From: a virus
IMG/VR virus record: IMGVR_UViG_3300048924_000109
Span: 1-30,109 of that record
Strand: one strand, 5' to 3'
DNA length: 30,109 nt
The notes below the pieces were generated by a model. It made no database searches. It was not told the DNA's origin and saw nothing but the letters and a program-made list of their open reading frames with translations. The position numbers and the translations under genes were made by a program. Shown here piece by piece: positions 1-30,109 of this stretch. Position 1 is the stretch's first letter, and the number at the start of each line of letters is the position of its first letter.

Positions 1-30
1 TAGGGCAGACTTGCGATTTTCAGGCGCTCG

Positions 31-46
31 TGCTCTTTTGAGAGCA
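31..46. other. Small hairpin (6-bp stem, 4-nt loop)
   Basis: TGCTCT and AGAGCA pair across the loop TTTG. It lies just upstream of the small plus-strand membrane gene and downstream of the end of the tail operon. There is no T-run after it on either strand, so it is not a convincing terminator; it could be a leader structure. Nothing else is recognisable in the first 50 bases. Confidence 0.3.
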
Positions 47-81
47 GGCTAATGACCAACCCTCGATCGAGGAGCATCCCC

Positions 82-207
82 ATGTGGGGCACAGACGTTG
101 AAAAAGAAGACTTGAGCGAGCGGCTTCCCAAAGGTTCCGGTCGGGTGTTCTTGCTCTTCCTCGTCGTTAAGCTGGTTGGCGTCATTCTCGTCTTGACTTA
201 CCTGTAA
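82..207 (+). CDS. Small single-pass membrane protein (41 aa)
   Basis: This short plus-strand frame encodes a charged N-terminal part (VEKEDLSERLPKGSGR) followed by one strongly hydrophobic helix (FLLFLVVKLVGVILVLTYL) reaching the C-terminus. I chose the ATG at 82 because GAGGAG lies seven bases upstream. An in-frame ATG at 52 would add ten residues (51 aa) but has a weaker ribosome site. The gene converges on the SGNH tail gene, whose stop is 20 bases away. A one-helix protein at the end of a tail module could be a holin-like or lysis-accessory protein, but no family is recognised and that role is only a guess. Confidence 0.5.
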   Translation: MWGTDVEKEDLSERLPKGSGRVFLLFLVVKLVGVILVLTYL

Positions 208-227
208 GGCGGCAATCTCCTCTTCCC

Positions 228-2138
228 TCAGACAAGGATATTGAGGATCGAGGTGGCAATTGACTGCCCGAGAATATCCGCCCCTTGCTTAGTGAGATGC
301 GTGCCGTCTGAACTATATTTCATGTCGTCAAGCTGACCGGTGCTCGCTCGGGTCTGTGCCTGAATGTCATGGGTTGGGATCAAGATGGCGCCGTTGCGGT
401 CACACCATGTGGCGTAATTTGCATTGAAGGCCCTGATTTTTGCGGCGTTTGCATCGGTCCCATAGGTGGCGTCGTTGTTCGGCAGGATCTCGCTGATAAA
501 GAGCCGCTCTACGCCCGTAAGGACGTTTAGGGTCTTGTACATATCTGCTTCGACTTGAGCCCATGTGCGCCCGATGAAAACGTCGTTGATGCCGCAATGA
601 ATAACAACGATCTTCGGAACCAGTGCAAGAAACGTTGTCCATGACGTTATAAGTCCCACCTGATCTCCCCAACCAGATCCGCCAAGCGCATAGTTGGCGT
701 AGTCGAGACCAGCTATGTTGATCCCGGCGCGATTGATGGCCTGGTAAATCGGATCGCTGTCTCGCTCGCCCGCGGGGCCGAGGGCTTCAGCGGCACTATA
801 AAAATAGTGGCCGTTGCCTCCATTGTGGCCCGCCAGAATGCTGTCACCATGCGTCACGATAATTGGCGAGCTGCCGAGACCAAAAACGCACATGTCACCA
901 TCAGGGTTGTTGGTGTAGGTTTCACCACCTGTTGCCAATCCGGCAATAAACTGGGTCGCTTTACCAGCGTTCGCGCCAATCGACCATGCGGTAGCCGATG
1001 TGCCCCCACTCATCCAGATGCCAAGCTTTTCGCCCATAGCGATCGGCCCGATCGCGGGCGTGAGTTCATATGTCTTGATGCCGGTTCCGGCTCCGATAGG
1101 GATAGCATCAGACGTGGCTACAACCGTATACGAGGCTCCGTTCGGACGAAGCACCAAGACCCTGAACGAATTGCTTGCATCGCCACCGTTCGCGAAGATG
1201 TTGAGCGATACCCTTCGAAGGTAACCGTCTTGGCGGCAATTCCTGTTGACGTCAGCATGAGCGAATGTTCGTCCCGCAGCGCTCGTTCCGCCGGAAATCG
1301 CCGCCGTGCCCACCAGCGCGTTCCCATGCCCGACCCAAAGGACGCGGTTTCGGACTGCACTGGCTCGCAAGCGCTTGATCGCCGCAGACGGCAATCCGAG
1401 CAGTGCCGCGACTTGCTGAAAAGTCTTACTTTCGCGCGCGGTTCCCGCCGGATTATCTACGAGCATACGGTTGGGCGCTACCGCTGGAAGATTGACGCCA
1501 GCAGCAGACGCCGCTGCCGCTGCGGCACTTGCGGCAGCAGCGTTGGCTTGCGCCTGCGCCGCCGCAACGATTGCCGAGGAAACCACATCATTGATGCAGC
1601 GGAAGGTCGATCCCTGAACGTACCCGAAGAGAATAGGCGGCAAGCCGTTAGGCACGATGTCGCTGCCATCGTTCGACTTGATCGTGAGATTGGATCCGCC
1701 GTTGAACGATATAGTGACCGGGCTACCGGTGTTGGCCCTGAACACGTTGGTGACCACCAGAGCGGAAGAACTCACCGGGATCACTGACGTCGCCTGAATA
1801 GCGTCTGGCGTTCCCGCCCCTACGTCTGTCGCGACGATAAATGAATAGGGCAAAGGAGCAATGAGCGTCCACGACCCAGCCCCAGACGCGCCGATCTTCA
1901 TGTAAATGCCGTTGTAGGCAGCTGTTGGGTCGCCAAAAACCCAGGCAGATGAATTCGCGCTGTGGGCCAGATCAGCAAAGAGTGCAGCACGGGTCGTGTA
2001 AACCAAGCCTCCATTGCCGAGGAATGCGGCAATGATCTGCTCGACCCATGTGCCCCACTCGCGAATGTCTGGCTTGTATGGCTCAGTCGGGTTGCCGATA
2101 GGGCCGTCCGGCCAGATTGCAGCTGCGGTCTTGACCAT
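228..2138 (-). CDS. Tail fibre / receptor-binding protein with C-terminal SGNH (GDSL) hydrolase domain
   Basis: A 636-aa protein and the last gene of the tail operon. The N-terminal 200 residues are fibre-like, with the motif IREWGTWVEQ near the start, followed by an alanine-rich helical linker (AQANAAAASAAAAAASAAG). The C-terminal third is an SGNH esterase domain: block I THGDSILAG with the nucleophile Ser near residue 433, block II GGSGWGD, block III GIND near 516, and block V DGTHLT near 611 supplying Asp and His. Such enzymes deacetylate surface polysaccharide during adsorption. The start is the ATG with GAGGA just upstream; a start 15 codons further up (2183) is open but less well placed. 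The protein probably sits at the tail tip and acts on host capsule, O-antigen or exopolysaccharide. The hydrolase call is firm; the substrate is unknown. Confidence 0.85.
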   Translation of the reverse strand: MVKTAAAIWPDGPIGNPTEPYKPDIREWGTWVEQIIAAFLGNGGLVYTTRAALFADLAHSANSSAWVFGDPTAAYNGIYMKIGASGAGSWTLIAPLPYSFIVATDVGAGTPDAIQATSVIPVSSSALVVTNVFRANTGSPVTISFNGGSNLTIKSNDGSDIVPNGLPPILFGYVQGSTFRCINDVVSSAIVAAAQAQANAAAASAAAAAASAAGVNLPAVAPNRMLVDNPAGTARESKTFQQVAALLGLPSAAIKRLRASAVRNRVLWVGHGNALVGTAAISGGTSAAGRTFAHADVNRNCRQDGYLRRVSLNIFANGGDASNSFRVLVLRPNGASYTVVATSDAIPIGAGTGIKTYELTPAIGPIAMGEKLGIWMSGGTSATAWSIGANAGKATQFIAGLATGGETYTNNPDGDMCVFGLGSSPIIVTHGDSILAGHNGGNGHYFYSAAEALGPAGERDSDPIYQAINRAGINIAGLDYANYALGGSGWGDQVGLITSWTTFLALVPKIVVIHCGINDVFIGRTWAQVEADMYKTLNVLTGVERLFISEILPNNDATYGTDANAAKIRAFNANYATWCDRNGAILIPTHDIQAQTRASTGQLDDMKYSSDGTHLTKQGADILGQSIATSILNILV

Positions 2139-2201
2139 GATTTCCTCATGCAAAGGCGCTCCACTCAGCATGAGCAGAGGCATGGGTAACGGGATGTTTG
2201 G

Positions 2202-2615
2202 TTAGGTTGAGGCCGGCGGCCGGTAGCCGACGAGCTTGACGGGAATGATAAGCGTCTGCCCGACGCCGATCGCAGGGATGACGTGATAGACGTCAACTTT
2301 GCCATCCGCGAAGGTTGAGCCAGTGCTTTGCAGCAGGATGCCGCCGACGACATTCACACCGGTGAGCGTTGGCTCGGCACGCGGGTGGACGTAGACACGG
2401 TCTCCAGCCTTGGCCGCCGCCACATCGAAGGTCTTCACCTTCGGTGCGAGATTGAGCGCGAGCAGACCGCTGTAAGTGATATCGACATCGGCGATCCAAG
2501 CGACGGCGCCTTGGAGCGCAGTCTGTTGTGCCGCCTGGGCCGTCTGCATGGCTGTGGCGGCCATCTGTGCCGCACTACCCAGTGCTCGCCAATCAGTCTG
2601 CTCTGTGGGGCTCAT
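2202..2615 (-). CDS. Hypothetical tail-tip associated protein (137 aa)
   Basis: The start ATG overlaps the stop of the gpJ-like tip gene (ATGA), so the two are translationally coupled; a longer frame reaching 2693 only shadows that gene. The N-terminal third (SPTEQTDWRALGSAAQMAATAMQTAQAAQQTAL) is an alanine/glutamine-rich helix suited to oligomerisation. The rest is predicted beta-rich and ends in a short proline-containing tail. Its position between the tip protein and the SGNH fibre suggests a connector or chaperone for the fibre, but no family is recognised. Confidence 0.7.
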   Translation of the reverse strand: MSPTEQTDWRALGSAAQMAATAMQTAQAAQQTALQGAVAWIADVDITYSGLLALNLAPKVKTFDVAAAKAGDRVYVHPRAEPTLTGVNVVGGILLQSTGSTFADGKVDVYHVIPAIGVGQTLIIPVKLVGYRPPAST

Positions 2616-4825
2616 GTCACCACCGTCGTCACGGAAGCTTGCGCAGATGAAGGAATGCCAGAACTGTTTTCGGCGCCGCACCAATATTTCCATGTGCCGG
2701 CGCCGGGAGTGTCATTCAGCGAAATCACCTGGTTACCAGTGGCGGCATATCGGCCGATCTGCGTTGCTGCGGCGAACGTCTGACCGGTCGTGCCGCGCTT
2801 GAAGATCAGGTAGGCCGTGTTGTCATTCGCGGCCCTTGCACTGACCGGAACTGTGGTGGCGGAATTAGGCGCCAAGAGGTTCGTTGGCGTTCCTGGAGCG
2901 GTTGGGTCTACTGTCGATGTGACATTGGCCGTTACTGACCAGTTGCCATAGTCGCCCTTCGAGGTTTTGAAGGCCGCCTGGATATCGAGGAGCTTGTTGC
3001 TGGGCACGATCCCCGTCGCCAGGTCGATATATCCGCCCGATGCCGTCGCATCCGGGAAATCCTGCGTCACCCACGCTCCGGGAGAGCCGCTGCCCGCATC
3101 TGCCAACCGATATCGAACTGCCGGCGTCAGGCTGTCGTCGGCAGGATCGATGATGACCACGCGGATATAGACGCTGCTCCCGCTCGGCTTCGCCTGTACA
3201 AGGTTGATGACTGGCGTGACGATATCCGAGGCATTCGCCTTCGGCGGAACGGGAGGCTGCTGCCCTTCGTCGGTTGCTGGCGTCCAATTGTCGATATCGG
3301 GCGGGTTCTGCACGATGTCCATCGAGAAACCGCCGCGGGTGATCGACAGCACCGCATGCCTGTTCTCGACGATCGAGCCATCAAGCTTCGGCATGCGGAT
3401 GGGTGTGGAAAGCCTCACCCACCGAGCATAGACCGAGTTAATGCCCGACAGCCGAACGTCGATCGATCCTCTCACCTTCTGGCGCTCGCGCAGGAAGTCC
3501 CGCTTGCCGAGACGTCGGGCCTGCCGCCACTGCTGACAGAACTGATAGTTGGCTTCTTGGCTCAGCACACGTCCCGCGGCGAGCTGCGCCGGAACATCCT
3601 CGAAGAAGTCCGTATCGCTGGTCGTATAATCCGTGTCCGGATAGGTGAACTTCGGAACGATCCGGTTTGTCTCATCCTCGAAAAGGACGTCATAGTTGAC
3701 CCGGTGGCCGATGATGTCGCGATCGTCGAGCGTGACGCAGCGGCTCTCACGGAACTTGCCGACCGTTAGGATGCGGGCGCCGTCGCCCCGTGTGACCAGA
3801 TGGCCGTCACAGGTCGCCAGCATCGCGTTGAGGCCGGCCTTTGGCCCGTTCTCGGTCGTGTCGAAGCCGTTGCACTCGTATCGCTTCTCACTTCCGCCCC
3901 CGGCGCGCGGGACGTTCTCGTCGCAGATGTCAGCCTCTTCCTTCCACATGTCGACGACGGGAAGAATCGCCTTGGTATAATCGAGCCGATAGCTGAATGG
4001 GTTGAAGCAGAGGTGCCACAGGATGATCAGCGCCGAATTGCGGCTCCATGTCCATGTGTTCGGGTTGCTGACGCTCTGCGCCGGGTCCCGAGGGTCGAAG
4101 ATGTAGGCACCATCCGCCTCGACCGAGAGTCGCGGCGCACCGTAGGGGAAGCGCTTCTGCTGTTTCGTTTCGCTTGAATTGAGCGCGATCATCCCCAACG
4201 ATGCCTGGCCGTCACCGCGGTGCGCGCTCGTCCACACCCCATCACCGCCCATGATGTTGACGATTTCGGAATATGCGGTCTCCGGCACCAGACCGAGGCG
4301 ATAGAAGATCTGAGCGCGGTTGTTGCCGTACCGGCTGCCGAGGCCGTTGACGTAGCCGCCCGCTGCAAGCGTGACCTCGTCGTCATGCAGGTAGAACCGG
4401 TTGACCGACTTGATGCGGTGACCGGCAATGGCTTGGACGGCGCAGAGGGCGTTGCCCTTGGCATCCCAGAGCATCATGGCGCCCGCAACCCGATTGCGTC
4501 CGACCATCCACTGTCGATAGGGCAACGGCTGCGTGAGCGGTATCTTTCCGTCTTCAGGTGTCGGCGGCTTCGGCGCCAGGAGCATCTGCAGGCCGATCGA
4601 TAGAGCAGTCGTGACAATTGCCGTCGATACGGTCGCAGCCACGCCTGCGGCTGTTGCGGTCAAGCCCAGGCTCGTGAAGAGGCTCGTGAACAGCGGTGTG
4701 AAGATCGGATCGTGAAGCTCTTCCGGAACCGACCGAAACGTCGTGCTCGACGACAGATGCTGACGGCGGACGAGGCGATCTATCTCTTCGCTCGACGCGC
4801 TTTCGAAAGTGTGCCGGAGCATCAT
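2612..4825 (-). CDS. gpJ-like tail tip / central fibre protein
   Basis: A 737-aa protein at the place where long-tailed phages encode the tip attachment protein. Near the N-terminus is a hydrophobic alanine/threonine-rich stretch (TATAAGVAATVSTAIVTTA), as in other gpJ-type proteins that cross into the tail tube. The middle contains the tip fold, including a segment resembling hub and tip proteins (DGARILTVGKF, then RDIIGHRVNYD). The last 200 residues look like fibronectin type III or similar beta domains. I chose the ATG that overlaps the stop of the peptidase gene (ATGA), with GGAGG eight bases upstream. It forms the distal tail complex with the peptidase and hub-like proteins encoded just upstream. 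Confidence 0.75.
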   Translation of the reverse strand: MMLRHTFESASSEEIDRLVRRQHLSSSTTFRSVPEELHDPIFTPLFTSLFTSLGLTATAAGVAATVSTAIVTTALSIGLQMLLAPKPPTPEDGKIPLTQPLPYRQWMVGRNRVAGAMMLWDAKGNALCAVQAIAGHRIKSVNRFYLHDDEVTLAAGGYVNGLGSRYGNNRAQIFYRLGLVPETAYSEIVNIMGGDGVWTSAHRGDGQASLGMIALNSSETKQQKRFPYGAPRLSVEADGAYIFDPRDPAQSVSNPNTWTWSRNSALIILWHLCFNPFSYRLDYTKAILPVVDMWKEEADICDENVPRAGGGSEKRYECNGFDTTENGPKAGLNAMLATCDGHLVTRGDGARILTVGKFRESRCVTLDDRDIIGHRVNYDVLFEDETNRIVPKFTYPDTDYTTSDTDFFEDVPAQLAAGRVLSQEANYQFCQQWRQARRLGKRDFLRERQKVRGSIDVRLSGINSVYARWVRLSTPIRMPKLDGSIVENRHAVLSITRGGFSMDIVQNPPDIDNWTPATDEGQQPPVPPKANASDIVTPVINLVQAKPSGSSVYIRVVIIDPADDSLTPAVRYRLADAGSGSPGAWVTQDFPDATASGGYIDLATGIVPSNKLLDIQAAFKTSKGDYGNWSVTANVTSTVDPTAPGTPTNLLAPNSATTVPVSARAANDNTAYLIFKRGTTGQTFAAATQIGRYAATGNQVISLNDTPGAGTWKYWCGAENSSGIPSSAQASVTTVVT

Positions 4826-5265
4826 GCAGAGAGCCTCCAAGACGCGATCTGCTGCGCATGCTTTGCCGCTACACCCGATGGCGCCAGCGCCGCCCAGAGA
4901 GGGCCGAAAGCGATGCCGCCAATCTGCCGCACCTCGCCATCCATGCCGGCGAACGCCTCGATAATCGCGATGTCGCCGTCCTCCTTATCGTGGACGCGCC
5001 CAAAACCGAGCGGCTCGAGCTTCGAGGCAAAGAAAGGCACGATGCCGCCTGCGTTCGCGATGATCCGATGCGCGCCGACCGCTGTGGCATAAGTGCCGCG
5101 CAGATCGCGTGCCGGATCGATGCCTGTCAGGTTTTCTGCCCACGATGCACAAAAGGTCGTGCAGTCGTTATAGGCGTAGCCGTTCGGGTCGCGAGGATGC
5201 GGCTTGCCTGCGCCGCCCCACTGAAACCGATGAGGCAACCTGAAAAGGAAATCGTGAAGGTTCAT
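4822..5265 (-). CDS. NlpC/P60-type tail peptidase (DUF6950-like)
   Basis: A 147-aa protein encoded between hub-like and tip genes, the usual place for the tail NlpC/P60 cell-wall peptidase. The likely nucleophile is Cys35 in AYNDCTTFCASW, close to the N-terminus as in this fold, and a DGDIAII strand follows later. The gene matches the short phage DUF6950-type family in length and layout. A catalytic His is not obvious by eye, so activity is uncertain and the protein may be purely structural. The start follows a GAGG ribosome site, seven bases after the upstream stop. It would act at the host peptidoglycan when the tail tip engages. Confidence 0.65.
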   Translation of the reverse strand: MNLHDFLFRLPHRFQWGGAGKPHPRDPNGYAYNDCTTFCASWAENLTGIDPARDLRGTYATAVGAHRIIANAGGIVPFFASKLEPLGFGRVHDKEDGDIAIIEAFAGMDGEVRQIGGIAFGPLWAALAPSGVAAKHAQQIASWRLSA

Positions 5266-5271
5266 TGAGCC

Positions 5272-5874
5272 TCAGCTGAAATGCGGCCACTCGGGCTGGA
5301 CGCCGCGGGCAAGACGAGATGTGCCGTCGCAAAACTTATCGGTGGGCGAGATCGCCTTCTGATGTGCGCCCGACCAGAGCGATGCGGAAGCGCGTGAGCG
5401 TGTTGCTTCGCCGGAAACCACCGAGAGCGAAAGTGTCAGGCTCTGGCTGTCGCCTTCGGCCACCGCGTTGCTTGCCTCGCTGACATGCGAAGCTACGCCG
5501 GGCCAAATCGGGATGATGGCGCTCATCGGCTGGAAATACTGGTCCAGCGTGGTGAGGCCGAGCATCACTTCCGCACCGCGAACGGCCGGAAGACTGTCGA
5601 TCATCTTGGCACCCGTCGCCGGGTCTATGCCCGAGATCGAGAACTCGACGTTGTCAGCCGTGCCATTGACCAGCACTTCGAGCGTTGGAACTCCGATCAG
5701 CACGCCACCGCCTAGATAGACCGTGCCATCCGGGTCGATGCTATCGAAATTCGCAGGAATGTCGCTGACCCCGAACCATATGTGCAGTGCCGGATCGGTA
5801 TCGACGCGCAGGAAAATGCCGAGCTGATGGCTCCCTCGCATTTCCGCGATTATGTTGTCAGGCACCCAACCCAT
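5272..5874 (-). CDS. Tail hub / baseplate-like protein (200 aa)
   Basis: Encoded between the distal tail protein and the tail peptidase, and coupled to the former by TGATG. The sequence is beta-rich, with GVLIGVPTLEVLVNGTADNVEFSI in the first half and a conserved-looking ending CDGTSRLARGVQPEWP. This order (distal tail protein, hub-like protein, NlpC peptidase, tip protein) is shared with gene transfer agents and many rhizobial siphophages, so a hub role is inferred from position. I do not recognise the family from the sequence alone. Confidence 0.65.
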   Translation of the reverse strand: MGWVPDNIIAEMRGSHQLGIFLRVDTDPALHIWFGVSDIPANFDSIDPDGTVYLGGGVLIGVPTLEVLVNGTADNVEFSISGIDPATGAKMIDSLPAVRGAEVMLGLTTLDQYFQPMSAIIPIWPGVASHVSEASNAVAEGDSQSLTLSLSVVSGEATRSRASASLWSGAHQKAISPTDKFCDGTSRLARGVQPEWPHFS

Positions 5875-6635
5875 CAGAACGCTTCCGAGAATTGAAGATT
5901 CGGCCGCGACTGCAGCCAGCCATCGACATCAAGCGGCAGGGTGAAGCCAGTCGGGAATTTCATGACACACAACGGGCGAGCGAGCTCGACACGAGTGCCT
6001 GCCGTTACTGCCTCGCGCAGCGCCGGGCCAATGCCGAGCAGATAGTCGACATAGGAGACGGTGTAGCCGCCAAGATCGACATTCCCCTCGCCTGTCTTGT
6101 TGCTCTCCCAATATCGATAAGCGCGCCAGCCCTTGGTCGGATGGTAGATCGAAAACCAGTCTGACCACCGGAGCAGCCTGTCGGCGCCATAGACGCGCAT
6201 GGCGAGCTGGCCGGCACCGAGCCCGGCAGCGTCTGTGATCTCACCCCATACGGTGGCCTGCGAATAGCCGGAACCGTCCGAGAACAACGCGCCGTCCGAA
6301 TGCGGAATACCGCCGATGATCGGCCGGCGCTTGGTGCGGACGAACGGGAACGGTCCCCAGGCATCGGTGATCAGCGGCACATTGAAGAACCGGAACCCGC
6401 CGTTGCCGCGCGCGCCCAGCCAGTTGATGACTTCGAAGCGCTCGGTATCGTCAGCCTGGAGAACGCACTGCTCATAGATGGCCTTCACCCGACCACCGCC
6501 GCTCATCTCGATCGAGATCGTTTCACCGGCGCCATTCACCCCACCATCGATGGAATTGCCGACCACATCGAAGGACGAGCGCTTCGGGCGCAGGTAGAGA
6601 ACCGGCACAGTCGGGTTATTGGTGTACTGAGCCAT
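5874..6635 (-). CDS. Distal tail-like structural protein (253 aa)
   Basis: The first gene after the tape measure, starting three bases beyond its stop, which is where siphophages encode the distal tail protein that closes the tube. The sequence is aromatic- and glycine-rich and beta-prone, with FRFFNVPLITDAWGPFPFV, WRAYRYWESNKTG and a C-terminal LPLDVDGWLQSRPN. These fit a tail tip ring protein, but no Pfam family can be named securely. It probably binds the tape measure tip and recruits the hub protein encoded next. Confidence 0.65.
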   Translation of the reverse strand: MAQYTNNPTVPVLYLRPKRSSFDVVGNSIDGGVNGAGETISIEMSGGGRVKAIYEQCVLQADDTERFEVINWLGARGNGGFRFFNVPLITDAWGPFPFVRTKRRPIIGGIPHSDGALFSDGSGYSQATVWGEITDAAGLGAGQLAMRVYGADRLLRWSDWFSIYHPTKGWRAYRYWESNKTGEGNVDLGGYTVSYVDYLLGIGPALREAVTAGTRVELARPLCVMKFPTGFTLPLDVDGWLQSRPNLQFSEAF

Positions 6636-6637
6636 CC

Positions 6638-9600
6638 TTAACCCTTCTGGTTCGAATACCGGCGCTGCATGACACCGAATTCGCCACGGCGCATCTGGTC
6701 GCTTCTGGCCGCATCAGCGTTCGAGATTCCCTGCTGAACGAGACCACGGATGTGATCATCGCCAGAGCCGCCATAGACGTGGATGTCATATTTCGGCTGC
6801 TGGGCGGGCGGGGTGTTGCCGTTGGCGCCCATCATGTCGCGGCTCCTGTTGGTGTTGAACACCTGAGAGCCTTGCGGAAGGTTGACCAGTTCAGGGCCTC
6901 GCTCGCCAACGATCGCCATGCCGCCCGGCGCGTAGTTCGTGCCATCGGCATAGAGACCAATGCCGCCAAGCTTCCAGGCATTTGCAAACTGGGCCGACGA
7001 TGCGAAGATGCTCTGACCGATCGAAGACAGCCCGGAAAGAAGGCCACCACCGCCGCCGGCCGCCCCAGACGCAAGGGACTGGCCCGCTTGTGACAGCCCG
7101 CCGCCCAACTTGTTGAGCCCTTCCGCCGCGGTACCCGCCGATCCGGCCATCTTGTTGACCGCGTCTGTAGCGCTTTTGCTGGCGGTACCGATGCCCTCGA
7201 AGTCGCCGATCCCAGCCCTGCCCGCACCATACCACGCGCCCCATCCATTCTTGGATGCGTGATCAAGGGCGAAGTCTACGCCGGCCGGACCATTGGCGGC
7301 GAGAGCCGGATCAAGCCCTGTCTTCGCCATGAAATCATTGCCAAGGCCGCCGCCCTTGTAGAGCTGGAATGGTCCGAAAGATGGCTCCTGCACGCCGTTC
7401 TTCTTGTAGAGCGACTGCATGTTCCAGCTGCTGAGGCCGCCTTCGGACTTTGCAACGCGGAGCGCGATGTCTGGATCGATGCCGCGGGCGGCAGCCGCAT
7501 TGCTGATATAAGAGGCGATATCGCCCAGCGGCGCCCGGGTGACGGGGATGACCGGCGCCTTGCCGTTGTTGTCATTGGCGGCGCCGCCCATTACGGCAGA
7601 GGCTACGGCGCTAACACCACTGGCAGCGCCAGAGCCGGCACTCCCCTTCGAACCCGTTACCCAATCCGCAAACATGCTGCCAATGCCGTCGAAGAACTTC
7701 TCCCACAGCTTTGATGCAGAACTGCTAAGCGCTGCCTCGAAGCCTTTCAGGAAGCTCTTTCCGATGTTGTGGCTGCCTGACACGAGTTCATTGCTGAACG
7801 CATCACCAAAGCCCTTCGCGAGGTCTTTCGCCTGCTGCCAGTCATACTGTTTGCCGATCATTGAGGCATTTGGGCTATTGAGGTCTTCGGAAAGACCATA
7901 CTGCCGAAGCGTCGTGACGATCTGCCGGTTGCGATCGGATAGCCGGGAATCGCTCACTGTCTTGCCGAAGTCGAATTCAAACCGGCGCTGGTTAAGCAGG
8001 TCGACGTACTTGGCATATTCAGCGGTCTTGGTCTTGATCGCCTCGATTTCAGCCTGATCAACCTGCTCACCATTGCGGGCCGCCTCAGCCTTGAGGTTGG
8101 CGATAAGCTCATATTCCTTTCGCAGGCCTGCAGCAGCGCCACCGGTCTTGCCGATAAGGTCGATCTCAATTTGCTGGTCGCCGACCATTCGATTGAGATT
8201 GGCAGCACGCTCGCGCTGTGCATCCTTCAGCTGCCGTTCCGACGCCAGGCGGGATTCGTACCCAGCCATAGCGATGCGGTTCTCGCGATCGGTTGGGTTT
8301 TCGTTCGGGTCGAACTGCGAAGAGGCTACGGCGCGTGCTGCGGCTTCACGCTCGGCTGCTGAACGGGCGAAGGTTTGAAGCCGGTAGGCATCCATCCGAG
8401 ACTGGCGCTGTTCCGTCTGCGAAGGCGTGCGCGCGGCGCGCTCATCAAGCTGGCGCTGCGAATTAAAGACGCCAAGAGGGTCCAACGTGGGGAGATTGCC
8501 AATCTGCGTCAGCAAATCCTTGGTGGTCGAGACCTCCTTGTTGATCTGAAGGAACTGCTGGGCAACCTTCAGGATCTTGGCGGCGAACTCCTCATATTTC
8601 GGGTTCTGCGCACCGATCTTGGAGACGGTATCGATGAACTTCTCGCCCTCGACCCTACCCGAACGGATGCCGCTGTCGAGATCGTCAAACGCTTCCTTGA
8701 AGGGCTTGTAGTCGCCGAACAGGTTAAAGAATGCCTGTCCGCCCCTGCCCGGTGTCTGCATGCTGCCGAACTGAAGGCGCAGGTCGCGAGCAGAGGCAAC
8801 CTGCAGCTTATTCAGCTTTTCGAGGCTGCCTTGTGTCGAAGCATTCGCGACCGCGCGATCTGCGGCCGTATAGGACTGCGCTTTCCTTTCGGCGGTCCCA
8901 TAGGCATCTCCAAGCGCCTCGATGTTCGCCCGGTGCTTCTCAAGGATCTCGTCTGCCGACTTGAGCGATACCTCATTGCGCTGGGCATACATGACCGCGG
9001 CAGTGCCAGCAGCGGCAAGAGCAAGTGGCAGGGCGCCGACAGCGCTCACGGCGCCAGTCGCGGCCGATGCGACGTCACCGAGCAATGCCTTCACTCCGCC
9101 CTGCCCTGCATAGAGCTGGGCGATCTGCGGGCCCTGCTGGGCAAGGATCATCTGCGCCGGGATGCCGGAGGCTAGGCCCTGACCAACGTCAAAAGCCTGA
9201 TATCCCAGGACCTGGCGCCGGTTTGAAGCGTTTCCACCACCTCCGCCGCCCATGGCCTGTTGGCGGTTCTTAAGTGCCTGAACGCTGGCGAGTGCAGCCT
9301 GACGTTCGCGCCCAATGGCGGAGACCATCTCATCGGAGGATATGGCCCCGAGCTTATGAGCCTGCCGGATCTCGGCCAGAGTGGTCTTGTACGTGTTGAG
9401 CGTTGCGAAGACGGGATTGAACTTGCCGCGAAGCCGGTCAAGCTCCTGCCCATAGGCAGCGATATCCTTGCCGCGCTCGGCGCCGCCAAAGCTCGATCGA
9501 ACGTTCAGCGCCCGGTCAATGCGGCGAGCAAGGTTCTCGGCGTCATTGGCGACCTTGCCTAGCTGCTGGTTGATCTGCGCCCCTGCACCACTGATTCGCG

Positions 9601-9742
9601 TAACAGCGCGGGACACGCTCGACCCCATGCGATCAGCCGCACTCTCGGTACGACCAGCGGCCGTTACCAGTGCGTCGAGATCAGACGCGGCTTTAGCGGC
9701 TGGCGAACTGTCGATCGCAAAGCCGAGTGTGGCTGTCGTCAT
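6638..9742 (-). CDS. Tail tape measure protein with embedded lysozyme-like domain
   Basis: The longest gene (1034 aa), located directly after the tail chaperones, as expected for the tape measure that sets tail length. Residues about 60-170 are helical. A tape-measure signature, LASGIPAQMILAQQGPQI, lies near 185, followed by hydrophobic alanine-rich segments to about 260 and long coiled-coil stretches. Around residues 740-845 is a lytic transglycosylase or muramidase-like domain: IDPDIALRVAKSEGG, with the probable catalytic Glu near 766, then SFGPFQLY and GAWYGAG. The C-terminus carries the common ending GGMAIVGERGPELVNLP. The domain would cut peptidoglycan when the tape is ejected. Length suggests a long, flexible, non-contractile tail. 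Confidence 0.9.
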   Translation of the reverse strand: MTTATLGFAIDSSPAAKAASDLDALVTAAGRTESAADRMGSSVSRAVTRISGAGAQINQQLGKVANDAENLARRIDRALNVRSSFGGAERGKDIAAYGQELDRLRGKFNPVFATLNTYKTTLAEIRQAHKLGAISSDEMVSAIGRERQAALASVQALKNRQQAMGGGGGGNASNRRQVLGYQAFDVGQGLASGIPAQMILAQQGPQIAQLYAGQGGVKALLGDVASAATGAVSAVGALPLALAAAGTAAVMYAQRNEVSLKSADEILEKHRANIEALGDAYGTAERKAQSYTAADRAVANASTQGSLEKLNKLQVASARDLRLQFGSMQTPGRGGQAFFNLFGDYKPFKEAFDDLDSGIRSGRVEGEKFIDTVSKIGAQNPKYEEFAAKILKVAQQFLQINKEVSTTKDLLTQIGNLPTLDPLGVFNSQRQLDERAARTPSQTEQRQSRMDAYRLQTFARSAAEREAAARAVASSQFDPNENPTDRENRIAMAGYESRLASERQLKDAQRERAANLNRMVGDQQIEIDLIGKTGGAAAGLRKEYELIANLKAEAARNGEQVDQAEIEAIKTKTAEYAKYVDLLNQRRFEFDFGKTVSDSRLSDRNRQIVTTLRQYGLSEDLNSPNASMIGKQYDWQQAKDLAKGFGDAFSNELVSGSHNIGKSFLKGFEAALSSSASKLWEKFFDGIGSMFADWVTGSKGSAGSGAASGVSAVASAVMGGAANDNNGKAPVIPVTRAPLGDIASYISNAAAARGIDPDIALRVAKSEGGLSSWNMQSLYKKNGVQEPSFGPFQLYKGGGLGNDFMAKTGLDPALAANGPAGVDFALDHASKNGWGAWYGAGRAGIGDFEGIGTASKSATDAVNKMAGSAGTAAEGLNKLGGGLSQAGQSLASGAAGGGGGLLSGLSSIGQSIFASSAQFANAWKLGGIGLYADGTNYAPGGMAIVGERGPELVNLPQGSQVFNTNRSRDMMGANGNTPPAQQPKYDIHVYGGSGDDHIRGLVQQGISNADAARSDQMRRGEFGVMQRRYSNQKG

Positions 9743-9745
9743 GGG

Positions 9746-10093
9746 TTACTTTCTCTTTGCAGGGAAAAGCGCATCGAAGAGGCGAGAAGTGAGCGGGCGC
9801 TCGGAAACTTGCTGCTCTTCCTCACCCGTCTTTTGCGACGAGTAGAAGAGTTCGACGCGCACAGAATCCAGTGAGATGAGCGCGTCTATCTCCCACTGCG
9901 AAGGATCGACCTTGCGGCGCCGGGCCCAAGCATCGATCTCTTGCCAGGCAATGGGATTTATCCCGAAGCCGGTGCCCGCCCTGGCACGGTCCAATTCCTT
10001 GAACCATCGCCAGATGTGGTCACCGGCTGCGGGTATTTTGATGGGCTTCTTATCGTGCTGATCACGAACGCACTGGCATAGCGCCTCGGTCAG
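9746..10093 (-). CDS. Tail assembly chaperone, downstream (T-like) part, probably made by frameshift
   Basis: The frame encodes IPAAGDHIWRWFKELDRARAG, then GTGFGINPIAWQEIDAWARR and a PSQWEIDALISLDS motif, the signature of the C-terminal tail assembly chaperone domain (gpT type). It lies in the -1 frame relative to the preceding gene and has no ATG, GTG or well-placed TTG at its beginning. The lower bound given here is a CTG that overlaps the upstream stop (CTGA). The -1 frame is open back to about 10204, so a G-T fusion could form anywhere in the last 115 bases of the upstream gene. A TTG at 9994 exists but would remove a third of the domain. The gene ends four bases before the tape measure start. 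Confidence 0.7.
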   Translation of the reverse strand: MTEALCQCVRDQHDKKPIKIPAAGDHIWRWFKELDRARAGTGFGINPIAWQEIDAWARRRKVDPSQWEIDALISLDSVRVELFYSSQKTGEEEQQVSERPLTSRLFDALFPAKRK

Positions 10094-10506
10094 CTTTCGA
10101 TAAAATCCGATCGAGAGATCGCATGCCCGTAAGCCTGATCGCCGATGAACCGCATCTTCGTGAAGAGGCGGCGGAAGTCGTCTTCGTTCGCCTTGAACTC
10201 CTCTTCACCGATCTTGATGACCGGTGGCGTCATTGAGACACAGCACTTGGCGGCGTAGGCGAACCGTCGGGACCGCTCGGTTTCCTCTTGATCGTCAGTC
10301 TCGATCTTTGTCGCCTGGGCAGCGAACTCCTGCTGCGTGGCGCTGATCGCCTTACCTGCACGGTCGGAGTCTGGACCTACGATCTTAATCGTCAGCCCCA
10401 TCTCCTTGCCGTTTGGAAGAACGATCTTGTGATCGATGCCTTCGTTCTGTCGGCGCACGAAGTCCGACAGATAGGAGAGGTCGAGAACGTCATTTTCCTT
10501 GGCCAT
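10090..10506 (-). CDS. Tail assembly chaperone, upstream (G-like) part
   Basis: A 138-aa soluble, acidic, helical protein between the tail tube and the tape measure, the conserved place of the gpG chaperone that coats the tape measure before tube polymerisation. The sequence includes IVLPNGKEMGLTIKIVGPDSD and a later EEEFKANEDDFRRLFTKM. It starts at an ATG overlapping the tail tube stop (TGATG); the ATG one codon earlier is less likely. Its 3' end overlaps the out-of-frame downstream chaperone part, as in classical G/GT pairs. Confidence 0.75.
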   Translation of the reverse strand: MAKENDVLDLSYLSDFVRRQNEGIDHKIVLPNGKEMGLTIKIVGPDSDRAGKAISATQQEFAAQATKIETDDQEETERSRRFAYAAKCCVSMTPPVIKIGEEEFKANEDDFRRLFTKMRFIGDQAYGHAISRSDFIES

Positions 10507-11243
10507 CAAGCACCTGCCGCCGGCACGTCGACAATCATGCTGTTGATTTCGATCGTCGGCTGGAAGAGACGAGCCGTATTGGCGCCGCCGCCCTGCTCCT
10601 GCGCGCTCATCACGATGCCGTAGAACAGCTTCTGCGAGCCCGTGGGAACGGTAGCGACTGTATGGACGCCAGACTGAGTGCCCGTCGTGGTGATCGCCGT
10701 GCCACCATTCGTGGCCGAAACCGTGAAAGTGTTGGCGTCCGGGACGGTCTTGACGAAGTATTCCGTTCCAGCCGTAAGGCCGGTCGGGAGCGCGCCAGTC
10801 GTCGAGAACTTGACCTTCTGGCCGACGACCAGGTTGTGGCCGGTCCAGGAGATGACGCCAGGCGCAGCAATCGAGATCGTGGCGACAGAGGTGCGAACCG
10901 GCGGCGCGTCATCGAAGCGAACCCGGAACGGGTAGTTATAGCTGGTCTTCGATGCGGCGATCATGGCGATCTGGCCAAGGTCAGCCGGCTGGATGATGAA
11001 GCTGTTCTGCATCGATCCGGCATTCTTGGTCCCAGCAGCCTTCAGCGTGCGGCCGGAGTTGATGATGTCTTCGGAGATCAGCGTCTTGCTGTCGCCGATC
11101 GCGCCCATGTTCTGCCAGCCGCCGATTTCGGTCCAAACGGTGGATGCGAAATCGGTTGCGTCGAGGTCCGCATCTTCAGGGACGAAGCTAACGGCCGCGC
11201 CAATATCAATATGGCTGTTCGCCACTGGGTAAAGCTGACCCAT
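10506..11243 (-). CDS. Major tail tube protein with inserted beta domain
   Basis: A 245-aa protein directly before the tail chaperones, as expected for the tail tube subunit of a non-contractile tail. The core is split by an extra module at about residues 119-199 (GHNLVVGQKVKFSTTGALPTG and ANTFTVSATNGGTAITTTG), a beta-sandwich-like repeat seen in several unrelated phage structural proteins, probably displayed on the outside of the tube. I chose the second ATG because GAGG lies eight bases upstream; the first ATG (11249) is only one base from that site. Many copies stack to form the tail. Confidence 0.8.
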   Translation of the reverse strand: MGQLYPVANSHIDIGAAVSFVPEDADLDATDFASTVWTEIGGWQNMGAIGDSKTLISEDIINSGRTLKAAGTKNAGSMQNSFIIQPADLGQIAMIAASKTSYNYPFRVRFDDAPPVRTSVATISIAAPGVISWTGHNLVVGQKVKFSTTGALPTGLTAGTEYFVKTVPDANTFTVSATNGGTAITTTGTQSGVHTVATVPTGSQKLFYGIVMSAQEQGGGANTARLFQPTIEINSMIVDVPAAGA

Positions 11244-11301
11244 GCTCATTTCCTCTCATGTCTGATTGTGCACTTGCCTAAGGTGCTATGAGGCAGGCCA
11301 A

Positions 11302-11733
11302 TCAGGCCGGAACTTGAGGCTGGCAGTTCCAACGAACCGTCAGCGGAATGGTGTGATGCGTGTCACCGGTCATCAGGACGCCGATTTCCGGATCCTCATC
11401 GACGCGGACCTGTGTGTCCGTGCGATAGAGCTTGGTGCCGCGGCGGAAGTGATCGCGCAGCTGGCCAGCGAGATTGTAGGCATCGACGATGGCCGAGCCC
11501 TTCGGCCACATGACGTTAGCCCGGAGAAAGCCCTGCCGGATCGGGTCCATGACCAGCGAAAGGTCGGTCTCGATCGAACGGTTGAAGTGGACCTCGATGC
11601 TGACGAACTTTGTTTGCGCTGTCGGAGTGAAGGCGACGCCGGGCAGAACGACCGTGACGCCGGCAGGAGGCGTGAAAGCCTGCGCCCTCAGCACCAGCGC
11701 CTGGTAGATTTTCATTTCAACGGTGTCGGCCAT
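11302..11733 (-). CDS. Tail terminator-like protein (DUF4128 type)
   Basis: A 143-aa protein between the gp10-like neck protein and the tail tube. Its form, starting MADTVEMKIYQALVLRAQAF, then an LPGVAFTPTAQTKFVSIEVHF strand region, and ending LTVRWNCQPQ, fits the DUF4128 family of tail terminators, which cap the tube and join it to the head. AAGGG precedes the ATG by seven bases. The family match is from memory of the sequence style, but position and length agree. Confidence 0.7.
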   Translation of the reverse strand: MADTVEMKIYQALVLRAQAFTPPAGVTVVLPGVAFTPTAQTKFVSIEVHFNRSIETDLSLVMDPIRQGFLRANVMWPKGSAIVDAYNLAGQLRDHFRRGTKLYRTDTQVRVDEDPEIGVLMTGDTHHTIPLTVRWNCQPQVPA

Positions 11734-11750
11734 CTGCTAACCCTTGGCCC

Positions 11751-11951
11751 ATGGCCGATAAACCACTCAGCGACGAAGAGGTGTATGACCTCCTGCACCA
11801 GTCGCTTTCGCTGTTGTTGAACCGCACCGTGCGGACGAAGAACGCTCAAGACGTTCTATCGATGGCGATCCGAGACTTAACGATCATCCAGACCGCGTTC
11901 CTGACGCTCACTGAGGGCGCTAAGCTCGATCAAAGCGACCGCGAACCGTAG
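11751..11951 (+). CDS. Small plus-strand hypothetical protein (66 aa)
   Basis: A short frame read against the late operon, filling the only sizeable gap between minus-strand head and tail genes (11734-11919) and overlapping the 3' end of the gp10-like gene by 32 bases. The product (ADKPLSDEEVYDLLHQSLSL, then NAQDVLSMAIRDLTIIQTAF) looks like a real helical protein rather than a shadow: there are no proline or arginine runs and the hydrophobic spacing is regular. There is no clear ribosome site before the ATG, which weakens the call. It may be a small moron or regulator. Confidence 0.5.
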   Translation: MADKPLSDEEVYDLLHQSLSLLLNRTVRTKNAQDVLSMAIRDLTIIQTAFLTLTEGAKLDQSDREP

Positions 11952-12381
11952 CCTCGGCCTGCTGGACGATCTGCGGCCAGCGCTGCGCGACAGCATCAAC
12001 AAAGCCGAAGCCCGTCTGATTGTAGGTTCGGCCCAGGCTGTCGGTCCCGACGAAGCCGTAGTTCATGCGCGCGGCATAGGCGGCCTGAAAGCCGAGATAG
12101 ACCGTCTCGCCCAGCTCCGCGCCCGCGATGATCATCTCGATGCCGCTGTCCTGAAACTCTGCCTTGCCTTCCTGGATGGCAGGCATGTCGGATGTTGACG
12201 CCATCAGAGAGCGGCGAAGATTTCCCAAATCTACGGGCATTCTTCCGCCCTCGGAGACCGGAACCCTGACCTCGTTGGCGACTTCCTGCGCGGCCGTCTG
12301 AAATATCGCTTCCTGCCGCTCCTGCTCAGCTTTGGCCCATTCTGTGACCTGGGCGGCGAAGGATAGGCTTTCAGTGGACAT
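11920..12381 (-). CDS. HK97 gp10-like neck / tail completion protein
   Basis: A 153-aa protein with a central GRMPVDLGNLRRSLMAS motif typical of the HK97 gp10-like family, followed by GETVYLGFQAAYAARMNYGF. Such proteins sit at the head-tail interface and help complete or attach the tail. The ATG at 12381 overlaps the minor head gene by 11 bases; a longer frame to 12438 only reads into that gene. It lies directly upstream of the tail terminator gene in the operon, with the small plus-strand gene in between. Confidence 0.75.
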   Translation of the reverse strand: MSTESLSFAAQVTEWAKAEQERQEAIFQTAAQEVANEVRVPVSEGGRMPVDLGNLRRSLMASTSDMPAIQEGKAEFQDSGIEMIIAGAELGETVYLGFQAAYAARMNYGFVGTDSLGRTYNQTGFGFVDAVAQRWPQIVQQAEATVRGRFDRA

Positions 12382-13432
12382 CAGCGCCCCGCGAGCGCGC
12401 ATACGCCTCGGCGAAGTTGAAATTGTATTCGACATCACACCGGCAGCCGATCACCTCACCAGCGCCAGCGCCAAGCCCTGTATCGCCCGGGAACCGCAGA
12501 AGCGCGCCCGATGGCGACTGGAACGGCATATCCATACCGGTGACTTCCTGTGCGTTCAGCACGGCGTGAGTGTGCCGGACGCGATTGTCACCCGCCGATC
12601 GCCACTTGCGGGTGACGAGGCTGGCATCCCGGTTCGCCTTCGACAGCGCCTGCAGGAAGGCTTCATGCTTGGCCGACATGACGGCCATCGTGGTTTCGGT
12701 TCGCGAGATCGTCTCGCCGCGCAGCTGGACATAGCGATCCGACAGCCTGCCGGTGATCCGTGCAACGACATCGGCGGGAAGCGGCTTCTCCTCCCTGATC
12801 GCCTTCGTCACCTGCCGGTCAAAGCGTTTGTCACGGCGGGCGAGCGTCAGATAACGCTTCATGCCGTCGATATCGCCCGTAGCAAGCGCAGTGCGTGCGC
12901 TCTCTACTGTCCGAGCCAGGTTGGACGTGATGCCGATCAGTCCGCCTTCCCGGCGCTTGGTCACTGCATTGACGCGGCCGACGATATCGAGAGCGATCGT
13001 GTTCGGCCCTTGCCCCTTGGCATAGGCGGTCTCGATCTTCTCCCGCACCATGTCTCTGGTGTCGGCCGTGATGTTGGTGATCATCGTCGACGAGAGGTCA
13101 CGGATGACCGCTTCGGCGCCCTGGTTGCTCACATCCCAGCGGAAGACGACGCGGTTGCCGAGCGTATCAGCTAGGCGCGGCATATTCTGCGAGGTGATCA
13201 GGCCGCCTTGATTGAAAGCCTGCCGCAATGCCTCAGACAGCGGCTGGAACGCCGCCGGGTCGATGTGCAGGGCTTCGATAGCTCCTTGGATGTCTCTCGC
13301 TTCCAGACGGCTTACGACCTCGCGCAAGACGATCTCCGACTTGATATCGGCGACCGCTTCCATGAAGGCTTTCTCCATTGCCGGCGAAAGGCCCTCGATA
13401 AGGTCGGCAAGCTGCTGGCGGAGAGATGGCAT
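12371..13432 (-). CDS. Phage head morphogenesis / minor head protein (Mu gpF / SPP1 gp7 type)
   Basis: A 353-aa protein. The N-terminal part is helical. The C-terminal half carries the minor head signature: ISRTETTMAVMSAKHEAFLQ, then TRKWRSAGDNRVRHTHAVLNAQ with conserved Arg/His, and a GEVIGCRCDVEYNF ending with the usual Cys-x-Cys. These proteins bind the portal and act in head assembly or DNA ejection. In most phages the gene follows the portal directly; here it is separated from it by about 11 kb, including the cargo block. It is coupled to the membrane protein gene upstream by TGATG. Confidence 0.85.
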   Translation of the reverse strand: MPSLRQQLADLIEGLSPAMEKAFMEAVADIKSEIVLREVVSRLEARDIQGAIEALHIDPAAFQPLSEALRQAFNQGGLITSQNMPRLADTLGNRVVFRWDVSNQGAEAVIRDLSSTMITNITADTRDMVREKIETAYAKGQGPNTIALDIVGRVNAVTKRREGGLIGITSNLARTVESARTALATGDIDGMKRYLTLARRDKRFDRQVTKAIREEKPLPADVVARITGRLSDRYVQLRGETISRTETTMAVMSAKHEAFLQALSKANRDASLVTRKWRSAGDNRVRHTHAVLNAQEVTGMDMPFQSPSGALLRFPGDTGLGAGAGEVIGCRCDVEYNFNFAEAYARSRGADVH

Positions 13433-13653
13433 CAGCGGGCAGCCAGGGTAAGAACAAGGCAGAAGAGCACGAACGCGATCACGAGACCATACGCAGTGGC
13501 GATCAGCCTGTATGTCTTGAGACTCTGCCTTTCATGCTCGGCGGCAACAGAATGGCGTCTGAAACGATCGTCCGCAAAGGCGCCCGAGAGCGCACTCACG
13601 GCAGCCCCATCGGGAACGACACCCCGGACAAGACAGACCTGACCGTTGATCAC
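13432..13653 (-). CDS. Small membrane protein (73 aa), unknown
   Basis: Begins at a GTG that overlaps the stop of the 56-aa gene and ends in a TGATG overlap with the minor head gene. About 45 soluble residues are followed by one hydrophobic helix (LIATAYGLVIAFVLFCLVLTL) at the C-terminus. Sitting inside the head-tail joining genes it is unexpected; it could be a lysis or membrane-targeting accessory protein, but nothing in the sequence decides this. Confidence 0.6.
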   Translation of the reverse strand: MINGQVCLVRGVVPDGAAVSALSGAFADDRFRRHSVAAEHERQSLKTYRLIATAYGLVIAFVLFCLVLTLAAR

Positions 13654-13820
13654 TCGGCAGCATCCTTCTTGGCCTTTTCCTTCGGCGCCGGCTGCTCTTC
13701 TTCCTTGAGGATTTCACCCAGCCCGAGCGTCTGAACGCCATTCGCCTCCGTCTCCGGAAGGTCGAGGATCTCACCCGGCTTGCGGCCCTTGTAGGAGCGC
13801 TTGAGGAGCACTTTGGTCAT
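13650..13820 (-). CDS. Short hypothetical protein (56 aa)
   Basis: The product starts MTKVLLKRSYKGRKPGEILD, continues LPETEANGVQTLGLGEIL, and ends in an acidic/lysine tail with KEEEQPAPKEKAKKDAAE. Its ATG overlaps the stop of the stopper-like gene (ATGA) and its stop overlaps the next GTG, so it lies in a coupled string and is very likely real despite its size. Small proteins with this layout occur beside connector genes in rhizobial phages; the function is not known. Confidence 0.7.
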   Translation of the reverse strand: MTKVLLKRSYKGRKPGEILDLPETEANGVQTLGLGEILKEEEQPAPKEKAKKDAAE

Positions 13821-14185
13821 GTGGCTGTCCTTCCTTGGCAGATGAAGACGACATTGGTAACGCCGTCGTAGTTGTTCGGATCGTCATCGACGATGAGGTA
13901 CTCCGTGCCGTCCGCGCCGATCGCAAGATCGCCAACCTGCGGCGAAACACCAAGCCCTATTGATCCGATGTAAATTTGCTTATCGGACGCAAGGATGGTC
14001 GTGCCATCGACGTAGCGTCGGTCATAGGACGCCGGGAACATCCGGCATGGATAGTCCGTTTGGGTGCCATCACCTCCGTTAACCGGATCTGGCGGCGCGA
14101 TGCGACGAATAATGCCTGCCTGCCCGTATTTCGTCAGCAAACGCTGAGCGGTGGCCTGCAGGCGGGTGTAGAGCGGGTTTGCCAT
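13817..14185 (-). CDS. Head closure / stopper-like protein (122 aa)
   Basis: The gene lies two genes downstream of the head-tail connector. The product begins with a helix (LYTRLQATAQRLLTKYGQAGIIRR), followed by beta-rich sequence ending TNVVFICQGR, and fits the size and layout of head closure (stopper) proteins that seal the filled head. It is coupled to its neighbours by TGATG and ATGA overlaps. The role is inferred mainly from position. Confidence 0.6.
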   Translation of the reverse strand: MANPLYTRLQATAQRLLTKYGQAGIIRRIAPPDPVNGGDGTQTDYPCRMFPASYDRRYVDGTTILASDKQIYIGSIGLGVSPQVGDLAIGADGTEYLIVDDDPNNYDGVTNVVFICQGRTAT

Positions 14186-14484
14186 CAGCGAGACCCGCCC
14201 ACTTTCAATGTCGGCCGCCAGTCGTCCTCAATTCCACTTTCGCGGATATCCTCACGCAACACATGCGCGACCGTGTCAGCAAATGCCCACATTGGCAGTA
14301 CAGCGCCGGTATCCCATAGGGTGTAGGCCTTTCCGTCCGCTGCGATGCCGACAACAGCATAGGCGCGGATATCCTGCTCGCGGACCATGTGCTCCACGCT
14401 AGACCGCAGTGTCTTGGACAAGTCACGCTTGCGGCGGTTCTCGACTTTATTTCGGTGAACTGTGAGCGATACGGATTTAGGCAT
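14185..14484 (-). CDS. Hypothetical head-tail region protein (99 aa)
   Basis: Begins two bases after the connector gene stop and overlaps the next gene by TGATG. The N-terminus is basic (VHRNKVENRRKRDLSKTL). The middle has DIRAYAVVGIAADGKAYTLWDTG, and the gene ends with a conserved-looking DWRPTLKVGG. I do not recognise a family. Gene order suggests a neck or joining component. Confidence 0.6.
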   Translation of the reverse strand: MPKSVSLTVHRNKVENRRKRDLSKTLRSSVEHMVREQDIRAYAVVGIAADGKAYTLWDTGAVLPMWAFADTVAHVLREDIRESGIEDDWRPTLKVGGSR

Positions 14485-14485
14485 G

Positions 14486-15013
14486 TCACACCCTATATGC
14501 TTCGCCAGCCAGCACGTTGCCCGCGCCCTTCTTCAGGAACTGGCTAATCATGTCGCGCACCGCCATCAGGACCGGCCGCTGAGCGTCGGCGGAGATAGAC
14601 GAATTGGCGTACTCGACTTCGAGCTGGCCGACCTTCTCGCGCTTAACAGCTGCTGATGCGGTGAAGTCCGGGTTCATGCTGCCAGGTGAGACGAGCTCGC
14701 GAAGCGCAATCTCTGCCGTGGCGTTCTTCACCTCGATCGGGATCTCGTCGATGGGAATGCCGTAGCACTCCTCGTCCTCGACACCAGCGCGTGGCCATGC
14801 GAGAGCCTGGGCCCTGCCCTTGGTGCGGTTCCCTGCCCAGGCGTAGGACACGCTCATGAAAGACGTTGCCCGACGGATGGCGGCTTCCTTCAGTGCGGTA
14901 TCGCCGGTCCACGTCGCGTTGCCGCGAGCCTGGTGATAGGTGTCCGCGAAATCAACAGAGATCAGCGCATCGGCATTCGGCAGGCCGGCGCCTGTTTCAA
15001 CGATCAGAGCCAA
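14486..15013 (-). CDS. Head-tail connector / adaptor protein (DnaT-like family)
   Basis: A 175-aa protein with the pattern GLPNADALISVDFADTYHQARG near the start, then LKEAAIRRATSFM, ALAWPRAGV and IPIEVKNATAEIALREL. This is the phage family usually annotated DnaT-like ssDNA-binding protein, which in virion modules is the connector binding beneath the portal. It is the first operon gene after the cargo block, and a terminator-like hairpin lies about 17 bases upstream of its ATG. Confidence 0.75.
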   Translation of the reverse strand: MALIVETGAGLPNADALISVDFADTYHQARGNATWTGDTALKEAAIRRATSFMSVSYAWAGNRTKGRAQALAWPRAGVEDEECYGIPIDEIPIEVKNATAEIALRELVSPGSMNPDFTASAAVKREKVGQLEVEYANSSISADAQRPVLMAVRDMISQFLKKGAGNVLAGEAYRV

Positions 15014-15029
15014 TGGCTATCTCCATGAG

Positions 15030-15054
15030 AAAAGCCGCCCTCGTAGAGCGGCTC
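15030..15054 (-). terminator. Terminator-like hairpin at the left border of the cargo block
   Basis: On the minus strand AGCCGC pairs with GCGGCT across a nine-base loop and is followed by TTTTC. It lies between the first repeat copy and the connector gene, so it would stop minus-strand transcripts leaving the cargo genes, as expected for a moron border. The late operon would have to read through it or restart downstream of it. Confidence 0.55.
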
Positions 15055-15079
15055 GAAAGGGTTCTGTTGCCCATCACAC

Positions 15080-15098
15080 GATGATGGGGCGGTGGGGT
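15080..15098 (+). repeat. Cargo-border repeat R1
   Basis: GATGATGGGGCGGTGGGGT, identical to R3. It lies 65 bases before the first plus-strand cargo gene and just outside the left terminator-like hairpin. Confidence 0.85.
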
Positions 15099-15113
15099 CG
15101 TAAGCCTAACGCG

Positions 15114-15123
15114 GGACTCGACT
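15114..15123 (+). repeat. Leader motif copy 1 (GGACTCGACT)
   Basis: The ten bases GGACTCGACT lie 40 bases before the ATG of the zinc-ribbon gene and recur 47 bases before the start of the only other plus-strand cargo gene (18526-18535). The core GACTCGA also occurs beside repeats R2 (15747) and R5 (17737). It may be a promoter or insertion-junction remnant; the length is too short to be sure. Confidence 0.4.
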
Positions 15124-15163
15124 CTTGCTTGAGACGCTGGTTTTCTAGCGGAAAGGGGGAACC

Positions 15164-15748
15164 ATGGCGCCACTTCCAATACCAGCATTTTGTGCTCAAC
15201 ACGGGCTTTTCGCGGCTACTAACCTAATTGATGCGGGGCCCAACACTCGTATCACGATTAAAAATTCCTCTGTCAGCTGCCCTCAATGCGGTCGACCTTC
15301 CGAAATCATCCCTGGCGATTATACTACAAGTTTGACTGGACTTGATCTGTTACTTAGTGCCGACATTTCCATCGAAGCGCTGCGAGCGCTTCAGTCGATT
15401 GCCAGGCAATATGAAGCCAAAGAGATTAGCGCAGAGGCAGCCGCCGAGGCAGCCGCAGAAATAGCGCCGAGCAGGTTTTCCTTCTTTAAGAACCTCACGC
15501 GATCGGAGAAGCTTCAGATATTCGCGGTACTCGCGCCGATCATTGGGGCGATCATAACCACAAAGATGAGCGGCAACGAGCCTACCGTTGTGATCAACAA
15601 CTACGCACCGAAGCCTGCCATCACCGAGACGATAAGGAGTTACCCGCGCTTCCCAGCACTTCCCGAAGTCGGCCCACTGCCGCCTACAAAGCCTAAACAG
15701 AACCGCCACGAGCGGCGAAAAGCGAAGAAGCTCGCGCCGCGGTGTTGA
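15164..15748 (+). CDS. Zinc-ribbon and membrane-helix cargo protein (194 aa)
   Basis: The N-terminal half resembles a zinc ribbon: FCAQHGLF supplies Cys and His, and VSCPQCGRPSEI, about 35 residues later, supplies CPxCG. A helical segment rich in alanine and glutamate follows (ISAEAAAEAAAEIAPSR). Next is one probable membrane helix (LQIFAVLAPIIGAIITTKM), then NEPTVVINNYAPK and a basic, proline-rich C-terminus. A strong AAAGGGGGA ribosome site precedes the ATG. The gene faces away from the late operon and lies between R1 and R2. A sensor domain coupled to a membrane helix suits an exclusion or defence protein, but this is inference; no named family is certain. Confidence 0.75.
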   Translation: MAPLPIPAFCAQHGLFAATNLIDAGPNTRITIKNSSVSCPQCGRPSEIIPGDYTTSLTGLDLLLSADISIEALRALQSIARQYEAKEISAEAAAEAAAEIAPSRFSFFKNLTRSEKLQIFAVLAPIIGAIITTKMSGNEPTVVINNYAPKPAITETIRSYPRFPALPEVGPLPPTKPKQNRHERRKAKKLAPRC

Positions 15749-15762
15749 CTCGATCTGGAACA

Positions 15763-15781
15763 GATGATGGGGCGGCGGGGT
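15763..15781 (+). repeat. Cargo-border repeat R2
   Basis: GATGATGGGGCGGCGGGGT, one base different from R1. It lies between the convergent ends of the zinc-ribbon gene (stop 14 bases away) and the HNH gene (stop six bases away). Confidence 0.85.
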
Positions 15782-15787
15782 GTCACA

Positions 15788-16606
15788 TCAAGAAACCCGG
15801 CCAACCACAGCATGATAGACCGGTGTTCCAAGCATACGGCAAAGGTGGATCGTCGCTAATACGTAGTTGCTGCCACCCCGTGTGACTGTCCGAAGAGAAA
15901 CATGATGCAACTTTCCGTCCTGTCTTGGCTGAGCCGTTGAATCGCCTCCAATCCAATAGCGAAACGAACCATCGGTCTTTCCAAAGATCAGATCCAACAG
16001 CATAGGCTCCATGCGAGCGTGGTGAGCAAAGGCATACGAATGAGCTATCTTTGCCAAAAACCGTGCGAACATATAAGGGTTTAGCTGACCGACCCTGACC
16101 GCCTCAAAATGTGTTCTCGTCTTCTTCTCGGTACGGTTAACGGTTGGCCCCGTTGAGAAAAACTCCCACGGTAAAGGCTGGAACGGCGGAGAACCTAGCA
16201 GAAAGCCCGCCGGCCCCATCATCAGTCCATTAAACGCCCAAGGGAAATCTTGGGGTGTCACGTCGACAGACTGGCCTACGGCGTCGAGAAAAGATCCATC
16301 CCCGGATGATGAGGTGTACAACTCAAACTTCGTCGGACGGTTCTTCTTCTTCCTCGTAGGCAGGCCGAGCGCGGTCCGCATCTCGATCATTTGCCTTTGA
16401 AGTACGAACGTTTCGATTTTGCTAGTAATCTCCGCGCATTTGACGCAACTAGCTGCGGGCAGCACGAGCGCGTTGCCAGCGAGGCCGAAGGGGATGATGT
16501 GCTCTTTGTCCAAACGGGCTTCTGTGGCGCCGCAGTAAATACATCTACCTACGGGGGCGAACCGTGTGGAAGGACTAGTAATCTCTATAGATTGGGATGC
16601 ACTCAT
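15788..16606 (-). CDS. HNH endonuclease-like cargo protein (272 aa)
   Basis: A CxxC (Cys22, Cys25 in RCIYCGATEA), a DKEHIIPFGLAGN segment with the HNH His near 36, and a second CxxC (Cys54, Cys57 in SCVKCAEI) form a zinc-stabilised HNH nuclease core. The remaining 200 residues do not match a known domain and may bind DNA or a partner. No good ribosome site was found: ATG 16606 is taken because the domain begins shortly after it, while a TTG at 16639 is an alternative. The gene is bounded by R2 and R3, which makes it a candidate driver of cassette mobility, or a free-standing homing or defence nuclease. Confidence 0.75.
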   Translation of the reverse strand: MSASQSIEITSPSTRFAPVGRCIYCGATEARLDKEHIIPFGLAGNALVLPAASCVKCAEITSKIETFVLQRQMIEMRTALGLPTRKKKNRPTKFELYTSSSGDGSFLDAVGQSVDVTPQDFPWAFNGLMMGPAGFLLGSPPFQPLPWEFFSTGPTVNRTEKKTRTHFEAVRVGQLNPYMFARFLAKIAHSYAFAHHARMEPMLLDLIFGKTDGSFRYWIGGDSTAQPRQDGKLHHVSLRTVTRGGSNYVLATIHLCRMLGTPVYHAVVGRVS

Positions 16607-16739
16607 AACTGACAATAACGACTGAGCGAGGCTAAACAAAACCTCAAAATCTTGAAGTACACCAAATTATTGGAACTCGATGAGATGGCCCACCGATATT
16701 CCTGCTTCGCTCTCCTGATTTTGTGGCATGGGAACCGAC

Positions 16740-16758
16740 GATGATGGGGCGGTGGGGT
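16740..16758 (+). repeat. Cargo-border repeat R3
   Basis: GATGATGGGGCGGTGGGGT, identical to R1. It lies upstream of the HNH gene and 177 bases beyond the 3' end of the exported-protein gene. Confidence 0.85.
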
Positions 16759-16934
16759 CCTGGCTAACAAAATATCAAATTCTTGAAAGCCAGCCGGGCC
16801 GATCTCCGCTAGCCTTCCATTGCTCCCCCAATTTCGTAGCAAGGGAGCCCCGATTGGTACCGGGTGCAAGAGCCGCCGTCCGTGCTTAGTAACAGGGACG
16901 GCGGTTTCGGGATGACGGGCGCTGCGATAGCAAC
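16759..16934. other. Cargo intergenic region with hairpins
   Basis: No gene is supported here. A minus-strand frame runs across it and through R3 (to 16603), but it overlaps the HNH start and looks unlike a protein in its second half; the part before R3 could be a decayed gene end. The region holds a GCTCCC...GGGAGC pairing (16822-16848) and the long GC-rich hairpin at 16873-16904. Confidence 0.5.
16873..16904. terminator. Strong GC hairpin, probable terminator
   Basis: A perfect nine-base-pair stem (CCGCCGTCC with GGACGGCGG) with a 14-base loop. On the plus strand TTTC follows; on the minus strand CTCTTGC follows. It lies 30 bases downstream of the exported-protein gene stop, so it most likely ends that minus-strand transcript, although its T-run is better on the plus strand. 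Confidence 0.6.
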
Positions 16935-17312
16935 TCAGTGCCAGGAGTTTACCCCCAGATCCTTCTTTCCATTCATGGCGTGAACCGTATTGGGTCCAGA
17001 CTTTACCCAGGTCTCACAAATTTCCTTGCCGGCGTCGCGTCCACCTTTCCAGGTACGACAGAACTTGTTTCCCTTGATCTCCCATTTGCCTTCGATCGGG
17101 ATTACGTCACCGCTCTTCAGCTTAACCTGGCCGTTGGCACTTCCGTCCTTCATAACGTGCAGTTCGCCACTGTAACCTTCAGTTGGTCCGCCCAGTGTCA
17201 GATCCTTGCCTCCGGCAAGGAGTGCGCTCAGTTCTTTTCCAGTCATTGCCCCCGCTGCTAGCGCCTGGGAACCTACGAATGCTACTGCGAAACCCAGTAT
17301 AACTGTTCTCAT
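16935..17312 (-). CDS. Exported small cargo protein (125 aa)
   Basis: A Sec signal peptide is clear: MRTVILGFAVAFVGSQALAA with an ALA cleavage site. The mature protein has KELSALLAGGKDLTLGG, a beta strand region GELHVMKDGSANGQVKLKSG, and a GKWEIKGNKFCRTWKGG motif with two cysteines (CRTW and ICETW) that could form a disulphide. This layout resembles DUF995-like periplasmic proteins common in Rhizobiales. AGGAGG precedes the ATG by six bases, a strong site. It is likely a host-derived periplasmic protein carried as cargo; the function is unknown. It lies between R3 and R4 with its own 3' hairpin. Confidence 0.8.
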   Translation of the reverse strand: MRTVILGFAVAFVGSQALAAGAMTGKELSALLAGGKDLTLGGPTEGYSGELHVMKDGSANGQVKLKSGDVIPIEGKWEIKGNKFCRTWKGGRDAGKEICETWVKSGPNTVHAMNGKKDLGVNSWH

Positions 17313-17404
17313 GATACCCTCCTGAAATTCAAGTCACCGGAGGATGTTACGGCGACAGGGGATGGGGTTAGCAAATGCAATTTAGAGCTAATCGGGACGT
17401 ATTA

Positions 17405-17423
17405 GATGATGGGGCGGCGGGGA
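17405..17423 (+). repeat. Cargo-border repeat R4
   Basis: GATGATGGGGCGGCGGGGA, matching R2 except for the last base. It lies one base beyond the stop of the small membrane gene and 92 bases upstream of the exported-protein gene. Confidence 0.85.
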
Positions 17424-17424
17424 G

Positions 17425-17727
17425 TTAGCTGAGTGTCTTGATCACTTCTAGAGCAATGAAGGCTGCTATTAAGCCGACGCCGATGAACGCGTAAACAGGT
17501 TCCAACTTCTGGCGCAACTCAGATCGGCCCTTCTTGCGGCAGAACACCACCGCCGGGGAGACGATCAGGATCATCCCGGCTATCATGATTGCAAATTGGA
17601 GCGCGTTGATCACTTCCGCGCGCGCCGCAGAGTTGAGAACCACCAACTGAACATAGGAACATTGTCTTTCGCTATTCGGCCTGCTCTGGCTTTGCGTGGT
17701 CTTCGTTCTTTGATCAATGCGATACAC
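17425..17727 (-). CDS. Small two-helix membrane cargo protein (100 aa)
   Basis: Two hydrophobic helices are visible: FAIMIAGMILIVSPAVVF and FIGVGLIAAFIALEVI, separated by a basic loop (CRKKGRSELRQKLEPVY). The N-terminal 40 residues are polar. The start is a GTG that overlaps the end of the upstream gene by 14 bases, with only a weak AGG before it, so the true start may be further in. It lies between R5 and R4. Membrane cargo proteins of this size often act in superinfection exclusion, but nothing proves that here. Confidence 0.6.
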   Translation of the reverse strand: MYRIDQRTKTTQSQSRPNSERQCSYVQLVVLNSAARAEVINALQFAIMIAGMILIVSPAVVFCRKKGRSELRQKLEPVYAFIGVGLIAAFIALEVIKTLS

Positions 17728-18430
17728 CTAAAATGGGACTCGATGACGGGCCGGCGGGGTGTTGGGCTGCCAAATCCTCGGCCTCCTTTAGAAGCCTTTT
17801 CACGTCATTAGCGTCCACCAAGGCCTGTGCGATTGTGAGCACCTGATAGAATGCCGGACCCATACCATTCATGATGTTTGTCTCTTTTCCCGCTTGGTCG
17901 AGCTTCTTGAAGACTTCGTCGTCTTTCTTCCTATTTCGCCCGCGATCGAGGTGCACCCCGCCCCTTTTATTTGCCATGTAGTCTATGAACTGCCGCCTAG
18001 ACACCTTTTGTCCGTCGATGATCAACGCAGCCGATTGCTTGAAATGATCGAGTGGAAGCAATCGAGGTGTCGTCGGCTCCTTCAAGCTCGACAAGCGCTT
18101 GAGTTCCTGGTCGGACACGGCCCCTCTACCAATCTGAAGTGAGACCATTTGTCCGCCCGCTGTAATACCACCACCGTTCCAAACGGTGTGAGGCTGGAAC
18201 TCTGAGCCATGTGGTTGCTCTTCAATGACAAACGCTGTTATTGACGGATGCCTCGGCTCCATCCTCAATATTTTCCAAGCTGCTATCAGAAGGTCTTCGT
18301 TCAGTAAGCGACGTAGCAACACACTGGCATGCCGGACGTTGGCTTCCGTAGCTGAAGTGGATGACAACGAAGCGAGGAATTCCAAGTCCTCCCTCACAAT
18401 CCTTACTGTTTCGAGATGCTCATCGATCAT
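17714..18430 (-). CDS. Cargo protein of unknown function (238 aa)
   Basis: A soluble protein with HPSITAFVIEEQPHGSEF in the first half and a striking SRRQFIDYMANKRGGVHLD motif near residues 145-165, a pattern I have seen in unannotated bacterial proteins. The C-terminal 20 residues (QHPAGPSSSPILG) are encoded by repeat R5 and its flank, so the repeat forms part of the coding region. The start is an ATG with a weak GGGTGA before it. The gene is divergent from the next plus-strand gene, with 152 bases between them, and overlaps the small membrane gene. No function is assigned. Confidence 0.7.
   Translation of the reverse strand: MIDEHLETVRIVREDLEFLASLSSTSATEANVRHASVLLRRLLNEDLLIAAWKILRMEPRHPSITAFVIEEQPHGSEFQPHTVWNGGGITAGGQMVSLQIGRGAVSDQELKRLSSLKEPTTPRLLPLDHFKQSAALIIDGQKVSRRQFIDYMANKRGGVHLDRGRNRKKDDEVFKKLDQAGKETNIMNGMGPAFYQVLTIAQALVDANDVKRLLKEAEDLAAQHPAGPSSSPILGVSH
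17742..17760 (-). repeat. Cargo-border repeat R5 (diverged, inside a gene end)
   Basis: On the plus strand it reads GATGACGGGCCGGCGGGGT, two bases from R2. It lies inside the last codons of the 238-aa gene, 15 bases from the start of the small membrane gene. The left flank GGGACTCGA matches the leader motif. Confidence 0.75.
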
Positions 18431-18582
18431 TATTCACCCAGTCGATCCTTGAACTGTTTGGAAACATGAACGGAGCTGCTAGCCATTTCAAGTCCGGCGG
18501 GGGAGCGACGGGCAATTCAAAGCCCGGACTCGACTTCCCTCAGATCTTCCTCCAGTTTTGGTTGGAACCCTGGGAGGATGAT
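18431..18582. promoter_or_regulatory. Divergent intergenic region of the cargo pair
   Basis: 152 bases between two divergently read cargo genes, which must hold promoters for both. It contains the second leader motif GGACTCGACT (18526-18535) and a strong GGGAGG ribosome site (18572-18577) for the plus-strand gene. I could not point to convincing -35/-10 boxes. An in-frame ATG at 18466 would extend the plus gene into this region. Confidence 0.4.
18526..18535 (+). repeat. Leader motif copy 2 (GGACTCGACT)
   Basis: Same ten bases as at 15114, again shortly before a plus-strand cargo gene. The following bases also share short runs (TGGTTTT-like and GGAACC) with the first leader. Confidence 0.4.
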
Positions 18583-19218
18583 ATGACCATCGCTGTTGGT
18601 TTTGTTTACGACGCATGGAAGTCTGATGCCGATCAGCTTGCACTAACCTTGGCAAAGAATTTGAGAGTGGAGCCCGTTCGAGCCCAGTCCTTCGGACTGG
18701 CCGGTCCGAACGATGTATTACAGTGGGTTGCCTCGTACGCTGAATGGAAAGCAATCGCCTTTGGACTAACCTTCTGGCTGGCAGACAAAATGGCAGGCGA
18801 CCTTTACGAGTTGCTCAAAGAAAAAGTGTTGAAGGCGTTTGGCAGCGATACCGAGACCGATTCCAAAATTAAAGACGTCGGAAATCTAGCCGCTGATCTA
18901 TCGAAAATCGTCCAGGACGTTCAGCACAACGGTGGCGATGTCCTTTTAACCACTCGAGAAACGCCTGTTTCAGACGGCGAGACCCTGGATAGGTCTACGG
19001 CGACGGTTTACCTACCGCCTCTGTCGAGCAACGCTAGCGTCGCGACCGCGCGGCTTATCATCCAATTTGCAACGTCGATCGCGGCGATTGACCAAAACGG
19101 TGGTGGCATTCCTTCCGAGATATTGCGCGCGGTGGTGAAAAGCAACGGCGAGGAGCTGATGGCGCTCCGTGACAGGCTGACTGAAGAGAAGGACAGTGAA
19201 GACGCGCGTGACTCTTAA
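18583..19218 (+). CDS. Cargo protein of unknown function (211 aa)
   Basis: Begins MTIAVGFVYDAWKSDADQLA, with FGLTFWLADKMAGDLYELLK as an amphipathic or membrane-touching helix near residues 65-85, then a beta-prone middle (GDVLLTTRETPVSDGETLD) and an acidic C-terminus (RDRLTEEKDSEDARDS). I chose the ATG preceded by GGGAGG at five bases; frames starting at 18361 or 18466 exist, but the first runs into the divergent gene. The gene ends 28 bases before the convergent fibre gene stop. No family is recognised. Its pairing with the divergent 238-aa gene suggests a two-gene unit. Confidence 0.7.
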   Translation: MTIAVGFVYDAWKSDADQLALTLAKNLRVEPVRAQSFGLAGPNDVLQWVASYAEWKAIAFGLTFWLADKMAGDLYELLKEKVLKAFGSDTETDSKIKDVGNLAADLSKIVQDVQHNGGDVLLTTRETPVSDGETLDRSTATVYLPPLSSNASVATARLIIQFATSIAAIDQNGGGIPSEILRAVVKSNGEELMALRDRLTEEKDSEDARDS

Positions 19219-19245
19219 GCAGATCAGCTTTGCGTCACAATTCGA

Positions 19246-20496
19246 TCACGACATCCAAGGGGCCATCTTAGCATATACAGCGGCCATGACGGGGTTCATA
19301 CCTGCATCGTTCAGATGCACGTTGCCCGCCTGGAGAAGGCTCGTCGGAACGCAACCTGCCGCGATGTCAGCAGCGTCGGCGACCGGGTCGCCATTGGCGA
19401 TCAGGATCGGCATCGCATCAACGACATTGTTGGGGTAGGCCGCCTTCAGTCCTGCCGTAATATCGCGATAGGCCGTCTTGTCCGGCTCCGTGAGCGGCGT
19501 CCTGATCGTCGGCGGAATTACCACGAAACGGCTGTGTCCAAGTGCCTGCACCGCTTGATCGTAGATTGCGAGATATGCCGCTGCGGTCGAGTAGCCATTC
19601 GCGTCACCATCCCATATCGCAGTCGGCAATGCTTTTACCGATGCACTCAGGGCTAGAATGCGATCCCGGACATTTGTGATCGTAGACCCGCCGATCGCTG
19701 ACGGATAGATTTGCTGACGCGAGAGAACCGCAAGGCGCGATATCACACCTACGTTGTTCGAGCCATCTCCGTAGCTGTCACCCTCAATAAGCGCTTTCCA
19801 GTTTGGAACGCTGTAAGCTGTGCCGATAGCCGCCTCGCTGGTGAGCAGAGGGGTCGGGATTATCGTAAAGCGGTAGATTTCGCCGCTCCATTCCTGTCCC
19901 GACGCATAGCCTCCGCCGATACGGCATTTCGTTATTGCAGGTAGCGCTGCGCTTCCGGGGGTCGCAAAAGCACCGCCTATACCGTTGATAGCAGCGAAGA
20001 ATGCTTGAGATTTGACGGACTGGACGGTTTTGAGGGTCCGGCCGAGGCTATAGGGCCCAAGGCTCGTGCTCGCCAATGTGGTGTTTGATGCGCGAACCTG
20101 CTGTATGATCTGCGAATTCGCCGAATTGTGAAGAGCCACGACTACGCTGGCGTTCGTTCCAAGATCGTTATCGAAGCTGTACAGATATTCGCTGACCGAT
20201 GGCGCCGCCTTGCGGGCCTCGCAGATTACGATGAAGTCCTGATCGGTCCAGGGAAATACGATGACATTGCCCGTCTTCATGCCGCCGATCGCCGTCAGCC
20301 AGTCACTCTGCGACTGGTGGGTCACGCCGTTATAATAGTATCGACCGGCGACGAAGTCGGCATCTACGAGCGCGCCCGGGGTTGGCGTCCAAGGCGGAAG
20401 GACCCCACCGCCCTGTCCTAGGGCGATCGACGACGCCTGCGCTCCACCCAGGTACGACTTCGAGACGGCTGCGCTGCCAAGATAGCTCGGGGTCAT
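19246..20496 (-). CDS. SGNH-hydrolase fibre protein in the head module
   Basis: A 416-aa protein. The N-terminus has fibre-like repeats (SYLGSAAVSKSYLGG, then ASSIALGQGG), followed by a beta-rich body with a lectin- or laminin-G-like look (GEIYRFTIIPTPL). The C-terminal half has an SGNH domain: LIEGDSYGDGSN with Ser near 239, block II AIGGSTITN, a degenerate block III (WDGDANG), and the terminal VHLNDAG with His near 395. It starts shortly after the upstream gene. It is a second polysaccharide esterase in this phage, distinct from the one at the tail end, and its place beside capsid genes suggests a head fibre. Confidence 0.75.
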   Translation of the reverse strand: MTPSYLGSAAVSKSYLGGAQASSIALGQGGGVLPPWTPTPGALVDADFVAGRYYYNGVTHQSQSDWLTAIGGMKTGNVIVFPWTDQDFIVICEARKAAPSVSEYLYSFDNDLGTNASVVVALHNSANSQIIQQVRASNTTLASTSLGPYSLGRTLKTVQSVKSQAFFAAINGIGGAFATPGSAALPAITKCRIGGGYASGQEWSGEIYRFTIIPTPLLTSEAAIGTAYSVPNWKALIEGDSYGDGSNNVGVISRLAVLSRQQIYPSAIGGSTITNVRDRILALSASVKALPTAIWDGDANGYSTAAAYLAIYDQAVQALGHSRFVVIPPTIRTPLTEPDKTAYRDITAGLKAAYPNNVVDAMPILIANGDPVADAADIAAGCVPTSLLQAGNVHLNDAGMNPVMAAVYAKMAPWMS

Positions 20497-20500
20497 CAGC

Positions 20501-20833
20501 TCACCCGTTGATCACGTAGAGAGTGTTGGCATCCTTCACGGTCAGCGCGTCGTATGCCGCCTGGGTAATGCCCATGATGTTGACCGCATCGCCATTGGCA
20601 TAGCTGAGGGCTCCAGCGTAGCACTCGATGTGCATGCGGCGAGCCACGTTATACGGGCCGATCGTCACCGTTGCGCCGGCGGCAACCACGAAGGACGAGA
20701 AGATCGTGTTGCCGCTGTGGCCGGACAGAACCCAAGCCTTGCCGTTCGAAGCAGCGTCGGCAACGATCTTGATGATGTCGCCCTTGGATAGCGCGAAATC
20801 AGCCGGGATATTAGCGCGGACAGTATCAACCAT
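20501..20833 (-). CDS. Small head decoration / fibre-base protein (110 aa)
   Basis: A beta-rich protein with GDIIKIVADAASNGKAWVLSG, then VVAAGATVTIGPYNVARRM and an ending AAYDALTVKDANTLYVING, a motif typical of phage fibre and decoration proteins. GAGAGG precedes the ATG. It lies between the capsid-adjacent gene and the SGNH fibre, just two bases before the latter's ribosome region, so it may form the base on which the fibre sits, or decorate the capsid. Confidence 0.65.
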   Translation of the reverse strand: MVDTVRANIPADFALSKGDIIKIVADAASNGKAWVLSGHSGNTIFSSFVVAAGATVTIGPYNVARRMHIECYAGALSYANGDAVNIMGITQAAYDALTVKDANTLYVING

Positions 20834-20901
20834 GACGACCTCTCAGATGTTCGGGACGGCCCACCCCTAAAGTCAGGAGCAGGCCAGCTTGTCGCCGATG
20901 C

Positions 20902-21438
20902 TTACTTGCTCGACTTCGCTGCCTTGGCGGCTTCTTTTGCTCGTTCCTTGGCGTCTGCTTCTTCCGCCTTCTTCTGATCTTCGACCTGGGCCGCGAGTTT
21001 CGGATCGGGGTCGAGACCTCCAGGAGCGTCAGGAAGGCCCTCGTCCTGGCGGATCTCGGCCGCAGACTTGCCGACGAATGCGCCGTGGTTGTTCTCGAAC
21101 TCAGTCTTGTCCTTATCCGGATAGCGGATGTCGGTCGGGGTCGGAGTGGAGAACGTGCCCGACGGATTGCGGGTCAGGTCATTTCGTGCGCCGCCGCTCT
21201 GCGAGACGCGATCGAGAGCTTCGTTCAGCTCATCATCGGACAGGGTGTCGACGTGATCAGAGAAGGCGGCCTTGAGGCGATCGACCTTATCGGCCCGGGC
21301 GGTGTCCGCGTCGCTCTTCTTTTCGGCCTTCTTCTTGCCGGGCTTGTAGAGCTTGTGGACCTTCTCGTCGAAGTCCGACTTGTTGATGATGGCATAGCTG
21401 TCGCCGCTTTCCACGGAGACGGTTTCGATATCGGCCAT
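20902..21438 (-). CDS. Head-associated hypothetical protein (178 aa)
   Basis: A hydrophilic, lysine/aspartate-rich protein with a folded-looking N-terminus (GDSYAIINKSDFDEKVHKLY), a charged middle (KKAEKKSDADTARADKVDRL), and a helical alanine/lysine-rich end (AKERAKEAAKAAKSSK). CAGGAG lies before the ATG. It follows the major capsid gene directly. The composition suits a flexible head or neck accessory, but no family is named. Confidence 0.65.
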   Translation of the reverse strand: MADIETVSVESGDSYAIINKSDFDEKVHKLYKPGKKKAEKKSDADTARADKVDRLKAAFSDHVDTLSDDELNEALDRVSQSGGARNDLTRNPSGTFSTPTPTDIRYPDKDKTEFENNHGAFVGKSAAEIRQDEGLPDAPGGLDPDPKLAAQVEDQKKAEEADAKERAKEAAKAAKSSK

Positions 21439-21473
21439 AGCGGTGGCTCCTGTTGCTGTTGGGGAAGAAATGA

Positions 21474-21489
21474 CGGGCCCGAGAGCCCG
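21474..21489 (-). terminator. Weak hairpin after the major capsid gene
   Basis: CGGGC pairs with GCCCG over a six-base loop, just downstream of the capsid stop on the minus strand, followed by TCATTTC. The stem is short and the T-run poor, so it more likely tunes or protects the capsid message than stops all transcription. Confidence 0.3.
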
Positions 21490-21505
21490 CCACAGTCGGC
21501 CGGCG

Positions 21506-22657
21506 TCAGCCGAGCAGGAGAGCGATGTGCTCAGGGTTCGGTGCGCCCGTGCCCCAGGCCATTGCCACTTCGTACCGGATGCGGCGGTATTCCTTGTACA
21601 GCGAGACCTCGAAGTTGAGGCCGGACACCGTATCGGTCACCGTCGTGCGGTCTTCGGCGGAGTCACCCTGATCCGGCAGTGCCGGAGCGCGCGCAGCGAG
21701 GACGAGACCGTCCGGGCTGAAGGCGATGTTCGGGGCGTAGTTGTTGCCGACCGTGATTGCCGCATTGTCTGCGGCTGCCTGCAGAAGGCCGGGGCCCTGC
21801 AGCACGATCTGGTTGCCAGCAAGCGCTGTCTTGACGACGTACTTGTTGGCGTCACCCGCGAAGGTGACGATATCGCCTGCCAGGATGGTGCCCGTGCCCG
21901 TATCGACAACGATGGTAGTCGCCCCGATCGGATAGCCCGCGCCGTTGTTGACGAGGAAACCAGTGCCCGTGCCCTTCGTGACGGTCTTGAGACCGGCGGA
22001 GAAGCCCATGCCGAAGCCCTGCAGGTCGAGCATCTCGCGGCGGCGAAGCAGACCATCGGTACCGGCTTCGTTTGCCTTGAAGAGAACCGACTGCTTGCCT
22101 TCGAGGTTGAACCGGGAATCCGAGTTGACGATCATGGTGCGGCCGATCTGGGACGCGCCATTCTGGTCAAGGATGCGGTTCGGGCCTGCGAGGTCGGTCA
22201 GATCGCCGGCCGTGCCGAACGGCGTGGTGCCGGCGGTACCGTAAGCGCGAGATGCACTCGTCGCACCGCGGACAGCCAGGTCGATTTCGATCTGGTTCAC
22301 CAGCCAACGCATGGATTCGGCGAACTGCATGGCGAGCAGGCGATTGTACATGACGCCGTCGGCGCCAAGCGCGAGCTGCTCCTCGCCGTTCCAACGCACA
22401 GGGCTGTACTTCGACTTGTCGATGAGGATCGGGATGGTGGCCATGCTCTGGTCGCCATCATCCGGCGGCACAGAGGCCGGGGTGATGTTGCCGCCGGTTG
22501 CGGCAGGCACGACAGGAACGTTGACAGTCTGGCCAACTGACGCACGCTCCACAGAAACGTCGCGCTGAACGTTGGGGATAAACCCAACAAGCTCGCGGGA
22601 TACTTGGCGCAGGCCAGCGTAGAGAGACGGCAGCACTGCGGTGATGGTGTTGCTCAT
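21506..22657 (-). CDS. Major capsid protein (P22 coat-protein type)
   Basis: A 383-aa protein opening with the signature SLYAGLRQVSRELVGFIP and then VGQTVNVPVVPAATGGNITP and PDDGDQ, as in the P22-like coat family (HK97 fold). The insertion region includes GDIVTFAGDANKYVV, a beta segment also found in other P22-type coats. It follows the scaffold gene and has AAAGGAAAG before the ATG. It assembles the icosahedral shell on the scaffold protein. This type of coat normally occurs with short-tailed phages, but here it accompanies a long non-contractile tail, a mix also known from rhizobial siphophages. Confidence 0.9.
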   Translation of the reverse strand: MSNTITAVLPSLYAGLRQVSRELVGFIPNVQRDVSVERASVGQTVNVPVVPAATGGNITPASVPPDDGDQSMATIPILIDKSKYSPVRWNGEEQLALGADGVMYNRLLAMQFAESMRWLVNQIEIDLAVRGATSASRAYGTAGTTPFGTAGDLTDLAGPNRILDQNGASQIGRTMIVNSDSRFNLEGKQSVLFKANEAGTDGLLRRREMLDLQGFGMGFSAGLKTVTKGTGTGFLVNNGAGYPIGATTIVVDTGTGTILAGDIVTFAGDANKYVVKTALAGNQIVLQGPGLLQAAADNAAITVGNNYAPNIAFSPDGLVLAARAPALPDQGDSAEDRTTVTDTVSGLNFEVSLYKEYRRIRYEVAMAWGTGAPNPEHIALLLG

Positions 22658-22765
22658 AAGAGCTTTCCTTTCAGCGTTTCAAAGATGAGGGTTTTGTTTT
22701 GGGCCATCCAGCCCGATCGCCGCCCCCATCCGGGTTCGGCAAAGGTTCACCAGCAGTGCTGGGTG

Positions 22766-23566
22766 TTAGTCAGTGACGGTAAAGCCGCCAGCCATCTTCG
22801 CGCTGCGCTCGACAGCCGGAAGAGCATCAAACTCGGCTCGGCTCATGGTCTTGCCGCCGCCGTTCTGGTTTCCGTTGCCTTGCCGAGCGCCGCCGCCAGA
22901 GTTGCCGGTACCCTTAAGGATCGCATCCTTGTGGGCGTAGCTGTCCACGATGGTTTCGAGAGCCTCGTCGAACTCAGCCAGTTCGCCTGGCTTGGTGCGG
23001 GAGTAGATCTTGTTGCCGGCGGCGTCATAGGCGACCGTCTTGCCGTCCTCGACCTTGAACCGCTGGCCGAACTGCGACTGCAGCATATCGGCCGGGATCG
23101 CGACCTTGTCGGCAATGAACTTCGATCGAGAGAAGGCGCCGCCGATTTTCTCGGAGTAGAGGTCCGCCTGCAGCTTGTCCCGCTCGCCAGTGAGAGTAGC
23201 GATTGTCTCGCCGCTCGCCTTGGCTGCGGCAGCAACCTGCTCTTCCGCCGCCTTCTTCGCAGCAGCCTTGATTTCCTCGACCTTGCCGGCGGTGACCAGA
23301 TCGCCGTCCTTCAGGTTCTTGACGGTCTCAAGCGCCCTCTTGGCGGCCTCGCCGTCCTCGATGCCTTCGAACGTCTTCAGCTTGGTCTCTGCGGCTTCCT
23401 TCGCTTCGCGATGGGCCTTGGCCTCACCGTTCAGCCGCGTGATGGTGGCGACGGTCGTCGGCGCGTCGAACGCGACCTCCTTGCCGTCGTCATGCAGGTA
23501 AACCGGCTTGCCGTCCTGCACTTCCGCGTAGGTCTTTCCCTCGTGGGTGATGGTCTTGAGTTTCAT
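22766..23566 (-). CDS. Scaffold-like protein (DUF6651 type)
   Basis: A 266-aa protein with a beta N-terminus (LKTITHEGKTYAEVQDGKPV), a long helical, alanine/glutamate-rich middle (EIKAAAKKAAEEQVAAAAKA), and a flexible glycine/asparagine linker before a C-terminal motif (MSRAEFDALPAVERSAKM). Scaffolds usually combine a coiled coil with a small coat-binding end, and the gene immediately precedes the coat gene. The C-terminal motif is typical of phage DUF6651-like scaffolds. Confidence 0.75.
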   Translation of the reverse strand: MKLKTITHEGKTYAEVQDGKPVYLHDDGKEVAFDAPTTVATITRLNGEAKAHREAKEAAETKLKTFEGIEDGEAAKRALETVKNLKDGDLVTAGKVEEIKAAAKKAAEEQVAAAAKASGETIATLTGERDKLQADLYSEKIGGAFSRSKFIADKVAIPADMLQSQFGQRFKVEDGKTVAYDAAGNKIYSRTKPGELAEFDEALETIVDSYAHKDAILKGTGNSGGGARQGNGNQNGGGKTMSRAEFDALPAVERSAKMAGGFTVTD

Positions 23567-23710
23567 GGCTGGTCTTTCTCGGGCATCCGCCCGTCGCTAT
23601 GGAGCATCCGCTCCGATCGCCCGCTCTTGCGTCCGCTGACGGGCATGGGTAGTCGCGCCGCCGAATGATCCGGCGACGTGAGGGACCGCGATGCGGCCTG
23701 AACTGTTTGG
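23567..23710. other. Intergenic region between membrane protein and scaffold genes
   Basis: 144 bases without a supported gene. Several inverted repeats are visible, including CGGGC...GCCCG just upstream of the scaffold start and GCCGC/CGGCG runs further out. It may hold a late promoter or RNA processing site for the capsid genes, but no clear -10/-35 pair was seen. Confidence 0.35.
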
Positions 23711-24457
23711 TTAGTGGACAGAAGCTCCGATCTCGCCATCGCTCATCGGCGCGGCAGGATCAGGGAGGTTGTTCATGTATCGAAAGCTGGCCATACGGGC
23801 GAGATCGGCTTCATCCGGAGCCGCCCGGCTGAAGGCATCCAGGATGCGCCAGCGGTCATGGGCAGACTTGTTCGCGTCGCCGAGCATGTCTTCCAGCATG
23901 CGCTTGAGCTCCGAGCGGGCGCTGAGGCTCCGGCAGAGCTGGCGAGCCGCTGCACCGGCGCTCACACCTTCGCGATATTCTTCCTTCACCATCGCATCGA
24001 TACCGATGATGCTGCGGCGCGCGGACGCCTGGGCGTCTTCTTCCTCAACGTTCCGTCGGTAGATATCGCGGAACCACATGGGCTGCTGGCGACTGCGGTG
24101 CAGTTCATGCCACAGGAGAGACCATCCGATCTGCCAGCCGCCGTTGTTGCGATATGCGCTGAAGGCAATGAGCTGGCCGAAACCTGCACCGAACCCCGAG
24201 AAGTTGCCGCCGTGGAACTGCGCCCATGGCCGAAAAGTGAAGGTCGGCTGCCGTCGCAACGACAGCCCCCAAGACCACGTCAGGCTGTGCGGGCTGTGAT
24301 AGCTCGCGATATTCCAGACTGCCCGGCTGCTCGTTTTGCGGAAGACGGTAAACCCGGGCACAAACAGAGCAGGCACTACCAGCAGGGGCGACAGCAGAAG
24401 TGCCGCCATCACCAGCGGCATACACAGATAGCCAATCAACACGCCGATGAAGCGCAT
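23711..24457 (-). CDS. Membrane-anchored HSPHSLTWSW-family protein (248 aa)
   Basis: The N-terminal 35 residues are strongly hydrophobic (LVMAALLLSPLLVVPALFVP), forming one or two membrane helices. Residues about 49-145 are clearly related to the 137-aa protein at 28448: both contain HSPHSLTWSW, then R-R, a glycine-rich G-GxG-LI stretch, Y-R-NG-W, LLW and QQPMWF-D. A further 100 helical residues follow that the shorter relative lacks. AAGGAA precedes the ATG. It sits between portal and scaffold, an unusual place for a membrane protein. The function is unknown; a role in head assembly at the membrane or in host takeover is speculative. Confidence 0.7.
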   Translation of the reverse strand: MRFIGVLIGYLCMPLVMAALLLSPLLVVPALFVPGFTVFRKTSSRAVWNIASYHSPHSLTWSWGLSLRRQPTFTFRPWAQFHGGNFSGFGAGFGQLIAFSAYRNNGGWQIGWSLLWHELHRSRQQPMWFRDIYRRNVEEEDAQASARRSIIGIDAMVKEEYREGVSAGAAARQLCRSLSARSELKRMLEDMLGDANKSAHDRWRILDAFSRAAPDEADLARMASFRYMNNLPDPAAPMSDGEIGASVH

Positions 24458-24486
24458 AGCGAGGTTCCTTTCGGTTTTGGTTGACG

Positions 24487-25998
24487 TCAGGCCGCGTTCT
24501 GAGCTGGCGGCTTACCAGTGACGGCCGCGTCGAGCTCGTCGTCGCTTGGATCGCCCGGGATCTCGTTCAAGATCGCCTGCTCTTCGGCCTTCGGGTCGAA
24601 CTCGGGAGACAGCACGTTGCGACGGCGCATCTCGCTCCAAAGGGTGCGCTGCGACAGATCACCGGCCCCGCGCATCTTCAGCAGCGAATCCGGTCCCTTC
24701 TCATCGTTGGGATCGAGGTCAAAGTCGTCGTGGACCTGAACCTCTGCTTCCGTCTCTTCCTTCAGCCACATGGCCGTGAGCTTCATCGCATTCTCAAGCG
24801 CGTCTCGAAGGTTCAGCGCCCATGCCTGGATAGCACTGTTGCCCTTCTGAGCGGCGAATGCGGTAGTGACGACGGTCAGGTTGCCGGTCTGCGCAGTCAG
24901 CGGCTGGCGGCCGAGCTCGCGGAGCTGCTGCTCGGTCTGCTTCACGTCTTCGGCGAGGAACTTCAGCGATTCCGCCGACGGCTCGATGAATGTCCACTCG
25001 CCATGCTGGCCCTCGCCATTGGCCGGGGCATAGAGAACCGACTTAGGCCCGACTGGTACCGGCATCGGCTTGCCGTCCTCGCCCATCATCGGGGAGACGC
25101 CGTTACCCGCCAGCATCGGGAAGCAGGTCAGCTCCTTGGCATATTTCAGGCCGCTTTCCTGCTGGTAGTGCTCGATCTGCAGGAAGGCTGCATCCTTGAG
25201 CGGTGGAACCACTCGCCAGGAGTGACCGACACGCCGGCCGGTGAGAAACGGCACGATAGGAATGACGCCGATCGTGATCGGACCGGAGCCTTTCGATACC
25301 CACGTCTCTGACTTATTGGCCTCAACGACCTTTTCCAGCAGCTCCCACGTAGCTGGCGCGGCAGAGACCGCCTCGCCCCGCTCATCGAAGACAACATCGC
25401 GATTGAGGACGCGGACACGCTCGACCGTCTTCTCACCGTAGCCATCGCGCTCTGTCACGTCTTCCTTGATACGGACATGCACGAAGGTCTCAATGCCACC
25501 GATCATCTCGGAATAGGCCGCCAGAAGGTTTACGCATGGCACCGCTACCCAGTACGGCCGGGCGCCGATCTCCGCTTCCTTGGCCTTGGTGGCATTGGCC
25601 GGGACGTTCTTGGTGTAGTCGACGAGGATCCAGTCGAGCGCATAGGCGATGCCACGGAAGAACGAATTTGCGGCGAAGACGTGGAGGTGATCGCCCTGCC
25701 CCGAGATATTTTCAGTCAGAGCCTTGATCCGGTCGGATGCCTTGTCACCCAGTGCGACTTCCTTCGAGAATGGCTTTGCGGCCAGGTTCTCGACGATGTC
25801 GCGGAAGATGTTGGTGAACTTGCCGTTCTGCCGGCGGAAGTCGTAGTCCGGCTGGCTCTCGTTCGGGAATTTCGGCAGGTACTTGACGCCGGCGGCTCGC
25901 ATTGCGTCAGCGCCGCCCAGGATGGTACCGACCATGTCCCAATACGGCTTCATAGCGGCGTAATCGGAGCTGACGTCGCTCGGCTTTGCTTCTGGCAT
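24487..25998 (-). CDS. Portal protein (DUF4055 type)
   Basis: A 503-aa protein directly after the large terminase, with which it shares a TGATG overlap. The sequence PPLKDAAFLQIEHYQQESG followed by TCFPMLAGNG is the DUF4055 signature, a portal family in many alphaproteobacterial phages. The C-terminal region has a long helix (NSAIQAWALNLRDALENAM) and an acidic end. Twelve copies would form the vertex ring for DNA entry and exit and bind the terminase and connector. Confidence 0.85.
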   Translation of the reverse strand: MPEAKPSDVSSDYAAMKPYWDMVGTILGGADAMRAAGVKYLPKFPNESQPDYDFRRQNGKFTNIFRDIVENLAAKPFSKEVALGDKASDRIKALTENISGQGDHLHVFAANSFFRGIAYALDWILVDYTKNVPANATKAKEAEIGARPYWVAVPCVNLLAAYSEMIGGIETFVHVRIKEDVTERDGYGEKTVERVRVLNRDVVFDERGEAVSAAPATWELLEKVVEANKSETWVSKGSGPITIGVIPIVPFLTGRRVGHSWRVVPPLKDAAFLQIEHYQQESGLKYAKELTCFPMLAGNGVSPMMGEDGKPMPVPVGPKSVLYAPANGEGQHGEWTFIEPSAESLKFLAEDVKQTEQQLRELGRQPLTAQTGNLTVVTTAFAAQKGNSAIQAWALNLRDALENAMKLTAMWLKEETEAEVQVHDDFDLDPNDEKGPDSLLKMRGAGDLSQRTLWSEMRRRNVLSPEFDPKAEEQAILNEIPGDPSDDELDAAVTGKPPAQNAA

Positions 25999-27650
25999 CA
26001 GCGGGCTCCGTATGTTCCGAATAGGGCTTGTGGCGCCTCGACAGGCGGGTCGACGTTGGCCAGCATGAGAGCATCCGCGTAGTCAGGGCTCTTTACGCCG
26101 CGCCTCGCGAGTTCGGCCTTGGTTTCAATCACGATCTTGCCGCGCTCATTTCTGCCCCACTTGACGAGGGACAGTTCTAGGCACAGCTGATCGGAATCCT
26201 TATCACCGGATGGCAAGGCCAGCAGATCGGTCAGCGGGTGTTCCTGCCCGCCTTTGCCTTCTATCCAGCATACATGCTCGTGGGTCCGCTGCAGCGTCGT
26301 GCGCGCCAGCCACCACACCTCGGCCTTCAGGTTCCCGAACATCTCCTCTGAGGTCCGGCCATCGGGCCATGTGCGCTTGGTCGGCGGCAGCCCGGTATTG
26401 ACCGGAACGACCTTCAGCCCGCGACGTGGGTTTTTCATCAGTGTCGACGATACGCCGGCGCCAACACCGGGAGCATCGAAATTGAGGCGAGCCGCGCCAG
26501 TTTCTGTCGCGATCTCCAGCATCCACAGAGCCGTCTCGGTCGTGTCCGGTTCACCGCGGCTGAGTGGCGTCTCGACGATCGGCCCACGCCTTGGCACGAC
26601 GACCGACTTCGCTTTGCCTGCACCGACGTCGCCGCCGAGAACAACCTCGTTGCTTGGCCTCAGTCGAGGCTCCAGATTGATGAGCCGTTTGGCGCTCTCC
26701 ACCCAAACCGCCGGGATGCAAATGCCTTCGACCGAGGCGCTATAGTCGATGTCGTACTCGCTCGCCCAGGTCGTGGGGTCGGAGAAGCTGTTACGCTTCG
26801 CCTCTGCCCATTCCTCAGTCTTGCGAGGATCATCCCGCCAGTGCAGCCGCATGATCTGATGCGGTTTCATGATCGAGTGACGTTTGCGGGCGAAGAGATT
26901 GCCCATGCCGTTGACCGACGAGACCCAGATCACGCAATCGGTGTTACCAGAGAGCGCCTTCTCGACCGTCTCAGCGTTCGGTACGAAAGCCGCCTCGTCG
27001 ACAACGTACATCGAGGATCGGCCACCGCGGCCCATATCCTCGCCGCCCTCGCCCGATATCACCGATCCCGTCGCCGGGTTGGAGATGCGCATGTAATTGT
27101 CGTGCTGCGCCCAATTGAAGCCATCAGGCATCATTTCGGGCGGCAAGCGCCGCATCATGATCCGGATCTTCGCGAAGATGCTGTCCGGGTTATCCTTCTT
27201 GTCGACGTAATCAACCTTGCGGGAGCCGAACGTGGCCTTGAAGCCCGGATTGAACAGCCACTGATGCAGTGCCACTCCTGCGGTGAGGTAGGTGGCGCCG
27301 GTATCCCGGCTCTTCTCGATCAGCCCTTCTTCTGCGGCAGCGATGCGGGCCATGATGCCCAACACTATATCGCGCTGCTTCGGCCAGAGCTTGAATTGAA
27401 CGTAGGCGCCGCCTGGCTTGCCTACCAAGCGCGGGTCGTATGTCCAAACCCACTTGTCGAACCAATAGATGATGTCTTTGGCGCAGCGCTCTCGCTCTGC
27501 CTGCCAACCGCCGGCCTCTTTCTCAACCTTGTTGCGTTGCTCTCGCTCAGCCTGTTTTTTCCGCTTGGCCTCGATGAGCGCGAGATATTCACGCTTCTGC
27601 CTCGGCGTCATCCTCGCCAGCGCTGGCTGTGAGGGCTGCAATGCGAGCAT
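25998..27650 (-). CDS. terL: Terminase large subunit
   Basis: A 550-aa DNA packaging motor. The ATPase has a Walker A-like SRDTGATY at about 114-121 and a Walker B SSMYVVDEAAF at 212-222 (Asp-Glu 218-219), followed by a coupling motif VSSVNG near 243. The RNase H-like nuclease shows GGDVGAG near 339 with Asp341 and FDAPGVGAG with Asp392. It starts at an ATG six bases after GAGGAA and overlaps the small subunit by 62 bases; an internal ATG at 27611 is less well placed. It acts with the small subunit at the portal to cut and pump DNA. Confidence 0.95.
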   Translation of the reverse strand: MLALQPSQPALARMTPRQKREYLALIEAKRKKQAEREQRNKVEKEAGGWQAERERCAKDIIYWFDKWVWTYDPRLVGKPGGAYVQFKLWPKQRDIVLGIMARIAAAEEGLIEKSRDTGATYLTAGVALHQWLFNPGFKATFGSRKVDYVDKKDNPDSIFAKIRIMMRRLPPEMMPDGFNWAQHDNYMRISNPATGSVISGEGGEDMGRGGRSSMYVVDEAAFVPNAETVEKALSGNTDCVIWVSSVNGMGNLFARKRHSIMKPHQIMRLHWRDDPRKTEEWAEAKRNSFSDPTTWASEYDIDYSASVEGICIPAVWVESAKRLINLEPRLRPSNEVVLGGDVGAGKAKSVVVPRRGPIVETPLSRGEPDTTETALWMLEIATETGAARLNFDAPGVGAGVSSTLMKNPRRGLKVVPVNTGLPPTKRTWPDGRTSEEMFGNLKAEVWWLARTTLQRTHEHVCWIEGKGGQEHPLTDLLALPSGDKDSDQLCLELSLVKWGRNERGKIVIETKAELARRGVKSPDYADALMLANVDPPVEAPQALFGTYGAR

Positions 27651-28032
27651 CGATTTCCTCTTCGGTCAGGTTGGCGTATTCGATCGCGCCGCCATTCGGG
27701 CCGCTCAGTTCCCGCTTCACCGGTGCATAGCTCCCCTGCATCTTGTTCGCCTCGGCAATCGCAGCAATGGCCGTACGGCGATCTTCCTTGGCGGAAGCGT
27801 CGAAGATATCTTTCAGGGCCAAGAGCCTGTCAGCGGCCGTCCATTCGGCTTTCTCAGCTACTCTGGACTTGATCTCTGCTACTCGCCTCCGGATGCTCTC
27901 ATTTGCACTCAGACGCGAGGCGTTACCCCTGTGCGGCTTGAAGCCAGCGGCGGCATAGGATTCGTCTGCCGTCCTTCCTTGCGCGAGTGCCTGCGCCATG
28001 CTCTCATGCCGTGCGTTTTTCAAGACTGGCAT
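27589..28032 (-). CDS. terS: Terminase small subunit
   Basis: A 147-aa protein upstream of and overlapping terL. The N-terminal part forms a helix-turn-helix-like DNA-binding region (MAQALAQGRTADESYAAAGF, KPHRGNASRLSAN) of the kind that recognises the packaging site. The middle helix would build the ring (RRTAIAAIAEANKMQGSY), and PVKRELSGPNGG is a motif shared with other small terminases. The acidic C-terminus (LTEEEIDARIAALTA) probably contacts TerL. Confidence 0.85.
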   Translation of the reverse strand: MPVLKNARHESMAQALAQGRTADESYAAAGFKPHRGNASRLSANESIRRRVAEIKSRVAEKAEWTAADRLLALKDIFDASAKEDRRTAIAAIAEANKMQGSYAPVKRELSGPNGGAIEYANLTEEEIDARIAALTASAGEDDAEAEA

Positions 28033-28054
28033 GGTTCAACCTTCAGGAGGCAAT

Positions 28055-28318
28055 GTGGACAAGGACAAGACGATACAGCACTTTATTGGCGTTCATACCG
28101 GTGCAGAAGCGGTCGCTTTGGAAGCTCTAATCGCGCTCAGGAGAGAACTCGGACCGGCGGCAGACGAGGTGCTTGCTAAGATCCAGTCAAAACTTGAAGG
28201 CCAATACAAGAATTCAGATATCGCGCCTTCGCTCGAGCTTAGGCATGCGGAGGTCGTGAGACCCGTACTAGACGAAATATCGAGACTGTTCAGTACGGCG
28301 CGAGCGTCTACGCCTTAG
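28055..28318 (+). CDS. Small plus-strand hypothetical protein (87 aa)
   Basis: A plus-strand gene set back to back with the small terminase gene. GTG 28055 is chosen because AGGAGG lies four bases before it; a longer frame from 27998 would overlap terS. The product (TIQHFIGVHTGAEAVALEAL, then LRRELGPAADEVLAKIQSKL and EVVRPVLDEISRLF) is soluble, helical and acidic, with no recognised family. Its stop overlaps the stop of the convergent 43-aa gene. It may regulate the neighbouring packaging genes or be a small moron. Confidence 0.6.
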   Translation: MDKDKTIQHFIGVHTGAEAVALEALIALRRELGPAADEVLAKIQSKLEGQYKNSDIAPSLELRHAEVVRPVLDEISRLFSTARASTP

Positions 28319-28446
28319 AGCGCCCGCCATATCCCCTCACCTGGAGGCTGATACGACTGGCAGGCGGTGAGGAAGGCGCCGGCAAACCCGCAGAGCGCCA
28401 TGATGATAGCGATGGTGAGGATTGTGCGTTCGGTGCGGGTGGTCAT
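28315..28446 (-). CDS. Tiny membrane or lipoprotein (43 aa)
   Basis: Starts one base after the stop of the HSPHSLTWSW gene. The product has a basic start (TTRTERT), a hydrophobic helix (ILTIAIIMALCGFAGAFL), a lipobox-like LTAC, and a short tail QSYQPPGEGIWRAL. This could be a small lipoprotein such as an outer spanin, but no partner inner spanin is visible next to it. A longer frame from 28521 is a shadow. Confidence 0.5.
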   Translation of the reverse strand: MTTRTERTILTIAIIMALCGFAGAFLTACQSYQPPGEGIWRAL

Positions 28447-28447
28447 G

Positions 28448-28861
28448 TCAGTGAACGTGATTCGACGGTGGAGGAGCAGAAACGACGTGCGCGAGCTGCT
28501 GCCGAAGCTTCCAATTCTCATGCTTCAGCTCTTCTTCCTCGTCCCAGCTTCGGTGGATCATATCCTTGAACCACATCGGCTGCTGGCTGGTGTAGTGGAT
28601 GCCGCACCATAATAGACAAACATCCCACGTCGCGTGGCCGTTGGCGCGATAGCCCCACGCTGAGATCAGGGTGCCGAGACCTGCGCCAAGACTGGCGCCC
28701 GAACGCTGAGCAAATGGCTTGGGCCACATGATCTGATGGCGGCGGAAGCTGATGATCCATGACCATGTCAGGCTATGCGGCGAATGCCACGAGGCGAGGT
28801 TAAACGTCTTGCGGCTGTTCGTTCGGCTAAACAGCTTCAATCCGGCTGGAAGCAATCTCAT
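28448..28861 (-). CDS. HSPHSLTWSW-family protein (137 aa)
   Basis: Starts at an ATG that overlaps the stop of the protease-like gene (ATGA). After a short N-terminus (MRLLPAGLKLFSRTNSRK) the family domain spans about residues 21-115: HSPHSLTWSW, GAGLGTLISAWGYRANGHA, LLWCGIH, QQPMWFKDMIHR. It ends in an acidic coiled region (DEEEELKHENWKLRQQL). It lacks the membrane helices of its paralogue at 23711. The function is unknown; aromatic residues and conserved histidines suggest a compact binding domain. Confidence 0.75.
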   Translation of the reverse strand: MRLLPAGLKLFSRTNSRKTFNLASWHSPHSLTWSWIISFRRHQIMWPKPFAQRSGASLGAGLGTLISAWGYRANGHATWDVCLLWCGIHYTSQQPMWFKDMIHRSWDEEEELKHENWKLRQQLAHVVSAPPPSNHVH

Positions 28862-29256
28862 CTCACACCCTCGCACTTGAACTGGATACTGGCCGGATCG
28901 AGCGGTGCCAGTACCCATGTGCGGCTGACGCTCAGGATACCTGCTCGGGATGGATGCGGGTCATGGGCAAGGCTGCCATCGTGATACACGACCATATGAT
29001 GGACGCCTCGCGGCGATGGTCCGGCAGCCAGGTAGAACCCGTCAAAGACATACTCGCCCTCGCGCCGGATCTGGCCGATGCCGCGCTCTTCCAGCCAATC
29101 CATGAAGGCAAGTTCCCAGTGGCTGGGCTCGTCCGCGATTTCGAGGAAGTGCGGCACGGCGTCCAGCGGGAGTTCTAGGATCGATGCGACCGAAGCCTGC
29201 ACGCAGTTGCCGCCGGCTCCCTCGCCCGCGAACTTATCCTGATCGACCGGCTTCAC
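28858..29256 (-). CDS. Papain-like fold (C39-like) phage protein (132 aa)
   Basis: The likely nucleophile is Cys18 in GGNCVQASVASILELPLDAV, followed by FLEIADEPSHWELAFMDWL. A His pair at 86-87 (RGVHHMVVYHDG) and Asp99 in HDPHPSR would complete a papain-like triad. This form, with the repeated GPSPRG...H...HDPHPS pattern, is common in unnamed phage proteins. The GTG at 29256 overlaps the upstream stop (GTGA); a longer frame to 29370 is unlikely. The substrate is unknown. Confidence 0.7.
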   Translation of the reverse strand: MKPVDQDKFAGEGAGGNCVQASVASILELPLDAVPHFLEIADEPSHWELAFMDWLEERGIGQIRREGEYVFDGFYLAAGPSPRGVHHMVVYHDGSLAHDPHPSRAGILSVSRTWVLAPLDPASIQFKCEGVR

Positions 29257-29453
29257 TGCTTCACCGGGCCAAGATCGGAGCGCTGCACATATCGGCCGTC
29301 CTCGATCGTGACGCTGCGCATCGCGCAAGGGCAGACGGGTTGGCCGTTCTGCGGGCCGATGCAGTTGCAAGGGCGCAGGCCAGCGCCGATTTCATGGTCG
29401 GCTTCAAGAGCGGCGCGCTTCTCGAACCACTCTTTGGTGATTACCAGTTTCAT
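29253..29453 (-). CDS. Small cysteine-containing protein (66 aa)
   Basis: Starts at the ATG just after the stop of the upstream gene. The product opens MKLVITKEWFEKRAALEADH and carries a cysteine cluster CNCIGPQNGQPVCPC, which could bind a metal. Similar small early-late proteins occur in rhizobial phages. It is coupled to the protease-like gene by overlap. Confidence 0.65.
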   Translation of the reverse strand: MKLVITKEWFEKRAALEADHEIGAGLRPCNCIGPQNGQPVCPCAMRSVTIEDGRYVQRSDLGPVKQ

Positions 29454-29464
29454 CTCACACACGG

Positions 29465-29782
29465 TCAGACGCTGACGCCGCTGCACATCTGCCGGCGGAG
29501 ATACCAGCCGACGCTAGACCGGTCGTGATCGTTGGAGGCCTTGCTGATGCGCTTGAGGGTAAACCAGCGGGTGCGAAGCTCGAAAGCAACACGAAGGCCG
29601 CGCTGATCTTCCGGAGCGTTGATGATGATGCGACCGAAGAAGGCGCTTGCACCCTTCTTGCGTCCGCCGGGCTGCATCCAGCTTTCAGGGATCACTCCCC
29701 AAATGGTGGGGCCGATCTGCAGGCTTGCGCCGACTGCCTGAGCCTGCACCGACTGCGCTCCGGTCTCGCGGTAAAATCGCAT
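29465..29782 (-). CDS. Hypothetical protein (105 aa)
   Basis: A well-placed AGGAG precedes the ATG. The product has IGPTIWGVIPESWMQPGGRK, then FGRIIINAPEDQRGLRVAF and a tail with RTRWFTLKRISKASNDHDR. No family is recognised. It is the first gene after the terminator-like hairpin at 29803, so it probably opens a transcription unit. Confidence 0.6.
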   Translation of the reverse strand: MRFYRETGAQSVQAQAVGASLQIGPTIWGVIPESWMQPGGRKKGASAFFGRIIINAPEDQRGLRVAFELRTRWFTLKRISKASNDHDRSSVGWYLRRQMCSGVSV

Positions 29783-29802
29783 TTCGCTCTCCTGAAATGA
29801 AA

Positions 29803-29834
29803 AGCCCGCCGGCCGAATGAACGGACGACGGGCT
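29803..29834 (-). terminator. Terminator-like hairpin
   Basis: On the minus strand AGCCCG and CGGGCT pair around a loop that itself contains CCG/CGG, followed by TTTTC. It would end transcription from the gene at the right edge of the window before the next operon begins. Confidence 0.55.
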
Positions 29835-30008
29835 GAGGAACGGTACGGGAGACGGGACTTTCACCCGTTGCGACCAGAGTCCGAAGCCTCCACGCCGCCG
29901 CTATGAGCACATCCCGATCTGCAATTGGCTCCGAGGGCCACAACTATCCTCGGCTTGGGACAGGGCGCCCCGTGAGGGGAAATGCTGTACCCGCGAAGGT
30001 CAGCAATC
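29835..30008. other. Structured intergenic region
   Basis: 174 bases without a supported gene. It contains a five-base-pair hairpin with a seven-base loop (29852-29868) and CCCC-GTGA-GGGG (29968-29979), a GNRA-type tetraloop on the plus strand. It may hold a promoter for the following genes or a small RNA. A tRNA was considered and not supported. Confidence 0.4.
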
Positions 30009-30109
30009 TTATGCGGCCTGCCTGCCCCGCCGCTTCCGATTGGCCTTCTCGATGCGCTTGATCAGCGCTGCGAGTTCCGGGCTATCGGGGTCATGGTAGG
30101 GCTTAGCGT
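30009..30109 (-). CDS. Partial hypothetical protein (C-terminal end)
   Basis: The frame runs in from the window edge and ends in TAA. The visible residues include KPYHDPDSPELAALIKRIEK and a basic ending ANRKRRGRQAA, which looks like a real protein end. The N-terminus lies outside the window, so no function can be given. Confidence 0.5.
   Translation of the reverse strand, partial: AKPYHDPDSPELAALIKRIEKANRKRRGRQAA

Follow-up and report, generated by a model that had tools for sequence, protein, structure and literature searches.

A variable accessory island beside the fibre gene of a phage is probably an array of single-gene cassettes bounded by a short site that recurs in Rhizobium chromosomes

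The window analysed here, the whole of a 30.1-kb IMG/VR virus record, carries siphovirus head, connector and tail genes on its minus strand, including those for terminase, portal, scaffold, MCP (phrog_283), Ad1, Hc1, tail terminator, tape measure and tail fibres. An accessory island of 4.2 kb (∼15014–19245) lies among them, with a fibre gene on one side and the head-tail connector on the other. The initial annotation of the window had proposed a mixed-strand island of lower GC content at this place, and its outline is confirmed; the GC content is 0.534 over 15014–19245 compared with 0.606 elsewhere in the window, and there are six ORFs, distributed over both strands. The 5′ coordinate of 15014 fits better than the 15055 first given. 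The cargo genes also differ in GC3, with values of 0.56–0.66 compared with 0.70–0.79 in most head and tail genes. The right-hand anchor, downstream in the operon, is the connector gene Ad1 (14486–15013, minus strand; phrog_477, E = 8.8e-50), and the left-hand anchor is an SGNH/GDSL-like fibre gene (19246–20496, minus strand; weak match to Lipase_GDSL_2).

Within the island, an 18-bp direct repeat, GATGATGGGGCGG(T/C)GGGG, is present in five copies that lie between the cargo genes or at their ends, all on the plus strand. Starting from the connector, inspection of the sequence reveals a terminator-like stem on the minus strand (15030–15053, AGCCGC...GCGGCT then TTTT), downstream of the first copy of the repeat, which is exact (15080–15097). 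The stretch from this copy through the stem aligns at 78% with the phage contig L017. Cargo gene 1 (15164–15748, plus strand) encodes 194 residues, with a CPxCG zinc-ribbon-like N-terminus and one membrane segment. It is followed by copy 2 (15763–15780), an exact copy of the T to C variant, which is also a few nucleotides past the stop codon of cargo gene 2 (15788–16639, minus strand), encoding a 283-residue HNH-like nuclease. Copy 3, again exact (16740–16757), separates this gene from cargo gene 3 (16935–17312, minus strand), whose 125-residue product has a signal-like N-terminus and is predicted to be exported. Copy 4 (17405–17422), exact for the T to C variant, is 2 nt past the stop codon of cargo gene 4 (17425–17727, minus strand; ∼100 residues, two membrane segments, weak match to DUF2721). 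Copy 5 (17742–17759) has two mismatches and falls within the last codons of cargo gene 5 (17714–18430, minus strand; 238 residues). Cargo gene 6 (18361–19218, plus strand) encodes up to 285 residues from an uncertain start; ATG codons at 18466 or 18583 are preferable to that at 18361, because the latter would make the gene overlap the divergent 238-residue gene. Scans of the window for sigma-70-like promoters and for terminators gave no excess over shuffled sequence, although the promoter types of the host may differ.

With up to three mismatches allowed, the motif has six matches in the window where 0.16 are expected, a number reached in none of 100 shuffles. The sixth match, at 16206, has three mismatches, falls within the HNH gene on the opposite strand and is probably due to chance. 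The initial annotation had made no mention of the five-copy repeat.

The ORF features agree with the content first assigned to the island, namely an HNH protein, an exported protein, membrane proteins and two proteins of no recognisable kind, with the qualification that the HNH_5 match (E = 2.6e-4; Pfam score 21.3) is below the cut-off of 27.5. HNH_5 is the sole family recognised; searches of Pfam, PHROGs and PADLOC returned this match and weak membrane-protein matches and nothing else, and the 194-residue protein matched no family in any of the three. The zinc and HNH residues (CxxC, EH, CxxC) are nevertheless invariant across six aligned relatives of the 283-residue protein. Relatives at 27–36% identity come from Rhizobium, Paraburkholderia and other genomes, and their distribution is patchy (8 of 327 genomes of the order Hyphomicrobiales; 5 plasmids). 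The 125-residue exported protein is 66% identical over its full length to a protein of the Rhizobium leguminosarum plasmid pR132502. No convincing copy of the boundary site was found beside the relatives of either protein, and searches elsewhere recovered none of the six genes as a cassette. In IMG/VR no close relatives were found for the HNH, 238-, 285- and 194-residue proteins, and no relatives were found at all for those of 238 and 285 residues, for which AlphaFold models made without an alignment are uninformative (pLDDT 37–38).

Comparisons with related phages, which had been suggested as a check on whether the place varies, were made with relatives fetched using the connector and MCP as queries. 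L002 (the same as L067) has an MCP of 97% identity and flanking DNA that aligns on both sides at 83–85%, but the 4.2 kb between fibre and connector has in common with the window only the boundary motif and ∼98 bp at the start of the connector gene. The first ∼30 residues of the fibre protein resemble those of the L002 fibre and the remainder does not. In L070, with an MCP 89% identical, the order is MCP, a 183-residue protein, fibre, a 73-residue protein and connector, and the cargo is absent. L145 and L138 are near-twins, but L145 has one extra, reversed gene for an exported protein after the fibre gene. In many distant relatives whose connector could be detected, the gap between MCP and connector is only ∼200 bp. 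The place is thus variable, as the initial annotation had supposed, and the relatives do not all carry the same genes. As in phage morons, genes are absent (L070) or different (L002) between the same neighbours. The location between the MCP and connector genes could point to a part in virion assembly, but such a role is contradicted by the lack of these genes in L070 and the different ones in L002, at MCP identities of 89–97%, and we consider it extremely improbable. Because L002, L070 and the L145/L138 pair vary here, we conclude that the island is cargo and not conserved assembly machinery. A further MCP relative (L147, 68%) comes from a Hyphomicrobiales genome, which fits a host for this phage in that order.

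The motif surfaced from a k-mer comparison of the islands in the window and in L002; the latter has one exact and one degenerate copy, oriented as in the window relative to the head genes. The exact sequence occurs in 15 stretches in IMG/VR and in 16 in 84,980 bacterial genomes, Rhizobium and its relatives being prominent, although the apparent sharpness of the motif is partly by design and exaggerated, these large collections having been searched for exact matches. Most of the virus records, which are unclassified and possibly incomplete, have a single copy, and among the named phages of GenBank matches are at chance level only. Eight of the 15 phage copies (read as CCCCACCGCCCCATCATC on the gene-sense strand) begin 0–2 bases past a stop codon, whereas the background frequency is 0.9% of positions (P = 2e-13). 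Several of the genes that precede them are fibre-like or GDSL-hydrolase-like; the others have no family match and are termed fibre-like on the basis of size, N-terminus and position. A search with a T variant of the motif found the same arrangement at the stop codon in two further phages, together with contigs that resemble chance matches inside genes. Unrelated phages have nothing in common beside their fibre genes except the motif stretch, and the extended site can be written as (TTT)GATGATGGGGCGGTGGGGT, 18–20 bp in length. In the literature the motif string was found only in papers related to human fascin, and no report of an integron-like system in Rhizobium was found, most subscription journals being outside the coverage of both searches.

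The same site is found in Rhizobium-type chromosomes, at a junction between a TolB-like and a DAHP-synthase gene. In four genomes that were measured (L201–L204) the two genes abut, whereas in ten other Rhizobium genomes, and in L151 and L152, they are separated by 0.7–2.6 kb of small genes. Most of these inserts open with the site, and further copies in the same orientation are present in several, giving the layout site, gene, site, gene. In L035 and L038 an alignment at 84% begins exactly at the motif, downstream of the TolB-like gene, and the sequences on its other side are unrelated. Gains and losses of single gene-plus-site units can be followed precisely in the chromosomes, not yet in this phage: positions 18–1511 of L197 correspond to 933–2466 of L194, which has two extra cassettes between its first site and 933; positions 276–829 of L192 correspond, site to site, to 393–952 of L194; and positions 1708–1998 of L152 correspond to 15–298 of L200. 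Cassette borders thus coincide with the repeats. There are 41 internal ends of homology blocks. Both genomes have a site at 8 of them, where 0.29 would be expected and 5000 draws gave at most 5, and one genome or both have a site at 20, where 6.7 would be expected and the draws gave at most 16; these figures are not probabilities of independent events, the array genomes being related. Recognisable sites are lacking at roughly half of the homology borders in the chromosomes.

Two families of cassettes are common to phage contigs and Rhizobium-type bacterial genomes. The first is represented by a 187-residue membrane protein of the L002 island and a 189-residue protein of a Rhizobiales genome, L036 (E = 3e-51); the DNA similarity begins exactly at the site in both. 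The second pairs a 174-residue membrane protein of the viral contig L022 with a 173-residue protein from the array on the L151 chromosome (E = 5e-25), each encoded between two sites.

A probable explanation for these observations is that accessory cassettes of one gene each, arrayed after the fibre gene, make up the island and are exchanged at a site that phages and their hosts share. Each cassette would consist of one small gene, in either orientation, and one copy of the site in constant orientation, and cassettes would be gained, lost or swapped by recombination between two copies aligned as direct repeats. The same site would bound the chromosomal cassettes of Rhizobium and the 3′ end of fibre genes exchanged between unrelated phages; since it is present in both chromosomes and phages, phages could acquire host cassettes and hosts those of phages. 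The copy at 15080, which adjoins the terminator-like stem and resembles L017 through it, is plausibly the oldest, later cassettes having perhaps been inserted on its fibre-gene side. We infer both recombination at the site and the entry of the window's genes by this route.

The placing of so many copies next to stop codons is also what would be expected of a conserved 3′-end signal in RNA or DNA, Rho-loading or terminator-associated, that marks gene ends by ending transcripts and rides on morons brought in by illegitimate recombination. As sense RNA, CCCCACCGCCCCAUCAUC, the motif is rich in C and poor in G and directly follows stop codons, and stems like those of intrinsic terminators come after the motif in L013, L017, L019 and the window. 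The motif, in contrast, keeps one orientation within an array while the genes point both ways. The sites also lack folding as a group (mean z −0.5 at 42 sites, with strong hairpins in a few only), and homology between genomes starts and stops at the site, and on these grounds we regard the signal as a rather unlikely explanation.

If the cassette arrangement is accepted, the machinery may be an integrase of its own or a recombinase of RecA or annealing type that uses the site as a short homology. The second of these gives the strongest rival to our proposal, one that agrees with it on the cassette layout and differs in the machinery: the site would be a short boundary for general homologous recombination of the lambdoid type, in which phage annealing proteins or RecA use 18–20 bp of identity, and the island would be ordinary mosaicism with an unusually visible junction. 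We judge this a serious possibility, somewhat short of even. Unrelated phages sharing only the motif stretch is what it would produce, and an earlier proposal has mosaic junctions forming through short boundary sequences (PMC3029335). The serial direct-repeat arrays of the chromosomes and their gain and loss of single cassettes look more cassette-like than chance mosaicism, although this is not decisive.

More tentatively, we raise the possibility of an undescribed system with its own dedicated recombinase, acting at GATGATGGGGCGGTGGGGT, that moves cassettes between Rhizobiales chromosomes and phages and lets unrelated phages swap receptor-binding genes. Several observations run counter to the cassette proposal as a whole, in addition to the homology borders away from sites and the absence of the window's six genes from cassettes elsewhere. 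No recombinase is tied to the site; copy 5 is degenerate and inside a gene; and L070 and L138/L145 change fibre or cargo at the same place without a site, so that the site is not required for the entry of cargo.

We read the layout as integron-like with the features of attC absent. As in integrons and CALINs, the arrays are made up of mostly single-gene cassettes, mostly small genes of no known function, with one recombination-type site per cassette and all sites in one orientation. Here, in contrast, the site is a linear motif of 18–20 bp in which the GTTRRRY and RYYYAAC cores are not conserved; by eye, GTTRRRY is seen in the contexts of some sites only, beside stop codons. No integron integrase was apparent by eye among the ORFs near the TolB/DAHP arrays of L151 and L152 or in the annotation of the window. 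Neither assignment to integrons nor identification of the motif as attC or a hairpin was retained, the sites having no integron cores and no group-wide folding. Two other candidates were rejected: a prophage attachment site, as a general rule, by the distance to the integrase, which is ∼4–23 kb in most integrase-bearing records and under 1 kb only in G008; and the end of a DGR target by copy number, which is one per phage in nearly all (up to two mismatches).

The modules of dif type have 28-bp sites in alternating orientation. The boundary motif, whose sequence we take not to be dif-like, is C/G-rich, occurs in direct orientation only and belongs to Rhizobiales phages and chromosomes, whereas dif sites are those of XerC/XerD. 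Assignment to dif modules was rejected on the direct-repeat arrangement of the copies in each array. The likeness lies in small modules bounded by a single short site, and on Acinetobacter plasmids such pdif gene modules are shuffled between replicons (PMC13141974). Phage morons and lambdoid boundary sequences (PMC3029335) resemble the island in having extra genes between contiguous phage genes and a short shared sequence at the junction, and differ in that the sequence described here recurs within one island, in unrelated phages and in host chromosomes.

The recurrence of one sequence at the edges of exchanged genes in Rhizobium chromosomes and in unrelated phages suggests an undescribed cassette-exchange site common to phages and hosts. 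Shared sequence is rare at the mosaic junctions of phages, which makes exchange of fibre and cargo genes hard to test; here one short site follows fibre-like genes in phages unrelated to one another, separates the cargo genes of a single phage and lies between the cassettes of host chromosomes. Should this be a site of recombination, it would offer a concrete handle on the trade of single genes between phages and rhizobia and a search key for cargo genes, possibly including those for exclusion or defence.

Most likely the cargo consists of genes for the fitness of the lysogen or the infected cell, encoding envelope proteins and an HNH nuclease, some of them possibly acting in exclusion or defence; we infer both the expression of the genes and the roles of their proteins. 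Exclusion genes typically encode small membrane proteins, and there are such proteins among the cargo. A Rhizobium leguminosarum relative of the HNH protein adjoins RloB/ATPase and CHAT genes, and one in Paraburkholderia is near a DUF262 gene. The initial annotation had gone further and proposed a candidate exclusion or defence locus that protects the lysogen or infected cell, a reading taken here as one locus whose genes would act jointly. The reading as cargo stands, but exclusion or defence draws no direct support: PADLOC matched none of the cargo proteins, and filing as a defence locus was rejected for that reason. The genes, separated by sites and on both strands, resemble independent cassettes, and the relatives examined have none of the gene set, so that we consider a jointly acting locus improbable. 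Individual cassettes may still act in exclusion, for example that of the phage L024, which carries an O-acyltransferase (PF01757, E = 2e-30) as cargo at the same type of site.

In two Rhizobium plasmids (L060:4983-6781 and L061:4956-6754), the relative of the HNH gene from the island overlaps by 4 nt with a gene for a 302-residue protein, which begins with a zinc-ribbon-like stretch and also carries a HEPN-like RxxxxH motif, and the two genes may constitute an HNH-HEPN pair. In L060 they are located close to RloB, ATPase and CHAT genes. The closest HNH relative (36%) is seen at a different locus (L214:5662-9700), immediately upstream of a terminase/portal-like gene cluster that is possibly part of a gene transfer agent or a prophage.

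The junction between the TolB-like and DAHP-synthase genes in Rhizobium chromosomes (L151, L152 and L191-L200) is a hotspot for cargo, carried there as single-gene cassettes in series with repeated boundary sites. Among other phages, the near-identical L138 and L145 differ by one reversed 168-aa gene with an exported (PEP-CTERM-like) product, inserted after the fibre gene and before the connector without a boundary motif. In phage L024, an O-acyltransferase (PF01757) cargo gene (8342-9493) ends 11 nt ahead of an exact copy of the motif.

Between its scaffold and portal genes, the window carries a gene (23711-24457; 248 aa, membrane segment at the N-terminus) that is absent from its nearest relative, L002, whose DNA joins across at 777/781. 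The gene's GC content of 0.618 is phage-like, in contrast to that of the island. Another gene (14185-14484; 99 aa) is situated between those for Ad1 and Hc1. Nothing in the L002 DNA matches it, and there the two neighbours are only about 200 bp apart.
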